From NCBI GenBank assembly GCA_023666965.1, contig JAMPAZ010000001.1, forward strand, positions 165,223 to 229,222: a stretch of DNA of 64,000 nt, given 5' to 3'. This stretch comes from Muribaculum sp. Its GTDB lineage: Bacteria; Bacteroidota; Bacteroidia; Bacteroidales; Muribaculaceae. Below are positions 1 through 64,000 of the stretch, piece by piece. The translations under genes and the position numbers were made by a program. The notes beneath the pieces were generated by a model. It saw nothing but the letters and a program-made list of their open reading frames with translations, had not been told where the DNA came from and ran no database searches. The stretch's first letter is position 1, and every line of letters begins with the position of its first letter.

Positions 1-45
1 TACACAAGTTAATCTTCTTTCAGAAGCAAATGATATTTTGACACA
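1..45 (-). repeat. End of a nested-palindrome repeat element, cut by the window edge
   Basis: Positions 14-26 form a hairpin with stem CTTCT/AGAAG and loop TTC (GAA on the minus strand), followed at 38-45 by TTGACACA. The same order, ACACAA - TTC-loop hairpin - TTTTGACAC, ends the two full elements at 27080-27337 and 28691-28976. The rest of this copy would lie upstream of the window. Confidence 0.6.
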
Positions 46-104
46 GCCTCTTTTTTGTTGTAAGAATTTGGGGAATTATTTATTTTCAAGTGCCAGTAGC
101 GGGT

Positions 105-125
105 CGCATCCTCAGGGGGGATGCG
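105..125 (-). terminator. Hairpin just after the CE12 gene
   Basis: Arms CGCATCC (105-111) and GGATGCG (119-125) lie directly downstream of the minus-strand stop codon at 127-129. No clear U-tract follows on the minus strand, so it may protect the 3' end or be another extragenic palindrome rather than a true intrinsic terminator. Confidence 0.35.
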
Positions 126-126
126 G

Positions 127-2946
127 TCAGTTGCCGTATGGTTTTTGTATATCGACGAACGGGGCCGGTGTCCAATTGAAGTTTTCGGGGTTGTCCGGAG
201 TGGATGGATCGTATTTTTCCTGCACGACGATATGCTTGGTTAAGTCGGGCACTTTTTCCCGCAAGCTTTCAACGACACATTTGGCAATTTGCGTCGCTCC
301 AAAGGGGTTGAAGTGCGTGTTGTCGGCTAAAGCGTCGTTTTGTCCGGGGAAAGCGCCTGCCGGGTAATGTACGAAAGCTTTAGTGGAATTATCTTTGCCC
401 ATTGTCTCAAATAGGATGGTGGTCATCTCTGTTAAGTCTACGAGAGGAATGCCTTCCCTTTCTGCGATTGTTCTGACAGCATCCGGATAGTCGCCGTGTG
501 AGTTGTCCAACTTTCCGTTTTGGTTAAAGAATCTGCGGGCGGTGGGGGTGACGAGTATTGGATTTAGGCCGGCGCGACGTGCCCGGTCGATAAATATTTT
601 GAGATTGGTGGCGAAATTATACCATGCACCGGTGCCATCTCCACGGTCTTTTTCGTCGTTGTGGCCAAATTCCATTATTATCCAATCGCCCGGATGTGAC
701 ATCGAAATGACTTTGTCCAGGCGTTTGGAGGCAAGAAACGAGCTTGTTCGCTCGCCGCTCTCGGCATGATTTGATATGGCTATATTTTTGTCGAAGTACG
801 CGGGGAATATTTGGCCCCAGCTGGTCCAAGGCTCGTCTTTTTGATCGACCACCGTGCTGTTGCCGCATAGGAATATGGTGGTTACTGAATCGGCTTCTTC
901 AATCGGTCGTATATCGATCGATTTGACGGTGGGAGCTTCGCCTGTAAATTCCAAAGTCAGCTTGTCGTCCCAGGTCAGAGTTCCCACTTCGCGCGGATTG
1001 ATTCTTACCGAGTCCAAAAGGCTGATAGCCGTGTTTCGCTTGTTGACCACGAACGATCGTGTTAAGCTCTCTCCTTTACGGGTCGTCGCCTCATCAATCA
1101 TAAGTCGGCGACTTTCGGCACGGACTGTGGTCTTTCCCGCTTTTTTGCTGTCGCCCAGCGTCACGGTCACCATGTAGTTTCCGTCTGGGACGTTCACTGA
1201 GAAGAAAAATGGCTTGTCGGAATTTTTTGAAGGCGTTGTTCCGAAATCAAATCCATAACCGTCCATGTCATTAAATGTACCGACTTTTGACAGTTCGAAT
1301 GTGGGAAAAGTCAACGGCTTAAGGTATTGTTTCAGTCCACAGTCCGTGGCTCTAAGACCTTCCGCGATGCTCGCGGCATTCATCCGGGCGCCGGATTTAG
1401 AACTATGAGTGTGGTCGTTTTTGAAGTATTCCGAGGTCCGGCCTTCGCCGAGAGCCTGAAGCTTCCTTCCGCTTAGCTCGTTTAAGTCGATGAAATAAGC
1501 ACCGGCCTGCTTGGCGGCGGAGCGTGCCCAAAGGCCAAAGTCCCTTTTGTTGCTTTCAATCACTCCGTCTTTCCACTTATTCCGGGGCGTATGGCTAAGT
1601 ATTATAGGAGTTGCGCCTTTCTCCTTCGCGTCCATGATGAATTTTCGCAAATACCATCCGTAGGTATATACGACCTTGTTTTTCCCGGTGGCCTCCATCT
1701 TAAACACTTGACTTTCCGGCCCTGCGCCGTGGAGTTCGCCACGCGCTTTGCCCGTGTTAATGTCGCCACCGTCGTTATGGCCGAATTGAATCAGTACGTA
1801 GTCGCCCGGGCGAAGAGCGTTGTAGACTTTGTCCCAGCGACCTTCATCGAGAAATGTGCGGGCACTTCGCCCTGCCATGGCATGATTCTCGACTGAAATG
1901 CGCATCGTGTCGAAAAGTTCGTTGATTACGCTGCCCCATCCCCACATTGAGTCGTCGCTGTCTTCGTTCTTTACGGTGCTGTCGCCGATGGTGAATAAGA
2001 CAGGCTGTCCAGGCTTGCGCGTTCTGCCGGTTATGGTGTCGGATTCCATAGGCAAAATCCACTCCCTCAACGGCACATCTTTTAGCGCCATAAGCCCTTC
2101 TACAGCCGATTCGGCATTGACCCGCGCTCCGAATTCCGAGGTGTGTATGCGGTCGAGGTAAAACATAGTCTTAACCTTATCTTTCCCGAACCGCTCATAT
2201 TTTCGCGCCGTTATTTCGTTGAGGTCGACGAACGGCACTCCCTGCTCATCTGCGATTTGTCTTGCCCAAAGTCCGAACGTCTTATCGACACGCGTCACTA
2301 TAGTGCTGTCTTTGTCGTCCCAGGAGCATCGCGGAGTCAACGACATAAGTATCGGATTGCCCCCCTTGCCGCGCACATCGGAAATATATCGGCGCAGGTA
2401 TTCGCCATAGGAATAAACAGTCTCTTTTTCGCCGGTCTCTTTAATGACCACGTTTATACTGTCTTTACCGACTCCCCTTATCGAGGCCCTGGCGCGGCCA
2501 CTGTCATAGGGGCCGTTGTCGTTGTGCCCGAGTTCGATTATGACCCAGTCGCCGGGACGGATTCCTTTGACGACTTCGGCCCACAACCGGGTATAAAAAG
2601 TGCGGCTGCTCATGCCTCCGAGAGCATGGTTTTCGACAGTGATTTTTTGCGGATCAAAGTATTCCGGCATGAAATATCCCCATCCCCACTGTCCGTTTTG
2701 TCCGTTTCCGAGCGTTCCGGTGCGCATGGTTGAATTTCCCACAAGAAACAGCACGGGATTGTCGCCGATGCGCGTCGAGCCGGCCACCGGACGAGCCGTA
2801 CGGGCTATGTTGAGGCTGTCGAGCGTGTTGTCAACGACTTTATTGACATCTTCCATCGGAGCCGGAATGGCTGAGTTTTGGGCGTCGGTTGCTACGGCGG
2901 TCGTCGCGGTAATCAGCAGCGAGATATAGACGCACTTGATTTTCAT
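127..2946 (-). CDS. Secreted protein with three CE12-like (rhamnogalacturonan acetylesterase-type) SGNH modules
   Basis: Predicted carbohydrate acetylesterase removing acetyl groups from pectin or related glycans outside the cytoplasm. Numbering from the ATG at 2946, which begins a signal peptide (MKIKCVYISLL); the upstream in-frame start at 2976 falls at the predicted transcription start and is rejected. Module 1 (about 64-300) has GNST, ELGHND and DRIHTSEFG; module 2 (about 314-545) has GDST, QFGHND and NDHTHSSKSG; a beta-sandwich-like linker (about 555-685) follows; module 3 (about 688-939) has GNST, EFGHND and DNTHFNPFG. All three retain the Ser, GxND and Asp-x-x-His features of the SGNH/CE12 fold. 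Family members usually carry one or two modules. It is transcribed alone, divergently from the PUL. Substrate is inferred from family only; xylan is an alternative. Confidence 0.85.
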   Translation of the reverse strand: MKIKCVYISLLITATTAVATDAQNSAIPAPMEDVNKVVDNTLDSLNIARTARPVAGSTRIGDNPVLFLVGNSTMRTGTLGNGQNGQWGWGYFMPEYFDPQKITVENHALGGMSSRTFYTRLWAEVVKGIRPGDWVIIELGHNDNGPYDSGRARASIRGVGKDSINVVIKETGEKETVYSYGEYLRRYISDVRGKGGNPILMSLTPRCSWDDKDSTIVTRVDKTFGLWARQIADEQGVPFVDLNEITARKYERFGKDKVKTMFYLDRIHTSEFGARVNAESAVEGLMALKDVPLREWILPMESDTITGRTRKPGQPVLFTIGDSTVKNEDSDDSMWGWGSVINELFDTMRISVENHAMAGRSARTFLDEGRWDKVYNALRPGDYVLIQFGHNDGGDINTGKARGELHGAGPESQVFKMEATGKNKVVYTYGWYLRKFIMDAKEKGATPIILSHTPRNKWKDGVIESNKRDFGLWARSAAKQAGAYFIDLNELSGRKLQALGEGRTSEYFKNDHTHSSKSGARMNAASIAEGLRATDCGLKQYLKPLTFPTFELSKVGTFNDMDGYGFDFGTTPSKNSDKPFFFSVNVPDGNYMVTVTLGDSKKAGKTTVRAESRRLMIDEATTRKGESLTRSFVVNKRNTAISLLDSVRINPREVGTLTWDDKLTLEFTGEAPTVKSIDIRPIEEADSVTTIFLCGNSTVVDQKDEPWTSWGQIFPAYFDKNIAISNHAESGERTSSFLASKRLDKVISMSHPGDWIIMEFGHNDEKDRGDGTGAWYNFATNLKIFIDRARRAGLNPILVTPTARRFFNQNGKLDNSHGDYPDAVRTIAEREGIPLVDLTEMTTILFETMGKDNSTKAFVHYPAGAFPGQNDALADNTHFNPFGATQIAKCVVESLREKVPDLTKHIVVQEKYDPSTPDNPENFNWTPAPFVDIQKPYGN

Positions 2947-2964
2947 TTTGCTTATAGATAAAAA

Positions 2965-3013
2965 GGTGAATTTCAATACTTACAAAGGTAATGAAATTCA
3001 CCTATATATCAAA
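2965..3013 (-). promoter_or_regulatory. Promoter of the CE12 gene with an 11-bp inverted repeat over it
   Basis: On the minus strand TACCTTTG (2983-2990) matches the Bacteroidales -7 element TAnnTTTG and TTTG (3010-3013) matches the -33 element with 19 bp between them. Perfect inverted arms GGTGAATTTCA (2965-2975) and TGAAATTCACC (2992-3002) bracket the -7 box and the expected start site near 2976, a layout typical of a repressor operator or of a 5' end hairpin. Confidence 0.7.
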
Positions 3014-3034
3014 GGCCGGTCGGCCGGTGGCAAA

Positions 3035-3148
3035 CTATTTTATGGCTATTTTTTCGACTTTGCCGGCTGAGCGCACTATGCAAATTCCAACGCCGACGAC
3101 ATATCTTGATGGAAGCGCTTCGGAGATGCGCGACCGAATCCCTTGCAG
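3035..3148 (-). pseudogene. Possible remnant of a secreted-protein C-terminal tail
   Basis: A minus-strand open frame ends in GVGICIVRSAGKVEKIAIK before a stop at 3035-3037. This resembles the tail of many Bacteroidales secreted proteins (LQGR...GIYIVR..GKV.K), and LQG occurs in the right place upstream. The frame could start at 3235 but its N-terminal half looks like nothing recognisable, so it may be the last piece of a decayed gene that once preceded the CE12 gene. Chance resemblance is possible. Confidence 0.35.
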
Positions 3149-3423
3149 TGGTGCATTTCCCTCCTCACCAAAAACCAAATCCCGATTTTCCCACAATTTT
3201 CTTATCCCGCCTACTTTAACATCAAAATTTAACACTGTTAAACCGTTCCATCTCCCAACAAGCCCGATTCCTCCCCTCTACCTCAAACATCCATAACTCA
3301 TTATTCTTAAAGATATTAACCATCTTAAAACCCATGAAGCCCCCATCAGAAAAGTGTCATCTTTACACTCATTTTTATGTTTTATAACATATTTTTTTAT
3401 TCTCTACCTTATAGTTTTTTCCA
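3149..3423. other. Intergenic region, no gene seen
   Basis: AT-rich sequence between the tail-like fragment and the PUL promoter. Frames here are short and low-complexity, and no tRNA, riboswitch or regulator gene could be recognised. Confidence 0.4.
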
Positions 3424-3431
3424 TAATTTTG
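3424..3431 (+). promoter_or_regulatory. Predicted promoter of the SusCD-SusCD-GH16 operon
   Basis: TAATTTTG fits the Bacteroidales -7 consensus TAnnTTTG. The region around -33 is T-rich rather than a clear TTTG. It would leave a leader of roughly 130 nt before the first SusC start codon at 3567, long enough for post-transcriptional control. Confidence 0.5.
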
Positions 3432-3566
3432 CATCGGATTTGTTGGACAGTCGTGCGATTCCAAAAGCAAATCCACAATGTATTGTTATTCGAAGACGTT
3501 TTTATATCGCCAAATATCTTATTGAAGTGTAAGTAATTAAACTATAACCTAAAAATTGTTTGGTAC

Positions 3567-6500
3567 ATGAAAAAAAGTGTATTTACAGTAATCCAAAGGT
3601 GGGGGTATTTCACCGCACTTTCCGGATTGCTCTTGTCAGCCTCGTTTACAGCGAGTGCGCAAGGTTCACCAATTAGAGTGTCAAGCACCCTCATGTCGCC
3701 GCCAATGGCGATGCTCGCCGCTAATCCCGCGGCCGCCGCTCAGCAAGTGACGGTGAAGGGTACGGTTTACGACCAGCTTGGCGACCCTGTAATTGGTGCG
3801 TCCGTGGTTGTACTCGGCACCACATTGGGTGCCTCTACCGACCTCGACGGTAACTTCAACCTCAAAGCCCCCGTGGGCAGCAAGGTTCGTGTCAGCTACA
3901 TCGGTTACAAAGAACAAATCTTTACCGTGAAAGCAGGTGAAAACGACCTCCAAATCACTCTCGAAGAGAACACCCAAGTCCTCGAAGAAGTGCAGGTGGT
4001 CGCTTACGGTGCCCAGAAGAAGGTAACCGTCACAGGTGCCATCTCCGGAATCCAGGGTTCTGAGCTCCTCAAGACCCCGGTTGCTTCTCTTAACAATGCA
4101 CTCGCCGGTCAGATCTCCGGTGTATCCTCAGTGCAGTACTCAGGCGAGCCCGGTGCCGACGCCGCCGACATCTACGTCCGCGGTCAGGCCACTTGGAACG
4201 ACGCTACCCCCCTTATCCAGGTCGACGGTGTTGAGCGCGACTTCTCGCAGATCGACGCTAACGAAATCGAAAGCATCACCGTACTTAAGGACGCTTCCGC
4301 TACTGCAGTATTCGGTGTGCGCGGTGCTAACGGTGTAATCCTTATCACCACCAAACGCGGCCGCGAAGGCAAGACCAACGTGCAGTTCTCCACTTCGGTA
4401 GGTATCAACTTCCGCACAAAGACCCTCGACTTCGCCAACTCTTACGAGTATGCCGACTACTACAACATGATGAACATCAACGACGGTGGTACCCCGACCT
4501 TCTCAGCCGAACAGCTCCAAAAGTTCAAGGACCACAGCGACCCCATCATGTACCCCGACATCGACTGGATCGACTACTGTATGAACAAGACTTCGCTCCA
4601 GACTCAGCACAACGTCAACATCTCCGGCGGTACTGAGCGTATGCGCTACTTCGTGTCTGCAGGTATGTTCACCCAGGAAGGTATGTTCAAGAAGCTCGGC
4701 TCTACCAACGACTTCAACTTCAACTACAACCGCTACAACTACCGCGCCAACCTCGACTTCGATGCCAGCAAGACTACGCTCATCAAGCTCAACCTCGGTG
4801 GCCGCGTAGAAGTTAAGCGTACCCCCGAATCCGGTGAAGACCAGAACCAGCTCTTCCGTAAGCTCTATTGGGCTGTGCCTTTCGCAGGTGCAGGTATCGT
4901 TGACGGAAAGCGCGTCGTTTCAAACACCGACTATCTGCCTTTCACCGGTACCGACGGTCTTTCCTCTTACTACGGAAACGGTTTCAACCAGCGCACCACC
5001 AACGTCCTCAACGTCGATCTCGAACTCCAGCAGAAGCTCGACTTCCTCACTAAGGGCCTGACTTTCCGCATTAAGGGTTCTTACAACACAAGCTCCTACA
5101 CCGGCAAGCACGCAGGCTCCTCGCTCCCCTACTATACCCCCGTATACCTCGAGGACGGAACTATCGGCTACCGCAAAAATGGTTCTGTTTCAAAGACTTC
5201 TTACAGCTACAACAGCCAAGGTAAGTCACGCGACTGGTACATGGAAGCCGCTTTCGACTATCAGCGCACTTTCGGCCGCCACGAAATCACGGCCCTCGCC
5301 CTCTACAACCAGTCTAAGTACTACTATCCTTCTTCCTACTCTGACATTCCTTCAGGCTACGTTGGTCTCGTAGGACGTATCGCCTACAACTACAACACCA
5401 CCTACATGGCCGAATTCAACGTCGGTTACAACGGATCCGAGAACTTCGCTCCCAACAAGCGTTACGGTTTCTTCCCCTCGGGATCTCTCGGTTGGGTTGT
5501 GTCTAAAGAAAAATTCTTCGAGAAACTCACCCCCTACATCGACTACTTGAAGGTTCGTGCCTCTCTCGGTCTCGTCGGTAACGACAAGATGGGTAGCAGC
5601 CGATTCCTCTACATCCCCGACTCCTACGGCTTCGGCGACGGTAACTACTTCGGCCACAACCAGTACATTTCAGGTGCTCAGGAAAACACCAAGTCCAACC
5701 CCGACGTAACCTGGGAAAAGGCCCGCAAGCAAAACTACGGTATCGACCTTACCATCCTAAAGAGCCGCTTGAACATGACCCTCGACTACTTCCGCGAAGA
5801 CCGCTGGGACATCCTTTCTACTCCTGACTACATGCCCGGTCTGCTCGGCATGAGCCTCCCGGTTATGAACGTCGGTGAAACGGAAAACAAAGGTTTTGAA
5901 CTTAGCCTCAAATGGACCGACCTTATCGGCAATGGATTCCGCTACTGGGCCAACTTCAATATCTCTTACGCTCGCAACAAGATTAAATATATGAACGAAG
6001 TTAAGCAGAACGAAGAGTGGATGCAACAGACAGGCCGTCCCATCGGCGCACGCTCGCTCTACAAGTTCTGGGGATTCTTCGATGAAACCGCCAACGAACG
6101 CTACCGCGCCGAATACGGTCAGGACATAGCCGACCACGGTTCTACACTCTACCCCGGCGACGCTGTATATGTCGACCTTAACGGCGACGGCACTATCGAC
6201 GGCGACGATGCAAGCCGCGACCTCGCTTATACCGATGCTCCCGAATGGACTGCCGGTCTTAACCTCGGATTCCAGTGGAAGGGCTTCGACGTTACCCTCC
6301 AGTTCACCGGTGCTTGGAACGTTGACCGCGCCCTCTCCGAGTTCCGTCAGCCCCTCGGCGACACTACCAACAAGGGTCTCTTGAAATACCAGTACGACCA
6401 TACTTGGCGCAGCTCTGCCGATTCAGGTTCTGCCAAGTTCCCCCGCATCTCTACTGTATCTGCAGCCAACAACACCAAGGGAAGCACACTCTTCCTCTAC

Positions 6501-6722
6501 GACGCAAGCTATCTCCGCCTCAAGTCTATGGAAATTGGCTACACCTTCAACTTCCCATGGATGAAGAAGATTCAGATGCAGAATCTGCGCCTCTACTGCA
6601 GTGCATACAACCTCTTCACCATCACCGACTTTATGTGGGGCGACCCCGAGTCTCGTCAGAGCGACCGCCCGAACTACCCGCTTATCCGCACGTTCAACTT
6701 CGGTCTTAAAGTCGGTTTCTAA
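3567..6722 (+). CDS. SusC/RagA-family TonB-dependent outer-membrane transporter (PUL copy 1)
   Basis: Imports oligosaccharides across the outer membrane, powered by TonB, in complex with the SusD-like lipoprotein encoded next. 1051 residues. Signal peptide about 1-32; an Ala/Pro/Met-rich linker about 41-60; a carboxypeptidase-regulatory-like beta domain about 62-134 (GTVYDQLGDPVIGASV); TonB box EVQVVAYG about 141-148; plug about 150-265 ending in VRGANGVILITTKRG; then the 22-strand barrel finishing in a typical aromatic C-terminus (GLKVGF). There is no extra N-terminal STN/anti-sigma-interacting domain. First gene of a six-gene operon; codons are strongly biased to C-ending forms (AAC, GAC, TAC, CTC), suggesting high expression. 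Confidence 0.97.
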   Translation: MKKSVFTVIQRWGYFTALSGLLLSASFTASAQGSPIRVSSTLMSPPMAMLAANPAAAAQQVTVKGTVYDQLGDPVIGASVVVLGTTLGASTDLDGNFNLKAPVGSKVRVSYIGYKEQIFTVKAGENDLQITLEENTQVLEEVQVVAYGAQKKVTVTGAISGIQGSELLKTPVASLNNALAGQISGVSSVQYSGEPGADAADIYVRGQATWNDATPLIQVDGVERDFSQIDANEIESITVLKDASATAVFGVRGANGVILITTKRGREGKTNVQFSTSVGINFRTKTLDFANSYEYADYYNMMNINDGGTPTFSAEQLQKFKDHSDPIMYPDIDWIDYCMNKTSLQTQHNVNISGGTERMRYFVSAGMFTQEGMFKKLGSTNDFNFNYNRYNYRANLDFDASKTTLIKLNLGGRVEVKRTPESGEDQNQLFRKLYWAVPFAGAGIVDGKRVVSNTDYLPFTGTDGLSSYYGNGFNQRTTNVLNVDLELQQKLDFLTKGLTFRIKGSYNTSSYTGKHAGSSLPYYTPVYLEDGTIGYRKNGSVSKTSYSYNSQGKSRDWYMEAAFDYQRTFGRHEITALALYNQSKYYYPSSYSDIPSGYVGLVGRIAYNYNTTYMAEFNVGYNGSENFAPNKRYGFFPSGSLGWVVSKEKFFEKLTPYIDYLKVRASLGLVGNDKMGSSRFLYIPDSYGFGDGNYFGHNQYISGAQENTKSNPDVTWEKARKQNYGIDLTILKSRLNMTLDYFREDRWDILSTPDYMPGLLGMSLPVMNVGETENKGFELSLKWTDLIGNGFRYWANFNISYARNKIKYMNEVKQNEEWMQQTGRPIGARSLYKFWGFFDETANERYRAEYGQDIADHGSTLYPGDAVYVDLNGDGTIDGDDASRDLAYTDAPEWTAGLNLGFQWKGFDVTLQFTGAWNVDRALSEFRQPLGDTTNKGLLKYQYDHTWRSSADSGSAKFPRISTVSAANNTKGSTLFLYDASYLRLKSMEIGYTFNFPWMKKIQMQNLRLYCSAYNLFTITDFMWGDPESRQSDRPNYPLIRTFNFGLKVGF

Positions 6723-6750
6723 TCATTCTGATAAAAAACACAGTTTTAAT

Positions 6751-8682
6751 ATGAAATATCTTGTTAAAATTGCGGCTGCGTTGGGCCTCTTCACTATGGC
6801 CACAACCTCCTGCGTTGACGAAATAAAATTCGGCGACTCATTCCTTGAGAAGGCCCCGGGTGTCGACATCACCAAGGACACCATCTTCGCTAAGGGAGAG
6901 TATGCCCGCGAGTTCCTTTGGACGGCTTACGGTCAGAAGTATTTCGCCCTGCCTACCATTTGGGACGGAGGTGTTCGTGTTCGTATGAACACCGGTATGT
7001 TCGAGACTCTCTCCGACTGCTATCAAGACCACGTCGATTGGACTAACGTTCGTCGTTACTACTATCCCGGTGTCTACAACGCATCAACAGAAAATGGCAG
7101 CCAGACCAAATTCAGCTATAACAACGAACTCGTTTGGGAATGCGTACGCCAGTGTTGGATCTTCATCAACTCTGTTGACCAGGTTCCCGAATCCGAAATG
7201 GACGCTAAAGAAAAGGCTCGCCTTAAGGCTGAAGCAAAGTGTATCATAGCCGAACGCTACTTCGACCTTTTCCGTCACTTCGGCGGTGTGCCTTTGGTAA
7301 AAGAAGATTATCCTGCACAGAATTCCTACGACATCCCCCGCGCAACTGTAGAAGAGACCGTTAACTTCATCACCGGCCTTCTTGACGAAGCTATCGACTG
7401 TGCTGACCTGCCTTGGGCTCTCAGCTCAAGCGAGCTGAACACATGGAACGGTCGTTACACAAAGGGTGCAGCTATGGCTCTCAAGGCTAAAGTACTCGTT
7501 CACGCCGCTTCTCCCCTGTTCAACGACGCACAGCCCTACTACACAGGTAGCTCCGAGGCCGTAGACAATCTTCAGGTTTGGTACGGTGGTTACAAGCCCG
7601 AACTTTGGACTCAGGCTCTCGACGCTTGCCGTCTGTTCTTCACCACTCTCGGCAATCAAGGCGGATATACACTCGAGCAGGCATCTTCATCCTCAACTTC
7701 AGCTTACCGCAGTGCATTTGCCAAGGCATACTTCAACTCACAGAACAACAATGAGATCCTTATCTCTAACCGTCGTCGCGGTTGGGGCTACGGAGGCCAG
7801 ATGAACTCATGGGACGGATGGGCATACATCTTCTTTGAAAACGACGACCGTATGTCAGCTTATACTCCTACCTACGAGTTCATGGAAATGTTCCCCAATG
7901 CCGACGGTTCAGACTTCGACTTCGACAAGGCCGTTGCCGAGAAGAAAGTATTCTTCGATCTCAACCAAGAGACAAACCAGCCTTACGACTATCCTACCCG
8001 CGACCCGCGTCTGTATGAGACAATGCGTGTCAACGGTGCGAATGTTGGTGGTCGTGCAATGCAATACTGGGAAGGCGGTCGTGACAACGTAAACTATACC
8101 CGCATCGAAAACGGTCGTCTCGCCACAGGCTTCATGCTCTACAAGTTCTATCAGAACGGTTCAAGCTCCATGGCAGGTGTCCAGCGTCAGTGGCCCTATC
8201 TCCGACTTGCCGAAATGTACCTCCTTTATGCTGAAGCACTCATCCAAAACAACCAGTTTGATGAGGCCATCAACCAGATCAACATCGTTCGTGCCCGCGT
8301 AGGCCTCCCCGGGCTTAAGGAAAGCAACCCCGGCAAGAACTACAACGACAAGAATACGATGATCGACGTGCTTCTCCGCGAACGCGCTTGCGAGCTTGGC
8401 TTCGAGGACACCCGCTTCTTCGACATGGCACGCTACAAACTCAAATCCAGATTCGAGAAAGAACTTCACGGTCTGCGTATCACCCGCGCCGACGGTGGCT
8501 CGGGCGAATGGAGCGAAAGCCAGGGTGCCTATCCTCGCGACTTTAACTACGAAGTCTTCACCCTCTCTAATCCGCGCCGCTACTGGTGGGATTCAGGCTT
8601 CGATCCGAAATGGTATCTATCGGCTTTCCCGCCGAACGAAGTCAACAAGGGATATGGTCTTACCCAGAACCCCGGATGGTGA
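6751..8682 (+). CDS. SusD/RagB-family nutrient-binding lipoprotein (PUL copy 1)
   Basis: Surface lipoprotein that caps the SusC transporter and binds the glycan. Chosen start ATG 6751, 28 nt after the susC stop, gives 643 residues with a lipoprotein signal MKYLVKIAAALGLFTMATTS followed by Cys-21; longer in-frame starts lie inside susC. SusD features include the helical TPR-like N-terminal half (ECVRQCWIFINSVDQV, KAEAKCIIAERYFDLFRHFGGVPL) and the C-terminal motifs YLRLAEMYLLYAEAL, RARVGLPG and ERACELGFEDTRFFDMARYK. It ends in GLTQNPGW, a common SusD terminus. Glycan specificity cannot be read directly; the GH16 partner suggests a beta-glucan. Confidence 0.96.
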   Translation: MKYLVKIAAALGLFTMATTSCVDEIKFGDSFLEKAPGVDITKDTIFAKGEYAREFLWTAYGQKYFALPTIWDGGVRVRMNTGMFETLSDCYQDHVDWTNVRRYYYPGVYNASTENGSQTKFSYNNELVWECVRQCWIFINSVDQVPESEMDAKEKARLKAEAKCIIAERYFDLFRHFGGVPLVKEDYPAQNSYDIPRATVEETVNFITGLLDEAIDCADLPWALSSSELNTWNGRYTKGAAMALKAKVLVHAASPLFNDAQPYYTGSSEAVDNLQVWYGGYKPELWTQALDACRLFFTTLGNQGGYTLEQASSSSTSAYRSAFAKAYFNSQNNNEILISNRRRGWGYGGQMNSWDGWAYIFFENDDRMSAYTPTYEFMEMFPNADGSDFDFDKAVAEKKVFFDLNQETNQPYDYPTRDPRLYETMRVNGANVGGRAMQYWEGGRDNVNYTRIENGRLATGFMLYKFYQNGSSSMAGVQRQWPYLRLAEMYLLYAEALIQNNQFDEAINQINIVRARVGLPGLKESNPGKNYNDKNTMIDVLLRERACELGFEDTRFFDMARYKLKSRFEKELHGLRITRADGGSGEWSESQGAYPRDFNYEVFTLSNPRRYWWDSGFDPKWYLSAFPPNEVNKGYGLTQNPGW

Positions 8683-8716
8683 TAATCGTGTCTACATTAA
8701 GGAAATATAGTAATTA

Positions 8717-11700
8717 ATGAATACAATGAAACATAATATAATAGCTTTGGCAATGATGGCCGCCGCAGGTGTTGGCTCAATCGTTGCGCAAAACTCCGGC
8801 AGCGTCTCCGGTAAGGTTGTTGACCAGATGGGAAATCCAGTGGTCGGCGCAAAGGTCTCGGTGCTCGGAAGCGCCAAGCTCGAAGCCACCAACTCTACCG
8901 ACAAGGACGGTAAATTCTCCATCGTAACAGGTGGTGAAAAAGCCATCGTTATCGACTTGGGCGACGGCTCGCAAAAGATTGTAAATGCCAATACCGACGA
9001 GGAACTTTACATAATCATGGATCCCACCACTTTCGCGGTAAACTACGGCTTTGCTACTCCGCAGACTGTAGAAGAGTCGACCGGTGCGGTTTCCATCGTG
9101 ACATCCAACAACATTGAGAACCGCTCGAGCTTCACTCTCGGCAACTCCATGTACGGTAATGCCGCCGGTCTGACCACAATGCAGAAGACCGGAAAAATGT
9201 GGGATGTGATTCCCTCGATGCAGATTCGCGGTATACAGACATTCAACAACACCGGTATCCTCGTAGTGGTTGACGGACTCGAACGCGACGATGCTTACGA
9301 AGTGCTTAAGTACATGACTCCGGAAGAAGTTGAGTCTGTAAGCGTCCTCAAGGATGCCGCCGCCATAGCACTATACGGCATGAAGGGTGTCAACGGTGTG
9401 CTTAACATCGTCACAAAGCGCGGTAAGTTCAACTCTCGCGAAATCAGCTTCAGCTACGACCACGGCTTCCTTTCACAGAGCCGTACTCCCGACATGGCCA
9501 ACGCCTACACTTACGCAATGGCCTACAACGAAGCCCTTGCCAACGACGGTAGATCGGCCCGCTACTCTGCTAAGGATCTTGCAGCCTACAAGTCCGGCAA
9601 ATATCCTTACCTCTACCCGAACGTGAACTGGTGGGATGAAGTGTTCCGCAAAGGAGGAAGCACCGACATCGCCAACCTCACTTTCCGTGGAGGAGGCCAG
9701 AAGCTCCGCTACTATACAATGTTGAATCTGCAGAACGGACGCGGTTTCTTCAAGAATGCCAACAACGCCGACGGATACTCCACTCAAGACAAGTACTCGA
9801 AGGCCAATCTCCGTAGCAACCTCGACATCGTAATCACCCCCACCACTCAGCTGCAAGTGAACATCATGGGTATGCTCGAAGAGTTCAGCTATCCAGGTCT
9901 GTCAAGCGACAACCTCTACACCAAGCTCTACACCACTCCGGCCAATGCATTCCCCATCAAGACTGAGGATGGACTTTGGGGTGGTAGCTCGACTTGGGAC
10001 GGTATGTACAACCCCGTTGCTCTCGCTCAGGGTCGCGCTTACTCCAAGGGACACGGTCTCGGTCTGTGGGCCGACGCTACTCTGAAGCAGGATCTTTCTG
10101 CCATCACTCCGGGTCTTGGTGCAGGCATTCGCATCGGCTACGACAATTACGCCTCTTATTGGGAAAACCACACCCGCTCCTTCCGCTACGGTAGCACATC
10201 ACCCTCGGGAAGCTGGGATGAAAACGGCGCTCCCATCGCAGGCGACACATTCACCGGTGGTGAAGATTCTGAGCTAAACGGCTCAAGCCAGCTCGATTGG
10301 CAATACCGCTCTTTCAACTTCCAAGCTTACTTGGACTATAACCGCCGCTTTGGTAAGAGCAAAGTCAGCGCACTTGCCATGTACAAATACAAGTACAATT
10401 CCAATCAGGCTGTAAACACTACATTTATGTATGTCGACTGGGCCGGTTATCTCCACTATGGCTACGACGAACGCTTCTTCATTGACCTCGCTCTCGTCGC
10501 CTCGACCTCCAACCTTATCGACCCAAGCGACCGCTGGCATCTCTCTCCGACTGCCGGTATCGCATGGAACCTCGCTCGCGAAGGATTCATGGCCGGCTCG
10601 CACGCCGTCAACCTCTTCAAGGTTCGCGCCTCTGCCGGTATAATCAACACCGGATATGTTCCCTATCAAGGTTATTGGTACAACCAGATGGGCGGTGGAT
10701 ACGGATATCCTCTGAACAACTCTTGGGGTCAGAACAACAGCTCTTGGGGCGAAGCTACAATGCCCTCGTTCAATGGCACGGTTGAAAAGGCTTATAAGTA
10801 CAATGTGGGCATCGACGCCACATTCTTCAACAGCCTCAACATCACCGCCGATGCTTGGATGGAACAGCGCAAAGACCTTTGGGTTAACTCTACCTACGGT
10901 AACTCCTCAATACTCGGTGCCACTGCATCATACGCCAATGCAGGCCGCGTCGACAGCAAGGGTTTTGAAGTAGGCATGAACTGGTATCAGGATCTTGGTG
11001 CCGGATTCCGCATGACCCTCGGCGGTACATTCTCTTACGCTACCAATGAGATCAAGGAGATGATGGAACAGCCCCGCTCTGAAGAATATCTTCGCCAGAC
11101 CGGCCGTCGCGTCAACCAGATCTGGGCTCTTCAGGCCGTTGGCTTCTACACCGACGACAACGACGTTGCCACAAGCCCTTACCAGAGCTTCGGTACCGTT
11201 AAGGCCGGTGACATCAAGTACAAGGATCAGAACGGTGACAACATCGTCGACGAAAACGACTTCGTACCGATGGGCTACACTAACGTACCTGAAATCTACT
11301 ATGGTTTCAACTTCGGTCTCGAATGGAAGGGATTCGGTTTCAACGTAGCTTTCCAAGGTGTAGACCACTATACAGTTTCTACTACTTTGACCGGACTCTA
11401 CCGCCCGATGGTCAACGGAGCTTCCATCTCCAACTATTATTACGAGAACCGTTGGACTCCCGACAACCTCGCCGCCCGCTATCCGCGCCTCTCGACTGTT
11501 GAATCGACAAACAACACTCAGACCAGCTCTGTTTGGCTCGAAAACGGTGCATACCTCAAGCTCCGCAACGCTGAAGTTTACTACAACTTCCCCCGTGCAC
11601 TTCTCAGCCACATCGGCATGACCCGTGCTAAGCTCTACGTTCGCGGTGTAGACCTCTATTGCTGGGATCACGTGAAAGAGATTGACATTGAGTCGCTCAG

Positions 11701-11755
11701 CAACGGAGTCCCGACCAACAAATCAATCAATATCGGTCTGCAGGTAGGCTTCTAA
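8717..11755 (+). CDS. SusC/RagA-family TonB-dependent outer-membrane transporter (PUL copy 2)
   Basis: Second outer-membrane importer of the operon, 1012 residues. Signal peptide about 1-25 (cleavage near VAQ/N), then a carboxypeptidase-regulatory-like domain (SGKVVDQMGNPVVGAKVSV), a plug containing QIRGIQTFNNTGILVVVDGLERD and KDAAAIALYGMKGVNGVLNIVTKRG, and the barrel ending in NIGLQVGF. A canonical E-x-VVVTG-like TonB box is not evident; the segment FAVNYGFATPQTVEESTGAV occupies that place, an atypical version. It is clearly diverged from copy 1, so the pair is not a recent duplication and may take different oligosaccharide lengths or linkages. Starts 34 nt after the first susD. Confidence 0.96.
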   Translation: MNTMKHNIIALAMMAAAGVGSIVAQNSGSVSGKVVDQMGNPVVGAKVSVLGSAKLEATNSTDKDGKFSIVTGGEKAIVIDLGDGSQKIVNANTDEELYIIMDPTTFAVNYGFATPQTVEESTGAVSIVTSNNIENRSSFTLGNSMYGNAAGLTTMQKTGKMWDVIPSMQIRGIQTFNNTGILVVVDGLERDDAYEVLKYMTPEEVESVSVLKDAAAIALYGMKGVNGVLNIVTKRGKFNSREISFSYDHGFLSQSRTPDMANAYTYAMAYNEALANDGRSARYSAKDLAAYKSGKYPYLYPNVNWWDEVFRKGGSTDIANLTFRGGGQKLRYYTMLNLQNGRGFFKNANNADGYSTQDKYSKANLRSNLDIVITPTTQLQVNIMGMLEEFSYPGLSSDNLYTKLYTTPANAFPIKTEDGLWGGSSTWDGMYNPVALAQGRAYSKGHGLGLWADATLKQDLSAITPGLGAGIRIGYDNYASYWENHTRSFRYGSTSPSGSWDENGAPIAGDTFTGGEDSELNGSSQLDWQYRSFNFQAYLDYNRRFGKSKVSALAMYKYKYNSNQAVNTTFMYVDWAGYLHYGYDERFFIDLALVASTSNLIDPSDRWHLSPTAGIAWNLAREGFMAGSHAVNLFKVRASAGIINTGYVPYQGYWYNQMGGGYGYPLNNSWGQNNSSWGEATMPSFNGTVEKAYKYNVGIDATFFNSLNITADAWMEQRKDLWVNSTYGNSSILGATASYANAGRVDSKGFEVGMNWYQDLGAGFRMTLGGTFSYATNEIKEMMEQPRSEEYLRQTGRRVNQIWALQAVGFYTDDNDVATSPYQSFGTVKAGDIKYKDQNGDNIVDENDFVPMGYTNVPEIYYGFNFGLEWKGFGFNVAFQGVDHYTVSTTLTGLYRPMVNGASISNYYYENRWTPDNLAARYPRLSTVESTNNTQTSSVWLENGAYLKLRNAEVYYNFPRALLSHIGMTRAKLYVRGVDLYCWDHVKEIDIESLSNGVPTNKSINIGLQVGF

Positions 11756-11768
11756 TCAAGTTAATAAC

Positions 11769-13493
11769 ATGATAATGAAATTCACAATGAAAGCTAACAA
11801 AATATTTCTCGCCGTAGGTTGCGCCGCTGTGTTCACAGCGTGCGCCGACCTCGACTACAAGGAATACAGCATTTACGAAAAGTCTGACATCTATACCGAG
11901 TTCTCTCGCGTCGACGGTGTTGTGACCAACGTATACGGCTTCCTTGACAACGATATGCCCTTCAACGGTGCTACCTGCTCCGGTTGCGACGAAGCTGACT
12001 ACTCTTGGGCCAATGGTAGTGCTAAAGTATATGTCAACGGTTCATGGTCTGCAGCTAATACCCCCAGCTACCTTTCCAACATGTACCGTGGTATCCGCGC
12101 CGCAAACATCTACCTCGAGGACGAAGCCCTTGCCGACTTCTCCGAACTCGAGCTGGACAAGGACTACGATGCCTACATCAAGCGCTTCAACCGCTACCAG
12201 TGGGAAGTAAGATTCCTTCGCGCATACTTCCACTTCAACCTGGTTCGTGCTTACGGCGATATTCCTTTGGTAACGACAGTGCTCACTGATGCCGAGGCTA
12301 ACTCGCTCACCCGCACTCCCTCCGACGAGGTGTTCAAGTTCATCGTTGACGAATGCGACGCCATTCTCGCTGCCGACATGCTTCCGACTGACTACACCAC
12401 CCTCTCAAACGACGCTTCTACTATGTCGACTCCGGAAGGCGGTCGTGTGACCAAGCAGGCTGTCATGGCCCTTAAGGCACGTACTTTGACCTACTGGGCA
12501 AGCCCCTTATTCAACAACGGCGCAAACCGTTGGAAAGAAGCCGCTCAGGCCAACAAGGATCTCATCGACCTTTGCGAGCAGATTGGCATTCGCCTCTCAA
12601 GCACCTATTCAGCCCTCTGGGCTGTCGGCACCGACGGTAACTGGACCAACAGCGAAATGATTTTCTGCACCCGTATGGGAAGCGACAACTCCGTTGAGTA
12701 TGTCAACTATCCTATCGGTCTTGAAAATGCTTCAGGCGGCAACTGCCCGACTCAGAATATGGTAGACGCTTACGAAGTTGTGGAAAATGGCGTGGCTGTT
12801 CCCTTTAACTGGAACAACAATACCCACAAAGCCAATCCTTACGCCAACCGCGACCCGCGGTTCTACGCTACTATCGCTTGCAACGGCGATGTTTGGCCCA
12901 CATCTTACGATACTCCCCTTCAGACTTACTACGGAGGCGTCAACGCTCTCCCGACTGTCGGAGGTACTCCTACAGGATACTATCTTAAGAAATGGCTCGA
13001 CGGAACCATCACCATCACTGACCTTAACCCGACTTCTGCCCGTCGTCACACTTGGATCACTTATCGTCTCGGTGAATTCCTTCTAAACTATGCAGAATGT
13101 ATGAATGAGGCATACGGACCCGCTACTGCGGGCGACGGCAACCTCGACATGACTGCTACCGATGCTGTCAACATGATCCGCGACCGCGCAGGCATGCCCG
13201 AATTCCCCGCAGGACTCAGCCAGGATGAATTCCGCACAAAGTATCAAAATGAGCGCATGGTCGAACTCGCTTTCGAGGGACACCGCTTCTGGGATGTTCG
13301 CCGTTGGAAAATCGGAGCACAGACTCAAGGTGCTAACGTGAAGGGTGTAGAAATTACTCGTAACGGAGACACTTTCTCTTATTCACCCGTTTCTCTTAAC
13401 CGCCCGGCTTGGGAAGAAAAGATGAACCTCTTCCCCATCCCGCAGTCAGAAAGACTCAAGAACGGCAACCTCACTCAGAACACTGGTTGGTAA
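11769..13493 (+). CDS. SusD/RagB-family nutrient-binding lipoprotein (PUL copy 2)
   Basis: Partner of the second SusC. 574 residues from 11769; starts at 11775 (MKFT) and 11787 (MKANK) are equally in frame and give the same lipobox VFTAC in the leader. SusD hallmarks: FNRYQWEVRFLRAYFHFNLVRAYGDIPLV in the helical half, RLGEFLLNYAECMNEAYG, a MIRDRAGMPEFP segment, and NERMVELAFEGHRFWDVRRWK near the C-terminus, ending LTQNTGW. It follows susC by 13 nt, so the two are translated from one message. Family assignment is firm; ligand is inferred only from the GH16 downstream. Confidence 0.96.
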   Translation: MIMKFTMKANKIFLAVGCAAVFTACADLDYKEYSIYEKSDIYTEFSRVDGVVTNVYGFLDNDMPFNGATCSGCDEADYSWANGSAKVYVNGSWSAANTPSYLSNMYRGIRAANIYLEDEALADFSELELDKDYDAYIKRFNRYQWEVRFLRAYFHFNLVRAYGDIPLVTTVLTDAEANSLTRTPSDEVFKFIVDECDAILAADMLPTDYTTLSNDASTMSTPEGGRVTKQAVMALKARTLTYWASPLFNNGANRWKEAAQANKDLIDLCEQIGIRLSSTYSALWAVGTDGNWTNSEMIFCTRMGSDNSVEYVNYPIGLENASGGNCPTQNMVDAYEVVENGVAVPFNWNNNTHKANPYANRDPRFYATIACNGDVWPTSYDTPLQTYYGGVNALPTVGGTPTGYYLKKWLDGTITITDLNPTSARRHTWITYRLGEFLLNYAECMNEAYGPATAGDGNLDMTATDAVNMIRDRAGMPEFPAGLSQDEFRTKYQNERMVELAFEGHRFWDVRRWKIGAQTQGANVKGVEITRNGDTFSYSPVSLNRPAWEEKMNLFPIPQSERLKNGNLTQNTGW

Positions 13494-13521
13494 TTTAATC
13501 TCTAAAACGATCATTTAAATT

Positions 13522-14433
13522 ATGAAACTTAACTATATTTTTGCTTCTCTGGCAGTCGCTTTCGCGGCGACTGCCTGCGACAGCAAGCTCGAAGTGTTCG
13601 AGCCTGCGGGAGGATCTTACTCAGGAAATCCCGAGACTGTGGCAAACGTCTCTACAGAATCGCTTCCCGGTCAAATCAAACTCAGCTGGGACGACTCCGA
13701 CGCTAAATACGAATATCTTAAGATTTGGTACACAGATCCCCGCACTAAGCAGGAAGTAACTAAGCTTGTCAGCCCGAGCCTCCTCGGCAAGAGCGAAATC
13801 GTCCTCGACGAGACTCGTGCCCGCTACGGCGACTACACCATCCACTTCCAGGCATTCAACGATGCCAACAAGGGCGGCCAGGTAGTTGACGTTGTAGCTC
13901 AGTCGCTTCCAGCACCGGCCACCATCGTGGAAGACCCCAGCAAGCGTTCTCGTCACCGTCTGCGCAACGACCAGTTCAGCACCGACAACCAGGAACCCTC
14001 CGAAGGCCCGATCGCCAACCTAAACGACGATAACACCAACACCTTCTTCCATACTCGTTGGTCACAACCACAGGTTCCCCTGCCCCAATACATCCAAGTT
14101 GACTTTGAGCAGGACATGAATGCGTTCCAGCTCTGGTACTGCACCCGTAATGTAGGCAACAAGGACGGATTCCCAACTGCCGTTACTATCCAGGTTCAGC
14201 CCACCGGCACCAACAATTGGGTAGACATTGCTTATCTTTCCGACCTTCCCACTACTTCAGTGACATGGTACGAATCCGACTTCTTCTACTACGAAGAGCC
14301 GTTCGACAAGTTCCGCTTCCTCGTGACCGGTGCCACTCAGAATTCAAACTACTTCCACATGTCGAGCCTCGACATCTATGACGTAGTACTGGATATCTTC
14401 GACCCCGAGACCGACGAAGAAGAAGTTGAATAA
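13522..14433 (+). CDS. Discoidin (F5/8 type C) surface glycan-binding lipoprotein
   Basis: Probable surface glycan-binding protein of the PUL. 303 residues. Lipoprotein leader with AATAC; a first beta domain about 38-130 (GQIKLSWDDSDAKYEYLKIWY...YTIHFQAFND) like the fibronectin-III/DUF4998-type folds seen in SGBPs; then a discoidin domain about 150-290 with NLNDDNTNTFFHTRW, YIQVDFEQDMNAFQLWY and FDKFRFLV. It ends in an acidic tail (ETDEEEVE). Its position between SusD and the GH16 is where PULs usually encode non-catalytic binding proteins. No catalytic residues are seen. The binding target is inferred, not visible. Confidence 0.8.
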   Translation: MKLNYIFASLAVAFAATACDSKLEVFEPAGGSYSGNPETVANVSTESLPGQIKLSWDDSDAKYEYLKIWYTDPRTKQEVTKLVSPSLLGKSEIVLDETRARYGDYTIHFQAFNDANKGGQVVDVVAQSLPAPATIVEDPSKRSRHRLRNDQFSTDNQEPSEGPIANLNDDNTNTFFHTRWSQPQVPLPQYIQVDFEQDMNAFQLWYCTRNVGNKDGFPTAVTIQVQPTGTNNWVDIAYLSDLPTTSVTWYESDFFYYEEPFDKFRFLVTGATQNSNYFHMSSLDIYDVVLDIFDPETDEEEVE

Positions 14434-14464
14434 CCCCACACTTCATTATCACAAACTTTAAACA

Positions 14465-16396
14465 ATGAAAAAATCATTATTTATAGCATCCTCAATTCTT
14501 CTGGCAGCCGGATTTACCGCCTGCCAGGAAGACATTGAGTTCAACAACGGCGGAGTGAACTTGACCCAGTATCAGTTCAAGGAAGCCAAAGATATGTGGA
14601 AAGGTGCCGACTGCAACGTAGTCTGCACATATGACTCCGACACCGAAGGCGTGCAGGACACCACTATGACCCTGACTCTCGCCATGTATCAGGAGAAGAC
14701 TCCCGCAGCCGGCGTTTCGCTCGACCTCGTGGTCAACACAGACACACTAAATCAGGCAATCCAAAAAGCACAGACCGAAGAGGGAAACACTTACGCCATC
14801 TATAGAGATGCCCGGGTTCTTCCTTCTCAGTTCTACACTCTGTCGTCTTCAACCATCTCTGCCGGTGCTCCCGCATCTGTGACTGTGAAGCGTCAGGCTC
14901 TCATCGGCTACGTGCTTCAAAACCGCCTCAGCGGGACATTCGTTCTCCCTGTATCTATGAAGTCGTCGCAGTACAAAGTCAACTCTGTTCTTGGTACTAT
15001 GATGTACATCTATCAAGTGGGCTACAACGACAAGGTTTACTTCATCGAAGAAGCAGATGCTCCTGAAGTTCGCCAAGTTGTCACCTCCGACGATGCCAAA
15101 AACTTCGACACTCAGATTTCTCTCGCCCTCCCCGAAGGACAGCGCGTGAATTCCGAAGCTCAGTTTGACATAATCGTAGACACCGACTCGCTCAACAAGG
15201 CAATAGCCAAGGCTTACGACGACGCAAACTTCGCCGCTTTCCGCCACGCAGAATTGCTCCCCTCGCAGTACTACGAACTCGCCTCCAACAAGCTCTCTGA
15301 CACTCCCGTCAAGCTGACCCTCAAGTATGGCGACCTTGCCGCTACCGTTAAGTCAAGCGGTAAGTCTGCTCGCTACGTATTGCCGATCACCATCAAGTCT
15401 GACAGCGAATTGATCAACGCAGAAAAGGCTACGGTTATGTACAACGTAACTGTAATCAACCTCGAAGGCGACGCAACTAAGGCTGATCCCTCCGCCGCAC
15501 CTCAGACTCTCGACAATGGCCGCTCGCTCGTATGGTCAGACGAATTTAACTCAACCGGCTCATTTGACGCTTCAATGTGGGTTCCCGAAAACGGATTCTG
15601 CCGCAACAACGAGGCTCAATGGTATCAAGGCGAAAACGCCGAAGTTAAAGACGGCGCACTTGTAATCACTGCAAAGAAAGAGCGCAAGGCTAACCCCAAC
15701 TACAATTCAGGATCTTCCGATTGGAAGCTCAACCGCGAATATGCCGAATACACATCCGCATCTCTCGTGTCTAACTTCGTATTCAACCGTGGTACGCTCA
15801 TCTGCCGCGCCAAACTCCCCTGCAAGTCCGGAACATGGCCCGCTATTTGGACTACCGGTTGGTATACCGGATGGCCCAGTGGTGCTTGGGAATGGCCCTA
15901 CGGCGGTGAAATCGACATAATGGAGTATTATCCCAACCACTCTACAGGTCTCCCCTCAATCCACGCTAACGTTTGCTGGGGTACCAACACCCGTTGGTCC
16001 GGCGCATGGGATTCTATGAACGTGCCCACCGACAGCTTCGACGAACTCGACTGGGACTACAAATACCACGTTTGGCGCATGGATTGGGATATGCAAAACA
16101 TCATGCTCTACTGTGACGGCAAGCTCATCAACCAAATCGAACTATCAAAGACCAACAACGGCGAAGGTTCATGGTGGGGCGGCGACGCTTGGAACGCAGG
16201 TGCATGGCGCAACCCATTCACCGACCACGACTGGAACCCCTGCTACCAGCAGATCTTCCTCAACCTCGCATTGGGCGGCGACAACGGTGGTGCAATCGAC
16301 GACGCGGCAACCCCGTTTGAATACCACGTAGACTACATCCGCGTCTACCAGAACCCCGACGCAGAAGGCGGCTACGAAGTCAACAAAATGAAGTAG
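14465..16396 (+). CDS. Surface GH16 beta-glucanase lipoprotein with duplicated N-terminal DUF1735-like domains
   Basis: Endo-acting glycoside hydrolase, predicted to cleave a beta-1,3- or mixed-linkage glucan at the cell surface and feed the two SusCD pumps. 643 residues. Lipobox FTAC (Cys-20). Two successive domains (about 28-180 and 190-335) share NTDTLNQAI/TDSLNKAI and LPSQFYTL/LPSQYYEL, an internal duplication of the DUF1735 type found in BT_3987-like proteins. The GH16 domain (about 350-635) begins LVWSDEFN and carries the catalytic EIDIME with Glu-482, Asp-484 and Glu-487. Trp-rich aromatic strands (TWPAIWTTGWYTGWPSGAWEWP) line the cleft. Last gene of the operon. Exact linkage cannot be told from sequence; other GH16 substrates (agar, carrageenan, xyloglucan) are less likely. 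Confidence 0.9.
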   Translation: MKKSLFIASSILLAAGFTACQEDIEFNNGGVNLTQYQFKEAKDMWKGADCNVVCTYDSDTEGVQDTTMTLTLAMYQEKTPAAGVSLDLVVNTDTLNQAIQKAQTEEGNTYAIYRDARVLPSQFYTLSSSTISAGAPASVTVKRQALIGYVLQNRLSGTFVLPVSMKSSQYKVNSVLGTMMYIYQVGYNDKVYFIEEADAPEVRQVVTSDDAKNFDTQISLALPEGQRVNSEAQFDIIVDTDSLNKAIAKAYDDANFAAFRHAELLPSQYYELASNKLSDTPVKLTLKYGDLAATVKSSGKSARYVLPITIKSDSELINAEKATVMYNVTVINLEGDATKADPSAAPQTLDNGRSLVWSDEFNSTGSFDASMWVPENGFCRNNEAQWYQGENAEVKDGALVITAKKERKANPNYNSGSSDWKLNREYAEYTSASLVSNFVFNRGTLICRAKLPCKSGTWPAIWTTGWYTGWPSGAWEWPYGGEIDIMEYYPNHSTGLPSIHANVCWGTNTRWSGAWDSMNVPTDSFDELDWDYKYHVWRMDWDMQNIMLYCDGKLINQIELSKTNNGEGSWWGGDAWNAGAWRNPFTDHDWNPCYQQIFLNLALGGDNGGAIDDAATPFEYHVDYIRVYQNPDAEGGYEVNKMK

Positions 16397-16422
16397 CCCC
16401 GCATTAAAGTCATTAACGCCCC

Positions 16423-16493
16423 TACAAAGTCGAAGACTTTGTAATATGCAAAACCCCACAATAAGCGACCGCAAGTCGCAATTTGTGGGGTCA
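16423..16493 (+). terminator. Two hairpins after the PUL operon
   Basis: First hairpin: TACAAAGTC (16423-16431), GAA loop, GACTTTGTA (16435-16443). Second: ACCCCACAA...TTGTGGGGT with an inner GCGAC/GTCGC helix, spanning about 16455-16494. Neither has a strong T-tract directly after it, but together they are the likely 3' boundary of the operon. The first shares the GAA triloop with the repeat family described at 27080 and 28691. Confidence 0.5.
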
Positions 16494-16571
16494 ATAAAAC
16501 GAAATAAGCGTTTTCCTAAAAATTGTTTGATGATACATTTTTCTGAGGTAGCTTAGATTGTTTTTATTCAC

Positions 16572-16642
16572 GCGGAGGAGCACCGACATCCACGCTCCTC
16601 CGCAATCAAACGAAGAGGGATGCACCGCCTGGTACATCCCTC
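16572..16642. repeat. Two extragenic palindromes
   Basis: GCGGAGGAGC (16572-16581) pairs with GCTCCTCCGC (16594-16603), a perfect 10-bp stem. GAGGGATG (16615-16622) pairs with CATCCCTC (16635-16642), with an inner ACC/GGT. The second resembles the palindrome at 27041-27070 in its ATGCACCG and GGTACAT parts. They lie in a 337-bp gap between convergent transcription units. Confidence 0.55.
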
Positions 16643-16688
16643 TCACTATATCCGGCTATTAAGTCTTTACCCCAACATTATAGGACGG

Positions 16689-16727
16689 TATCTCAAAATG
16701 CAATTATCGCATTTGAAAGATGCACAA
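16689..16727 (+). repeat. Solo end of the nested-palindrome repeat family
   Basis: Sequence from TCTCAAAATG through GCATTT-GAA-AGATGC (16709-16723) and ACAA matches the end of the elements at 27080-27337 (in reverse) and 28691-28976 over about 35 bases, including CAATTATCGCAT. The stem has one T.G pair (T16713/G16719), allowed in RNA. No second end is nearby, so it is a solo end. It lies 3' of the minus-strand malQ stop. Confidence 0.6.
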
Positions 16728-16733
16728 ATGACC

Positions 16734-19412
16734 TTACCTGCCCGAATTTCGAATCTTATCCCGCAGATAATCATTAAACTCACTCGCATCAAGCAGCTCG
16801 TCCACCGTCAAGTGCATACGATACCGCCAATAATGACGCGGATTCGCAGGAATGTTGATCAACTCCTCACGAGGATCCTGACGGCGCAGAGCACCGCTCG
16901 CCGACAGCCAGTCCTGTAGCGGAAATATGGCCAACATCGACGGCGCATGAAGATTCAAAGTCAAAATCTTGTCGCAAATCCATGGCTCGGCATATTGAGG
17001 TGCCTCACCGCCTTCATGCAGCACCTCGTTATAATAACGTTGCGTAACGTTACGGTCTTCCTCCCACCACTGACGGATACCGCCCATGTCGTGAGTCGAA
17101 GTCGTGCACACCGAAAGATATGGATAAGTCCACGTATTTCCGAACTTAGCCTTCGGATCTTTCGGCATACGCTGAATCTCAAGAGCAAGCATCTGAAGTT
17201 GACTCATCACCGCCGGAACGCAGTCTGGTATCATACCCAAATCCTCGGCACAGGTCAGCATCGAAGTCGCGTCAAGCAACGGCGGAAGCTTCCACATCGC
17301 CTTACCATACCAGAAGTCGTTATGTCGATGATAATAGAAATCGTTATACAAGCGGTTAAAACACCACTTCTCATAGTCACTCAACGAACGGTAGATATAC
17401 GTAAACTGACCGGCGATGCGCGGATGATACTTACCCTTCTCATACGGGTCTTCGATGAACAGCACCTCGTCGATAAGTCCGAGCAGCGCATTGCAAAGTC
17501 GCGTATTTTTCTCATCCTTATCCTCCTTTGCAAAGTAGTCGACTATTTTGCGCTGAGTGTCAAATTCGGGACGCATCTTATATCGTCCGTAGCCGACGCT
17601 GATCAAGAATCTGCGTTTAGCCTCCTCCGTATACTCCCCGAAGAAATCATATAGGAAGTAGTCCATCACGAACGGCGTAGTCTGCAAGTCCACGTCAATC
17701 CAGAAGTCATAGTTCGACTTAAGCTCCTCTGGCGAAAATGGAAGCGCGGGATTAAACACACCCAACAATCCGTGGACAGCGTCCATAGGAATCTGCCATA
17801 TACGGAAAAATCCAAGCACATGGTCGATGCGGTATGCGTCGAAATACTCAGCCATTTTGCGGAAACGAGCCTTCCACCATGCAAACCCGTCCTTGGCCAT
17901 CTCCTCCCAATTATACGTCGGGAAACCCCAATTTTGGCCGAGAACCGAAAAATCGTCAGGAGGAGCACCCGCCTGGCAGTTCATGTTAAACAGCCGCGGA
18001 TCAATCCATGCATCGACACTGTCGCGGGAAATGCCGATAGGAATGTCGCCCTTAAACGCCACTCCATGCTCGCCGGCATAATCATGGACTTCACGCATCT
18101 GCTTGTCAAGATGATACTGTATATAGTACACGTAGTTTATAGCGTCGCGGTTCTTCTCGATAAAGTCAGCCACTTTATCCTCGTCATAAACCGCATATTC
18201 ACCCCACTTTCCGAACTCGGGAGTACCGTTCTGGTCGCGGAGCACACAGAATGCAGCATATGGAGTAAGCCACTTGCCGTTCTTCTCCACAAATTCCTTA
18301 AACTCCGGTGAATCAAGCGTCTTTTGACCCTCCTGGGCAAAAATTTCGCGAGTATATTCATTCTTTGCGTTATTCACCCGCTCATAGTCCACCGTAGGCA
18401 ATGCGTTAAGTTCATGCCTTAAGTCCTCATAATACTGCCGTCGCCCGTCGTCGTTAAGCAGACCCAGTTCGCTTAGTCGAAGATACATCGGATGGAGCGC
18501 AAACGTCGAGTTGGCGTTGTAGGGATACGAATCTGTCCAAGTGTGTGTCATAGTCGTATCGTTTATCGGAAGTATCTGGAGGAACTTCTGACCGGTGCGC
18601 ACGGCCCAGTCAACCATCTTCTTAAGGTCAAAAAAGTCGCCTACTCCGAAGTCGTCGTCGCTCCTAACAGAGAACACCGGAATTGCTACACCTGCCCCGT
18701 GCCATGCCGGACGCGAATTGTTAAATCGGAGTCCGCTTATGATCAATGCCGAACTCTTATGCTCCGGAACTATGTTCATAACGCGGTTGTCGCCGCCTTC
18801 CCAGGCAAGCACCTCGCCCGTCTCCTTCTTGACTATTATAAACTTATACCGGAACGGAATGTCAATCTCTTTAAGGTCAAGAGTTATGCTCCACTCCGGG
18901 AAATTGCAGTCGTTCAGCGTCAACGCCCTGTCAGGATTCCAATTTCCAAGCGCGTCGCAGTCGCCGCAGACAGCAAGCTCCTCATCCTTCCCCACCATCG
19001 GAGCCATCACACGCAAGGTAATCGACTGCCCGTGAATATCTACAGGACAGGCCCGATGGTCGCGTCTGTTAATGCAGTTGACAAACACCGACGAATAATA
19101 AGGCTTGTCGTAAGGCATATCCTGCCAGTGGTCATATATCTCGTAGCTCAGAATACCCGCCCCGACATTGAGCCGATGCGGACCGCCCCATTCGTGGCGC
19201 TCATGTCCGTTGTCGTTTCTGACCATATAGCGGTAGTCAAACGATTCTGTATCGTCAGGCACCTCGATGGTCCGCGACCAGACACCCACGCCGTCAAGCT
19301 CCATCTTTAGAGCCACGGATTCATCGCCGTTGCCCAACTGTGGTATACCGCCGGTGATGTACACCGACTCGCCCCATTGGGTCCGATAGTCGATATTAAA
19401 GTTTATTTTCAT
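16734..19412 (-). CDS. malQ: 4-alpha-glucanotransferase, GH77, with two N-terminal CBM20 domains
   Basis: Cytoplasmic disproportionating enzyme that transfers maltosyl/glucan units between alpha-1,4-glucans. 892 residues, far longer than the roughly 500 of enteric MalQ because of two N-terminal starch-binding CBM20 domains (about 1-110 and 125-240; the second has VCGDCDALGNWNPDRAL) and an insertion in the catalytic part, an architecture like plant DPE2. Catalytic nucleophile Asp-530 is in YRIDHVLGFFRIW, acid/base Glu-723 in CAEDLGMIP, and the stabilising Asp in TSTHDMGGIRQWW. No signal peptide, so cytoplasmic. It stands alone, read towards the PUL on the opposite strand; glycogen or maltodextrin turnover is the likely role rather than the beta-glucan pathway. 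Confidence 0.95.
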   Translation of the reverse strand: MKINFNIDYRTQWGESVYITGGIPQLGNGDESVALKMELDGVGVWSRTIEVPDDTESFDYRYMVRNDNGHERHEWGGPHRLNVGAGILSYEIYDHWQDMPYDKPYYSSVFVNCINRRDHRACPVDIHGQSITLRVMAPMVGKDEELAVCGDCDALGNWNPDRALTLNDCNFPEWSITLDLKEIDIPFRYKFIIVKKETGEVLAWEGGDNRVMNIVPEHKSSALIISGLRFNNSRPAWHGAGVAIPVFSVRSDDDFGVGDFFDLKKMVDWAVRTGQKFLQILPINDTTMTHTWTDSYPYNANSTFALHPMYLRLSELGLLNDDGRRQYYEDLRHELNALPTVDYERVNNAKNEYTREIFAQEGQKTLDSPEFKEFVEKNGKWLTPYAAFCVLRDQNGTPEFGKWGEYAVYDEDKVADFIEKNRDAINYVYYIQYHLDKQMREVHDYAGEHGVAFKGDIPIGISRDSVDAWIDPRLFNMNCQAGAPPDDFSVLGQNWGFPTYNWEEMAKDGFAWWKARFRKMAEYFDAYRIDHVLGFFRIWQIPMDAVHGLLGVFNPALPFSPEELKSNYDFWIDVDLQTTPFVMDYFLYDFFGEYTEEAKRRFLISVGYGRYKMRPEFDTQRKIVDYFAKEDKDEKNTRLCNALLGLIDEVLFIEDPYEKGKYHPRIAGQFTYIYRSLSDYEKWCFNRLYNDFYYHRHNDFWYGKAMWKLPPLLDATSMLTCAEDLGMIPDCVPAVMSQLQMLALEIQRMPKDPKAKFGNTWTYPYLSVCTTSTHDMGGIRQWWEEDRNVTQRYYNEVLHEGGEAPQYAEPWICDKILTLNLHAPSMLAIFPLQDWLSASGALRRQDPREELINIPANPRHYWRYRMHLTVDELLDASEFNDYLRDKIRNSGR

Positions 19413-19530
19413 GTCAAATAGATATTATTGAATTTTAGTTACTCCTTAGAATCACGCCGGAGTCCGGCCAAATCCGAAAACTCCCTATTATTAATAATGT
19501 ATGTCGTGGCCGTAAAGTTAATCAGAATTG

Positions 19531-19583
19531 TAAAAAAATTATGGCCTACGGCGATTTTTTTCTCTCCATAGGCCATATTTTTT
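19531..19583 (-). terminator. Terminator after the ribonucleotide reductase gene
   Basis: TATGGCCTA (19540-19548) pairs with TAGGCCATA (19569-19577). On the minus strand it is followed by a U-run (seven A at 19532-19538 on the plus strand), and a T-run also lies on the other side, so it may work in both directions. It separates nrdJ from malQ. Confidence 0.6.
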
Positions 19584-19597
19584 CTCGGTCGCGTCTA

Positions 19598-22138
19598 TCA
19601 ACCGCACTTTGAAGTGCCGCACGACGTGCATATCAGACACCCCTCCTGATAGACCAGTGTCTCATTGCCGCAGTTCGGGCACTTTTGTCCGTTCGCCTGG
19701 GTACCGTTTGGCAGATACTTCTTCAGCGCACGCTCTACGCCCATCTTCCATGTGTTTATCGACTGGCTGTCAAGTTCAAGTCCACCGACGAGCTTAAGCA
19801 CCTGGTCAATAGGCATTCCGTAGCGGAGAACGCCCGAAATCAGCTTGGCATAGTTCCAATACTCTGGGTTGAATTTGTCAGAAAGACCTTCGATTGTCGT
19901 CTTATAACCACGCTTGTTGATAAATTGGAAGTCATAACGCTTCGTTCCGTCCTCGCCGACAGCCTTAATAATTTTTCCTTTCGTGACGCTCTTCGGACAG
20001 AAAATGCCGTCCTCATCGTCGGCAAGCCCCGTAAATATCTCATACGGACGCCCGTCTACAAGTCCGACGAAAGCTATCCACTTCTCCTTATTGTTCTGGA
20101 AACGAACCACGTCGGCTTCCAATTCTATCGGACGCTTGGCCACGTGGGGTGCCACGGCGTTGATGACCGGAGCTTGTGGCTGCGACTTTTTCTCTATGGC
20201 GACGAGAACTCCCGAACGCGAGCCGTCGCGATATACCGTACATCCTTTGCATCCGCTTCTCCATGCCTCGACATAAAGCCGGTTGACAAGCTCCTCGCTT
20301 ACGTCCGACGGCAGATTTATGGTGACGCTTATCGAATGATCCACCCACTTCTGAATGCGTCCCTGCATCTTGACCTTCTCCATCCAGTCGATGTCGTTAG
20401 CCGTGGCTTTGCTGTATGGCGACCTTGCTACAAGATCGTCAAGCTCATCCTGCGTGTAGTTGTCTTTGCGCTCTATGCCGTTAACTTCCATCCAAGTAAT
20501 AAACTTGGGATGATAGACTATATATTCCTCAAATGCATCACCCGTGTCGTCAACGTAGTCGATACGCACATCCGGATCATTGGGGTTGACTTTGCGGCGA
20601 CGTTTATACACCGGCATGAACACCGGCTCGATACCCGAAGTCGTACGGGTCATAAGGCTCGTCGTTCCGGTCGGCGCTATCGTCAGACACGCTATGTTCC
20701 TGCGCCCCGAGTTCACCATCTTTTCATAAAGCCCGGGCGATGCCTCCTTAAGTCGGTTGATAAACGGATTTGCCTTCTCGCGTTCCGTATCATATATCTC
20801 AAAAGCGCCGCGCTCGGCCGCAAGCTCAACCGACGACCCGTAGGCCGCCAAGGCAAGTTCGCGGTGAACGCGCTCTGAAAAGTCTGTGGCTTCCGGAGTC
20901 CCGTATTGGAGTCCCATAGCCGCAATCATATCACCCTCGGCAGTCGTGCCAACACCCGTACGACGACCTTTCAAAGTCTTCGACTTTATCTTCTCCCATA
21001 GATGACGCTCCGTCGACTTGACCTCCTTCATTTCGGGGTCGGCATCGATTTTCTCGATGATAGTGTCGATTTTCTCCATCTCCAAGTCGATGATGTCGTC
21101 CATCATACGCTGTGCCTTGGCAACGTGGTTGCGGAATAGATCGAAGTCAAACTCAGCTTGTTCTGTAAACGGATTCTTCACATAGCTGTATAGATTGATT
21201 GCCAACAGACGGCAACTGTCGTAGGAACACAAGGGAATCTCTCCGCACGGATTCGTCGAAATAGTGCGGAATCCAAGGTCGGCATAACAGTCCGGCACCG
21301 ACTCGCGGGTGATGGTATCCCAAAACAATACACCCGGCTCTGCCGATTTCCATGCATTATGCACTATTTTGCCCCAAATCGAAGCCGCGTCAACCTCCTT
21401 CTTTACAGCCGGCTCCGACGAGTCTACCGGAAACTGCTGCACGTATGGCCTACGCTCAGTGGCAGCGAGCATAAACTCATCGTCTATGCGCACCGACACA
21501 TTGGCCCCGGTCACCTTGCCTTCAACCATTTTAGCGTCGATGAACGCCTCGCTGTCAGGATGCTTGATACTGACAGTCATCATCAACGCACCGCGCCGGC
21601 CGTCCTGCGCCACTTCACGCGTAGAGTTGGAATACCGTTCCATAAACGGCACAAGTCCCGTAGAAGTCAATGCCGAATTCTTTACAGGCATACCCTCGGG
21701 GCGCAAGTGGCTCAGGTCGTGCCCCACACCTCCGCGACGCTTCATAAGCTGCACTTGCTCCTCGTCGATTCGCATTATGCCTCCGTAAGAGTCAGGGCCT
21801 CCGTCCAAGCCGATTACGAAGCAGTTGCTGAGCGAACCTACCTGGTAATTATTGCCGATGCCGCTCATCGGACTCCCCTGAGGCACCACATAGCGGAAAT
21901 CCTTAAGCAACCCGAACACTTCATCTTCGCTCATCGGATTAGCGTACTTACGCTCAATTCGGGCTATCTCAGAGGTTATACGACGGTGCATGTCGTCTGG
22001 AGTCTTTTCAAAGATATGTCCGAACGAATCTTTAAGGGCATATTTTGTCACCCATACTCGCGATGCAAGCTCGTCACCCCCGAAATATTCGAGAGTGGCT
22101 TCCTGAGCTTCATCAAATGTGTAGATTTTGTTGTTCAC
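19598..22138 (-). CDS. nrdJ: Class II (adenosylcobalamin-dependent) ribonucleoside-diphosphate reductase
   Basis: Reduces ribonucleotides to deoxyribonucleotides using coenzyme B12 to make the thiyl radical, without oxygen. 846 residues. Redox cysteine in GSLSNCFVIG, finger-loop NPCGEIPLC with radical Cys-298 and Glu-300, LSHLRPEG and APTGTTSLMT motifs of the family; a C-terminal cysteine cluster CPNCGNETLVYQEGC...CTSCGTSKCG (zinc ribbon plus reducible tail). Transcribed alone. No cobalamin riboswitch B12-box (GCCACTG) is present in the 437-bp upstream region, so control by B12 is not supported by sequence here. Confidence 0.95.
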   Translation of the reverse strand: MNNKIYTFDEAQEATLEYFGGDELASRVWVTKYALKDSFGHIFEKTPDDMHRRITSEIARIERKYANPMSEDEVFGLLKDFRYVVPQGSPMSGIGNNYQVGSLSNCFVIGLDGGPDSYGGIMRIDEEQVQLMKRRGGVGHDLSHLRPEGMPVKNSALTSTGLVPFMERYSNSTREVAQDGRRGALMMTVSIKHPDSEAFIDAKMVEGKVTGANVSVRIDDEFMLAATERRPYVQQFPVDSSEPAVKKEVDAASIWGKIVHNAWKSAEPGVLFWDTITRESVPDCYADLGFRTISTNPCGEIPLCSYDSCRLLAINLYSYVKNPFTEQAEFDFDLFRNHVAKAQRMMDDIIDLEMEKIDTIIEKIDADPEMKEVKSTERHLWEKIKSKTLKGRRTGVGTTAEGDMIAAMGLQYGTPEATDFSERVHRELALAAYGSSVELAAERGAFEIYDTEREKANPFINRLKEASPGLYEKMVNSGRRNIACLTIAPTGTTSLMTRTTSGIEPVFMPVYKRRRKVNPNDPDVRIDYVDDTGDAFEEYIVYHPKFITWMEVNGIERKDNYTQDELDDLVARSPYSKATANDIDWMEKVKMQGRIQKWVDHSISVTINLPSDVSEELVNRLYVEAWRSGCKGCTVYRDGSRSGVLVAIEKKSQPQAPVINAVAPHVAKRPIELEADVVRFQNNKEKWIAFVGLVDGRPYEIFTGLADDEDGIFCPKSVTKGKIIKAVGEDGTKRYDFQFINKRGYKTTIEGLSDKFNPEYWNYAKLISGVLRYGMPIDQVLKLVGGLELDSQSINTWKMGVERALKKYLPNGTQANGQKCPNCGNETLVYQEGCLICTSCGTSKCG

Positions 22139-22575
22139 AACGTTTTTTAATTAGAGAGGTTTATTCGACTAAAAACCGGTGTTTCAAGTTAGACTAAGAG
22201 ACCGTGTCGACTGTCGGTCGAAATTGCCACGGCCACGGATAGGTTACAAAAAGAATTACGGTGCAAAGTAGGTAATTTATTTTCAGTCCGCCAAATCCGG
22301 CACCCGTTTTATTCGAAAATGTAGATAAGTTTCCCCAAAATTTACGGTCGTCGCTAAAAATCAAGCTGTTACAGAAATACGCCATGTTGAAAGTTCTCCG
22401 GTTTAGTCAATTTACACGTGCCGTTGGCTCCTTTTTTTGTATTTCCGCAGAATTTATCATTTTCAGTTTGGTGCCTTTACGAATCCGCGACAAAACGCCC
22501 GGAACAAATAAAATTTTGCATTTCAAACTATTAATCGTAAATTCGTGAAATAAACATTTCAACCATATTACCGAC
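22139..22575. other. Divergent intergenic region between nrdJ and the nitroreductase gene
   Basis: It must hold promoters for both genes. A 5-bp-stem palindrome GACCG...CGGTC lies at 22200-22219. On the minus strand TACTTTG near 22265 is a one-base-short version of the -7 consensus and could serve nrdJ. No open frame looks real and no riboswitch was recognised. Confidence 0.4.
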
Positions 22576-23367
22576 ATGACACCATCATCCGACATCGCGC
22601 CGTTTGACATCGACAAATATTCTTTACGCCGTCGCACAGTCCGGTCTTATTCAACCAAGACCGTTCCCGACCAGTTGATCGACCGGCTAATAGAGGAGGC
22701 CTCACACGCCCCCACGACAGGCAACATGCAGCTATACTCCGTCATCGTCACCCGATCCCCTGAAGGCAAGAAGGCTCTCGCACCGCTTCACTTCAATCAG
22801 CCCCAGGTCGAAAGCTGTTCCGCCGTATTGACATTCTGCGTCGACATCAACCGCTTCGTCCGTTGGTGCGAAGTCAACGATGCCGATCCCGGATTCGACA
22901 ATCTGCAGTCGCTCCTTTACGGCATTCTCGACACAGCGCTGTTTGCACAGCAGTTCAACACCCTTGCCGAAGCTCACGGACTCGGATGTTGCTACCTCGG
23001 CACGACAACGTTCACCGCACCCGAAATTGCGAAGGTGCTGAATTTGCCGCCAAGAGTCATTCCCCTGACGACCATCACTGTGGGCTACCCCGAAGGGCCC
23101 TCGGCGACATCCGACCGCCTTCCGCTCGATGCCATACGCCACGACGGTGCCTACCGCCAATACTCCGATTCCGACATCAAGCGTATCTATGACGAAAAGG
23201 AATCGCTCGAAGAAAGCCTGCGCTTTATTAAGGAGAACGCCAAGACTACTCTCGCCCAGGTCTATGCCGATGTCCGCTATCCCAAAGAAATGAACGAGAC
23301 CTACTCAGCCAAACTGGCCGAATTTCTGAGCGACTTCCTTTCCGCGCCAAGCGATAGCGCCAAGTAA
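22576..23367 (+). CDS. Nitroreductase-family FMN oxidoreductase
   Basis: FMN-dependent NAD(P)H oxidoreductase of the NfsA/NfrA type, acting on nitro compounds, flavins or quinones; physiological substrate unknown. 263 residues. RRRTVRSYS and EEASHAPTTGNMQLYSVIV near the N-terminus form the FMN phosphate-binding site; LGCCYLGTTTFTAPEIAKVLNLPPRVIPLTTITVGYPEG is the conserved second half; the last about 60 residues are a helical extension. Transcribed with the DUF4301 gene 36 nt downstream, possibly as a pair, though no functional link is obvious. Confidence 0.85.
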   Translation: MTPSSDIAPFDIDKYSLRRRTVRSYSTKTVPDQLIDRLIEEASHAPTTGNMQLYSVIVTRSPEGKKALAPLHFNQPQVESCSAVLTFCVDINRFVRWCEVNDADPGFDNLQSLLYGILDTALFAQQFNTLAEAHGLGCCYLGTTTFTAPEIAKVLNLPPRVIPLTTITVGYPEGPSATSDRLPLDAIRHDGAYRQYSDSDIKRIYDEKESLEESLRFIKENAKTTLAQVYADVRYPKEMNETYSAKLAEFLSDFLSAPSDSAK

Positions 23368-23403
23368 CCGACTCTAAACATAACCACATAAAAGTATTTA
23401 TCT

Positions 23404-24924
23404 ATGCTACCAGAAGATGTAAAAACGCTTGAAGAAAAGGGCATAAGCCCGGAAACGTTCCAAGCACAAATCGACCGGTTCCACACCGGATTTCCCTATC
23501 TGAAGATTCTCGACTCGGCACGTGTAGGCAATGGAATCCTCGCCCTCGGAGAAGCCGACCGCAAAGAGGCTGTCGATCGCTGGGACGAATACCTCTCGCA
23601 CGGAGGAGAAGTGTTTAAATTCGTACCCGCGTCGGGAGCCGCATCACGCATGTTCAAGTCGCTGTTCGGTTTTCTCGAAGGAGAGGCTAACGAACCAACT
23701 CCCAAGAGCGATGTAGCCGCCTTCATCCAAGGCCTGCCGAAATTCGCCTTCTATGCCGAACTCGACAACGCTTGCCGCAAACTCTACGACAAAGACATCA
23801 ACGCGCTGACCGAAGACGGCCGCTACAAAGACATCGTAGCCGCGCTCCTCCATTCCGAAGGACTTAACTACGGAAATCTACCAAAAGGGTTGCTGAAGTT
23901 CCACTCCTACGCCGACGGACCGCGAACACCGCTCGAAGAACACCTCGTCGAAGGAGCACAGACCGCCACCGACCGCAACGGCGTAGTACATCTCCACTTC
24001 ACCGTTTCGCCCGAACATCGCCCGCTCTTCGAGGCAAAAATTGCCCTGGCCGTACCCACACTCGAGAAGAAACTCGGTGTCAAATACGAAATTTCGCTTT
24101 CTGAACAGAAAAAATCTACCGACACAGTCGCGGTCAATCCCGACAACACGCCGTTCCGCGAAAATGGCAAGCTTCTATTCCGTCCCGGCGGACACGGTGC
24201 TCTGATCGAAAACCTTAACGACATAAACTCAGCAGTGGTGTTCATCAAAAACATCGACAACGTAGTGCCTGACAGTCAGCGCGATGCCACTATTGAATAT
24301 AAAAAAGTACTCGCAGGAAGCCTGATTCTCGCGCACGACCGCATCGAACAATACCTGCGCACAATCGAGTCCGGAGACTACACCATCGACGACGTAAGGA
24401 AGATGATTGCATTCATGCACGACACCCTCAACATCCGCGACGAAAAGATGAAACAGCTCGAAGATGTCGATCTCGTCCTCTACATCAAAGACAAGCTGAA
24501 CCGACCCCTCCGCGTATGCGGCATGGTACGCAACGAAGGCGAACCCGGCGGAGGCCCGTTCATTGCATACAACCCCGACGGATCTACATCGCCGCAAATT
24601 CTCGAAAGCACCCAAATCGACCCTGCAAACGTCCAATACAAAGAGATGCTGTCAAAGGCCACGCACTTCAACCCCGTCGATCTCGTCTGCTATCTGAAGG
24701 ACATCGACGGGAAAAAGTTCAACCTGCCGGAATACGTCGACCCCGACACCGGATTCATATCCTCCAAGTCGAAAAACGGCCGTGAACTGCGTGCGCTCGA
24801 GCTTCCGGGCCTCTGGAACGGAGCAATGAGCGACTGGAACACCATCTTCGTCGAAGTCCCCATCGCCACATTCAACCCCGTCAAGACAGTCAACGACCTC
24901 CTCCGCCCCACCCACCAGTCATAA
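23404..24924 (+). CDS. DUF4301 family protein, function unknown
   Basis: 506 residues, cytoplasmic (no signal peptide or membrane segment). Contains VFKFVPASGAASRMFKSLFGFL, the recognisable DUF4301 N-terminal region, LLFRPGGHGALIENLNDINSAVVFIKNIDNVVPD in the middle and RVCGMVRNEGEPGGGPFIAYNPDGS later. The G-x-G-rich stretches and the KNIDN motif recall nucleotide-sugar pyrophosphorylase-like folds, but this is only a visual impression. The family is widespread in Bacteroidetes with no assigned activity known to me. Confidence 0.75.
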   Translation: MLPEDVKTLEEKGISPETFQAQIDRFHTGFPYLKILDSARVGNGILALGEADRKEAVDRWDEYLSHGGEVFKFVPASGAASRMFKSLFGFLEGEANEPTPKSDVAAFIQGLPKFAFYAELDNACRKLYDKDINALTEDGRYKDIVAALLHSEGLNYGNLPKGLLKFHSYADGPRTPLEEHLVEGAQTATDRNGVVHLHFTVSPEHRPLFEAKIALAVPTLEKKLGVKYEISLSEQKKSTDTVAVNPDNTPFRENGKLLFRPGGHGALIENLNDINSAVVFIKNIDNVVPDSQRDATIEYKKVLAGSLILAHDRIEQYLRTIESGDYTIDDVRKMIAFMHDTLNIRDEKMKQLEDVDLVLYIKDKLNRPLRVCGMVRNEGEPGGGPFIAYNPDGSTSPQILESTQIDPANVQYKEMLSKATHFNPVDLVCYLKDIDGKKFNLPEYVDPDTGFISSKSKNGRELRALELPGLWNGAMSDWNTIFVEVPIATFNPVKTVNDLLRPTHQS

Positions 24925-24932
24925 TCCCTGCC

Positions 24933-25022
24933 AATGCATCGGAGATGCATCACCTCGAAACTGGGCAGCAGTGGCGAAATGGGGTCAGCTTCTGAAGGAA
25001 GCTGACCCCATTTCGCCACTGC
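24933..25022. repeat. Extragenic repeat: GGA-loop palindrome followed by a 26-bp hairpin with GAA loop
   Basis: AATGCATCGGAGATGCATCA (24933-24952) recurs in similar form at 28653-28672. Then arms 24968-24993 and 24997-25022 form an almost perfect 26-bp stem with loop GAA at 24994-24996; the pair next to the loop is T.G. The apex GCTTCT-GAA-GGAAGC is identical, on the opposite strand, to the hairpin at 28944-28958. No T-tract follows, so it is not a simple terminator although it lies just after the DUF4301 gene. Confidence 0.7.
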
Positions 25023-25079
25023 CTTCTCTACGTAAATCATGAATGCAAACCTTAATCGCATAAAAAGTGTTATAAAATT

Positions 25080-26135
25080 ATGAAAAAGAAAGACGCGATA
25101 AGAAATATGTGGAAGGAATGCTTCAACGATTCCGACCAATACGTGGACATGTTTTTCTCCACGGTTTACTCCGATGCCGACGCGCTGACGCTCGAACACG
25201 ACGGCAACGTGGTCAGCTCAATGTTGCTCCAACGCTACGCCATGAACTTCCATGGCACCACGTGCTCCATTAGCTACATTTGCGGAGCCGCCACCCTCAA
25301 ACGATGGCGCGGCATGGGCTTCATGGGCGAATTGATGCGCCGAGCCATCCGTGAATCGTTCGAACGCGGCGATCTTCTGTGCGCACTGATTCCCGCAGGA
25401 CAGAGTCTATACAAATTCTATGAGAAATTCGGCTTCTCGCCAATATTCTACGTCGACATCGAGCACTACTCCTCGGCTCACAATTTCCGCCACGATGCCT
25501 ACTATCAGCTCGTCCCCGACGTATCACAAGAGAAAGTCTACGACTTTTTCGACACTATGATGCGACGTCGTCCGTGCGCAGTTCAGCATTCCCGACAGCA
25601 ATACGAACAGATTCTGATGGACAACTCCGCTTCGGGAGGCACCGTCATTGCTTTGGCCGACTCCGACGGCAACATCGCGGCACTCGGATTTGCCGCCCCT
25701 ATTGAAGGCGAACCGACCGTGATGGACATCCTAGCCTCGTCGCCCGACGCTGAGGAGGCACTGCTCGACGAAATACACAAGGAATTTTCCGGAGATCCGC
25801 TGACCGTCTACGGCTACTATGGCGCCCGCGACTACAATCTTGATCCGAGAGGCATGGGACGCATAGTCAACATGAACGAATGCACAAAGATTCTGGCGCA
25901 GGCTTATCCGAAACTAAATCTGGCTATACGCATCCACGACAACATCATACGCGAAAACAACCACATCTACATCATCGACGGAGGCCGTGCCGTCATCAAC
26001 GATGGCTACGGCGGTCGGCTCGACTATGACATTGACATCGAAGTATTTACTTCCATGGTATTCGGCAACGAGGTCACACGTCGTCTGCTCGACTTCCCCG
26101 CTGTAAGGCCATTCATCAGTCTAATGCTCGACTGA
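25080..26135 (+). CDS. GNAT-family N-acetyltransferase (Eis-like)
   Basis: Predicted acetyl-CoA-dependent N-acetyltransferase; substrate unknown. 351 residues. The GNAT core is about 15-130, with the acetyl-CoA loop in KRWRGMGFMGELMRRAIRESFERG (R-x-x-G-x-G/A pattern) and a conserved aromatic LYKFYEKFGFSPIFYVD. The second half (about 150-350) ends in an SCP2-like domain (LAIRIHDNIIRENNHIYIIDGG), the arrangement seen in Eis-type enzymes. It faces the sigma factor gene tail to tail, only 18 nt apart. Confidence 0.8.
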   Translation: MKKKDAIRNMWKECFNDSDQYVDMFFSTVYSDADALTLEHDGNVVSSMLLQRYAMNFHGTTCSISYICGAATLKRWRGMGFMGELMRRAIRESFERGDLLCALIPAGQSLYKFYEKFGFSPIFYVDIEHYSSAHNFRHDAYYQLVPDVSQEKVYDFFDTMMRRRPCAVQHSRQQYEQILMDNSASGGTVIALADSDGNIAALGFAAPIEGEPTVMDILASSPDAEEALLDEIHKEFSGDPLTVYGYYGARDYNLDPRGMGRIVNMNECTKILAQAYPKLNLAIRIHDNIIRENNHIYIIDGGRAVINDGYGGRLDYDIDIEVFTSMVFGNEVTRRLLDFPAVRPFISLMLD

Positions 26136-26153
26136 CAACCGATACGCACGAGC

Positions 26154-26744
26154 CTACAAAGTCAGCGCTATATTGTTTTCAGTAGCGATACGGCGCATAT
26201 TCATAATGGCATAGCGCATACGTCCCAAGGCGGTGTTGATACTAACCCCGGTAGCATCGGCTATCTCCTTAAAGCTCATGTCGCGGTAGAAACGCATCGT
26301 CAGCACCTCCTTCTGCGGCTCCGGAAGAGCGTCGACTATACGGCGCACGTCCGAGCTGATCTGCTCAGTCACGATGTCGTCCTCGACAGTTCCCTCCGAA
26401 AGTTCCCGGCGGTTAAGTATGTCGGTATCCTCATTGTCGGCCGACACACAGTTTTCCGACTTCTCCTGACGGCAATAGTCAATAATCAGATTGTGTGCTA
26501 TGCGTGTGAGCCATGCCCCGAATTTTCCCGATTCGGTATAGCGTCCTTGTTTCAAGGTCATTATGATTTTGACAAAGGTATCTTGGAAGATGTCGTTGGC
26601 AACATCCCGATCCTTAACAATATGCAATATGTAGGAATACACTTTTGCCTGATGGCGAAGCAACAATGCATCAAAAGCCTCATTATTCCCATTGATGTAT
26701 GCTTTCACCAACTGTTCGTCGGTGAGTTTAGCGAATTCTTGCAT
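26154..26744 (-). CDS. ECF-type RNA polymerase sigma factor
   Basis: Alternative sigma-70 subunit with regions 2 and 4 only. 196 residues. Region 2 (about 10-95): AFDALLLRHQAKVYSYILHIVKDRDVANDIFQDTFVKI and GKFGAWLTRIAHNLIIDYCRQ; an acidic linker about 100-130; region 4 (about 135-190): LPEPQKEVLTMRFYRDMSFKEIADATGVSINTALGRMRYA with a helix-turn-helix. No anti-sigma gene is adjacent, so its control is not apparent; it is not next to a SusC with an STN domain either, making a glycan-sensing role unlikely. Many Bacteroidales carry this stand-alone type. Confidence 0.9.
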   Translation of the reverse strand: MQEFAKLTDEQLVKAYINGNNEAFDALLLRHQAKVYSYILHIVKDRDVANDIFQDTFVKIIMTLKQGRYTESGKFGAWLTRIAHNLIIDYCRQEKSENCVSADNEDTDILNRRELSEGTVEDDIVTEQISSDVRRIVDALPEPQKEVLTMRFYRDMSFKEIADATGVSINTALGRMRYAIMNMRRIATENNIALTL

Positions 26745-27079
26745 TACTTTATTCCAATTATAGTTTAGAGTAATGGTCTATCTATAGGCAGTAAGGTTAA
26801 AATTAAACAAATAAAAATTCAAGTAAACAGATTGTCCGCGCCATGCAAGTAATCGAAAAAAACAGACTGACGGCGCATATTTTCTGCAAAGATATATACA
26901 TTAAATCAATATCGCAAGAATATCACCAAAATTTTAGCAACTTTTTATCTTTTCAACACAATAAATTCCCCGTCTCCAAGTTATACCCCGCATCCTACAC
27001 CACGACCACGCATCGGTTTGAAATGCACCGCCCCGTTATCCGGTACATAGGGCGCCTGCGGCATGTACCGAGGAGAATA
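26745..27079. other. Intergenic region upstream of the sigma factor, with one palindrome
   Basis: AT-rich leader and promoter region of the sigma gene, without a clear -7 match. Arms CGGTACAT (27041-27048) and ATGTACCG (27063-27070) form an extragenic palindrome just before the first full repeat element. No convincing gene. Confidence 0.45.
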
Positions 27080-27337
27080 TGTGTCAAGGTGTAAATAACG
27101 CATCTGAAAGATGCGTTAACTGTGTAGCCGGGCAAATCGGTCGTTAGACCGATTTGCCCGGCTTTATATTGGAGTAATCTGCAAAATCTGCAAAGATTTA
27201 TTGTTGATTAATAAGTCGTTAAATCTTTCCAGATTTTATTGCTGTCTCAAACATAAACCGGAGATAGGCGCGTTGCGCCAATCCCCGGCTAATCAGTTTT
27301 GTGCATCTTTCAGATGCGATAATTGCATTTTGACACA
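27080..27337. repeat. Full nested-palindrome element, copy A (258 bp)
   Basis: Ends are exact inverted TGTGTCAA (27080-27087) and TTGACACA (27330-27337). In order: TAACGCATCT-GAA-AGATGCGTTA (27096-27118); TGTGTA; a 17-bp stem 27126-27142/27147-27163 with GTTA loop; AAATCT-GCAA-AGATTT (27184-27199); an AT-rich centre; AAATCT-TTCC-AGATTT (27221-27236); a GGCGC-GTT-GCGCC hairpin inside CCGG arms (27258-27288); GCATCT-TTC-AGATGC (27303-27317). The order of parts is mirror-symmetric. There is no open reading frame. It lies 20 bp from the end of purT. Confidence 0.8.
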
Positions 27338-27357
27338 CCGGGATGCGACGCACCCCT

Positions 27358-28548
27358 CTATCGAGGTAAAACATTTACGCGCAATGCATTATACGCGCGT
27401 TCGGCCTTCTCACGAGCCTCGTCTACAGTATCGGCCGTGGCCAAAATCACACCCATACGACGATGGCCCTTAATCTCCGGCTTGCCGAATATGCGCATCT
27501 GCACCCCCGGCTCCTTCAGAGCCTCATCAAGATTGTCAAACTCTATCTTGTCAGTGTCGCCCTCTACCACCACCGCACGCGATGCCGACGGCCCGTAGAA
27601 GCGAATTGACGGCACAGGCAATCCAAGCAATGCCCGGGCATGAAGCCCAAACTCGCTGAGATCCTGCGAAATCATTGTCACCATGCCGGTGTCGTGCGGA
27701 CGCGGCGATACCTCGCTGAAAATCACCTCGTCGCCCTTGACAAACAGCTCAACTCCGAATATGCCGTAGCCTCCCAGTGCGTCGGTCACCTTCTTGGCTA
27801 TCTCCTGCGCATTTTCAAGCGCTTTGGCCGCCATCGGTTGGGGCTGCCAAGAGTAGCGATAGTCGCCGTCTATCTGCACATGTCCTATCGGCTGGCAATA
27901 CGTCGTACCCGAGCAGCTGCGCACGGTCAAAAGAGTAATCTCATAGTCAAAATCAACAAAACCCTCGACTATGACACGCCCGGCACCCGCCCGGCCACCC
28001 TCCTGCGAGATGTGCCACGAACGGTCGATGTCGGCTTCTGTACGGGCAACACTCTGACCGTGACCCGACGAACTCATAATCGGCTTGATGACGCACGGCA
28101 GTCCAATTTCTGCCACAGCGGCCTTAAACTCATCATAGTCCGAAGCAAAGCGGTAGCGCGAAGTGCGTATGCCAAGCTCCTCCGCAGCCAAACGACGGAT
28201 GCCCTCGCGGTTCATCGTCAACCATGCGGCTCGCGCAGTCGGAGTGACGTTATATCCCTCTGCTTCAAGCTCAAGGAGCGTAGGAGTCGCGATTGCCTCC
28301 ACTTCAGGGATGATATGGTCGGGCTTTTCAAGTTCGACTATCTCGCGGAGTTTTGCTCCGTCAAGCATATTAAACACGTGGCATCGATGAGCCACCTGCA
28401 TCGCAGGCGCATTCGCATAACGGTCGCAGGCCACAACCTCGACTCCGTAGCGCTGCAGTTCGATTGCCACTTCCTTTCCCAACTCACCGCTCCCCAAAAG
28501 CAGAGCCTTCCGGCCCACAGGGGTCATCACTGATCCAATTTTTGCCAT
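27358..28548 (-). CDS. purT: Formate-dependent phosphoribosylglycinamide formyltransferase
   Basis: Purine biosynthesis step 3: formylates GAR using formate and ATP, independently of formyl-folate. 396 residues, the normal length. ATP-grasp enzyme: N-terminal [31 protein letters not shown] dinucleotide-like fold (about 12-45), [29 protein letters not shown] in the ATP-binding part, and [27 protein letters not shown] metal/ATP site. Start ATG 28548 lies about 25 nt below a good promoter. The gene is bracketed on both sides by copies of the nested-palindrome element. Confidence 0.96.
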
Positions 28549-28576
28549 ACGTCGAAATTCGTTTATTATTCTTCCA

Positions 28577-28584
28577 CAAAGTTA
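28577..28584 (-). promoter_or_regulatory. purT promoter (-7 element)
   Basis: Minus-strand TAACTTTG matches TAnnTTTG and would start transcription near 28570, about 20 nt before the start codon. Confidence 0.55.
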
Positions 28585-28652
28585 CGACATTTCCCCCTCG
28601 CATCCAAACAATTCGCCGTTCCCGCCGCGCATCAACGCCCCCGCCCCCAGTA

Positions 28653-28686
28653 AATGCACCGGAGATGCATCACCCCGTAACCCGGG
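28653..28686. repeat. Short extragenic repeat joined to element copy B
   Basis: AATGCACCGGAGATGCATCA followed by CCCCGTAACCCGGG closely matches 24933-24965. A TGCAnC-GGA-GATGCA hairpin is formed. It abuts the second full element, so the two repeat types seem to travel or accumulate together. Confidence 0.55.
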
Positions 28687-28690
28687 TAAA

Positions 28691-28976
28691 TGTGTCAATA
28701 TGCAATTATCGCATCTGAAAGATGCTTAATTTGTGTAGCCGGGTATTCCCTACGGGCGCGTCCGTGACGCGATTAGTAGCGTAGCGAAAATGCCCGGTTA
28801 GAAATGCAAACAAACAATCAAATCTGCAAAGATTTAACCTCCTGACAGACTACAAAAAATCTTTACAGATTTTACATATTACTCCGATATTAAACCGGGC
28901 AAATCGGTCTACCGACCGCTTTACCCGGCTACACAATTTTCAAGCTTCCTTCAGAAGCTACTCGTGTTTTGACACG
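28691..28976. repeat. Full nested-palindrome element, copy B (286 bp)
   Basis: Same part order as copy A: TGTGTCAA end (28691-28698); GCATCT-GAA-AGATGC (28711-28725); TTGTGTAGCCGGG...CCCGG enclosing CGCGTC-CGT-GACGCG (28757-28771); AAATCT-GCAA-AGATTT (28820-28835); AAATCT-TTAC-AGATTT (28857-28872); CCGGG..GGTC-TACC-GACC..CCCGG (28895-28928); ACACAA; GCTTCC-TTC-AGAAGC (28944-28958); TTGACACG end (28969-28976). Inner hairpin sequences differ from copy A while pairing is kept. No coding capacity. Confidence 0.8.
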
Positions 28977-28982
28977 CCCAAT

Positions 28983-29062
28983 GCCGGGGCAAAACATGCT
29001 CTCGGAATGTTTTGTAAACCGGATGTTCACAAGCATTGTAGGGACATGCCTTTGGCATGTGT
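28983..29062. repeat. Two further extragenic palindromes
   Basis: CAAAACAT...ATGTTTTG encloses a 9-nt loop (about 28988-29012), and ACATGCC-TTT-GGCATGT lies near 29044-29060. They continue the hairpin-rich stretch that follows element copy B, in a 722-bp gap without any gene. Confidence 0.5.
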
Positions 29063-29133
29063 CGCAGGGAAATTATATATACAGGTCATACCTCGTAACC
29101 CGGCAGATTGAGCCGCGGGCGACATGTTCAGGG

Positions 29134-29171
29134 ATAAAAAAGGTCGGGTCTGCCTCACGGCAGTCCCGACC
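29134..29171 (-). terminator. Intrinsic terminator of the SusC-to-secreted-protein operon
   Basis: Arms 29142-29154 and 29159-29171 (GGTCGGG.CTGCC / GGCAG.CCCGACC, loop TCAC) are followed on the minus strand by a U-run (A-run at 29136-29141). It lies 100 bp after the stop of the last gene. Confidence 0.75.
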
Positions 29172-29270
29172 CAGGGGAATACAAAAAATTAAGCTGTTAT
29201 TGTTTTTGATTCCTAATATCGTATGTTTTGCAGGAACGCACGGCCCGTGCGTCCACCGACAAATCAATTC

Positions 29271-31202
29271 TTATTTAACAACCTTAACGGCCTTAACCGA
29301 ACCGTCAGCCTTCACGTCCTTGCGGATGAACAGACCGTTCATCGGCTCAACAGAAAGCTTGCGGCCCTGCAGGTCATAGTATTCGCTGGCAACAGTCTCA
29401 GCACCATTGTCAACAACACCCTCGATTCCGCTCAAAGAAGGATTAATCTTGAAGATATTGTATTGTCCCTTATACGATACTTTAACTTCGCATCCGCCGG
29501 GGGTAGCACCGTCAGTAAGAGCGAAAATAAGAGCAAAGTAATTTGGCGTCGCATCAGCATAACTTGACGGCTTTGCAATTGTAGTTTGGTTTATTTCATA
29601 ATACAACCACTCAGGCAAGTCTTCACCATCTACAGTCTCAACAAGAATGTCATCCAAAGAACCAGGACAGTTTACACGATAAACAGCATCATCATTAGCA
29701 GTCATAATGTTTACTGTATATTCCTTAGCGAGATCGATTCCCTCTAATGTTGTAGCACCATTAAAAGCCGCGGCACTAGCTTGAAGATATGGATATTCGA
29801 GATCGAAACCTACCTGGAAAGAAACCGGGTCGCACGCGGTAGACGTTTCATCGTCATTAGTAAAACCATTATAATATGTGCTTCTTACAGCATAGGTTCC
29901 CTGAACGCCATCTTTAATACCCTTAACTAAACCACCGAGATTAAATTCACTATATACGGAGGGTCTGTAAGCATGAGCCCATTTACCAGGCCATTCTCCG
30001 TTGCCATAACAAGACATACCAGCTATACTCATTGCAAATTCACGGAATTTCGAATCTTCAACACCGGAAACGACCATTCTAAAGTCTTTATCTACAATCA
30101 TATAGTCAAGTACAAAACCTGCATCGTCATTTGAGCGGAAAGGAATAGTAATTTCTGTCGTTGTAAGTGAAGTCGAAGAGGCAAACTCATATTCTAATGA
30201 GTTAAATGGCTCTCCTACGGATTCCCCATTTTCAAGATAATAAAAATCGACCTTAACCTTGGCTCCATTAAGATTTTTATTTACTACAAATACATGTGCG
30301 GATGAAATTGCCATAGGAGCTACAACCTTAAAGTCTTGGAAGAAACCTTCAATGTTAGTTATGTCTGTAACCCCGGAAAGCTCAAACAAATCCTCAAAAG
30401 AGCTAATACACTCGTCTGTATTCGACAATCCATTAGAACGCTCCGTTCCCGTCATAAATACGCCAGACTTGTAAGTACCCTCAAAACGTGGATCTGTAAC
30501 GCTATACGGAAGCGCAACATAGTGGAAATCCGAAAGCGTTGGGTTTCTTTGTTTCAGAGTTTCAATCTCTTCTTCAGTAACGAGTATTCCGCCACATTGC
30601 CACAATTCTTGTGACTCCTCATCGTTCCAAACATTCGGTTTCTGATATTCAACACCATTTAAAATCAATGTAGGACCATAGTAACCATAATTTGCATACT
30701 CATTAGGCTCAGAGTTAAAAGTCAAATTAAACGACTCTTCAGGGACTAAGCTACCGTTAACATAATCACAAGAATAATTGGTCCACGAAAAATTATAGTC
30801 TCCATCAACTACATTCTTATAATTACCGTCTTCTAGATACGAAGACTTATTATTGTATGTTAAGGAAGCATAAGGCGCAGTTACGATACCCATGTCAAAA
30901 TAGGATCTGTTACCATCAGGTCTCTTGATATAAACAGTACCTGAATAAGTTCCGGCAGGATTTGTATAATACATATTAACAGAAGAAGCCGCTGGCAAGG
31001 CCATAGGAGCACCAGCAGAAGGCAGTGCATCATTTAGCTTAGTAGAAACTCGGATAGGTTTTACAGCGACAGGAGTAGAGTTCGTCACTTTAGACACCTC
31101 AGGAGTTTTAACAACATTCTCGCTTAACGTAACTTCCGGAGCTACGGCCATTGCGGTCAAACCGGTAGCGAGAGTTAGAGATAGAGTAAAAATTTTCTTC
31201 AT
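29271..31202 (-). CDS. Secreted protein of unknown function with a Bacteroidales C-terminal tail
   Basis: Not recognised beyond its export features. 643 residues. Signal peptide about 1-20 (MKKIFTLSLTLATGLTAMA). The body is rich in Asn, Tyr, Ser and Thr with alternating strands, suggesting stacked beta domains. The end, YYDLQGRKL...NGLFIRKDVKADGSVKAVKVVK, resembles the LQGR..GIYIxR..GKxxKxxxK tail found on many secreted Bacteroidales proteins. No catalytic motif was found. Last gene of the operon with susC, susD and the metallohydrolase, so it may be a binding or processing accessory for the same nutrient. Base composition looks more AT-rich than in the flanking housekeeping genes. Confidence 0.75.
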   Translation of the reverse strand: MKKIFTLSLTLATGLTAMAVAPEVTLSENVVKTPEVSKVTNSTPVAVKPIRVSTKLNDALPSAGAPMALPAASSVNMYYTNPAGTYSGTVYIKRPDGNRSYFDMGIVTAPYASLTYNNKSSYLEDGNYKNVVDGDYNFSWTNYSCDYVNGSLVPEESFNLTFNSEPNEYANYGYYGPTLILNGVEYQKPNVWNDEESQELWQCGGILVTEEEIETLKQRNPTLSDFHYVALPYSVTDPRFEGTYKSGVFMTGTERSNGLSNTDECISSFEDLFELSGVTDITNIEGFFQDFKVVAPMAISSAHVFVVNKNLNGAKVKVDFYYLENGESVGEPFNSLEYEFASSTSLTTTEITIPFRSNDDAGFVLDYMIVDKDFRMVVSGVEDSKFREFAMSIAGMSCYGNGEWPGKWAHAYRPSVYSEFNLGGLVKGIKDGVQGTYAVRSTYYNGFTNDDETSTACDPVSFQVGFDLEYPYLQASAAAFNGATTLEGIDLAKEYTVNIMTANDDAVYRVNCPGSLDDILVETVDGEDLPEWLYYEINQTTIAKPSSYADATPNYFALIFALTDGATPGGCEVKVSYKGQYNIFKINPSLSGIEGVVDNGAETVASEYYDLQGRKLSVEPMNGLFIRKDVKADGSVKAVKVVK

Positions 31203-31283
31203 AAAATATATAAATTAAAGAAATAATTATTTATAGGTTTAGAGTGGTGGTATCCGGCACAATTTGCCAGATACCACATTTTA

Positions 31284-32657
31284 TCAATTCAAAGATATGT
31301 ACAAATAATTTTCAGGATTGGACTTATCTTCTAAAATTAATTTACTGGGAGCGAACCGATTGCTTGTGACAATTTTAAAATCACACGAATTAAAGTAGTC
31401 CAAAAATTCTCCCACGACAGGAACTCTACCAATAACAAGCCCGGCATTAGTATCCACATCAGTCTTAGAATATGAAATCTTAACCGACTCGCCATCATCT
31501 ATTACAGTTTCATCACCAAAGAAGTAATATTCAGCTTTAGAACCATTTCTCTTATAGTTCAAAACGTACTTCTTATTCGTCGAAGAATATTCCATATCAA
31601 AACCTTTGAAAGTCACCTTCATCACAGATTTCGATTGAGAATTTATTGCATCCATGTATTCTGCAAACTTGCCTCCACACCGAGTATGATCAATATGCCA
31701 GGAATATTCTTTCATACTAAATATGTTTCCCAGCCCAATGCAATCAAGGACAATGTTCTGTCCTCCATCAGTACAGAGGAATTTACCATTGTCTTGGAGT
31801 GTGAAATTTTCGACAATTATCGAATCAGATGCATTAGCGCACTCTATTGCCAGCGGTAGGCGGAAACGAATTGAATTAGGCCCAATTAGCGCATTCATAG
31901 TCACCGTTTGCACTACCGGGTCACCATCCTTAGGATAAATGCTAAACAACCCCTTCGGCCCTCCTGAAATTACAAATTGCTCACCTGTAGCAGAATTTGT
32001 CAGCAAATAGTCAGGAAATATGTTAGAAAATGTCGCCTGAGAAGCTATGTAATATTCCGATAAAATCTCTGCGTTGTCAACATTTGCATCAAGACGATGT
32101 AAATATATATCATACAGACGCTTCTTACCTGTTAAGTGAACTGTTTGCCCATCCTCAGAAACTCCAATGACAACAAATTCATAATCACCTGCGTGACCCT
32201 CTCCAGTTTCATCAATGTCTTTGTTATTATTATCCGGATTGGTCGGAGCCTCGTCTCCCTCAATATTTTCAGGAGTCGAAAACAAGTGGAACACTGAATT
32301 ATATGTATTAAAAGACAACACTGGACCATTATCTGCTACCATCTGCCACAGTGATACTTCCGACTTATATGCTCCATTCATCCATACATTCTGTCCGCTA
32401 ACTTTTACACTCCCATCCGAGTTAAAATCCATAACGAACACATAACCACGTTCTTCTTCGTTTGCGAAGTATTCCATTAACCACTTCCCTCCATTAGAAG
32501 TCAGTACGTCGGAATAAAGCTTCTTGTATTCGTCGAGACGCTGAGCTGCAGAGCCGTCAAATATGTCATCCTCCTCATTCTTACAAGAAGAGAGACCAAT
32601 TGACAAGCCAATCAGCAATGCTGAAAGCGCAAATTTATATAGTTTCATATATTTCAT
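31284..32657 (-). CDS. DUF4302-type lipoprotein
   Basis: Predicted surface or periplasmic lipoprotein, function unknown. Start chosen at ATG 32657 (MKYMKLYKFALSALLIG) because the longer start at 32681 lies inside the preceding gene; ATG 32648 is an alternative. The lipobox is GLSSC. The N-terminal part RLDEYKKLYSDVLTSNGGKWLMEYF and RGYVFVMDFNSDGSVKVSG are characteristic of the family, as is FVVIGVSEDGQTVHLTGKK. A low-complexity acidic stretch (TNPDNNNKDIDETGEGHAGD) interrupts it. Neighbour of a SusCD pair and a metallohydrolase lipoprotein, an association I recall as recurrent in Bacteroidetes. Confidence 0.75.
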   Translation of the reverse strand: MKYMKLYKFALSALLIGLSIGLSSCKNEEDDIFDGSAAQRLDEYKKLYSDVLTSNGGKWLMEYFANEEERGYVFVMDFNSDGSVKVSGQNVWMNGAYKSEVSLWQMVADNGPVLSFNTYNSVFHLFSTPENIEGDEAPTNPDNNNKDIDETGEGHAGDYEFVVIGVSEDGQTVHLTGKKRLYDIYLHRLDANVDNAEILSEYYIASQATFSNIFPDYLLTNSATGEQFVISGGPKGLFSIYPKDGDPVVQTVTMNALIGPNSIRFRLPLAIECANASDSIIVENFTLQDNGKFLCTDGGQNIVLDCIGLGNIFSMKEYSWHIDHTRCGGKFAEYMDAINSQSKSVMKVTFKGFDMEYSSTNKKYVLNYKRNGSKAEYYFFGDETVIDDGESVKISYSKTDVDTNAGLVIGRVPVVGEFLDYFNSCDFKIVTSNRFAPSKLILEDKSNPENYLYISLN

Positions 32658-32677
32658 TATTGCAAAATTAGTAAAAA

Positions 32678-33892
32678 TCACTGAACTGCATCAATTTGCT
32701 TACGCAATTCTACAATCGTATTGCTATATTCAAGCGTGTTTTGGCGAGCTTGCACTATATCACGAAGTTTGTCGAGATCAATACCCCATGAATCTGCGAG
32801 CCAATTGCGGGCAATATTAACCTTCTGAAGAATTATATCTTTACCATCCTTCTTATCCGTATCTTCAACGGAGAACAAAGAATATCCTTCATTCTTACAT
32901 TCCTCCATCCAAGACTCAATTTCCTCTACAGACGTAAGGAATCTTCCGGTTATAGAATCCTTCACACCAATCTTCCTATTGAGAACTAACTCACCTTCAG
33001 CATTCAACTCCAATGCATACGCTTCTTGGAAAAGAAGAGTATATGAGCGGGTATCCGACTCACGAGCCTCATCGCTACTATAGTAATACATGCAATTTGC
33101 TGTCGATTGATTAAGCTCGTCATCGCCGGAATACCAACCCTGCGACGCACACCAAAGAATTAAATCATACTGCTCAGGAGTACGGGTAATATAGTTGGCA
33201 ATTGTTTCGGCAAAATCCTCACGGAATTGCGAAGACGCATACGGAGTCACAAATCCGAGAGAAGCGACAAGTCCACCATTTCGGTCCTGCCAGTTGTCAT
33301 CATCATAGTTACCAACATTCAGTTGGTTAAACTCCGTGGGATAACTCTTCTTCTGATGCAGAATGTGGGCAAACTCATGGTGCATAGTCCTAAAATAGTA
33401 CTCATTAAGCTGATAGAAGTTATTAACCTCCATCGAATTTACCTTAAAGAGCGACACCTTGATTCCACCCTCGGCAAGACCAAGGATTTCAGTACCAGTC
33501 GATGCATTGTAGGCGGGAGATCCAATGATATGAATCTTTCGAGGTGCATTCGCTTTAAGAAATTCCTTACCGGTAAGCTCATCGTAAGCATCAAACCACA
33601 GATACTTGGTCAAAAGAGCTATATCTTGAGAATTAGAGTATGTGGCAGGAACAAGATTATAGTTCATGTCGGTCTCAACATCCTCCATTTTATAACAAAA
33701 TTCAAGATTATAGGGGTCAAGAAAATTTTGCTTGAGCCATTTGTCGAACTTATATGAATAAGATGTCGGATCAAGATCCTCGACATCAGTCGGGAATATG
33801 CTCTCGGTAAAGTCATCATCAGAGCATGACGGCAACAACGTCACGGCCACAAATGCCATAACCGACGCACACAAATATTTAGTACGTTTCAT
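32678..33892 (-). CDS. Substrate import-associated zinc metallohydrolase lipoprotein (HExxH)
   Basis: Putative zinc peptidase or hydrolase anchored by lipid beside the SusCD pump. Start ATG 33892 gives 404 residues beginning MKRTKYLCASVMAFVAVTLL with lipobox LPSC; the longer frame begins with TTG inside susD and is rejected. HEFAH at about residues 172-176, preceded by YYFRTMHHEFAHILHQKK, is the zinc-binding HExxH motif. Further on come EDFAETIANYITRTPEQYD, a likely third zinc ligand region, and a C-terminal helical segment (LRDIVQARQNTLEYSNTIVELRKQ). This fits the family named for co-occurrence with SusC/SusD. The substrate is probably proteinaceous, by inference. Confidence 0.8.
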   Translation of the reverse strand: MKRTKYLCASVMAFVAVTLLPSCSDDDFTESIFPTDVEDLDPTSYSYKFDKWLKQNFLDPYNLEFCYKMEDVETDMNYNLVPATYSNSQDIALLTKYLWFDAYDELTGKEFLKANAPRKIHIIGSPAYNASTGTEILGLAEGGIKVSLFKVNSMEVNNFYQLNEYYFRTMHHEFAHILHQKKSYPTEFNQLNVGNYDDDNWQDRNGGLVASLGFVTPYASSQFREDFAETIANYITRTPEQYDLILWCASQGWYSGDDELNQSTANCMYYYSSDEARESDTRSYTLLFQEAYALELNAEGELVLNRKIGVKDSITGRFLTSVEEIESWMEECKNEGYSLFSVEDTDKKDGKDIILQKVNIARNWLADSWGIDLDKLRDIVQARQNTLEYSNTIVELRKQIDAVQ

Positions 33893-33912
33893 AACTAATA
33901 AACTTCCAAAAA

Positions 33913-35676
33913 TTAATTCACTGGTACACAATATTCAATGTCACTCAAACCGGAATCTTGAACACGAGCATTAGGCTCAAGACCGGCAGAAAGAACTTCA
34001 GTAGGAATCTGAATGGCCTTACGAGGATCCATCATGGTCAAAGTTTCGACACGATCTTTTCCAATTTTGTGAGTTATCTCAAGACCAAAACGCTTAATGT
34101 CGAACCAACGCATGCCGGTATGGATAGTCTCGATACGGCGGAAGTGCTGAATACATTGAAGCATCGGCTCTATATCGGAAGTGACTGAATAGTCAGCAGA
34201 CGGACATACTTCATCGAGATGGATGGGCTTAACTATTCCAAACAAATAATCATCACTACCACTGGCGCGTGCATCACTCTCATAAAAATCATTAATGGAA
34301 GCAATTGTTAGAGCAGTGTAATAATCGCGCCCGGACAGATGTGAGGGGGAACCATGGTGAGATTCTTCCCAAATAACCAAATCATCGAGGCAACCTTGTG
34401 TATCACCAAGGAATAGGCGAGCCTCAGCTCGGGTCAGAAGAGTTTCTTCACCGTTGAACTCAGAGCGGGTAATATGGGCATAACCGGTTTGGGCTATTTT
34501 GTTGGTAATTTCAAACTGTTCTGCAGTAGTTCCTGCAAAATATGTACCGTATTCCGACTTACCGTTAGTGCCACATGCACCATTAAAACAAGGATTCATT
34601 GAGAAAGTCTCACCCTTACCACTTGATGAAATATATTTATAGTTTTCCCAAGTCGGGCCGGGGCCTTGAACCGTAGCTCGTTTAGCTTCGCGATTACATG
34701 CATAACGGCGACTTCCATAGTAACGACGCATAGCAACTGAATATGTCGCAATCAGCATAAAGTTACGGGGTTTATCGATATTATTGGCAAACTTACCGAA
34801 ATCACTGATATAATAGAATTGGTCAAGATTTTGCCATATAGTATTCATATACTGCGAAGCATCCACACCGTCGCCTCCAAGAGCCATGTTGGCATAGTCA
34901 TACGCTTTCTGATAGTCACGTTTAAAGAGGTAGAAGCGAGCGGCGAAAGCATTGGCGGCCTGAGCATTGAAATGGTACTTAGGAATCTCATAGATACCGT
35001 TATTAATCAACGGAAGTCCTGCATTCAAATCGGCTTCAATTTTATCATAAACATCTGCAAGATTGCCACGCTCGTAGTGAGGCTTAACAGTGGTCTCAGG
35101 CTTGGTCATGTATGGGATGCCAAGCAAACTCTTGCTCAACTCCGGGCCGCGATAAGCCTCGCAGAAAATGTTAGCAAGGATAAAGTGGTCGTATGCACGG
35201 AGAACAAGCGCTTCACCCTTCAATGGAGTCAACATGTCATAATTAGCGACATTCTCCTTTTCAGCGTCGGTGAGAGCCTCAAATTCTGCAATTTTTTCGA
35301 GAACTGCATTACAAGCAGCTATTGAAGCATAGTAGGCCTCCCAGGTTCCCGAAGGAGAATCGTCGTCAGTACTTGACTTTACATCCTCCCAGGCATAGAG
35401 TTCGTCATCACCTCTATCGTAAGGAGCAAGATTATAGCGCATACCATCTTTATCGGGCGAATTGTTGTCGACAACATTGTCTGAAGACAATTCGCAAACG
35501 ACTGCATAATTGTAGTTTGGATATGCCGTGTTCATCAAAAGGCGAAGACTCTCCACAGAGGTAAGCTCAACGCGGTTGTCAGGCATCGTGTCAAGGAAAC
35601 TGTCCACACAGGCAGTCAAGCCCATAGTGGCGAGAACCGCCGACCCTAATATAATTGATTTCAATTTCATATTCAT
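33913..35676 (-). CDS. SusD/RagB-family nutrient-binding lipoprotein (locus 3)
   Basis: Binding partner of the SusC encoded upstream. 587 residues; the ATG at 35670 is an alternative start. Lipobox GLTAC, then VDSFLDTMPDNRVELTSVESLRLLMNTAYP typical of RagB-like SusDs. LKGEALVLRAYDHFILANIFCEAYRG, NAFAARFYLFKRDYQKAYDYANMAL and RRIETIHTGMRWFDIKRFGLEI are the family's helical and C-terminal motifs. It overlaps nothing but leaves only 20 nt to the metallohydrolase, so the four downstream genes are probably one message. RagB-type partners of peptidase lipoproteins usually serve peptide uptake; here this is inference. Confidence 0.93.
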   Translation of the reverse strand: MNMKLKSIILGSAVLATMGLTACVDSFLDTMPDNRVELTSVESLRLLMNTAYPNYNYAVVCELSSDNVVDNNSPDKDGMRYNLAPYDRGDDELYAWEDVKSSTDDDSPSGTWEAYYASIAACNAVLEKIAEFEALTDAEKENVANYDMLTPLKGEALVLRAYDHFILANIFCEAYRGPELSKSLLGIPYMTKPETTVKPHYERGNLADVYDKIEADLNAGLPLINNGIYEIPKYHFNAQAANAFAARFYLFKRDYQKAYDYANMALGGDGVDASQYMNTIWQNLDQFYYISDFGKFANNIDKPRNFMLIATYSVAMRRYYGSRRYACNREAKRATVQGPGPTWENYKYISSSGKGETFSMNPCFNGACGTNGKSEYGTYFAGTTAEQFEITNKIAQTGYAHITRSEFNGEETLLTRAEARLFLGDTQGCLDDLVIWEESHHGSPSHLSGRDYYTALTIASINDFYESDARASGSDDYLFGIVKPIHLDEVCPSADYSVTSDIEPMLQCIQHFRRIETIHTGMRWFDIKRFGLEITHKIGKDRVETLTMMDPRKAIQIPTEVLSAGLEPNARVQDSGLSDIEYCVPVN

Positions 35677-35706
35677 TTCAATTTAAAATTCAGTTAAACA
35701 ATGAAT

Positions 35707-38700
35707 TTAGAGTCCGAAACGCAGGGTGAAAGTAAACTGCTTGGGGTTAGGCGAAGCCACACCTCCGGAGTTAAAGAACTCAGGATCCTGACCGTTGAGC
35801 TTCTTATCTGCGTAGATAAGGAAGAGATTGGTAGCCTGAAGTTTCACAGAAGCGTTGTTAATGCGTAGAGCGCGTGTGACGGTACCGGGAAGATCATAAC
35901 TCAAAGATATTTCCTTCATGCGGATGAAGTCACCCTTTGCCACGCGGGCGGTAGAGTAGTTGTATGCATTGTAGGCATACGACAAATAATTGTCGTTGTA
36001 GTACTGACGGCGCGATGCGATGGCCGGAATAGAAGTATGGGCTTCGTCGCCGGAATTGACGAAACGGTTCTTAAATTCCTTCGGCATAGCAGTTAGGTCG
36101 GAATAAGCGGCCTTAAACACGGGGTCAAGACGGAGCTTATTGCCGAAAGCGTATGTCATAAACACGTTCAAGTGGAATCCTTTGTAACGGAATACGTTAC
36201 CGAAACCGCCGGTGTAGGGAGGATCGACCGGACCTTCGTATTTAAGGAAGTCGATATTCTCAAAATCCTGGAAGTTGATGTCGGAGGTCGTCACCTCTCC
36301 CTTTTCGTTTATAATCTGAGGGATACCATATTCGTTCAGACCGACAAACGGGATGGAGAACACAGCACGGTAAGGATAACCCTCGATAGGATAACCTGTA
36401 CCTTGCACGAGGTCAATCACGCGCGAACGCCCCTTAAGGCTCGTAATCTTGGTCTGGTTGTAAGAGAATGTCAAGTCAGTGGTCCAAGAGAAATCACGCT
36501 GTTGAATATTGCGGGTAGAGAGTGTGAATTCAATACCATGCGACTTCATCTCGGCCGTGTTGGCCCATTTACGGTTGACACCGCCGACACCCTCGGTATA
36601 TACATATCCGATAAGGTCGAAGTTGTCACGCTTATACCAGTCAAACTCGAGGTTGATGCGGTTGTTGAGGAAACCGAGGTCGACACCGACGTCAAACTCA
36701 TGCTTCTTCTCATAGGTCAGCTCGCTGTTGGCAAGCTCGCTGAGCATGATACCCTGCTCATAAGCCTCAGTATCCTGACGCCAAGGACGGGTAGGCATAT
36801 AAATTGCAGTGGCGTTAGAAACGTAAGAGGGACCTGCATCGGCAGTAAGAGAGTAAGATGCGCGGAGCTTGGCAGTAGAGAGTACAGGATTCTGGAACCA
36901 AGACTCTTCGTCGACTGTCCATGCACCTGAAACGTTCCACGTCGGCAACCAGCGAGACTGACGCGACTTACCGAGTTTATTGGTACCTTCATAACGCAAA
37001 GTACCGGTCAAGGTATAGCGTGCGTCGTAAGAGTAGGTTGCAGTACCGAAGAACGCGGCCGAACGGCTATGAAGCAACTCTTCAGTAAAGTAATATGCAT
37101 TTTCTTCCGACATCTGCTTAAAGAGCTTCCAATCGGTGAACGGCAGACGACCGTTGTCGTAGCAGATACCCCAACCTTGGAAATTCTCGAAGTGGCGGTC
37201 AACCTTACCAAATTCGGAACCCACCATCACGTTCATAATGTGCGAGCGGTTGAAAGTCTTGTTGTACTGAGCCATTCCACGGAAGTACCATTGGGTCATG
37301 GTGGTCAAATCGTGGTAGTAGATACCACCCTTAGGCAGGACAGACACAGGCAGAGCGTTAGGCTCGTCGGGGTCGGTGTAGAGATAAGGGTTGGAGGCGC
37401 GGATAGTAGCATCCTCGGGGTCTATACCGGCACGATAGGCAAGAGCCTGGTTGGCATTGTCCATTACGTAGTGGTTCTGCTTGGAAGAACTCGTACGGAA
37501 CGAAGCGATACCCGAGAACTCTAGTCCGGTGATCGGACGCCAACTGATGTCGCCCTGGAACTTCATGTCGAGCACAGTAACGTCGATATAGTTGTTTTCC
37601 AACTCGTCGAATATGTTGAAGTCGGCATAGTTGCGGGTCTGCTTGCTGTAGGGGTCAGTTGTGCGCGAAGTGTTCAACGCATAGCTGAACGGGTTGATGT
37701 CGAAGTTACGCGAAACGGCACCTGACACCACGTCGAGTTCTTGGCTCAAAGTTCCGGGAGCCTTCTGCTTACGGTAAGTGTCGGAAGTCGACAGCTTCAC
37801 GCGCAGAGTCTTCGAAAGATTGTATGAAGCGTTGGCATTGAAGGTATAACGCTGTACATTAGAGTCCTTGTACCATCCCGGATCGTCCATGAAGGAGAAC
37901 GAAGTATAGAAGTTACCCTTATCGGTACCTCCGGAGATGCTGACTGCATGGTTCTGCATGATGTTGCTGTTGAACAACAGGTCGAACCAGTCAGTATTGC
38001 GGAACTCAGCCTGCTGCAGGAACGCGTTCTTGGCGGCCGTGGTATTGGCGAGTTTAAAATTACCGGTTGCCGGGTCATAGGTATTGATGGCCTTGTACAT
38101 CTGTCCGTAGATACCTGACGCGGAAGAGTTTGCGAGCGAGGCGATAGAGAGCCATCCTTTTTCTTCCATTTCTTTATATACGCCCATCTGTTCCTGCGAG
38201 TTCATTATGTTGTAGTCGCGGTAGTTGGGCTTAAGGCGGTAAGTAAACTCACCGGTATAGTTAATCTGAGTGGTACCGGCGCGGCCCTGCTTCGTGGTCA
38301 CGACGATCACACCGGCCATCGCGCGCGCACCATATATAGATGTAGCGGAACCGTCTTTAAGAATCTGGAACGACTCGATGTCGTCGGCATTCAAGCCGGC
38401 AACTGCCGAGGCAATAAGAGTAGTCGCATCACCTGACGAGAGGTCGTCTGGCGACATTTCGACTGCATCCTCAAGGATTACGCCGTCGACCACCCAAAGG
38501 GGCTTCGACGCTCCGTAGATTGACGTTGCACCACGCACGCGGATTTTCGGAGCGGTACCGAACGTACCCGACACGTTCTGGACCGACACACCTGCGGCAC
38601 GGCCTTCGAGCGAACGCGAGATGTCGGCAACACCGTTCAGTCGGGCATCCTCCGCTGAAATTTTAGTGGTGGCACCGGTAAACAATCGCTTATCGACGTT

Positions 38701-39030
38701 ACCCATACCGGTCACAACGACTTCACTAAGTTGCTGAGCATTCGATTCCATCACAATCTTAAGAGGCGATGAGCTTACCTTAACCTCGACAGGCTTCATA
38801 CCCACGTACTTGACCTCGAGTATAGACTTAGACGAAGGAACGGAAAGAGTGAATTTACCGTCAATGTCGGTGGCCGCGGCTATGGCTGGCTTGCCCTTAA
38901 CCGAAACCGTCGCCCCGATAAGGGGTTCACCGTCATCCGCGGAAATCACGACTCCCGTAACGCTGGTCTGGGCAAACATCATTATGCTCATGCATAATCC
39001 CATCAATAACAGCATTAATCTTTTTTCCAT
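35707..39030 (-). CDS. SusC/RagA-family TonB-dependent outer-membrane transporter (locus 3)
   Basis: First gene of the minus-strand operon, 1107 residues. Signal peptide about 1-20; carboxypeptidase-regulatory-like domain about 22-95 (TGVVISADDGEPLIGATVSVKG); TonB box LSEVVVTG about 101-108; plug about 110-265 with SLEGRAAGVSVQNVSG, KIRVRGATSIYGASKPLWVVDGVILED and KDGSATSIYGARAMAGVIVVTTKQG; barrel ending FTFTLRFGL. No STN domain. Its codon use is closer to the housekeeping genes than to the AT-rich tail of the operon. Substrate not visible; the adjacent zinc metallohydrolase points to peptides or glycopeptides. Confidence 0.96.
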   Translation of the reverse strand: MEKRLMLLLMGLCMSIMMFAQTSVTGVVISADDGEPLIGATVSVKGKPAIAAATDIDGKFTLSVPSSKSILEVKYVGMKPVEVKVSSSPLKIVMESNAQQLSEVVVTGMGNVDKRLFTGATTKISAEDARLNGVADISRSLEGRAAGVSVQNVSGTFGTAPKIRVRGATSIYGASKPLWVVDGVILEDAVEMSPDDLSSGDATTLIASAVAGLNADDIESFQILKDGSATSIYGARAMAGVIVVTTKQGRAGTTQINYTGEFTYRLKPNYRDYNIMNSQEQMGVYKEMEEKGWLSIASLANSSASGIYGQMYKAINTYDPATGNFKLANTTAAKNAFLQQAEFRNTDWFDLLFNSNIMQNHAVSISGGTDKGNFYTSFSFMDDPGWYKDSNVQRYTFNANASYNLSKTLRVKLSTSDTYRKQKAPGTLSQELDVVSGAVSRNFDINPFSYALNTSRTTDPYSKQTRNYADFNIFDELENNYIDVTVLDMKFQGDISWRPITGLEFSGIASFRTSSSKQNHYVMDNANQALAYRAGIDPEDATIRASNPYLYTDPDEPNALPVSVLPKGGIYYHDLTTMTQWYFRGMAQYNKTFNRSHIMNVMVGSEFGKVDRHFENFQGWGICYDNGRLPFTDWKLFKQMSEENAYYFTEELLHSRSAAFFGTATYSYDARYTLTGTLRYEGTNKLGKSRQSRWLPTWNVSGAWTVDEESWFQNPVLSTAKLRASYSLTADAGPSYVSNATAIYMPTRPWRQDTEAYEQGIMLSELANSELTYEKKHEFDVGVDLGFLNNRINLEFDWYKRDNFDLIGYVYTEGVGGVNRKWANTAEMKSHGIEFTLSTRNIQQRDFSWTTDLTFSYNQTKITSLKGRSRVIDLVQGTGYPIEGYPYRAVFSIPFVGLNEYGIPQIINEKGEVTTSDINFQDFENIDFLKYEGPVDPPYTGGFGNVFRYKGFHLNVFMTYAFGNKLRLDPVFKAAYSDLTAMPKEFKNRFVNSGDEAHTSIPAIASRRQYYNDNYLSYAYNAYNYSTARVAKGDFIRMKEISLSYDLPGTVTRALRINNASVKLQATNLFLIYADKKLNGQDPEFFNSGGVASPNPKQFTFTLRFGL

Positions 39031-39227
39031 AGAATCAATGTGATAATAATATTACTTCTTCTACCGACCCTCAAACAACACATCCGCAAACCGGGTCGAA
39101 CTGGCGTTGCGAATGCCATACAACTTATAAATATGCAACTAAGCATCAGGCAATTAGCCTAAACAAGGTTACAAAAACATCCAACTTTTAACGGCATTTT
39201 GCAATGCTTAAACAAAGTTGAGACTTG

Positions 39228-39333
39228 CAAATATATGCATTTTCTTTCATTCCGCAATACATTCGTCAAGTTTTTAACACAACAAAAATCCTTTTGTCGA
39301 TTGAAAACCTCTGTTGAGTGTCATTTTGACACT
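39228..39333 (-). promoter_or_regulatory. Probable promoter and palindrome upstream of the locus 3 susC
   Basis: Minus-strand TATATTTG (39228-39235) fits the -7 element, with TTG on that strand at 39254-39256, giving a leader of about 190 nt. Further upstream AGTGTCA-TTT-TGACACT (39317-39333) is a perfect 7-bp palindrome that could be an operator. The rest of this 468-bp gap holds no gene; GTGTTAACAC near 39474-39483 is another palindrome. Confidence 0.45.
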
Positions 39334-39498
39334 ATTGAAAAGATTCCAACGCACCGAATTTGTCAAAACTTCACATTTTTATAGTATAAGGATGCAAAAT
39401 ATCAGTGCAGTATGATATAAACGCGGCGTTTGCACACATATTGTGTAAAAATATACATTAAAAATTGAAATAGTGTTAACACGCGCGTTTGGAGCATT

Positions 39499-40365
39499 CT
39501 ACGCCGCACAGACGGCCCAGACACAGAACGACAAGGCGAACAGGAATATGAGCATCGCCGTGGCTCCAAGCATGGGGTTGAGCGCACGCCCCGACTTACG
39601 GTCGATTAACTTCCAAAGTATCAAATGAATAACCCCGTAGGCGTATGCCAAAAGCTGACAGTGGGACAGCACGCCCCACATAAAAATTATACCTAAGAAA
39701 CCGTTGAAAAGGTACAGTGTGGACGCAAACTTGCGCCCAAACACCACGGCAAGCGTATGTTTGCCTACGGAAGCATCATCGTCAGTATCACGATAATTAT
39801 TGACAACCAACACGTTAGCTATCATAAAGCCAAGCCCTACAGACCCCATGGCCACCTCCGGGCTAAAAAAGCCGGCCTGAACGTAATATGTCAGATTGAC
39901 AGGAATAATGCCGAAAAACAGCATAACCGCCACCTCGCCGAGGCAATGGCGCGACAGCGGATAAGGCCCGGCGGAGTATGCGAGCGCACCGGCCGCGATG
40001 AACACGCCGGCAACAAGGAGCCACCATCCGCCCCAATAGATGAGCGAACAGCCGACTGCACATGCAAGCCCGAGCGTCAGAAACGTGGCCCGCTTCATAG
40101 CCTCCGGGGTGATGTCGCCCTCCGTCACGCCTCGCCTCGGACCGTCGCGCCCGACCTTGTCAAGACCGTCGCGATAGTCATAGTATTCGTTGGCAAAATT
40201 CGATGCAATCTGAGCCAACACCGCAAACACAAGGCAAAGGGCCGCCGGGAGGGCACGGAATGTGCCCGACAGAACGTTGTAGCCGACTGCCGCCACCACC
40301 CCGGCCACGCTGACCGGAAGCGTCCGCAGGCGCATCGCCTCAATCCATGGATTAATCATCTTCAA
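39499..40365 (-). CDS. menA: 1,4-dihydroxy-2-naphthoate polyprenyltransferase
   Basis: Integral membrane UbiA-family enzyme attaching the polyprenyl chain in menaquinone synthesis. 288 residues with about eight or nine hydrophobic segments. The two Asp-rich Mg/diphosphate motifs are NEYYDYRDGLD (about 58-69) and NNYRDTDDDASVGKHTLAV (about 188-206). The start overlaps the end of the preceding ATPase gene by 14 nt; the Met two codons in is also possible. Other men genes are not in the window, so it stands apart from the pathway cluster. Confidence 0.9.
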   Translation of the reverse strand: MKMINPWIEAMRLRTLPVSVAGVVAAVGYNVLSGTFRALPAALCLVFAVLAQIASNFANEYYDYRDGLDKVGRDGPRRGVTEGDITPEAMKRATFLTLGLACAVGCSLIYWGGWWLLVAGVFIAAGALAYSAGPYPLSRHCLGEVAVMLFFGIIPVNLTYYVQAGFFSPEVAMGSVGLGFMIANVLVVNNYRDTDDDASVGKHTLAVVFGRKFASTLYLFNGFLGIIFMWGVLSHCQLLAYAYGVIHLILWKLIDRKSGRALNPMLGATAMLIFLFALSFCVWAVCAA

Positions 40366-41965
40366 TCACTTTCATGTCGGGTGCCGGCGCCGATGCCTCA
40401 CTGATGCCGAAACATTTAGTTATGGCCTTCCGAATGCGCTCCGCGTCGGGTCCGTTGTCTTTCAATATGTTGATTACCTCCTCTATATATGCGTTTTTAT
40501 TGGTCAGTCCGCAAAGCGATGCCACGTTCGACCCCGAAAGCATCGACTTCTGATTGTATACGCGAAGCACCGACTGGTAGTCGCCCTCGGCCACGTAACG
40601 GTTAAAGTCGCGACAAAAGTTTTCATACAGTTCGCGGGGTCGTATTTCATATACAATATTGCGGATATGCTCTTCAAGCTTGTTGATGTCGGGAAATCTG
40701 CCGTCGACGCGGTACTCCATCATGCGCTTTACCCGATGGCGAGTGTGCAGGAGTGCCTGCGGGTGGAGATCGGCACGGAATTGCTTCAAAATCGTCCTCT
40801 TCACGCGGTCAAACACGCGGTTTTCGTTATGCCCGTGTCTGCGAGCCACTGCGCGTATCACATCCTCGAGCATCAGGATGTTCTCTATCTCGGCCACATT
40901 GGGGACAAATATCTTCTTGTCGCGCAAATAGCCCACTTCGCTTTCATCGCGACGGTCGCGGTCTACGATCCCGTGGCTGTCGAGGTGATGAAAGTCGGTC
41001 AGGTCGTTAAATGTACGGGTCGCCTCGATGACCTTGTTGCAACTGCCAAGAGAGCGTACTGTGTAGTTAGTGAACACCAAAGGATAAAGCTTTGCATCTA
41101 TCGACCGTTGCGGATCTCCCTCGATAAACAGCACAGGCTTACGGCTCCCGACAAGGGTCATGTATATCTCCTCCGTCATTTCGGAGCCGGGAGGAAGCAC
41201 AGCGTAGTCCCAAGCTCCGGCCGAGGCATCGTAAAATCTCACCCAAACCACTTGGTTGCCGGAGTTCGACGTCAGGAACTCCATTTCATGGGTAGTGTAG
41301 ACCCACGCACAGTCGGGACGCATCATCTCAACCTTATCCCAGATTGCAGCCATAATCGAGGGATGAAGAAACATGCCCGGGCTGTCCACAAACACTACGG
41401 CATCTTTCGGAGCAAACTGAACGGCACCGAAATAGTAAAGCACAGCCTTTTCACCATCAGAAAGGCGCACCGTCGAATACTTGTCGTCGGAAAGTTCCCG
41501 CGAGAATATAAGAGCGCCACGATCGCGAAGCACTTTATTGCCGGGGAACACCTCCTGCCACGACTTGATTACCCTATCGAGCTTGCTTTCGGGAAGTTTG
41601 GCCGGATTGCCCCCTGGATTTTTGGCCTTATACGACAGCAAATTAAGCAATTCTTCATATATAAGCAACGAACAGACCCGCTCGAAGCGGGTGTCAACAT
41701 TGTCCTTCATTAAGGGGGAATTCGACATGCACTCCTTATAAAGCATGTCGATCGAGCCGGGAGCGGAATCCTCGTCACCGCGCTGATACAATGCATTCAG
41801 CGCCGAGATCCTGAATACAGGCACTTTGGCATCCGCCACAAGCCTCTCAGTAAACCGCGACTTGCCGGCCCCGTTTGCACCTATTATAATAGTACGTCGA
41901 CCCGGCAGAAAGTCCATCTTTCCGCGTTTGCCGTCGAGTTTCGGAGGAAGAAGAATCGTAGCCAT
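40352..41965 (-). CDS. ABC-type ATPase with TOPRIM/DUF4435-like C-terminal domain
   Basis: Start ATG 41965 (MATILLPP) preferred; the longer frame starts with TTG. 537 residues. ATPase part: Walker A GANGAGKS (about 30-37), signature-like RLSDGEKAVLYYF, Walker B VVFVDSP followed by FLHPSI, and switch His in VYTTHEMEF. Then VLFIEGD and, about 80 residues on, GIVDRDRRDE, matching the acidic E...DxD pattern of TOPRIM nucleases of the OLD/DUF4435 group, followed by IFVPNVAEIENILM. The last about 150 residues are helical. Such proteins act in DNA repair or phage defence, but no partner system is present here and it is co-transcribed with menA. Function not assigned. Confidence 0.75.
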   Translation of the reverse strand: MATILLPPKLDGKRGKMDFLPGRRTIIIGANGAGKSRFTERLVADAKVPVFRISALNALYQRGDEDSAPGSIDMLYKECMSNSPLMKDNVDTRFERVCSLLIYEELLNLLSYKAKNPGGNPAKLPESKLDRVIKSWQEVFPGNKVLRDRGALIFSRELSDDKYSTVRLSDGEKAVLYYFGAVQFAPKDAVVFVDSPGMFLHPSIMAAIWDKVEMMRPDCAWVYTTHEMEFLTSNSGNQVVWVRFYDASAGAWDYAVLPPGSEMTEEIYMTLVGSRKPVLFIEGDPQRSIDAKLYPLVFTNYTVRSLGSCNKVIEATRTFNDLTDFHHLDSHGIVDRDRRDESEVGYLRDKKIFVPNVAEIENILMLEDVIRAVARRHGHNENRVFDRVKRTILKQFRADLHPQALLHTRHRVKRMMEYRVDGRFPDINKLEEHIRNIVYEIRPRELYENFCRDFNRYVAEGDYQSVLRVYNQKSMLSGSNVASLCGLTNKNAYIEEVINILKDNGPDAERIRKAITKCFGISEASAPAPDMKVIEDD

Positions 41966-42040
41966 AGCCCTCAATAGTTGATTGGTACGTAAAGTTACTA
42001 AAACTTTTTAATACCGCAAGCACTTCAACGGCCACAAGCT

Positions 42041-42958
42041 CTACTTATATACAATATTATATTTCTTCAACATCGCGGTAGGATGATACGACTCTTTGGC
42101 CCTTCGGAGCCCCTCGTCGCCGACATCCTCCTCGCGGTTAATATACCGGATGCCCCCGCGCTTAAAGACCTGCGAGGCAAACAGCATATTGACCATCTCG
42201 CCGGCACCGTTGATGCGGTGATCCATCTTCTCAATATGTACATACAGCGTGTCGCCTATCACCTCTCCTATGGCGAAAGCCACGATTCCATGCTCCGGTG
42301 TAGACAGGACTATTCCTTCAAACGGGAGAATCTCGTAATTGTCAAGCACTCTGAACACCTGGCCACGCTCCACCTCGGCCGTAACGAAAGCACCGTCGAC
42401 CGGCAATTCCATCTGCCTATAGAATTCTTTGACCGACTCGATATTATCTTGAGTCAGGGGTTCGACCTTGTAGCCGGGGTTGGCAAGCATGAACTGGTGG
42501 ATATGGTTGCGCTTCTTATTGTACTTTTTCCCAGGAAGCTCAGCCAGATCAGAAGCCTCGTAAAGATAGTCGGCCCAGTCGGTAAGCTCCTCTATGTCGC
42601 ACGCTCCTAGCATATACAGCTCCGGCAGCCGATCTTCGGGGACAGCCGACAAGACAAGACGCTCCCCCGTGGCCGCGCAATAGTCTTTAATCATTGCCAG
42701 CGACCTCTCCAAGGGCAAGTCGCCGACTGGCAACGAGAATGCCGGCCGAGTCACGTCGTTCTCCGTCACACCCTTAATAAATAATGTATTGTCTACCACC
42801 GCATATTCATATCTGAAATAGTCAGCCCACATCACCAGTCCGGCCAAAGTATAGTCGCAAGTCCGGCTACCGCTCTTTTCAAGCAACGGCCTAATGACCT
42901 TGACCGAATCCAATGTCAAAGGCCGAAAGCGAATCATAGTCAATGTATTCATAATCAT
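42041..42958 (-). CDS. DUF2156 / phosphatidylglycerol lysyltransferase C-terminal domain-like protein
   Basis: Soluble GNAT-fold protein related to the catalytic domain of MprF-type aminoacyl-lipid synthases; activity unknown. The start is uncertain: ATG 42958 or 42952 gives about 305 residues, the longer frame to 42991 is less likely. Motifs: FRPLTLDSVKVIRPLLEKSGSRTCDYTLAGLVMWADYFRYEYAVVDNTLFI at the N-terminus, KKYNKKRNHIHQFMLANPGYKVEPL in the middle and YINREEDVGDEGLRRAKESYHPTAMLKKY at the end, the last being highly typical. It lacks the membrane domain of MprF. Likely promoter and leader lie upstream to 43031. Confidence 0.8.
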   Translation of the reverse strand: MIMNTLTMIRFRPLTLDSVKVIRPLLEKSGSRTCDYTLAGLVMWADYFRYEYAVVDNTLFIKGVTENDVTRPAFSLPVGDLPLERSLAMIKDYCAATGERLVLSAVPEDRLPELYMLGACDIEELTDWADYLYEASDLAELPGKKYNKKRNHIHQFMLANPGYKVEPLTQDNIESVKEFYRQMELPVDGAFVTAEVERGQVFRVLDNYEILPFEGIVLSTPEHGIVAFAIGEVIGDTLYVHIEKMDHRINGAGEMVNMLFASQVFKRGGIRYINREEDVGDEGLRRAKESYHPTAMLKKYNIVYK

Positions 42959-43031
42959 ATTCTTACATTCATCCCTCATTCCGAGGCGCAATTAATAAGC
43001 GAATCTTTATATTAAATAATGCACTTTAATG

Positions 43032-43168
43032 TTGATTTGTTTGAAAAAAATTATGTATCTTTGTCACGATGTCGATTCGGCTCGAAAAACAAAAGCCGTA
43101 AAAACCAATCCGACAATCATTTATAACACAGATACTATCTACTCCGGCTTGTTCCGGAAACGTTTTTA
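43032..43168 (+). promoter_or_regulatory. Promoter followed by a short structured segment
   Basis: TTG (43032-43034) and TATCTTTG (43056-43063) are spaced 21 bp, a near-ideal Bacteroidales promoter. From about 43071 GTCG-ATT-CGGCT pairs with AGCCG...AAT-CCGAC (to 43114), and TCCGG-6 nt-CCGGA (43143-43158) with TTTTT soon after may end a transcript near 43168. It may be a small RNA, or a second start for the RNA that begins at about 43195. Confidence 0.4.
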
Positions 43169-43180
43169 ACCAAACCGACA

Positions 43181-43188
43181 TAATTTTG
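43181..43188 (+). promoter_or_regulatory. Promoter of the 43.2-43.5 kb RNA
   Basis: TAATTTTG matches TAnnTTTG; transcription would begin near 43195. A TTTTT run lies about 15 bp upstream instead of a clear TTTG. Confidence 0.5.
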
Positions 43189-43194
43189 ACATGA

Positions 43195-43493
43195 GGAATC
43201 GAACTTTTTCCCTTATCATCGGTTATTACGTATAGTCATTCGACTCAGTGCCCTCCGGAAAAGGCATTGGGAAGATGTTTGTACTTTGAAAATGACATGC
43301 TGGACTTTGAAGTCTGTCTGACCGCTGAAGTGCAAATGCATTTTCAGCTGATGAAAGGACATGATACGGCTAACGCGCGATGCGCCGGGGCTACGGCCCA
43401 TGCAGTTGCGCATCCGTGAATTCTAAAGATATCGCACAATCAACATTCACTAATTTTTCCGGGAAAGCCATAGTTGTGAAACTGTGGCTTTTT
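43195..43493 (+). ncRNA. Structured non-coding RNA, about 300 nt (6S/Bacteroidales-1-like candidate)
   Basis: No convincing reading frame, but a promoter precedes it and a terminator closes it. Helices visible: TTTTCCC 43206-43212 with GGGAAGA 43269-43275, enclosing AGTC-ATTC-GACT (43234-43245) and AGTGCC/GGCATT (43247-43252/43263-43268); GAAAATG 43288-43294 with CATTTTC 43339-43345, continuing CAT/ATG and GC/GC inward to GACT-TTGA-AGTC (43303-43314); GATGCGC 43379-43385 with GCGCATC 43408-43414, enclosing GGGC-TACG-GCCC (43388-43399), a UNCG tetraloop. It lacks the conserved blocks of RNase P, tmRNA and SRP RNA that I know. The size and promoter/terminator layout recall the Bacteroidales-1 RNA (a 6S form), but I cannot confirm that identity. 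Confidence 0.55.
43464..43493 (+). terminator. Intrinsic terminator of the structured RNA
   Basis: AAAGCCATAGTT (43464-43475), loop GTGA, AACTGTGGCTTT (43480-43491): a 12-bp stem with one T.G pair and a T-run to 43493. Confidence 0.8.
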
Positions 43494-43549
43494 CTTTATA
43501 CCCGAAAATTTTACCCCAATTTTGCACTATCAACCGTAGCAAAGCACAT

Positions 43550-43557
43550 TATCTTTG
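43550..43557 (+). promoter_or_regulatory. Promoter of the small basic protein gene
   Basis: TATCTTTG is a perfect -7 match; transcription near 43564 leaves about 24 nt before ATG 43588 and excludes the longer in-frame start at 43555. Confidence 0.6.
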
Positions 43558-43587
43558 CAGAAACAAACCTTAAAATCAAACGATATA

Positions 43588-44082
43588 ATGAGACACACCA
43601 CTACACGCACTCCGCGCTTTGACCGCGAATGGAAAGAGATGCTATCTATGCTTCCAGCCGACCGTCGGCAGATAATGGAAGACTCCATCAGAAGCTACCA
43701 AATGACCGGAAAGAACCCCGAAGGACTTGAGGGAGCGGAAATGATGGCATTCCTCCTTATTAAAAAAATTGTTGACCGACGCGCAAAACAGCGACTCGCC
43801 CGCCGACGCAAAAAAGAGACCTCCCGCGCAGCCATGCCGGATAAGCTGACTGCGCAGGAGGCCGAAACTTGTCATATTGAATCCACCGAACCGCGAGAAA
43901 CGTTAGTAGTAAGCGACAAGGGGGATGCGCCAAAAGTCAAGCACAAATTCGGTCCGCTCGGCGATGTCGGCCGGCTTCGAAAGAAAGCTCAAGCCGCGAG
44001 GCAGACTAACCGTGCCGGCGGATCAGGCAAGACACGACATCACAAGATGCCGTTGCTGCCGCAAAGAATCAAGACTACGTAG
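43588..44082 (+). CDS. Small basic hypothetical protein
   Basis: Not recognised. 164 residues. The first 60 residues (FDREWKEMLSMLPADRRQIMEDSIRSYQMTG, MMAFLLIKKIVDRRAKQRLARRRKK) look helical, with an LPADRR pattern common in small Bacteroidales proteins, followed by a very basic, low-complexity tail (LRKKAQAARQTNRAGGSGKTRHHK). The charge suggests nucleic-acid binding. Start at 43588 is fixed by the promoter at 43550. It runs convergently into the DASS transporter gene and overlaps its last 43 bases. Its place just after the structured RNA is noted without proof of a link. Confidence 0.55.
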   Translation: MRHTTTRTPRFDREWKEMLSMLPADRRQIMEDSIRSYQMTGKNPEGLEGAEMMAFLLIKKIVDRRAKQRLARRRKKETSRAAMPDKLTAQEAETCHIESTEPRETLVVSDKGDAPKVKHKFGPLGDVGRLRKKAQAARQTNRAGGSGKTRHHKMPLLPQRIKTT

Positions 44083-45554
44083 CTGACAGCCAAGCCCACG
44101 ATACCCATGATTAAACCCACTTTAACCATATCCTTCTGTTTGATAAGTCCGGTCGCATCGGCCAATGCATTCGGAGGCGTACTGATAGGCAAGAGCATTG
44201 CGAGCGACGAGCTTAGAGCTACACCGATGAGCAGAGTGCCTACGCCTCCGAGCGACAGCAATTGTTCGCGCATACTTATACCGGCTATGGCAAGTATCGG
44301 CACAAACAATGCCGCTGTAGCCGTATGGGAGATAAAGTTGGCCATAAGCCAGCAAAGCAGTCCGGAACCGACGATGATCAAAACGGGCGACCACTGGGCA
44401 AATGGGATGGAGTCAATCATGTGGTTTCCAAGACCCGATTCGTTGAGAGCAACGCCGAGAGCAAAACCTCCGGCAACCATCCAGAGGATGCTCCAACTGA
44501 TTTCCTCAAGATCTCGTCGGGTTATGACTCCTGTAATACACAGCACTCCGACAGGTAGCATGGCCACTACGTTGGCGTTCACGCCGGTTATCGAGTCGCA
44601 CATCCAGAGAAGCACCGTGACGGCAAATGTCACATATACAACGTAATCGCGCCATGAATGCTCGTGTGCACCCTCTATCTTCAGTTCAATCTGCTTTTGC
44701 TTAAAGGGGAACATCGCTTTCAGCACGAACCATGCTACGAAAAGAAGCACCAACGCCAATGGGAACATCACGGCCATCCACTGCCCGAATCCTATCCCAA
44801 GGTCCAGACCTTCGGGATCATTAAGATATTTCAACGCTATGGCATTTGGAGGCGTTCCGATCGGCGTTCCGATGCCTCCCACGTTGGCTCCGATAGGGAT
44901 AGCGAGCGCCAGACCGATTTTTCCTTTTCCGTCGGCCGGCAGAGCTTTAAGCACCGGAGCAAGGAATGTGAGCATCATAGCGGCAGTGGCCGTATTGCTT
45001 ATAAACATCGAAAAGATGGCAGTCACAAGAATAAATCCAAGCAACACCGACTCCGATTTTGTTCCGAAAGGCTTGAGCATCACCCGGGCAAGCTTAACGT
45101 CAAGTCCGCTCTTAGTGGCGGCGATGGCGATGATGAATCCACCGATAAAGAGCATGATTATAGGGTCAGCAAAACAGTGAAGCACGGCCTTGTAGCTAAT
45201 CAGCTTGCCAAATTCGGCCGAACCGGCATCCCCTCGCAGGAACCATAGCGAACTGTCGGAGACGGTAAACAGCAGGAACACCACCACCATAAGCGACGTG
45301 GTCCAAGCCGGAACGGCATCAAAGAGCCACATCAAGGCCGCAAATGCGAATATCGCTATCACGCGATGCTCGACTTCGCTTAATCCGGCGATACCAAATG
45401 CCGAAGCCGGGATACACAACAACACGATCGGCACAATAACAGCTATAGAAAGCTTCAACAACTTTAAATTCAGGGGATTCTTCGATTCCCTGTGGGCCTT
45501 TTTCCATTGATGATATTCTTCTACCAGATGAAACCCATGAAAATTTTTAAACAT
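44040..45554 (-). CDS. DASS/SLC13-family sodium-coupled anion (dicarboxylate or sulfate) symporter
   Basis: Inner-membrane importer of di/tricarboxylates or related anions with Na+. 504 residues, about 12 membrane segments. The two inverted halves each have the family's paired motifs: SNTATAAMM with GTPIGTPPNAIAL in the first, SHTATAALF with STPPNALAD in the second, which bind Na+ and substrate carboxylates. A short charged N-terminus (HLVEEYHQWKKAH) is cytoplasmic. Succinate, malate or fumarate are likely substrates; sulfate cannot be excluded from sequence. Transcribed alone. Confidence 0.9.
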   Translation of the reverse strand: MFKNFHGFHLVEEYHQWKKAHRESKNPLNLKLLKLSIAVIVPIVLLCIPASAFGIAGLSEVEHRVIAIFAFAALMWLFDAVPAWTTSLMVVVFLLFTVSDSSLWFLRGDAGSAEFGKLISYKAVLHCFADPIIMLFIGGFIIAIAATKSGLDVKLARVMLKPFGTKSESVLLGFILVTAIFSMFISNTATAAMMLTFLAPVLKALPADGKGKIGLALAIPIGANVGGIGTPIGTPPNAIALKYLNDPEGLDLGIGFGQWMAVMFPLALVLLFVAWFVLKAMFPFKQKQIELKIEGAHEHSWRDYVVYVTFAVTVLLWMCDSITGVNANVVAMLPVGVLCITGVITRRDLEEISWSILWMVAGGFALGVALNESGLGNHMIDSIPFAQWSPVLIIVGSGLLCWLMANFISHTATAALFVPILAIAGISMREQLLSLGGVGTLLIGVALSSSLAMLLPISTPPNALADATGLIKQKDMVKVGLIMGIVGLAVSYVVLILCGSNGIL

Positions 45555-45834
45555 AGACTTAAACTTGGTTTATTAATATATTATGTCAATTATTGCCTCT
45601 CGACATGCAAAAAAGCGTCCTATTTCCAAAAATCGGCTGCAAAGTTACGAACTTCATCCGACACTTCAAAACGCCCTCAACTTTTGTCAATAACTTTTAG
45701 AGCCCATTCAGACAAGCATCGGGAACAATGGGCATGAGGAACCAAGCATTTTTTTGGAGATTATTTTTGACAATTTTAAGATTTATATGTTATAATAATT
45801 AAGTAACTTAGCACCTCAATTTTAAAATACAGAA

Positions 45835-47520
45835 ATGAAGTTCCGTAAATTCAACATCCTGTCTCGATGCTTGGTCGGCCTTTGCATAGCCGTCATTGCC
45901 GCATCAGCCATATCCGCCACCCGAAGCGACAAGGCCGATATTGCGCGTAACCTCGACATTTTCAACGCTATATACAAGGAGTTGCAGACCAACTATGTCG
46001 ATTCGATCGACTCCGACAAGGTCATCACCACCGCCATCGACGCGATGCTCAGCACACTCGACCCCTACACCGTATATTATCCGGCATCAAGCCAGGACCA
46101 ACTGACACAGATGACCTCCGGCGAATATGGCGGTATCGGTGCCCTCATCCAAGAGGTAAAGGGCAAGGGAGTGATCATATCCGAGCCTTACGAAAATACC
46201 CCCTCGGCTAAGGCCGGGCTTCGCGCCGGCGACCTGCTGATGGTCATCGACAACGACACGGTGCTTGGCTGGACTTCATCAAAAGTCACAGAAAAGCTGA
46301 AAGGCGAAGCGGGTACTCAGCTGAAAGTAACCGTCAAGCGCCCCTACGTCGAAGACTCAATACTGACCTTTGACATTACGAGAAGCAAGATTCAGCTTCC
46401 GGCCGTTCCGTATTATGGAGTCGTAAAAGACAATATCGGCTATATCTACCTCAACCAATTTACCGACAAAGCGGCCGACAGCGTGCGCGACGCACTGATT
46501 GAACTGAAGAAAGACCCTCGCGTAAAAGCCATCGCGCTTGACCTCCGCGGCAATGTGGGCGGACTGCTTGAAGCGGCCGTGCAAATAGTGGGTTACTTCG
46601 TGCCGAAAAACACCGAAGTGCTCCGCACAAAAGGCAAAGGCGTGCTTAACGAAAAGGTGTATAAGACAACAAACAAGCCCATCGACACAGAGATACCGCT
46701 CATCGTGCTGATTGACGGCTCTTCGGCTTCAAGCGCCGAGATTACCGCCGGGGCACTTCAGGATCTTGACCGCGCAGTGCTCATCGGCAACAGGTCGTTC
46801 GGAAAGGGACTTGTCCAACATACCCGCCCGCTCCCGTTCGACGGCGTTCTGAAGGTCACAGTGGCCAAATACTACATTCCAAGTGGACGTCTAATTCAGG
46901 CCATCGACTATAGCCACCGCAATCCTGACGGCTCGGTGGCCCGCATCCCTGACTCGCTGACACACGTGTTCACCACCTTGAATGGGCGCGAAGTGCGCGA
47001 CGGTGGCGGTATTACCCCCGACATAGAAGTAGACTACGGTGAAGTTAACCGACTGACCTACAACATAGTCAGTGATAATTGGGCCTTTGACTACGCAACA
47101 AAGTATGCCGCCGAACATCCGTCAATCGCACCGGCGGAGGAATTCGCAGTGACCGACTCTATGTTTGCCGACTTCAAGAATTTCATCGACCCGGCAAAGT
47201 TCAACTACGACAAAGTCTGCGAGCAGATGATCGAGGCTCTCCGCAAGGCCGCCGAGACCGAAGGCTACATGAACGACTCCGTGAAGGCTCAGATCGACAT
47301 TCTCGAGGGGATGCTCAAGCACAATCTTAACCACGACCTCGACAACAACCGCAAGGACATCGACGGACTTATAGCCGGAGAGATTATGAAACGCTACTAT
47401 TATGAAAAGGGCCAAGTGATACAGACGCTGAAAAACGACCCGGCCATCGACTCTACAGCCGTCTTACTCAACGATCCGGAGAGATACAAATCCATACTCG
47501 CTCCCTCTAAAAACAGATAG
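45835..47520 (+). CDS. S41-family C-terminal processing peptidase (CtpA/Prc type)
   Basis: Periplasmic serine protease cutting unfolded or C-terminally exposed proteins. 561 residues. Signal peptide or anchor about 1-30; N-terminal helical part; PDZ domain about 95-185 (GGIGALIQEVKGKGVIISEPYENTPSAKAGLRAGDLLMVIDND); S41 core with LDLRGNVGGLLEAAVQIVGYFVP, nucleophile Ser in DGSSASSAEI and general-base Lys in GNRSFGKGLVQ. A C-terminal helical extension of about 150 residues follows. The ATG begins a run typical of a lipoprotein-free signal. Followed by mfd after 21 nt, so probably co-transcribed. Confidence 0.92.
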   Translation: MKFRKFNILSRCLVGLCIAVIAASAISATRSDKADIARNLDIFNAIYKELQTNYVDSIDSDKVITTAIDAMLSTLDPYTVYYPASSQDQLTQMTSGEYGGIGALIQEVKGKGVIISEPYENTPSAKAGLRAGDLLMVIDNDTVLGWTSSKVTEKLKGEAGTQLKVTVKRPYVEDSILTFDITRSKIQLPAVPYYGVVKDNIGYIYLNQFTDKAADSVRDALIELKKDPRVKAIALDLRGNVGGLLEAAVQIVGYFVPKNTEVLRTKGKGVLNEKVYKTTNKPIDTEIPLIVLIDGSSASSAEITAGALQDLDRAVLIGNRSFGKGLVQHTRPLPFDGVLKVTVAKYYIPSGRLIQAIDYSHRNPDGSVARIPDSLTHVFTTLNGREVRDGGGITPDIEVDYGEVNRLTYNIVSDNWAFDYATKYAAEHPSIAPAEEFAVTDSMFADFKNFIDPAKFNYDKVCEQMIEALRKAAETEGYMNDSVKAQIDILEGMLKHNLNHDLDNNRKDIDGLIAGEIMKRYYYEKGQVIQTLKNDPAIDSTAVLLNDPERYKSILAPSKNR

Positions 47521-47541
47521 CATACAGAGATTGCCTACGAC

Positions 47542-50500
47542 ATGAACTTAACCGAGCTTTGCAATCTACTCCTCACATCCCCACGAAAGAAAGCCATTGA
47601 GAAAGCTTTCGCCGACCAAGACAATTCCATCATACGGATATGCGGACTCGCCGGCTCATCGGCTCCGATGCTTATGGCAGCGCTACCCCCTCGTTCGGGA
47701 CATCCGGCCATCGTGGTCGGCGACTCGCTCGACGATGCCGGCTATCTATACCACGACCTATCGAGGATTTTGGGCGAAGATGCGGTGCTGATGTTTCCGT
47801 CGGGCTACAAGAGAGCCATTAAATACGGGCAGGTGGATCCGCCTTCCCAAATCATGCGCAATGAAGTGCTCAACCATTGGGGCGTAGATGCGGCACTGAG
47901 ATTCGTCGTAACTTATCCCGAAGCCTTAGCCGAAAAAGTGGCATCGAGGAAGGTCATCGAGGCAAACACCATCCATCTCTCCAAAGGACAAAACATCGAC
48001 TTGACAGAGACACAGAAATGGCTACGCGCCAACGGGTTCCAGCAAGTCGACTACGTATATGACCCCGGGCATTTTGCTGTCAGAGGTTCAATTCTCGACA
48101 TCTTCGGCTACAGCCACGAGATGCCGTTCCGCATCGACTTTTTCGGTGATGAAATTGAATCCATCCGTACGTTCAACATTGAGACACAACTGTCGGAGGC
48201 AAAACTCGACAGCATAGCAATCACATCCAGCGAGGCTTCGACCGACACTTCCGGTTCGCTCCTTGACTTCACCGGATCCGACACCCTATTATGGATGCGC
48301 GATGCCGACTACACAGTAGAGCGCATACGCGCCGTAGCCTCGGAATCGTTCAGTGAAAGCGCCGCCATAGCCAACGAGGGAGATACCTCCGCCATGAACC
48401 AAATAGTCGATCCGGACGAGGTAGCAAAAAAGCTGAACGCTTGCAGGCAACTTCGGTTCACCTCCGGCCAGGATTCCCCCAAAGAGTCGCCGACCGTCAT
48501 CGACTTTGACTGTACTCCACAGGGCATCTATCATAAAAATTTCGATCTCATAGCCGCCTCTTTTACGAAAATGCTCACCGACGGCTACCGCATATTCGTC
48601 TTAAGCGACTCTGAAAAGCAAATCGAACGCCTTCGCGCCATATTCAACGACCGAGGCGACAAGATTGACTTCAGTCCGGTCATATCCACTGTCCATGAAG
48701 GATTTGTCGACCATCAGACAAAAACGTGCGTTTTCACCGACCACCAGATTTTCGACAGATTCCATAAATACAACCTCAAAAGCGACAGGGCACGTTCGGG
48801 CAAACTCGCTCTCTCGCTTAAGGAACTCGGGCAAATCGAGCCGGGCGACTACGTAGTCCACGTCGACCACGGCATAGGACGTTTCGGTGGCTTGATTCGC
48901 ACTGAAGTCAACGGGCGAATGCAGGAAATGATAAAGCTTATCTATTCCAACAACGACCTGTTGCTTGTCAGCATACATAATCTGCATAAACTGTCGAAAT
49001 ATCGAGGCAAGGAGGGTGCCGAACCCCGCATAAACCGGTTGGGCAACGGAGCCTGGGGCAAGATGAAGGAGCGCACTAAATCGAAACTTAAAGACATAGC
49101 CCGCGACCTTATCAAGCTGTACGCAGCCCGTAAAGACGAACAAGGATTTGCCTACTCGCCCGACAGCTATCTTCAGCACGAACTTGAAGCGTCATTCATT
49201 TACGAGGACACACCGGACCAGCTTACGGCAACGCAGGCAGTCAAGGCCGACATGGAATCGCACCGTCCGATGGACCGATTGATCTGCGGCGATGTCGGGT
49301 TCGGCAAGACAGAGATTGCCATCCGTGCCGCTTTCAAGGCCGCCACCGACGGCAAACAGACCGCCGTACTCGTACCGACCACCGTACTCGCATATCAGCA
49401 CTACAACACTTTCAGCGAACGACTTAAGGACTTTCCGGTCAGAGTGGACTACCTGTCACGTGCAAGAACCGCCAAGGAGACCAAGCAGATTCTTACAGAC
49501 CTGGCTGAAGGTAAAATCGACATAATCATCGGCACGCACAAGCTGATTGGCAAAGTGGTCACTTTTAAAGACTTGGGACTTCTCGTCGTCGACGAGGAGC
49601 AGAAATTCGGCGTAGCCGTAAAAGAGAAGCTTAAACAGCTAAAAGTCAATGTAGATACGCTAACCATGTCGGCCACACCGATACCGCGCACGCTGCAATT
49701 CTCGCTCATGGGGGCACGTGACCTCTCGGCCATCACCACTCCCCCCACCAACCGCTATCCGATTCAGACTTCGGTCAACGCGCTCACAGACGACATAATC
49801 GAGGAAGCCGTCAACTTTGAAATGTCAAGAAACGGACAGGTGTTCCTCGTCAATCCCCGTATAGAAGGGCTTTATGAACTTGAGAATATGATCAAGCGCG
49901 TCGTGCCCGATGCCAGAACCATCGTAGCCCACGGACAGATGGCTCCTGACAAATTGGAAAAGGCCATAATCGACTTTGCCAACCACGACTACGACGTTCT
50001 GCTGGCTACTACCATCATCGAAAGCGGCATCGACATGCCCAATGTCAATACGATGATTATCAACAATGCGCAGTACTTCGGGCTGAGCGAGCTGCATCAG
50101 CTGCGTGGACGCGTAGGCAGAAGCAACCGCAAAGCATTCTGCTATCTGCTCGTCCCGCCCCACGTTCCATTGACTCCGATCGCACGTCGACGCATACAGG
50201 CCATCGAAAGCTTCAGCGAATTGGGTAGCGGCATACATATTGCCATGCAGGACCTTGACATACGCGGTGCCGGCAATCTACTTGGAGCAGAACAATCGGG
50301 ATTCATCGCCGATTTAGGCTACGAAACATACCAGCGCATTCTTAAAGAAGCTGTCCTCGAACTCAAAAACGAAGAGTTTTCCGACGTGCTCACCGCCGAC
50401 AGCGGCAGTGCTCCCGACGATATGGAATTTGTAGCCGACTGTTCGGTAGAAAGCGACATGGAACTGCTTCTACCACCCGACTATGTGCCGCAGGAGAGCG

Positions 50501-50895
50501 AACGCATCAGCCTGTACAAAGAACTTGACGGCATTGAACGGGAGCTTGATCTGCAAAACTTTAAGCTGCGACTTGAAGACCGTTTCGGCCAAATCCCGTC
50601 AGTTACGGCCGAACTGCTTCGCATACCGCGGCTCCGCTATCTGGCGCGCCAGCTAGGAATCGAAAAGGTTGTACTTAAGCAACAATCCATGTACTTATAC
50701 TTTGTCGATGAGACAAATAAGGCTTACTATCAATCGCCCATGTTTGGCCGTATCCTCAACTTCTATCAGGCCAACCCCCGCCGATGCAAGCTGAGGGAAA
50801 AGAACGGACGCCGCAGCCTTGCCATCAACAATGTGCCGACAGTCGAGGAGGCTGTAGCGTTGCTTCATCAGATTCTATCGTTAAAGTCGATATAA
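47542..50895 (+). CDS. mfd: Transcription-repair coupling factor
   Basis: ATP-driven translocase that removes stalled RNA polymerase and recruits UvrA. 1117 residues, normal length. UvrB-like N-terminal domains with DPGHFAVRGSILDIFGY (about 175-190); RNA-polymerase-interaction (CarD-like) domain with EPGDYVVHVDHGIGRFGGL; SF2 helicase motor with Walker A GDVGFGKTEIA, motif II DEEQKFGV, TMSATPIPRTL and QLRGRVGRS; C-terminal TRCF autoinhibitory domain. Starts 21 nt after the S41 peptidase gene. Confidence 0.97.
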   Translation: MNLTELCNLLLTSPRKKAIEKAFADQDNSIIRICGLAGSSAPMLMAALPPRSGHPAIVVGDSLDDAGYLYHDLSRILGEDAVLMFPSGYKRAIKYGQVDPPSQIMRNEVLNHWGVDAALRFVVTYPEALAEKVASRKVIEANTIHLSKGQNIDLTETQKWLRANGFQQVDYVYDPGHFAVRGSILDIFGYSHEMPFRIDFFGDEIESIRTFNIETQLSEAKLDSIAITSSEASTDTSGSLLDFTGSDTLLWMRDADYTVERIRAVASESFSESAAIANEGDTSAMNQIVDPDEVAKKLNACRQLRFTSGQDSPKESPTVIDFDCTPQGIYHKNFDLIAASFTKMLTDGYRIFVLSDSEKQIERLRAIFNDRGDKIDFSPVISTVHEGFVDHQTKTCVFTDHQIFDRFHKYNLKSDRARSGKLALSLKELGQIEPGDYVVHVDHGIGRFGGLIRTEVNGRMQEMIKLIYSNNDLLLVSIHNLHKLSKYRGKEGAEPRINRLGNGAWGKMKERTKSKLKDIARDLIKLYAARKDEQGFAYSPDSYLQHELEASFIYEDTPDQLTATQAVKADMESHRPMDRLICGDVGFGKTEIAIRAAFKAATDGKQTAVLVPTTVLAYQHYNTFSERLKDFPVRVDYLSRARTAKETKQILTDLAEGKIDIIIGTHKLIGKVVTFKDLGLLVVDEEQKFGVAVKEKLKQLKVNVDTLTMSATPIPRTLQFSLMGARDLSAITTPPTNRYPIQTSVNALTDDIIEEAVNFEMSRNGQVFLVNPRIEGLYELENMIKRVVPDARTIVAHGQMAPDKLEKAIIDFANHDYDVLLATTIIESGIDMPNVNTMIINNAQYFGLSELHQLRGRVGRSNRKAFCYLLVPPHVPLTPIARRRIQAIESFSELGSGIHIAMQDLDIRGAGNLLGAEQSGFIADLGYETYQRILKEAVLELKNEEFSDVLTADSGSAPDDMEFVADCSVESDMELLLPPDYVPQESERISLYKELDGIERELDLQNFKLRLEDRFGQIPSVTAELLRIPRLRYLARQLGIEKVVLKQQSMYLYFVDETNKAYYQSPMFGRILNFYQANPRRCKLREKNGRRSLAINNVPTVEEAVALLHQILSLKSI

Positions 50896-50926
50896 GCAAA
50901 AATCAAAAAGCCATGTCGGCTTGTTA

Positions 50927-50956
50927 TATATAGTAAACTCGACGTTTCACTATATA
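50927..50956. promoter_or_regulatory. Inverted repeat upstream of the channel gene
   Basis: TATATAGT (50927-50934) and ACTATATA (50949-50956), with AAC/GTT continuing inward, form a palindrome ending 11 nt before the ATG. It may be an operator or a hairpin masking translation; a terminator for mfd is less likely since no T-run follows. Confidence 0.45.
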
Positions 50957-50967
50957 ATGACACCACG

Positions 50968-51708
50968 ATGGATTTGAATCTCAACGACAAACAAAAGTCG
51001 CATTTGACAACGTTTCTCTACATGACCGTGCTCCTACTGTCATTAGGTCTTATAATATTCATCTCTATAGACACATTTGAGGGCGTAAACTTCCTCGAAA
51101 ATCATTACTACATGACCTATCAGTTCTGGGTCTGCGTGGTGTTCGTGATATATTTCTTTGTGGAATATGCCATGGCTGAAGACAAATGGCACTACATTAA
51201 GCACCGATGGTTCTTCTTGGTACTTTCCATCCCTTATCTTAATATCATCAATCTGTTCGGAATCAGCTTTACTTCGCAAGAACTTTACTTTATCCGATTC
51301 ATCCCGCTGGCCCGAGGCGCACTGGCTCTGTCAATCATCATAGGCTACATGACCAAAAACCGCATTTCATCACTGTTTCTGTCATACGTGGTCATTATGC
51401 TGTCGGTCATTTATTTCGCCAGCCTGATATTTCTTGAAAGAGAGCAGCCGGTCAACAATTTGGTGCCAAACTACGGAGCCGCATTGTGGTGGGCACTCAT
51501 GGATGCCACCACAATAGGCTCGTATATATATCCGGTGACAGTCACCGGAAAAATCCTGGCCGTAATCCTGGCCGCCCTTGGCATGATGATGTTCCCGCTG
51601 TTCACAGTCTACATAACCAACTGGGTGCAACGCTATAACAAGCGCCACAATCCGGCTCTGTTTGAAGATGAATTTACCGACGACCGCTATTCCGACGACA
51701 ACAGCTGA
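50968..51708 (+). CDS. Potassium-channel-like membrane protein with altered selectivity filter
   Basis: 246 residues with six hydrophobic segments (about 15-36, 47-68, 77-95, 105-125, 134-152 and, after the pore loop, 193-216), a layout like a single Kv-type subunit. A pore-helix-like WWALMDATTIGSYIYPVT lies between the last two. In K+ channels this position reads TTVGYGDIYP; here T181-T182-I183-G184-S185 lacks the GYG. The S4-equivalent segment has only one or two basic residues, so voltage sensing is doubtful. The tail (FEDEFTDDRYSDDNS) is acidic. Ion selectivity is therefore uncertain. It converges with sdaA, 10 nt apart. Confidence 0.75.
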   Translation: MDLNLNDKQKSHLTTFLYMTVLLLSLGLIIFISIDTFEGVNFLENHYYMTYQFWVCVVFVIYFFVEYAMAEDKWHYIKHRWFFLVLSIPYLNIINLFGISFTSQELYFIRFIPLARGALALSIIIGYMTKNRISSLFLSYVVIMLSVIYFASLIFLEREQPVNNLVPNYGAALWWALMDATTIGSYIYPVTVTGKILAVILAALGMMMFPLFTVYITNWVQRYNKRHNPALFEDEFTDDRYSDDNS

Positions 51709-51718
51709 TCCTACATCT

Positions 51719-52921
51719 TCATACTTTATAGTCGCGGGCCAATCCGCCTTCGCCGGTCTCGCGATAAATCGAAGGGAGGTCGTGGCCGGTCTGCTTCATA
51801 ACCTCCACCACGCGGTCGAACGACACTCGATGGTCGCCGTCGGTGAACGCCGAATAAAGATTCGAGTCCAAAGCTCGGGCGGCCGCGTAGGCATTGCGCT
51901 CGATGCATGGAATCTGCACCAATCCACACACGGGATCGCATGTCATTCCAAGATGATGCTCCAAACCCATTTCAGCGGCATATTCAATCTGCGCGGGACT
52001 TCCGCCGAATAGCTGATTGGCGGCGGCCGCGGCCATTGCACAAGCCACACCGACTTCTCCCTGACACCCAACTTCGGCACCCGACACCGATGCATTGTGC
52101 TTGACAATATTGCCGATCAACGCCGCAGTGGCAAGCGCACGATAAATGCGCGATTCAGAAAAGTCGCGGCTTTTCTGAAGATGGTAGAGCACTGCCGGCA
52201 CCACACCGCATGAGCCACAAGTGGGAGCCGTCACGATCACGCCTCCGGAAGCATTTTCTTCGGCTACCGCGAGAGCATAGGCAAACACAAGACCTCTGGA
52301 CTGGAGGTTAGACTTATAACCCGTGGCACGCACAAAATATGAGTTGGCGCGACGTCGCAGATTCAATGGTCCGGGAAGCACCCCTTCGCGGTCAAGACCC
52401 CGCTCGACACTTTCGCGCATGGTCTTCCACACCTCGGCAAGGAAGTCCCAAATGTCTGACGATTCACACTGCTCGACATACTCCCAATATGTACGGCCGG
52501 TCCGACGGCACCAGTTAAGAATCTCGGTCATGCTGTTCATGTCGTAGACATCAGCTACGGTCTTTATCTCCTCGCCCTCTTCGGCCAAGTCGCCGCCGCC
52601 GATGCTGAACACAGTCCATCGGCCTTTCAGCTTTCCGGCGGCATCAAGAGCCTCAAACAACATTCCATTAGGATGAAACGGCAAAAACACCTGCGGCTCC
52701 CAAATCAGTTCGACGGGAGCATGGGGTTGCAACGTGTCGAGGATAGCTACGTCTGTCATGTGCCCCTTGCCGGTGGCGGCCAGACTTCCATAAAGGGTTA
52801 CGCGGAAAGATGCCGCATCGGGATATTTGGCGAGGAACTGAGAGGCGGCGCTTCGGGGTCCCATAGTATGGCTGCTTGAGGGTCCCGTGCCGATTTTGTA
52901 CAAGTCTTTTATGCTTTTCAT
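51719..52921 (-). CDS. sdaA: L-serine ammonia-lyase, iron-sulfur dependent
   Basis: Deaminates L-serine to pyruvate using a [4Fe-4S] cluster. 400 residues, with the beta domain first (IGTGPSSSHTMGPRSAA) and the alpha domain after. Cluster-binding cysteines are in TAPTCGSCGVVPAVL, SGAEVGCQGEVGVACAMAAA and MTCDPVCGLVQIPCIERNAYAA. Its ATG overlaps the SPFH gene stop by one base (TAATG), so the two are co-transcribed and possibly translationally coupled. Confidence 0.95.
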   Translation of the reverse strand: MKSIKDLYKIGTGPSSSHTMGPRSAASQFLAKYPDAASFRVTLYGSLAATGKGHMTDVAILDTLQPHAPVELIWEPQVFLPFHPNGMLFEALDAAGKLKGRWTVFSIGGGDLAEEGEEIKTVADVYDMNSMTEILNWCRRTGRTYWEYVEQCESSDIWDFLAEVWKTMRESVERGLDREGVLPGPLNLRRRANSYFVRATGYKSNLQSRGLVFAYALAVAEENASGGVIVTAPTCGSCGVVPAVLYHLQKSRDFSESRIYRALATAALIGNIVKHNASVSGAEVGCQGEVGVACAMAAAAANQLFGGSPAQIEYAAEMGLEHHLGMTCDPVCGLVQIPCIERNAYAAARALDSNLYSAFTDGDHRVSFDRVVEVMKQTGHDLPSIYRETGEGGLARDYKV

Positions 52922-53919
52922 TACTGTTTATTGAACAAATCCTTTATCGAGCCTATCGAGCTCAAGATTCCTGAAGCCTCGTAGGGTATATATACAGTCT
53001 TATTGTCTTGTCCGGAGGTCATTTCGCGCAAAGTCTCTATATATTTCATTGCGAGCATATAAGTCGCCGGGTCGGTCTGCGATGCACTTATCGCCTCGGC
53101 CACTCGAGTTATCGCCTCGGCCTCGGCCTGGGCTGAAAGCACCTTTGCACGCGCTTCGCCTTCGGCACGAAGTATCTCAGCCTCCTTGACAGCCGTAGCC
53201 TGATTAATCTGTGACTGTTTTTCACCTTCCGAAAGCAATATCAGCGATGTTTTCTGGCCTTCGGCGTTCAGAATCTCGGCTCGGCGGTTGCGTTCGGCCT
53301 GCATCTGCTTCTCCATAGCCTCGCGCACACTCTTCGGAGGGGTGATGTCCTGAAGCTCGACGCGGTTCACCTTCACACCCCACTTGTTGGTCACCTCGTC
53401 GAGAATAATCTGCAGACGCGAGTTGATGGTGTCGCGCGACGATAGGGTCTGGTCGAGTTCGAGCTCGCCGATGACATTTCTCAATGAAGTCTGGGTCAAC
53501 TTTTCAAGCGCATTAGGCAGATTGTCAATCTCGTATACGGCCTTCTTCGCATCGACTATCTGGAAATACAGCAAGGCGTTAATCTCCGTGGTCACGTTGT
53601 CCTTAGTAATCACCTGCTGCGAAGGGAAGTCATAGACTTGTTCACGAAGGTCAATGGCAGTCGACGAAGTGATGCGCACTATCTGATGGCCGTTGACCGA
53701 GGTCTCGACACGACGGGTATATACCGTCTTGGGCTTATCGATGAACGGCCAAATAATGTTAAGTCCGGGACTTAACACACTGTGGAAGCGTCCGAGACGC
53801 TCCACCACTCTCGTTTCAGACTGAGGAACGATTTTTACACCTGCCGACACGATTATTATCACAATCAGCACCAATAGTCCCAATAAAATGTAGGTTCCCA
53901 TATTTACTGTCATATACAA
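52921..53919 (-). CDS. SPFH/stomatin-like membrane protease-associated protein
   Basis: Scaffold protein of the inner membrane thought to organise lipid domains and associate with the NfeD partner. 332 residues. One N-terminal membrane segment (GTYILLGLLVLIVIIIVSA, about 8-26), then the SPFH domain about 25-200 (VPQSETRVVERLGRFHSVLSPGLNIIWPF, RRVETSVNGHQ, VTTEINALLYFQIVDAKKAVYEI), and a coiled-coil about 195-280 (EKQMQAERNRRAEILNAEGQ and repeats of AEGEAKVLSAQAEAEA). Starts at 53913 and 53901 are alternatives. The nfeD-like gene ends 5 nt upstream. Confidence 0.92.
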   Translation of the reverse strand: MYMTVNMGTYILLGLLVLIVIIIVSAGVKIVPQSETRVVERLGRFHSVLSPGLNIIWPFIDKPKTVYTRRVETSVNGHQIVRITSSTAIDLREQVYDFPSQQVITKDNVTTEINALLYFQIVDAKKAVYEIDNLPNALEKLTQTSLRNVIGELELDQTLSSRDTINSRLQIILDEVTNKWGVKVNRVELQDITPPKSVREAMEKQMQAERNRRAEILNAEGQKTSLILLSEGEKQSQINQATAVKEAEILRAEGEARAKVLSAQAEAEAITRVAEAISASQTDPATYMLAMKYIETLREMTSGQDNKTVYIPYEASGILSSIGSIKDLFNKQ

Positions 53920-53924
53920 AAAAG

Positions 53925-54368
53925 TTATACTGTTTTTACTATTAAGATTATACTGTCATAACCAACTACTTTTACCTTGGCACCATGGCTTATTGAGCCT
54001 CCGTCGGCACTGCGAATCTGCCAACTGTCGCCGTCAACGCGCATACGTCCAAGACTTCCGTCGGCCGCAATCGCTTTTTCGACAAATCCCTCGCGGCCGA
54101 TAAGCGCATTCATGTTGCTGTTATAGTCTTCGCGGTGGGTCTTTCGGCGGCCTCGCAGACGATTGACAAGCGGAGCAAGAAATATGAATGACAGCACGAC
54201 CCCCACGACCAATGCAATCAGCTGCATCTCAATGCCTAAGCCGAAAATGCCACATACCGAAGCCAAAAGCGCGCCGACAGCAAGGCAAAACGATGCGATA
54301 AATCCCGTGATCAGTTCAATGACAAGCAAGACTGCCGCCACAATCAACCAAATAATCCAAAATTCCAT
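53925..54368 (-). CDS. NfeD-family membrane protein
   Basis: Small partner of the SPFH protein. 147 residues; two or three hydrophobic helices at the start (FWIIWLIVAAVLLVIELITGFIASFCLAVGALLA; about 47-70), then a soluble OB-fold domain about 85-147 (ALIGREGFVEKAIAADGSLGRMRVDGDSWQIRS, KVKVVGYDSIILIVKTV). It lacks the N-terminal ClpP-like protease domain of long NfeD proteins. Encoded immediately before the SPFH gene, the standard pairing. Confidence 0.9.
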   Translation of the reverse strand: MEFWIIWLIVAAVLLVIELITGFIASFCLAVGALLASVCGIFGLGIEMQLIALVVGVVLSFIFLAPLVNRLRGRRKTHREDYNSNMNALIGREGFVEKAIAADGSLGRMRVDGDSWQIRSADGGSISHGAKVKVVGYDSIILIVKTV

Positions 54369-54390
54369 ATTTAAACTGTTGTTTTAACCA

Positions 54391-56703
54391 TTAATAAATA
54401 CACACTTCGTCAACTATCACACCATCGGACAGAGCCAAAATCGAAATCCGATGGGAAGTTCCGTCATTTAAATCTACGGGTACTGACACTAACGCCCGGT
54501 TGTTCAGGACATTTTCTTTCCATTCTTCACTCCGGCCTACGGTCGCATAGTCAAATTCTCCAAAGTCACGGCCATCGACAGAGATACCGACACGCAAACC
54601 TCCGGTTACAGGATGTGTCGGCACAAATGCCACTTCAAGACGCACCTTGGCGGGAAAATTCCCTCTAAACTCAAAGGTTAGAGCTTCGTTGCTGTCGATG
54701 ACCACAGCCGCATTCTCATATCCGAGCCATTCCGGGGCGGAAGAATATCCAATGCCGTCGCGACCATTCAGCTTTACCAAAGGATGGAAATGGGCCACGA
54801 TAGAGACCTCCGCAGTATCGGATTTCACCCGATCGAACACCGGCAACTGACGAGGGTGGCTGTCCATAATGCCACGCCACTTCCCATGGTTGTGTATCCC
54901 TTCGTTATAAATCGATGTCAAGACTTGTATACTATCGTAAGCGGCATCTGAAAGCGTCCATTCCGCCCGGCCATGACGCGACAATTGAGCATATAGCATC
55001 TTACGGTTCATCTGCACGGCACCATGGACCGGGTACTTCACAAGCTGAAAATAAGTGTCGGCCTTATTAGGTTCGATAATCCGAGCGACCGACTCGACGC
55101 TGTCGGACAATGCCGAATATGAATCCAGGCGCTCCAAAATGGCCGACTCGCTCCAGGGTAGGTCGCGGACATGATTGTAATAGTCTGTTCCCCACTCTTC
55201 CGTGCGGGTATTGCCCATAAACTCAGGCTTTCGGATGAAGGCAAGACGATAATGCTCCTCCATGACCGGCACCAACCGCGAAGCGGCTTTTTCGCCGAAC
55301 TCCCTGAATAGGAATCGGCGATTGTGGCCTTCCACACCCAAGTCTCGCACTTTATCGATATTCCATGCCATGTCCAGAAACAGTTCGATTTGATACTCGG
55401 CAGGCTTAATGTCGCCCACATTAAGAATCCACATTCGGTCTATTCCGCGCCGGTAAGCCACATCCATCTGTTGGAACAACAACCCCGGAGAGAATGTGCC
55501 AAGCCAAAGATAGTCATGAGGCCGTCCCCAATAAGAGACATGGTAGTAAATGCCGTTGCCCCCTTTCCGCGAACGTTCAAGGCTATCCGGGAAATGCCTG
55601 ATATAGCCATAGTTGTCATCGCACCACATCAGAGTCACATCTTCCGGCACATCAAGTCCGGCATTGTATATGTCGAGCACTTCTTTATATGGGATGAACA
55701 CCTGCGGAGCCGACAAAAGCCCATAATCGCCGAGCATGTCGCGCTGATCGGACAACACGCGCGACAGCACCTCTTTTTGGCGGACAATCCCGTCAGCGCC
55801 CTGCATTGCGCCGTCGTGCACCCCGCGCATCCCGAGAGTGTAGATAATCTCCTGCCCGGCCACCTCGTCGAGACGGGTTTTCCAAAAATCACGGACTCCG
55901 GCATCGTTAGCCACATAATCATATTCACCCTTACCTCTGCGAGGCCATTCGCCGGCTGTGCTCGATGCCATCGGCTCGCAATGAGAACCTCCGATATAAA
56001 TGCCATACTTTTCAGCAACTTCCCTATTTCCGGGAGTCAAGAAAAACGGAACGGTACACTCATGCATCGGAGGCCAATAGGTGTTGGCTTTCAGGCGGAG
56101 AAGCAGTTCAAAAATTTTGGCGGTAGTTTTTGGGCCTACCACGCCGTCGGGTTGCACGTCATAGTTACGGCAACTCCATGGCATAAGCCCCCAATCCTCG
56201 TCGTTCACAAATATGCCGCGGTATTCGACCGAAGGAGATTCAATTACATCCGGGAAAGAATCGAAAGCTAATGAATCGAGTTTTGCCGGTTCGGAATCCG
56301 CCCACCAGACCCATGGCGACACGCCGGATTGCCGACTCAGCTCCATCAGTCCGTATGCAACTCCGTGACTGCCATGGGCCAACACTTTAAGAATGCCGTC
56401 GTCTCCTGCGCTCAACATAAATCCCTGCGATAAAGGGACTTTAACCGTATCAATTTCGGCCACTATAGAGGCTGCATTTAAACACTCCGCCACTACAACA
56501 GAAGCGTCGAGAACTTTTCTGAGGTCGTCGGCAAGCATTTCAGCGGCCGTATGGGCCACTGGCCTCAACCCCTCAGGCATAAAGACCTTTATGGTGTCGC
56601 TCTTATGCCACACAATCTTGGCGTAAGACACAATCGAACCCGCTTGACAAATAAACGCCACCGCCACCAGAATCCAACGAAATGCCAAACCCCTTACCAT
56701 CAT
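54391..56703 (-). CDS. Glycoside hydrolase family 115, xylan alpha-1,2-glucuronidase
   Basis: Removes (4-O-methyl)-glucuronic acid side groups from xylan. 770 residues, shorter than the usual GH115 length. Signal peptide about 1-28. Family motifs: EYRGIFVNDEDWGLMPW, KANTYWPPMHECTVPFFLTPGNREVAEKYGIYIGGSHCEPM, YTLGMRGVHDG, DVTLMWCDDNYGYIRHFP, SYWGRPHDYLWLG and WILNVGDIKPAEYQIELFLDMAWN. A C-terminal beta domain (about 640-770; LRVGISVDGRDFGEFDYATV) is present. It starts 9 nt after the SGNH hydrolase gene, so the two form an operon that may strip xylan side groups, although no xylanase or SusCD is near. Confidence 0.92.
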   Translation of the reverse strand: MMVRGLAFRWILVAVAFICQAGSIVSYAKIVWHKSDTIKVFMPEGLRPVAHTAAEMLADDLRKVLDASVVVAECLNAASIVAEIDTVKVPLSQGFMLSAGDDGILKVLAHGSHGVAYGLMELSRQSGVSPWVWWADSEPAKLDSLAFDSFPDVIESPSVEYRGIFVNDEDWGLMPWSCRNYDVQPDGVVGPKTTAKIFELLLRLKANTYWPPMHECTVPFFLTPGNREVAEKYGIYIGGSHCEPMASSTAGEWPRRGKGEYDYVANDAGVRDFWKTRLDEVAGQEIIYTLGMRGVHDGAMQGADGIVRQKEVLSRVLSDQRDMLGDYGLLSAPQVFIPYKEVLDIYNAGLDVPEDVTLMWCDDNYGYIRHFPDSLERSRKGGNGIYYHVSYWGRPHDYLWLGTFSPGLLFQQMDVAYRRGIDRMWILNVGDIKPAEYQIELFLDMAWNIDKVRDLGVEGHNRRFLFREFGEKAASRLVPVMEEHYRLAFIRKPEFMGNTRTEEWGTDYYNHVRDLPWSESAILERLDSYSALSDSVESVARIIEPNKADTYFQLVKYPVHGAVQMNRKMLYAQLSRHGRAEWTLSDAAYDSIQVLTSIYNEGIHNHGKWRGIMDSHPRQLPVFDRVKSDTAEVSIVAHFHPLVKLNGRDGIGYSSAPEWLGYENAAVVIDSNEALTFEFRGNFPAKVRLEVAFVPTHPVTGGLRVGISVDGRDFGEFDYATVGRSEEWKENVLNNRALVSVPVDLNDGTSHRISILALSDGVIVDEVCIY

Positions 56704-56712
56704 TAATGAGAG

Positions 56713-57453
56713 TTACTTCGAGATTGAGACGATAAAATCAGCGCCTTTGTCGACAATAAGGTCATGCCCGTCGGCGTTAAGATGAGCCGTATCGTTGACA
56801 CCTTTGTCTTGAAAATATTTTGCACGGTAATCAGGGTCGTTTACCTTTATGCCTCCGGCCGCCTCGGCATCGAACACGGGTATGCCGTAGTCCCCACATA
56901 TACGTTTTATCGACGCAATAACCTGCTTGAAATAACCTCTGTCGACATTCCACGGCAACACGTAGCCTAAGTCAGCATCGGGATAGCGTTTCTTAAGATT
57001 TTTCAAAAGCTCCTCAAGGGCATTGTCGAACTGTGCAAGCTCGGCATCAGACTTTATCATCGAGGCATCGTTGTGTCCGGCTATTATCAACAGACAGTCG
57101 ATAGAATCAGGCAAATCCTTGTAGCGTTCGGTCATGGCTTTGCCGAAACCTTCAGAAGAGCGGTCGAAAAGGATTGAACTGCCGTTTACACCACAGTTGA
57201 CATAGTTCATGCCCAAGCGGGAAGCGACTTTAGAATGCCATGTTTCAGATACCGGACGGCGGTGATTGCGCACATAGCTGTCGCCGAACACACATAGTGT
57301 ACGACCATCAAGCCGGATGGCGGAAGAGTCGGGATTAGCAACTTTAGCGGGAACTGTCTCCGCTTCAATGACTGCCGCAAGATCGGTCTGAGAGTATGAG
57401 CTGAGAACAGACAGAGCCATTATACACAGCACAAATAGTTTTTCCATATTCAA
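56713..57453 (-). CDS. Secreted SGNH/GDSL hydrolase (probable carbohydrate esterase)
   Basis: Likely deacetylase acting with the GH115 downstream. 246 residues; signal peptide about 1-22 (SSYSQ cleavage). Block I LCVFGDSYV with the Ser nucleophile, block III IIAGHNDAS, block V DTAHLNADGHDLI with Asp and His; the Gly of block II is in NCGVNGSSILF. The second Met at 57447 is an equally possible start. Substrate (acetyl-xylan or another glycan) is inferred from its operon partner. Confidence 0.8.
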   Translation of the reverse strand: MNMEKLFVLCIMALSVLSSYSQTDLAAVIEAETVPAKVANPDSSAIRLDGRTLCVFGDSYVRNHRRPVSETWHSKVASRLGMNYVNCGVNGSSILFDRSSEGFGKAMTERYKDLPDSIDCLLIIAGHNDASMIKSDAELAQFDNALEELLKNLKKRYPDADLGYVLPWNVDRGYFKQVIASIKRICGDYGIPVFDAEAAGGIKVNDPDYRAKYFQDKGVNDTAHLNADGHDLIVDKGADFIVSISK

Positions 57454-57495
57454 GCGTTAAAAATAATGATTGGAGTTTAAACCCGGTTCCAATCA

Positions 57496-57503
57496 CAAAT
57501 ATA
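57496..57503 (-). promoter_or_regulatory. Promoter (-7) of the SGNH-GH115 operon
   Basis: Minus-strand TATATTTG fits TAnnTTTG, about 43 nt before the start codon. Confidence 0.5.
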
Positions 57504-57587
57504 CAATATCTTTTCGTAATACAGAAATACTATTGCAGTCAGCTTGGTTTTCGCGACATGAAACTTTCAACAGATGAAATAAAGTCG

Positions 57588-57595
57588 TAACTTTG
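57588..57595 (+). promoter_or_regulatory. Promoter (-7) of the fRMsr gene
   Basis: TAACTTTG fits TAnnTTTG and places the start site about 28 nt before ATG 57630. Confidence 0.5.
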
Positions 57596-57629
57596 CCAAC
57601 CGAAAATCGCGTCAATAAATATATCGGAT

Positions 57630-58097
57630 ATGTCGGAAGAACTAATCATCTCAGGCTCCACAAAAGAAGAAAAATATGCCACTCTAATTCCACAGATAGA
57701 GGCTATGGCCAAATATGAGTCGGACCAAATAGCATTAATGGCCAACATCTCAGCGGCCATAATGGACACTTTTCACTTCCTATGGGTTGGATTTTATCGC
57801 GTCGTGGACAAGGAGCTCGTCTTAGGCCCCTTTCAGGGACCACTGGCCTGCACGCGCATACGCTTCGGCAAAGGCGTTTGCGGGACGGCATGGGCAGAAG
57901 GGAAGACTCTTGTAGTGGACGACGTAGACCTATTTCCCGGACATATAGCCTGCTCGTCATCGTCACGGTCGGAAATCGTGGTTCCGTTCTACCGCGACGG
58001 GGAGATTGCCGGAGTCTTGGACATTGACAGTTCTGAGACCTCGACATTCGACTCTACGGACCGGCGTTGGCTCGAAAAGGTAATGGCCTGTCTGTAG
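57630..58097 (+). CDS. msrC: Free methionine-(R)-sulfoxide reductase (GAF domain)
   Basis: Reduces free L-methionine-(R)-sulfoxide. 155 residues, one GAF domain. Three cysteines at the expected family positions: Cys-74 in GPLACTRI, Cys-84 in GVCGTAWAEG and Cys-108 in GHIACSSSSRSEIVVPF; the SRSEIVVP motif is diagnostic of fRMsr. Gene ends tail to tail with the MscS gene; the two stops are separated by only 5 bases within one hairpin. Confidence 0.9.
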   Translation: MSEELIISGSTKEEKYATLIPQIEAMAKYESDQIALMANISAAIMDTFHFLWVGFYRVVDKELVLGPFQGPLACTRIRFGKGVCGTAWAEGKTLVVDDVDLFPGHIACSSSSRSEIVVPFYRDGEIAGVLDIDSSETSTFDSTDRRWLEKVMACL

Positions 58098-58107
58098 ACA
58101 GGTCATT
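58082..58107. terminator. Hairpin spanning the two convergent stop codons
   Basis: AATGGCCTGTC (58082-58092), loop TGTA, GACAGGTCATT (58097-58107) gives 11 pairs with one G.T. It includes the last codons of both genes. Only short T-runs follow on either side, so termination efficiency is uncertain. Confidence 0.45.
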
Positions 58108-59524
58108 GTTGGGCGTGCTTTCTGAGGAACGGTTCCGGCAATCCGAAAATGGTGTCGGGATCTTTTCCGTTGATGTATCCCTCCAGAATGGTGCCTCGGT
58201 CGGTAGGTGCCTGGAACGCAGTAAGCTCAAATTTGGCAAGCATGGCGGCAAGATGCTCAAACATTGTATCCATTATGGCCTCGTATGGGAACCATGAGGA
58301 GGTCGAAGTAAAGCAATAGATCTGGAATGGCACTCCATTGCCTGTCTGTGGTAGCGTCGACACGAAACAATCGCTCGTGTGAGACACGTATGGCGAGGCA
58401 TCTAGCCACATCTTCATGTAGGCACGGAAAAGGCCCAAATTTGTATCGATAGTGCCGTCGACGAGTCCTTCGGAGTTGTTTATATCCTCAACTTTTCCGG
58501 CAGCTTTTTGAGCCAATTTCTTAGTGATAAATGCATCCATAAACGGCACTTTTCGTATGGCATCGAGCATTTCTGGAGTGGTCGGCTTGATACTGTCGGC
58601 ATCGATGGTGTAGCTTCGCTGTATTCGCCGAGTGTTGCTGAGCTGCATAGTGCGGTAGTTCGTGAAACTTCCGCTGACTAAACTGTAAGGGGGCACGCAC
58701 GTCGTGGTTTTGTCCCAATTCAGCACTTTGACCGAGGTAAGGGTGACTTCGGCAACCGTACCGTTGGCATCCGTACCGTTAATCTTTATCCAATCGCCAA
58801 CATGCAGGCTGTCATTTTCGGATAGCTGCACACCAGCCACCACTCCGAGTATGCTGTCTTTGAACACCAACATCAGAACAGCGGCAAAGGCACCGAGGCC
58901 GGCAAGCAACGAGGCGGGCGACTTGTCGGCAAGCACCGCCACGGCAATAATTAGGGCGATAATCCAAATGATGCCTTGTATGAGCTGAACCAGACCGCTC
59001 AAAGGGAGTCGTCGGGTATTTCGATGTGTGTCGACATTCAGCCAAATTCCGCCAATGAGCGCCACCAAAGCGGAGCCAATTACGAAAATAACATAGATGA
59101 GCGTCAGCCTCGTCAGCCACTGAGCCACATCGGAATGCATGGTCACAAGAGTAAACTGAATCAAAATCAGGAAGACCAGCGCGGGAATAACGCGGCAAAG
59201 CTTCAGGAAGAAATTCTTGCTGTGCAGCGAATGATAGAGATTACTGTTAAGTTTCTCTCCGTAACGGCGCAGTATGCCGAGCACTATCCACTGGGTAATG
59301 TAGCCGACCACGAGCGACACGGCAAAGACGACCGCCGCGTACACGATAATAACGGCAGTTTTGTCTGACTCGAGTCCGAGAGGTTTAAGGACCCAGTCGA
59401 CAACTTTAAGCAAGAACGAGGCCACGGCATACGACTTGTCGTGAGTGTCGGGAGTAATAGTGTCCAGAACCTGACTCATCTGCGAGGCAGGCTCAGTGAG
59501 GATATCTGCTGAGATGCGAAACAT
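58103..59524 (-). CDS. MscS-family mechanosensitive ion channel
   Basis: Tension-gated pore for osmotic protection. 473 residues. Membrane helices about 60-85, 110-130, 145-165 and a TM3-like helix (SPASLLAGLGAFAAVLMLVFKDSILGVVAGVQL about 205-240), then the MscS beta domain (VGDWIKINGTDANGTVAEVTLTSVKVLNWDKTTTCVPPYSLVSGSFTNYR) and a C-terminal alpha/beta part. The arrangement matches YbdG-type, with SFTNYRTMQLSNTRRIQRSYTID as a typical feature. The second Met at 59479 is another possible start. Confidence 0.9.
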   Translation of the reverse strand: MFRISADILTEPASQMSQVLDTITPDTHDKSYAVASFLLKVVDWVLKPLGLESDKTAVIIVYAAVVFAVSLVVGYITQWIVLGILRRYGEKLNSNLYHSLHSKNFFLKLCRVIPALVFLILIQFTLVTMHSDVAQWLTRLTLIYVIFVIGSALVALIGGIWLNVDTHRNTRRLPLSGLVQLIQGIIWIIALIIAVAVLADKSPASLLAGLGAFAAVLMLVFKDSILGVVAGVQLSENDSLHVGDWIKINGTDANGTVAEVTLTSVKVLNWDKTTTCVPPYSLVSGSFTNYRTMQLSNTRRIQRSYTIDADSIKPTTPEMLDAIRKVPFMDAFITKKLAQKAAGKVEDINNSEGLVDGTIDTNLGLFRAYMKMWLDASPYVSHTSDCFVSTLPQTGNGVPFQIYCFTSTSSWFPYEAIMDTMFEHLAAMLAKFELTAFQAPTDRGTILEGYINGKDPDTIFGLPEPFLRKHAQQ

Positions 59525-59648
59525 GACGAAGCTGAATTAGTTAATCATACTTATTTACGGGGATTAACCGGAACTTCCCTCGTTGAAATCTATGGCAATC
59601 CCTCCTATAGCATGACAACCGAACCGCTTCAATTGTTCGGCACCGGCA

Positions 59649-60428
59649 TCAGAAACTTTCGAGCCATGCCGACAAATCGGCAATCATCTGTTCGTGGTAT
59701 TTGAACTTGGACAGACTTCCCCATCCGTGACCGCCGGAAGGATAAATAAACAGCGAAGCGGGAATGCCCTGACGATGCAGCGCGGCATAATAGTTGACGC
59801 CGTTCATCGGAGGGACCACTTTGTCGTCGTCGGAATAAAGGATTATGGCCTTCGGGGTCAGGCTGTCGACCTGCAGATCGTTGGAATACTCCTTTTCAAG
59901 CTCGACGGAGGCATCTTTTCCGAGCAAGTTGTCGTGCGAGCCAAGATGAGTATAGCTTTTGTCCATCGTTATCACCGGATAGAATAGAATCTGGAAGTTA
60001 GGGCGAGCCTCAGCCGGGGCATGAGTAGCGACAGTCGAAGCGAGGTGTCCTCCTGCAGAGGAACCCATAATGCCTATGTCGGAGGGATTTATATGCCACG
60101 CTTGCGCACTGTCGCGGACTGTCTTTATAGCGGAGGTGGCATCGTCGATAGTCGCGGTGCGGTCGCCATGTGGCAATCGATACTCGGTGACGGCAAAAGC
60201 TATTCCCTTCTCGTTGAAATAAGGAGCCCAGTCGTGTCCTTCATGCGACATGGACAGCATCGCATATCCCCCACCCGGCATCGCCACAACCGCACGTCCC
60301 GTGGCCTTGTCCTGTGCCGGCAGATACACCTTCATCTTCGGCGACTCAATTTCAATCACTCTTTGGGCCTGCGCCCCACCAACGATGCACACAACCATGG
60401 CACCGAACACTAACGACTTTAAGTTCAT
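59649..60428 (-). CDS. Secreted alpha/beta-hydrolase esterase
   Basis: Predicted carbohydrate or lipid esterase. 259 residues; signal peptide about 1-21 (GGAQA/Q). Oxyanion element MPGGGYAMLS (HGGG-like), nucleophile in GIMGSSAGGHLA, catalytic Asp near YSDDDKVVPP, His in SGGHGWG. The compact size, GSSAGG and SGGHGWG resemble BD-FAE/acetyl-xylan-esterase-like enzymes seen in xylan loci. Transcribed alone from a predicted promoter at 60462-60469. Substrate is not determinable here. Confidence 0.85.
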   Translation of the reverse strand: MNLKSLVFGAMVVCIVGGAQAQRVIEIESPKMKVYLPAQDKATGRAVVAMPGGGYAMLSMSHEGHDWAPYFNEKGIAFAVTEYRLPHGDRTATIDDATSAIKTVRDSAQAWHINPSDIGIMGSSAGGHLASTVATHAPAEARPNFQILFYPVITMDKSYTHLGSHDNLLGKDASVELEKEYSNDLQVDSLTPKAIILYSDDDKVVPPMNGVNYYAALHRQGIPASLFIYPSGGHGWGSLSKFKYHEQMIADLSAWLESF

Positions 60429-60461
60429 AACGTATTATATTGAATCATACTATATTATTTG

Positions 60462-60469
60462 CAAATGTA
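60462..60469 (-). promoter_or_regulatory. Promoter (-7) of the esterase gene
   Basis: Minus-strand TACATTTG matches TAnnTTTG, start site near 60455, about 27 nt before the ATG. Confidence 0.5.
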
Positions 60470-60683
60470 GGAAATTTTATTCATACAGCATAATTCATCT
60501 TTGAGTTTATCAGCAATCGACATAGGCTCGCTCAGTTGTATAAAAGCGATTGACAAATAGATTCTTTTATAGGTCGAACATCATTTTGTGTCAATCACAG
60601 CACAATGCAACGAACGAGCAATACTTCGATAGCCGATTTTTAGAGCCTGCACCATAATATATGTTAACGCTGAGGTCGCATAT

Positions 60684-60762
60684 CTCGGAGGGATTTTGAA
60701 GTTGGCGTGAGGGTGCAATGCTGTGGCATTGTGACTGAACGACAGCTTCAAAAGCGCACGAG
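60684..60762 (+). ncRNA. Stable stem-loop region, possible non-coding RNA
   Basis: In a 573-bp gap without a clear gene. CTCG (60684-60687) pairs with CGAG (60759-60762); TTTTGAAGTTG (60694-60704) with CAGCTTCAAAA (60743-60753), including one T.G pair readable only on the plus strand; the tip holds CAATGC-TGTG-GCATTG (60716-60731). A minus-strand frame of 75 codons crosses the same bases (60581-60808) but has no recognisable features. No promoter could be assigned with confidence. Confidence 0.4.
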
Positions 60763-60949
60763 AGATGCTTTTTACTAAATTTCCCGCAAAATAACCTGCC
60801 GATAGCATGGTTATGGCAAGGGTAGCCTATTGATGCCGTGGCAGAGTAATTGTTTCGGCCGAGGTCAATTCACGACAAGATGGCGACGGATAGGTCTGAA
60901 AGGCGAACAATTGTGGACAAAAGTAGAGTGTTTTATGGAGGCTTTTTTG

Positions 60950-60957
60950 TAACTTCG
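60950..60957 (+). promoter_or_regulatory. Weak promoter (-7) of dusB
   Basis: TAACTTCG has one mismatch to TAnnTTTG and lies 44 nt before the dusB start codon. Confidence 0.35.
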
Positions 60958-61001
60958 CAGAGTCGGGGCAGTGAGCCAGAGCTGTCCGACCTTTAGCGTA
61001 A

Positions 61002-61988
61002 ATGAAGATAGGTCATATAGATTTAGGTCAGCGTCCGGTGGCATTGGCTCCGATGGAGGATGTCACCGACCAGTCGTTCCGGCTGATATGCAAGGAACAA
61101 GGGGCCGACATGGTCTATACTGAGTTTGTGTCGGCCGACGCACTTATACGCAACATCAGCGCCACTACCCGCAAGCTACATATCAATCAGGCGGAACGCC
61201 CTACGGCCATCCAGATTTACGGGCGAGAGGTCGAGCCGATGGTCGAGGCCGCTAAGATAGTGGAAGCGGCCGAGCCGGACATACTCGACATCAACTTCGG
61301 GTGTCCGGTTAAAAAGGTAGCGGGCAAAGGGGCCGGGGCCGGAATGCTCCGCGACGTGCCCAAGATGCTGTCTATCACACGCGCAGTGGTCGACGCGGTA
61401 AAGATTCCTGTGACGGTAAAGACGCGTTTAGGCTGGAACCACGATTCACGAATCATAGTGGATTTGGCCGAGATGCTGCAAGACTGCGGAATTAAAGCCC
61501 TTACAGTTCACGGACGCACACGCTCGCAGATGTACACCGGAGAAGCCGACTGGGAGATGATAGCAAAGGTGAAGGAGAATCCGCGATTGGCCATCCCTCT
61601 GATCGGAAACGGCGACATCACCACACCGGAGAAAGCTATCGAGGCCTTTGACCGCTACGGGGTGGACGGAATTATGGTCGGGAGGGCATCCATCGGAGCC
61701 CCGTGGGTGTTTCACGACATACGCAGGGGCATGCATCCGGAACTTGCGTTGCCGGAACTCACCGTCGCCGACAAATTCGGTCTACTCAGGAGGCAAATCA
61801 CCGAAAGCATTTCGCGCATCGACGAAAAACGCGGCATATTGCACATCCGGCGCCACTTGGCGGCATCTCCACTGTTTAAGGGCATACCTCATTTCCGAGA
61901 TACGCGCATAGCGATGCTGAGAGCAGACACTTGGGCCGAACTCGACGAAATCTTGGTCCAAACCGAGAACATTATCAACGCGATGTAA
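61002..61988 (+). CDS. dusB: tRNA-dihydrouridine synthase
   Basis: FMN enzyme reducing uridine to dihydrouridine in tRNA. 328 residues, normal for DusB. LAPMEDVTDQSFRLICKEQGADMVYTEFVSADALI at the start, DINFGCPVKKVAGKGAGAGMLRD with the catalytic Cys (about 106), TVHGRTRSQMYTGEADW, IPLIGNGDITTPEKAIEA and GVDGIMVGRASIGAPWVF of the TIM barrel, then a C-terminal helical domain. The first codon is ATG 61002. The GIN-domain gene follows 39 nt on and may be co-transcribed. Confidence 0.96.
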   Translation: MKIGHIDLGQRPVALAPMEDVTDQSFRLICKEQGADMVYTEFVSADALIRNISATTRKLHINQAERPTAIQIYGREVEPMVEAAKIVEAAEPDILDINFGCPVKKVAGKGAGAGMLRDVPKMLSITRAVVDAVKIPVTVKTRLGWNHDSRIIVDLAEMLQDCGIKALTVHGRTRSQMYTGEADWEMIAKVKENPRLAIPLIGNGDITTPEKAIEAFDRYGVDGIMVGRASIGAPWVFHDIRRGMHPELALPELTVADKFGLLRRQITESISRIDEKRGILHIRRHLAASPLFKGIPHFRDTRIAMLRADTWAELDEILVQTENIINAM

Positions 61989-62027
61989 TTATATAAAATA
62001 ATAATGTATTAACACCAATTTCAAAAT

Positions 62028-62738
62028 ATGAGAAGATTCATCACAGCGCTCATTGCCCTTGCCGCAGCATCGCTATATATGATGGCGGAAGGCGACTTAA
62101 AGCGTTACGAGGTCAATGTCGGCGACTTTAGCGAACTGAAAGTGCTCGAAGGACTCAATGTCGACTACAAATGCAGCGAAGACTCCAACGGATACGTGGT
62201 ATTTAACGCCGCCCCCGACATAGCATCGGTCATCATGCTCAACAACAACAAGAGCTGTCTGGAGCTGCAAATATCGACGGACGGCATTGACTATCAAGGG
62301 CTGCCCCGCATCACCGTATATTCACGCTTTCTGAACAAGGTAGAGAATGACGGCGACTCGCTGGTCAGAGTAATGTCAGTGGCCCCGGCGGCCAGCTTCA
62401 GAGCTACGCTGATAGGCAACGGAGGCCTCGCACTTCATGGAGTCAATACCAATAACTTTGTAGGAGCCATCAAGACCGGCAACGGTGTCATCGCCGTCGA
62501 CGGCCGAACCTCGAAGGCTCACCTTAGCGTGATCGGTACCGGCTCCATTCAAGCAGATGCCTTAAAGGCCACAGACATAAAATGCTCTCTATCGGGCACA
62601 GGAGTGATCGAATGCAGCCCGGAGAGTAAATTGACGGTGGTGGCCACCCTGGGTGTCAGCTCCGGCAAAGTATACTACAGCGGCAAGCCGGAAATTAAGG
62701 ACCGTGCTCCCGGTGTTAAGATTCTGCCAATCGAATAG
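62028..62738 (+). CDS. Secreted GIN-domain (DUF2807) protein
   Basis: 236 residues. Signal peptide about 1-20 (cleavage near MMAEG). DUF2807 beta-helix-like body with FSELKVLEGLNVDYKCSEDSNGYVVF, YSRFLNKVENDGDSLVRV and SVIGTGSIQADALKATDIKCSLSGTGVIECSPESKL, the GTG-repeat pattern of the family. No enzymatic motif. Cell-envelope or adhesin-like roles have been suggested for this domain, but it is not characterised. Its own terminator follows at 62756. Confidence 0.85.
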   Translation: MRRFITALIALAAASLYMMAEGDLKRYEVNVGDFSELKVLEGLNVDYKCSEDSNGYVVFNAAPDIASVIMLNNNKSCLELQISTDGIDYQGLPRITVYSRFLNKVENDGDSLVRVMSVAPAASFRATLIGNGGLALHGVNTNNFVGAIKTGNGVIAVDGRTSKAHLSVIGTGSIQADALKATDIKCSLSGTGVIECSPESKLTVVATLGVSSGKVYYSGKPEIKDRAPGVKILPIE

Positions 62739-62755
62739 CCACGATGATTACACAT

Positions 62756-62794
62756 AAAACAAGGCGACTCCGCGATGCGGGGTCGCCTTGTTTT
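62756..62794 (+). terminator. Strong intrinsic terminator after the GIN-domain gene
   Basis: An 18-bp stem (62756-62773 with 62777-62794, loop GAT) ending in TTTT; the single T.G pair is possible only in plus-strand RNA. Confidence 0.85.
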
Positions 62795-62975
62795 ATGCCT
62801 AAAAAAGTGAATCACAGGCAATCCAAATATCCATAAACAGATTGCTAAGATAAAGGTCGAAAATTATTGACAAAATTTCTTACGCGCAAAGGTAAGTATA
62901 ATTTGCGAAAAACATGCTATAAAACATGTTTTTTTATTCGCCCATCAAAAAAAATTCCCAAAACAAGCCGGATAG

Positions 62976-63006
62976 TTGGTAAATTAATTATTAATATCTA
63001 CTTTTG
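62976..63006 (+). promoter_or_regulatory. Promoter of the histidine operon
   Basis: TTG (62976-62978) and TACTTTTG (62999-63006) are separated by 20 bp, a textbook Bacteroidales promoter. Transcription would start near 63014, about 17 nt before the leader peptide ATG. The rest of the gap from 62795 shows nothing else. Confidence 0.75.
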
Positions 63007-63030
63007 CAACATATTTAGGACGCAAGAAAA

Positions 63031-63114
63031 ATGACAGCAGTATTTATCCACCAGTGTCAGCATCATCATCACCACCAGTCGACGACGGGAGGTCAAAACC
63101 GCATGTATGTATGA
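63031..63114 (+). CDS. Histidine operon leader peptide
   Basis: A 27-codon frame (ATG 63031, TGA 63112-63114), too short for ordinary ORF calling. It reads FIHQCQHHHHHQ in its first half: six histidines, five consecutive (63061-63075), both CAT and CAC used. A histidine-rich leader immediately before hisG with a terminator downstream is the hallmark of ribosome-mediated attenuation: scarcity of charged tRNA-His stalls the ribosome on the run. AAGAAAA before the ATG is the likely A-rich translation start context. Confidence 0.9.
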   Translation: MTAVFIHQCQHHHHHQSTTGGQNRMYV

Positions 63115-63142
63115 CACATTGAATAATACAGTCTGAAGATAT

Positions 63143-63187
63143 ATCGGCCGACACCTCACGAAAAAGAGAATGTCGGCCGATTTTTTT
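63143..63187 (+). terminator. Attenuator terminator of the his operon
   Basis: ATCGGCCGACA (63143-63153) and TGTCGGCCGAT (63171-63181) form an 11-bp stem followed by a T-run to 63187. An alternative pairing of GAGGT in the leader (63089-63093) with ACCTC (63153-63157) could contribute to antitermination; this part is inference. Confidence 0.85.
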
Positions 63188-63214
63188 ACGAACAAATTAT
63201 AGACCTTATATATA

Positions 63215-64000
63215 ATGGAACAAAAGCTAAGAATAGCCGTGCAGTCTAAAGGCCGGCTTTATGAAGAGACAATGGATCTGCTGTCGGAATCGGGCATAAA
63301 ACTGACGGCCGTTAAAAGGACATTGCTGGTGCCGGCACGCAACTTTCCGGTCGAACTGCTGTTTCTGCGCGACGACGACATACCCGAATCGGTAGCCAAC
63401 GGGACTGCCGACTTAGGAATCGTAGGGTTGAACGAAGTGCTTGAAAAGGGCTGCGATGTAGAAGTCGTTAAGGAACTGGGATTCAGCCGATGCCGGTTGT
63501 CGCTCGCCATACCGCAACATCTCGAGTACTCCGGACTGAGTTGGTTTGCCGGGAAAAAGATAGCCACGTCGTATCCTTCCATATTAAATAAGTTTCTAAA
63601 AGAAAACGGCATAACCGCAGACATCCACGTCATATCCGGGTCGGTAGAGATAGCCCCCGGCATCGGCCTTGCCGACGGAATATTCGACATCGTATCGTCG
63701 GGATCAACGCTTGTGAGCAACAATCTGACGGAAGTGACGACCGTGCTTGAATCGCAGGCAGTGCTCATCGCCGCCAGCGGTGCCGGATTTAACGCGGAAA
63801 AGCAGTCGATACTCGACGAACTGCTGTTCAGAATAGATGCAGTCAAAGCGGCTGACGGCAAAAAGTATATACTTATGAATGTGCCTAAGGATAAACTCGA
63901 CGAGGTACTATCGATATTGCCGGGCATGAAAAGTCCGACAATATTGCCCTTGGCCAATTCAGAGTGGTGCTCAGTACACTCAGTGCTGGAAGAGAAGAAA
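63215..64000 (+). CDS. hisG: ATP phosphoribosyltransferase (first enzyme of histidine synthesis), cut by the window end
   Basis: Couples ATP and PRPP to give phosphoribosyl-ATP; feedback-inhibited by histidine. 262 codons are visible from ATG 63215, without a stop, so the gene continues beyond the window; the long HisG form is about 280-290 residues. RIAVQSKGRLYEETMDLLSESGIKL at the start, RDDDIPESVANGTADLGIVGLNEVLEKG, ATSYPSILNKFLKENG and DGIFDIVSSGSTLVSNNLTEV, which includes the PRPP-binding loop region. The last part (KYILMNVPKDKLDEVLSILPGMKSPTILPL) is the regulatory ACT-like domain, so it is the long, self-sufficient type. It follows the attenuator at 63143-63187 by 27 nt. Confidence 0.95.
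   Translation, partial: MEQKLRIAVQSKGRLYEETMDLLSESGIKLTAVKRTLLVPARNFPVELLFLRDDDIPESVANGTADLGIVGLNEVLEKGCDVEVVKELGFSRCRLSLAIPQHLEYSGLSWFAGKKIATSYPSILNKFLKENGITADIHVISGSVEIAPGIGLADGIFDIVSSGSTLVSNNLTEVTTVLESQAVLIAASGAGFNAEKQSILDELLFRIDAVKAADGKKYILMNVPKDKLDEVLSILPGMKSPTILPLANSEWCSVHSVLEEKK

What the first reader, a model, noticed from the sequence alone, without database searches (positions are those of the whole stretch)
27080..28976. Two 258-286-bp nested-palindrome elements bracket purT
Both copies have TGTGTCAA / TTGACAC(A/G) inverted ends and the same mirror-symmetric order of parts: GAA-loop hairpin, TGTGTA-CCGG hairpin, AAATCT-GCAA-AGATTT, AT-rich centre, AAATCT-TTnC-AGATTT, CCGG hairpin, TTC-loop hairpin. 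Inner hairpin sequences differ between copies but still pair. No transposase is encoded. This looks like a MITE or REP-type mobile family maintained for structure, and I cannot match it to a named one. A third end lies at position 1-45 and a solo end at 16689-16727.
Basis: seen in the sequence. Interest (0 to 1): 0.78.

Follow-up and report, generated by a model that had tools for sequence, protein, structure and literature searches.

The report
Mobile hairpin repeats with their transposase
The two odd palindromes beside purT belong to a family of at least 56 scattered, probably mobile DNA repeats, and the likely enzyme that moves them, of a class recorded until now as having no such repeats, sits elsewhere in the same genome inside a copy of the repeat.

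Summary
Two mirror-symmetric elements (27080-27337, 28691-28976) bracket purT. They belong to a genome-wide family: 102 strong half-element matches at 56 places, with 39 facing pairs of halves, 30 of them exactly 21 nt apart.

The genome has one detected Y1/HUH transposase gene (C11:470938-471378, outside the window). It lies between two halves of the same element. Its motifs are those of TnpA-Y1 "subclass 1.2", whose table entry for REP sequences reads "no" (PMC6006769).

Inverted flanks surround most relatives of this gene: 24 of 29 family loci and 67 of 78 testable loci of a wider scan beat their shuffles. By eye many show the same order of hairpins, in Planctomycetota and Verrucomicrobiota too. 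At 12 orthologous sites in the closest relative, G132, the element is absent; G132 has its own diverged tnpA with mirrored halves elsewhere. No target-site duplications.

Best reading: a REPIN-like non-autonomous element moved as single-stranded DNA by a subclass 1.2 TnpA, a new variant of the RAYT/REP kind. The catalytic link is untested. Against it: some genomes carry such elements without a detected Y1 gene, and exact ends are unresolved.

The parts
27080..27337 (.). element copy A, 3' of purT (20 nt after the purT stop)
27080..27090 (+). left terminal inverted repeat of copy A (TGTGTCAAGGT)
27100..27114 (+). outer hairpin hp1, left (GCATCTGAAAGATGC)
27124..27163 (+). GTAG foot plus long hairpin HP2, left
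   Evidence: (I6)
27184..27199 (+). inner hairpin hp3, left (AAATCTGCAAAGATTT)
27200..27220 (+). 21-nt AT-rich centre (the place where tnpA lies in the gene-bearing copy)
27221..27236 (-). inner hairpin hp3, right
27258..27292 (-). long hairpin HP2, right, with TTAG foot (CTAA on +)
27303..27317 (-). outer hairpin hp1, right
27327..27337 (-). right terminal inverted repeat of copy A
28691..28976 (.). element copy B, upstream of purT (142 nt before its start)
28711..28725 (+). copy B hp1, left
28735..28798 (+). copy B GTAG foot plus HP2, left (long variant)
28820..28835 (+). copy B hp3, left
28836..28856 (+). copy B 21-nt centre
28857..28872 (-). copy B hp3, right
28895..28932 (-). copy B HP2, right, with GTAG foot (CTAC on +)
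28943..28959 (-). copy B hp1, right (AGCTTCCTTCAGAAGCT)
1..45 (-). fragment of the outer part of a half-element (cut by the window edge)
   Evidence: E = 1.2e-4
16693..16728 (+). degenerate solo outer end plus hp1
   Evidence: E = 1.4e-4
27358..28548 (-). purT, the bracketed host gene (not part of the element)

Best explanation
The two elements are copies of a non-autonomous, REPIN-like mobile element of about 255-285 bp. Each is an inverted dimer of one half-unit: terminal inverted repeat, small hairpin hp1, an NTAR foot (GTAG or TTAG here) with a long hairpin HP2, and small hairpin hp3; the halves meet at a 21-nt AT-rich centre. The likely mobiliser is the genome's one detected Y1/HUH transposase, of the IS200-like subclass 1.2, whose gene lies at that centre in one (end-truncated) copy. 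Inferred mechanism: when the element is single-stranded, for instance on the lagging-strand template, it folds; TnpA binds the hairpins, uses the NTAR foot as a guide as GTAG is used in REPs, cuts and joins single strands, and new copies arise in intergenic DNA without target-site duplication. Shown: the family, its anatomy, compensatory pairing, the tnpA-between-halves arrangement, recurrence of inverted flanks across genomes and phyla, presence/absence between relatives. Inferred: that this TnpA acts on these copies, the cut sites, and whether movement is copy-out or cut-and-paste.
For: Copy number and anatomy: 102 half-matches at E<=1e-6 at 56 places; 39 facing pairs, 30 with exactly 21 nt between halves. 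One Y1_Tnp hit in the genome; 146 aa, Y1_Tnp E = 4e-24, IS200/IS605 model 74.3 bits against cut-off 55. Its gene lies between half-matches C11:470812-470911 (+, E 1.4e-24) and 471428-471528 (-, E 1.9e-20). Pairing in 89 G000 halves aligned by sequence: 87.6% of cells paired against 82.8% mean and 83.8% maximum in 200 shuffles; 148 cells changed on both sides against a mean of 77.6 and maximum of 96. Recurrence: 24 of 29 tnpA loci in the family have inverted flanks above the 99th percentile of shuffles; 53 of 58 of these flanks hold a [GAT]TA[GA]CC foot at -170 to -55 against 15% of shuffled flanks; 67 of 78 loci of the named-genome scan exceed all 30 shuffles. The closest relative's own diverged tnpA (G132:C10:56684-57109) is likewise bracketed by facing half-matches at C10:56575-56671 (+) and 57197-57293 (-). 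Co-occurrence of half-element model R1 with close tnpA after dropping the 18 genomes the model was built from: 24 of 30 against 70 of 249, p = 4.7e-8. Presence/absence: 12 of 12 orthologous sites in G132 without the element (caveats in the Against line). Two copies in genome G246 are 96.6% identical over 296 nt in different surroundings. No target-site duplication in 32 elements. Sites: 0 divergent, 18 convergent, 16 tandem of 34 classified by rough ORF calls; 1 of 39 overlaps an ORF of at least 110 aa.
Against: 29 of 152 genomes without a tnpA hit at E<=1e-10 still have R1 matches; of the 10 strongest, 7 have no Y1_Tnp hit and one (G141) only a copy with 3 stops, yet G034 and G172 hold elements with the full layout. 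Relics, assembly gaps (G172 is 59% complete) or another mobiliser could explain this. 11 of 78 tnpA loci lack inverted flanks above shuffles, among them Chryseobacterium daeguense, C. piscicola and Algoriphagus aestuariicola. The G000 tnpA copy lacks the outer terminal repeats, so no complete gene-bearing element was seen in this genome. Of the 12 G132 sites, the one upstream of purT has a gap of similar length (479 against 518 nt) with a weak R1 match (E = 0.017, 0.51), and one other gap overlaps a weak profile match (E = 0.0023). In one search the number of pairs with a two-sided change (13) is no higher than when partners are slid (7-16), unlike the share paired. Exact ends are unproved, because intergenic DNA of G132 is too diverged to align. 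The genome is 83% complete, so another transposase could be missing. No biochemistry.
Confidence: 0.78

Rival explanations
1. A classical MITE: short inverted terminal repeats (GAGGCTGTGTCAAAAT) recognised by a DDE transposase, with the nested hairpins only passengers.
For: The terminal repeats are well conserved (positions 1-11 at 88-98% in 89 ends chosen for reaching the end of the profile); elements in G246/G259 also have outer inverted repeats, of another sequence (GGGCAACCGCACCAAAAT).
Against: No target-site duplication at any offset 0-8. No DDE transposase with these ends was met in the loci that I read, but I made no exhaustive search for one. The internal hairpins show compensatory change, and similar internal layouts flank a Y1 gene in other phyla.
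Confidence: 0.08
2. A host-maintained structural element (transcription terminator, mRNA 3' protector or nucleoid site), with the tnpA association coincidental.
For: No divergent-promoter sites among 34 classified; several G132 gaps contain ordinary terminator-like hairpins at the same places.
Against: Absence of the element at 12 of 12 orthologous sites in G132; tnpA lies between halves here and in relatives; near-identical copies sit in unrelated surroundings in G246. A position downstream of genes is also usual for REPs (PMC3733652, passage), so it does not decide.
Confidence: 0.06
3. A fossil family: the elements were spread in the past by this or a related TnpA but are no longer mobile, and are kept passively.
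For: tnpA is single-copy and its own flanking copy is end-truncated; genomes with elements but no detected Y1 gene exist; many copies are truncated or solo.
Against: Absence of the elements from a same-genus relative sharing gene order; 96.6% identical copies in G246; tnpA is open and carries the catalytic motifs.
Confidence: 0.25

Closest known systems
RAYT / TnpA-REP systems with REPs and REPINs (REPtrons; Quentin 2018 class 2)
   Same: Y1/HUH gene flanked by inverted hairpins with a GTAG-type foot; many dispersed intergenic copies, largely as inverted dimers with a conserved centre; low tnpA copy number; absence from divergent promoters.
   Different: Transposase is IS200-like (Y-x3-Q-x2-HH, not Y-x3-NP) and below the RAYT model's cut-off (21.6 against 80 bits); each half has three hairpins, not one; elements are about 255-345 bp with terminal inverted repeats; the foot is NTAR across the family, not only GT[AG]G.
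TnpA-Y1 subclass 1.2 (Quentin 2018, PMC6006769)
   Same: DH[IV]H, WQ, YIxNQKEHH motifs, about 148 aa, low copy, Bacteroidetes.
   Different: [quoted passage not shown] here the gene is embedded in such structures, with dispersed copies.
IS200/IS605 insertion sequences and their MITE-like derivatives
   Same: Protein family (NF033573 above cut-off), hairpin ends, no target-site duplication.
   Different: Ends are mirror images of each other; three hairpins per end; the gene is single-copy in G000; no tnpB apparent among ORFs of at least 90 aa in the 5.5-kb tnpA locus (no profile search made).
TIRYT / TIRtrons (Di Nocera 2013, PMC3733652)
   Same: Y1 gene flanked by long inverted repeats; REP units can be joined to other hairpins.
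   Different: Of the 26 published cases 20 belong to subclass 2.1, with an HTH tail and mostly a GGGGWSAS motif, according to PMC6006769.

Membership tests
TnpA-Y1 subclass 1.2 | HUH motif DH[IV]H | tested here: met
   DHVH in the protein
TnpA-Y1 subclass 1.2 | Y-x3-Q-x2-HH signature (YIKNQKEHH) | tested here: met
   YILNQKEHH; Q115, H118 and H119 invariant in 16 aligned relatives
TnpA-Y1 subclass 1.2 | short core plus about 30-aa C-terminal tail, about 148 aa in all | tested here: met
   146 aa; Y1_Tnp match 3-115 leaves a tail of about 31 aa
TnpA-Y1 subclass 1.2 | placement in the subclass by tree with reference members | not tested
   no reference sequences at hand; assignment rests on motifs and length
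RAYT (class 2 TnpA-REP) | Y-x3-NP motif / RAYT profile | tested here: not met
   REP_Tyr_transpos 21.6 bits against cut-off 80; motif is NQKEHH
RAYT (class 2 TnpA-REP) | gene flanked by inverted REPs with GT[AG]G foot, dispersed in the genome | tested here: met
   GTAG feet on both sides of tnpA in G000; dispersed copies; NTAR rather than GT[AG]G in relatives
IS200/IS605 (subclass 1.1) | IS200/IS605 transposase profile | tested here: met
   NF033573, 74.3 bits against 55
IS200/IS605 (subclass 1.1) | complete mobile copy carrying tnpA, usually several per genome | tested here: not met
   one Y1 gene, flanks end-truncated
IS200/IS605 (subclass 1.1) | insertion without target-site duplication | tested here: met
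   32 elements with both ends intact
REPIN | two inverted REPs with a conserved spacer | tested here: met
   30 of 39 with a 21-nt centre; two centre families, each found in both orientations
REPIN | movement of the dimer as one unit | tested here: inconclusive
   whole dimers present/absent between G000 and G132 and shared at 96.6% in G246, but no exact empty site
DDE MITE | target-site duplication | tested here: not met
DDE MITE | autonomous element with the same terminal repeats | not tested
   no exhaustive search for DDE genes beside these ends

The most novel reading that the evidence does not exclude
The subclass 1.2 TnpA proteins are a third lineage of single-strand 'REPtrons' beside RAYTs and IS200/IS605. 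In at least three phyla (Bacteroidota, Planctomycetota, Verrucomicrobiota; others by metagenome labels) they live between mirrored three-hairpin half-units (hp1, foot-HP2, hp3) and, in at least some genomes, populate the genome with non-autonomous inverted dimers that co-diverge with them and can outlive them.
Probability: 0.6. Interest if true: 0.8.

Novelty: new variant of a known kind. Interest (0 to 1): 0.7.

Why it matters
Quentin and colleagues (2018) left subclass 1.2 as IS200-like proteins without REPs or IS ends, and so without a known substrate. These loci supply a concrete candidate substrate in many genomes, which makes the function of the subclass directly testable by single-strand cleavage assays. 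They also add an independent case of how a transposase and a population of miniature structured elements coexist, and give a profile by which such elements can be annotated in gut Bacteroidales, where they are easily taken for terminators or left blank.

Tried and rejected
Rfam: no match in the window at gathering scores. Viral contigs: no stretch matched the tnpA patterns used. Cargo idea: two partial elements at C55:30332-30451 and 31687-31804 bracket an acyltransferase gene (PF01757); rejected as a cargo-bearing element because G132 has the gene at the same place between syntenic flanks (71.7% aa) with shorter gaps on both sides, and the left piece ends in its own right terminus. Target-site duplications: no excess (at k = 4 one match each at two offsets, expected 0.25 and 0.11; none at k = 5, 6 or 8). 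Exact empty sites: attempted for purT and for eight loci; the intergenic identity was too low to fix ends. Verrucomicrobial genome of L226: only copies on the tnpA contig plus one elsewhere, so dispersal there is unproved; the Pirellulaceae genome of L224 has matches on five other contigs.

A belief mended on checking: (stricter filters, at most 13 candidates scored a genome) I had taken G132 to have no half-element at all. The full R1 search of the 1.59 Mb of G132 that I hold gives 8 matches at E 0.0007-0.035, two of them facing each other around G132's own tnpA homologue, and one more at E = 0.51 in the gap upstream of purT. So G132 has its own diverged family; what it lacks is the G000 family at the 12 sites.

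Limits of the counts. The 22 halves of alignment A1 were chosen for having all three hairpins, so its pair counts are biased, and I lean instead, where the structure is still the fold of the consensus of those sequences and contains some pairs outside the three hairpins. R1 counts per genome are floors. In one search, 30 of 53 halves had all three hairpins against 2 of 2120 shuffles, but 41 of 307 other TARCC anchors in the same loci did too; these may be further copies and I did not sort them. The anchors were picked by the foot pattern itself; its enrichment was tested apart. In one search flanks paired across genomes reach a maximum of 112, so related genomes share sequence. The 39 'full' elements are a + half followed by a - half within 60 nt and include truncated ones. 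One of 30 loci was not parsed, and 2 of 80 had flanks too short to test. Searches are taken to cover the same 297 genomes (same handles).

Reading of papers: PMC6006769 outline, abstract, section 12 and passages; PMC3733652 passages; PMC8266576 passages; PMC3116915, PMC2817692, PMC3686654, PMC8049555 and PMC4596501 (P. gingivalis MITE) only in listings. That subclass 1.2 elements are undescribed rests on searches of an open-licence library; subscription papers and supplements were not seen. ISfinder was not available.

Full report
What is there. The window lies at C11:165223-229222 of a 2.4-Mb, 83%-complete genome in 66 contigs. The two elements stand 20 nt after the purT stop and 142 nt before its start. 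Each is a mirror image around a 21-nt centre. Read inward from either end it has: terminal repeat TGTGTCAAAAT or a variant, hairpin hp1 (GCATC-TGAAA-GATGC or a GCTTC type), a foot GTAG or TTAG at the base of a long CCGG hairpin (HP2), and hairpin hp3 (AAATCT-GCAA-AGATTT). Folding as single-stranded DNA gives z = -13.4 and -8.7.

Family. Whole-genome searches with each copy and with the end pattern (43 hits, 0 in the control) led to 212 kb of fetched DNA, the window included. A profile of the half-element finds 115 half-matches there at E<=0.01 and 102 at E<=1e-6, at 60 and 56 places; there are 39 facing pairs of a left and a right half, 30 with exactly 21 nt between. The inner hairpin pattern gives 95 hits against 0, a few of them outside the fetched DNA, so the count is near complete for this assembly but a floor. 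Two centre sequences recur, ATTGTTGATTAATAAGTTGTT and TTATCTGGCTGACAAGCGGTT with variants, in both orientations. Among 89 ends conservation reaches out to GAGG[C/G] just before TGTGTCAAAAT and fades by position -8. Among 89 halves aligned by sequence alone, pairing is kept through changes on both sides more often than in any of 200 shuffles (148 cells against a maximum of 96), and 87.6% of cells pair against 30-49% with partners slid; the number of pairs that show a two-sided change is not higher than in the slid versions.

The transposase. A Y1_Tnp scan of the whole genome gives one gene, 146 aa: HUH motif DHVH, catalytic motif YILNQKEHH. NCBIfam calls it IS200/IS605 (74.3 bits, cut-off 55); the RAYT model stays below its cut-off (21.6 against 80). 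Solved relatives by sequence are transposases, ISHp608's among them. The gene lies between a left and a right half of the same element family (E = 1.4e-24 and 1.9e-20), directly inside the two AATCTGCAAAGATT hairpins, where other copies have only the 21-nt centre. More copies stand on both sides of it. The outer terminal repeats of the gene-bearing copy are missing.

Known class, missing substrate. Motifs and length match TnpA-Y1 subclass 1.2 of Quentin et al. 2018 (PMC6006769), described as IS200-related, low-copy, mostly in Cyanobacteria and Bacteroidetes, with REP 'no' and generally without IS200-type end structures. My assignment rests on motifs and length, not on a tree with their members.

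Is the arrangement general? Homologues at E<=1e-10 occur in 145 of 297 genomes of the family. Of the 30 loci returned, 29 could be parsed; in 24 the upstream and downstream flanks are inverted repeats of each other beyond 99% of shuffles, median score 66, against 19 (maximum 112) for flanks paired across genomes. The sequences differ between genomes, but the order hp1 - foot - HP2 - hp3 - gene recurs. A foot [GAT]TA[GA]CC stands at -170 to -55 in 53 of 58 flanks, against 873 of 5800 shuffled flanks. All three hairpins were found in 30 of those 53 halves against 2 of 2120 shuffles (41 of 307 other TARCC sites in these loci also pass). Inverted flanks beyond all 30 shuffles were seen in 67 of 78 testable loci, 40 of 45 Bacteroidales among them; the three-hairpin order is readable in, for example, L215 and L224 (Planctomycetota) and L186 and L226 (Verrucomicrobiota). 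In some the match is a single short hairpin only. The 11 misses include Chryseobacterium daeguense, C. piscicola and Algoriphagus aestuariicola.

Dispersed copies elsewhere. A covariance model (R1) of the half-unit, built from 22 halves of 18 genomes, finds all four halves in the window, 39 halves in 20 G000 loci and matches in 111 of 297 family genomes. Leaving out the 18 source genomes, R1 matches occur in 12 of 13 genomes with tnpA at E<=1e-33, 12 of 17 at 1e-33 to 1e-27, 14 of 38, 27 of 59, and 29 of 152 with none. Facing halves with a centre of 16-28 nt are listed for G246, G259, G231, G221, G206 and G076, and with 117 and 185 nt for G148. Two G246 copies are 96.6% identical over 296 nt in different surroundings, and G259 and G246 copies have their own outer inverted repeats. 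A Pirellulaceae genome has matches on five other contigs.

Presence and absence. The closest genus relative, G132 (PurT 97% identical), keeps the gene order around purT, and neither element is found there, apart from a weak R1 match upstream of purT (E = 0.017, 0.51). With 1.59 Mb of G132 at hand, 12 of the 39 elements have both flanks in order there, and no gap holds a member of the G000 family; one gap overlaps a weak profile match (E = 0.0023) that reads as a terminator-like hairpin. The G132 gap is shorter by 180-785 nt at ten sites, by 1665 nt at the tnpA cluster (1810 against 145 nt), and by only 39 nt upstream of purT. Two partial copies flanking an acyltransferase gene are absent too. 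G132 is not free of the system: it has a diverged tnpA at C10:56684-57109 (40% identical) between facing R1 half-matches, and five or six further weak ones. With one close relative, loss in G132 cannot be excluded locus by locus, but loss at 12 of 12 sites together with the tnpA cluster is less likely than gain. By rough ORF calls the elements avoid divergent promoters (0 of 34) and genes (1 of 39 overlaps an ORF of at least 110 aa). There is no target-site duplication.

Reading. The anatomy is that of a REPIN-like dimer; the transposase is IS200-like. The sensible mechanism is single-strand cutting and joining by TnpA on folded DNA, with the NTAR foot in the role that GTAG has in REPs (guide role: PMC8266576, passages). 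That step is inferred.

What speaks against it. Of the ten genomes with the strongest R1 matches but no tnpA at E<=1e-10, seven have no Y1_Tnp hit, one has a copy with three stops, one a weak partial match, and one (G086) a Y1 gene at 7e-13 by the Pfam model; yet G034, 99% complete, has a complete-looking element. REP-type populations that outlive their transposase would look so, but so would a different mobiliser.

Noticed in passing
L062:2041-2327 (G000:C11:470540-470826): Next to tnpA lies a tandem array of units of roughly 50-60 nt (CGGACGACTTCTGAAACTTAGAAATCTACGGATTAGACCGCACCATTCT...) that ends in the hp1-like hairpin GGCTTCTGAAAGAAGC, as if hp1 with a spacer had been amplified in tandem.
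   Followed up: no
L079 (G000:C55:30332-31804): Two partial elements bracket an acyltransferase gene (Acyl_transf_3), resembling a cargo-bearing element; the gene is at the same place in G132 without them, so the bracket is secondary.
   Followed up: yes
L309, L319, L313, L314 (genomes G259, G246): Elements there carry outer inverted repeats GGGCAACCGCACCAAAAT...TTTTGGTGCGGTTGCCC of a different sequence but in the same position; both this and the G000 repeat contain CAAAAT.
   Followed up: partly
L288:16575-17523 (G132:C10:56575-57523), L135, L281: The closest relative has its own diverged tnpA bracketed by facing half-unit matches, plus a few weak matches elsewhere: a separate family of the same kind, not at the G000 sites.
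   Followed up: partly
G018, G034, G036, G042, G050, G161, G172: Strong half-element matches in genomes in which no Y1_Tnp was found: orphan element populations (the full layout was read in G034 and G172; G172 is only 59% complete).
   Followed up: partly
G076:C11:147423, C18:732, C27:20099: Several diverged tnpA units in one genome; two are 87% identical over 709 nt including flanks, and one carries a stop codon, so gene-bearing units may move or duplicate now and then.
   Followed up: partly
window 27358-28548: purT (formate-dependent GAR transformylase by its Pfam domains) with both flanks occupied by separate copies of the same family.
   Followed up: yes
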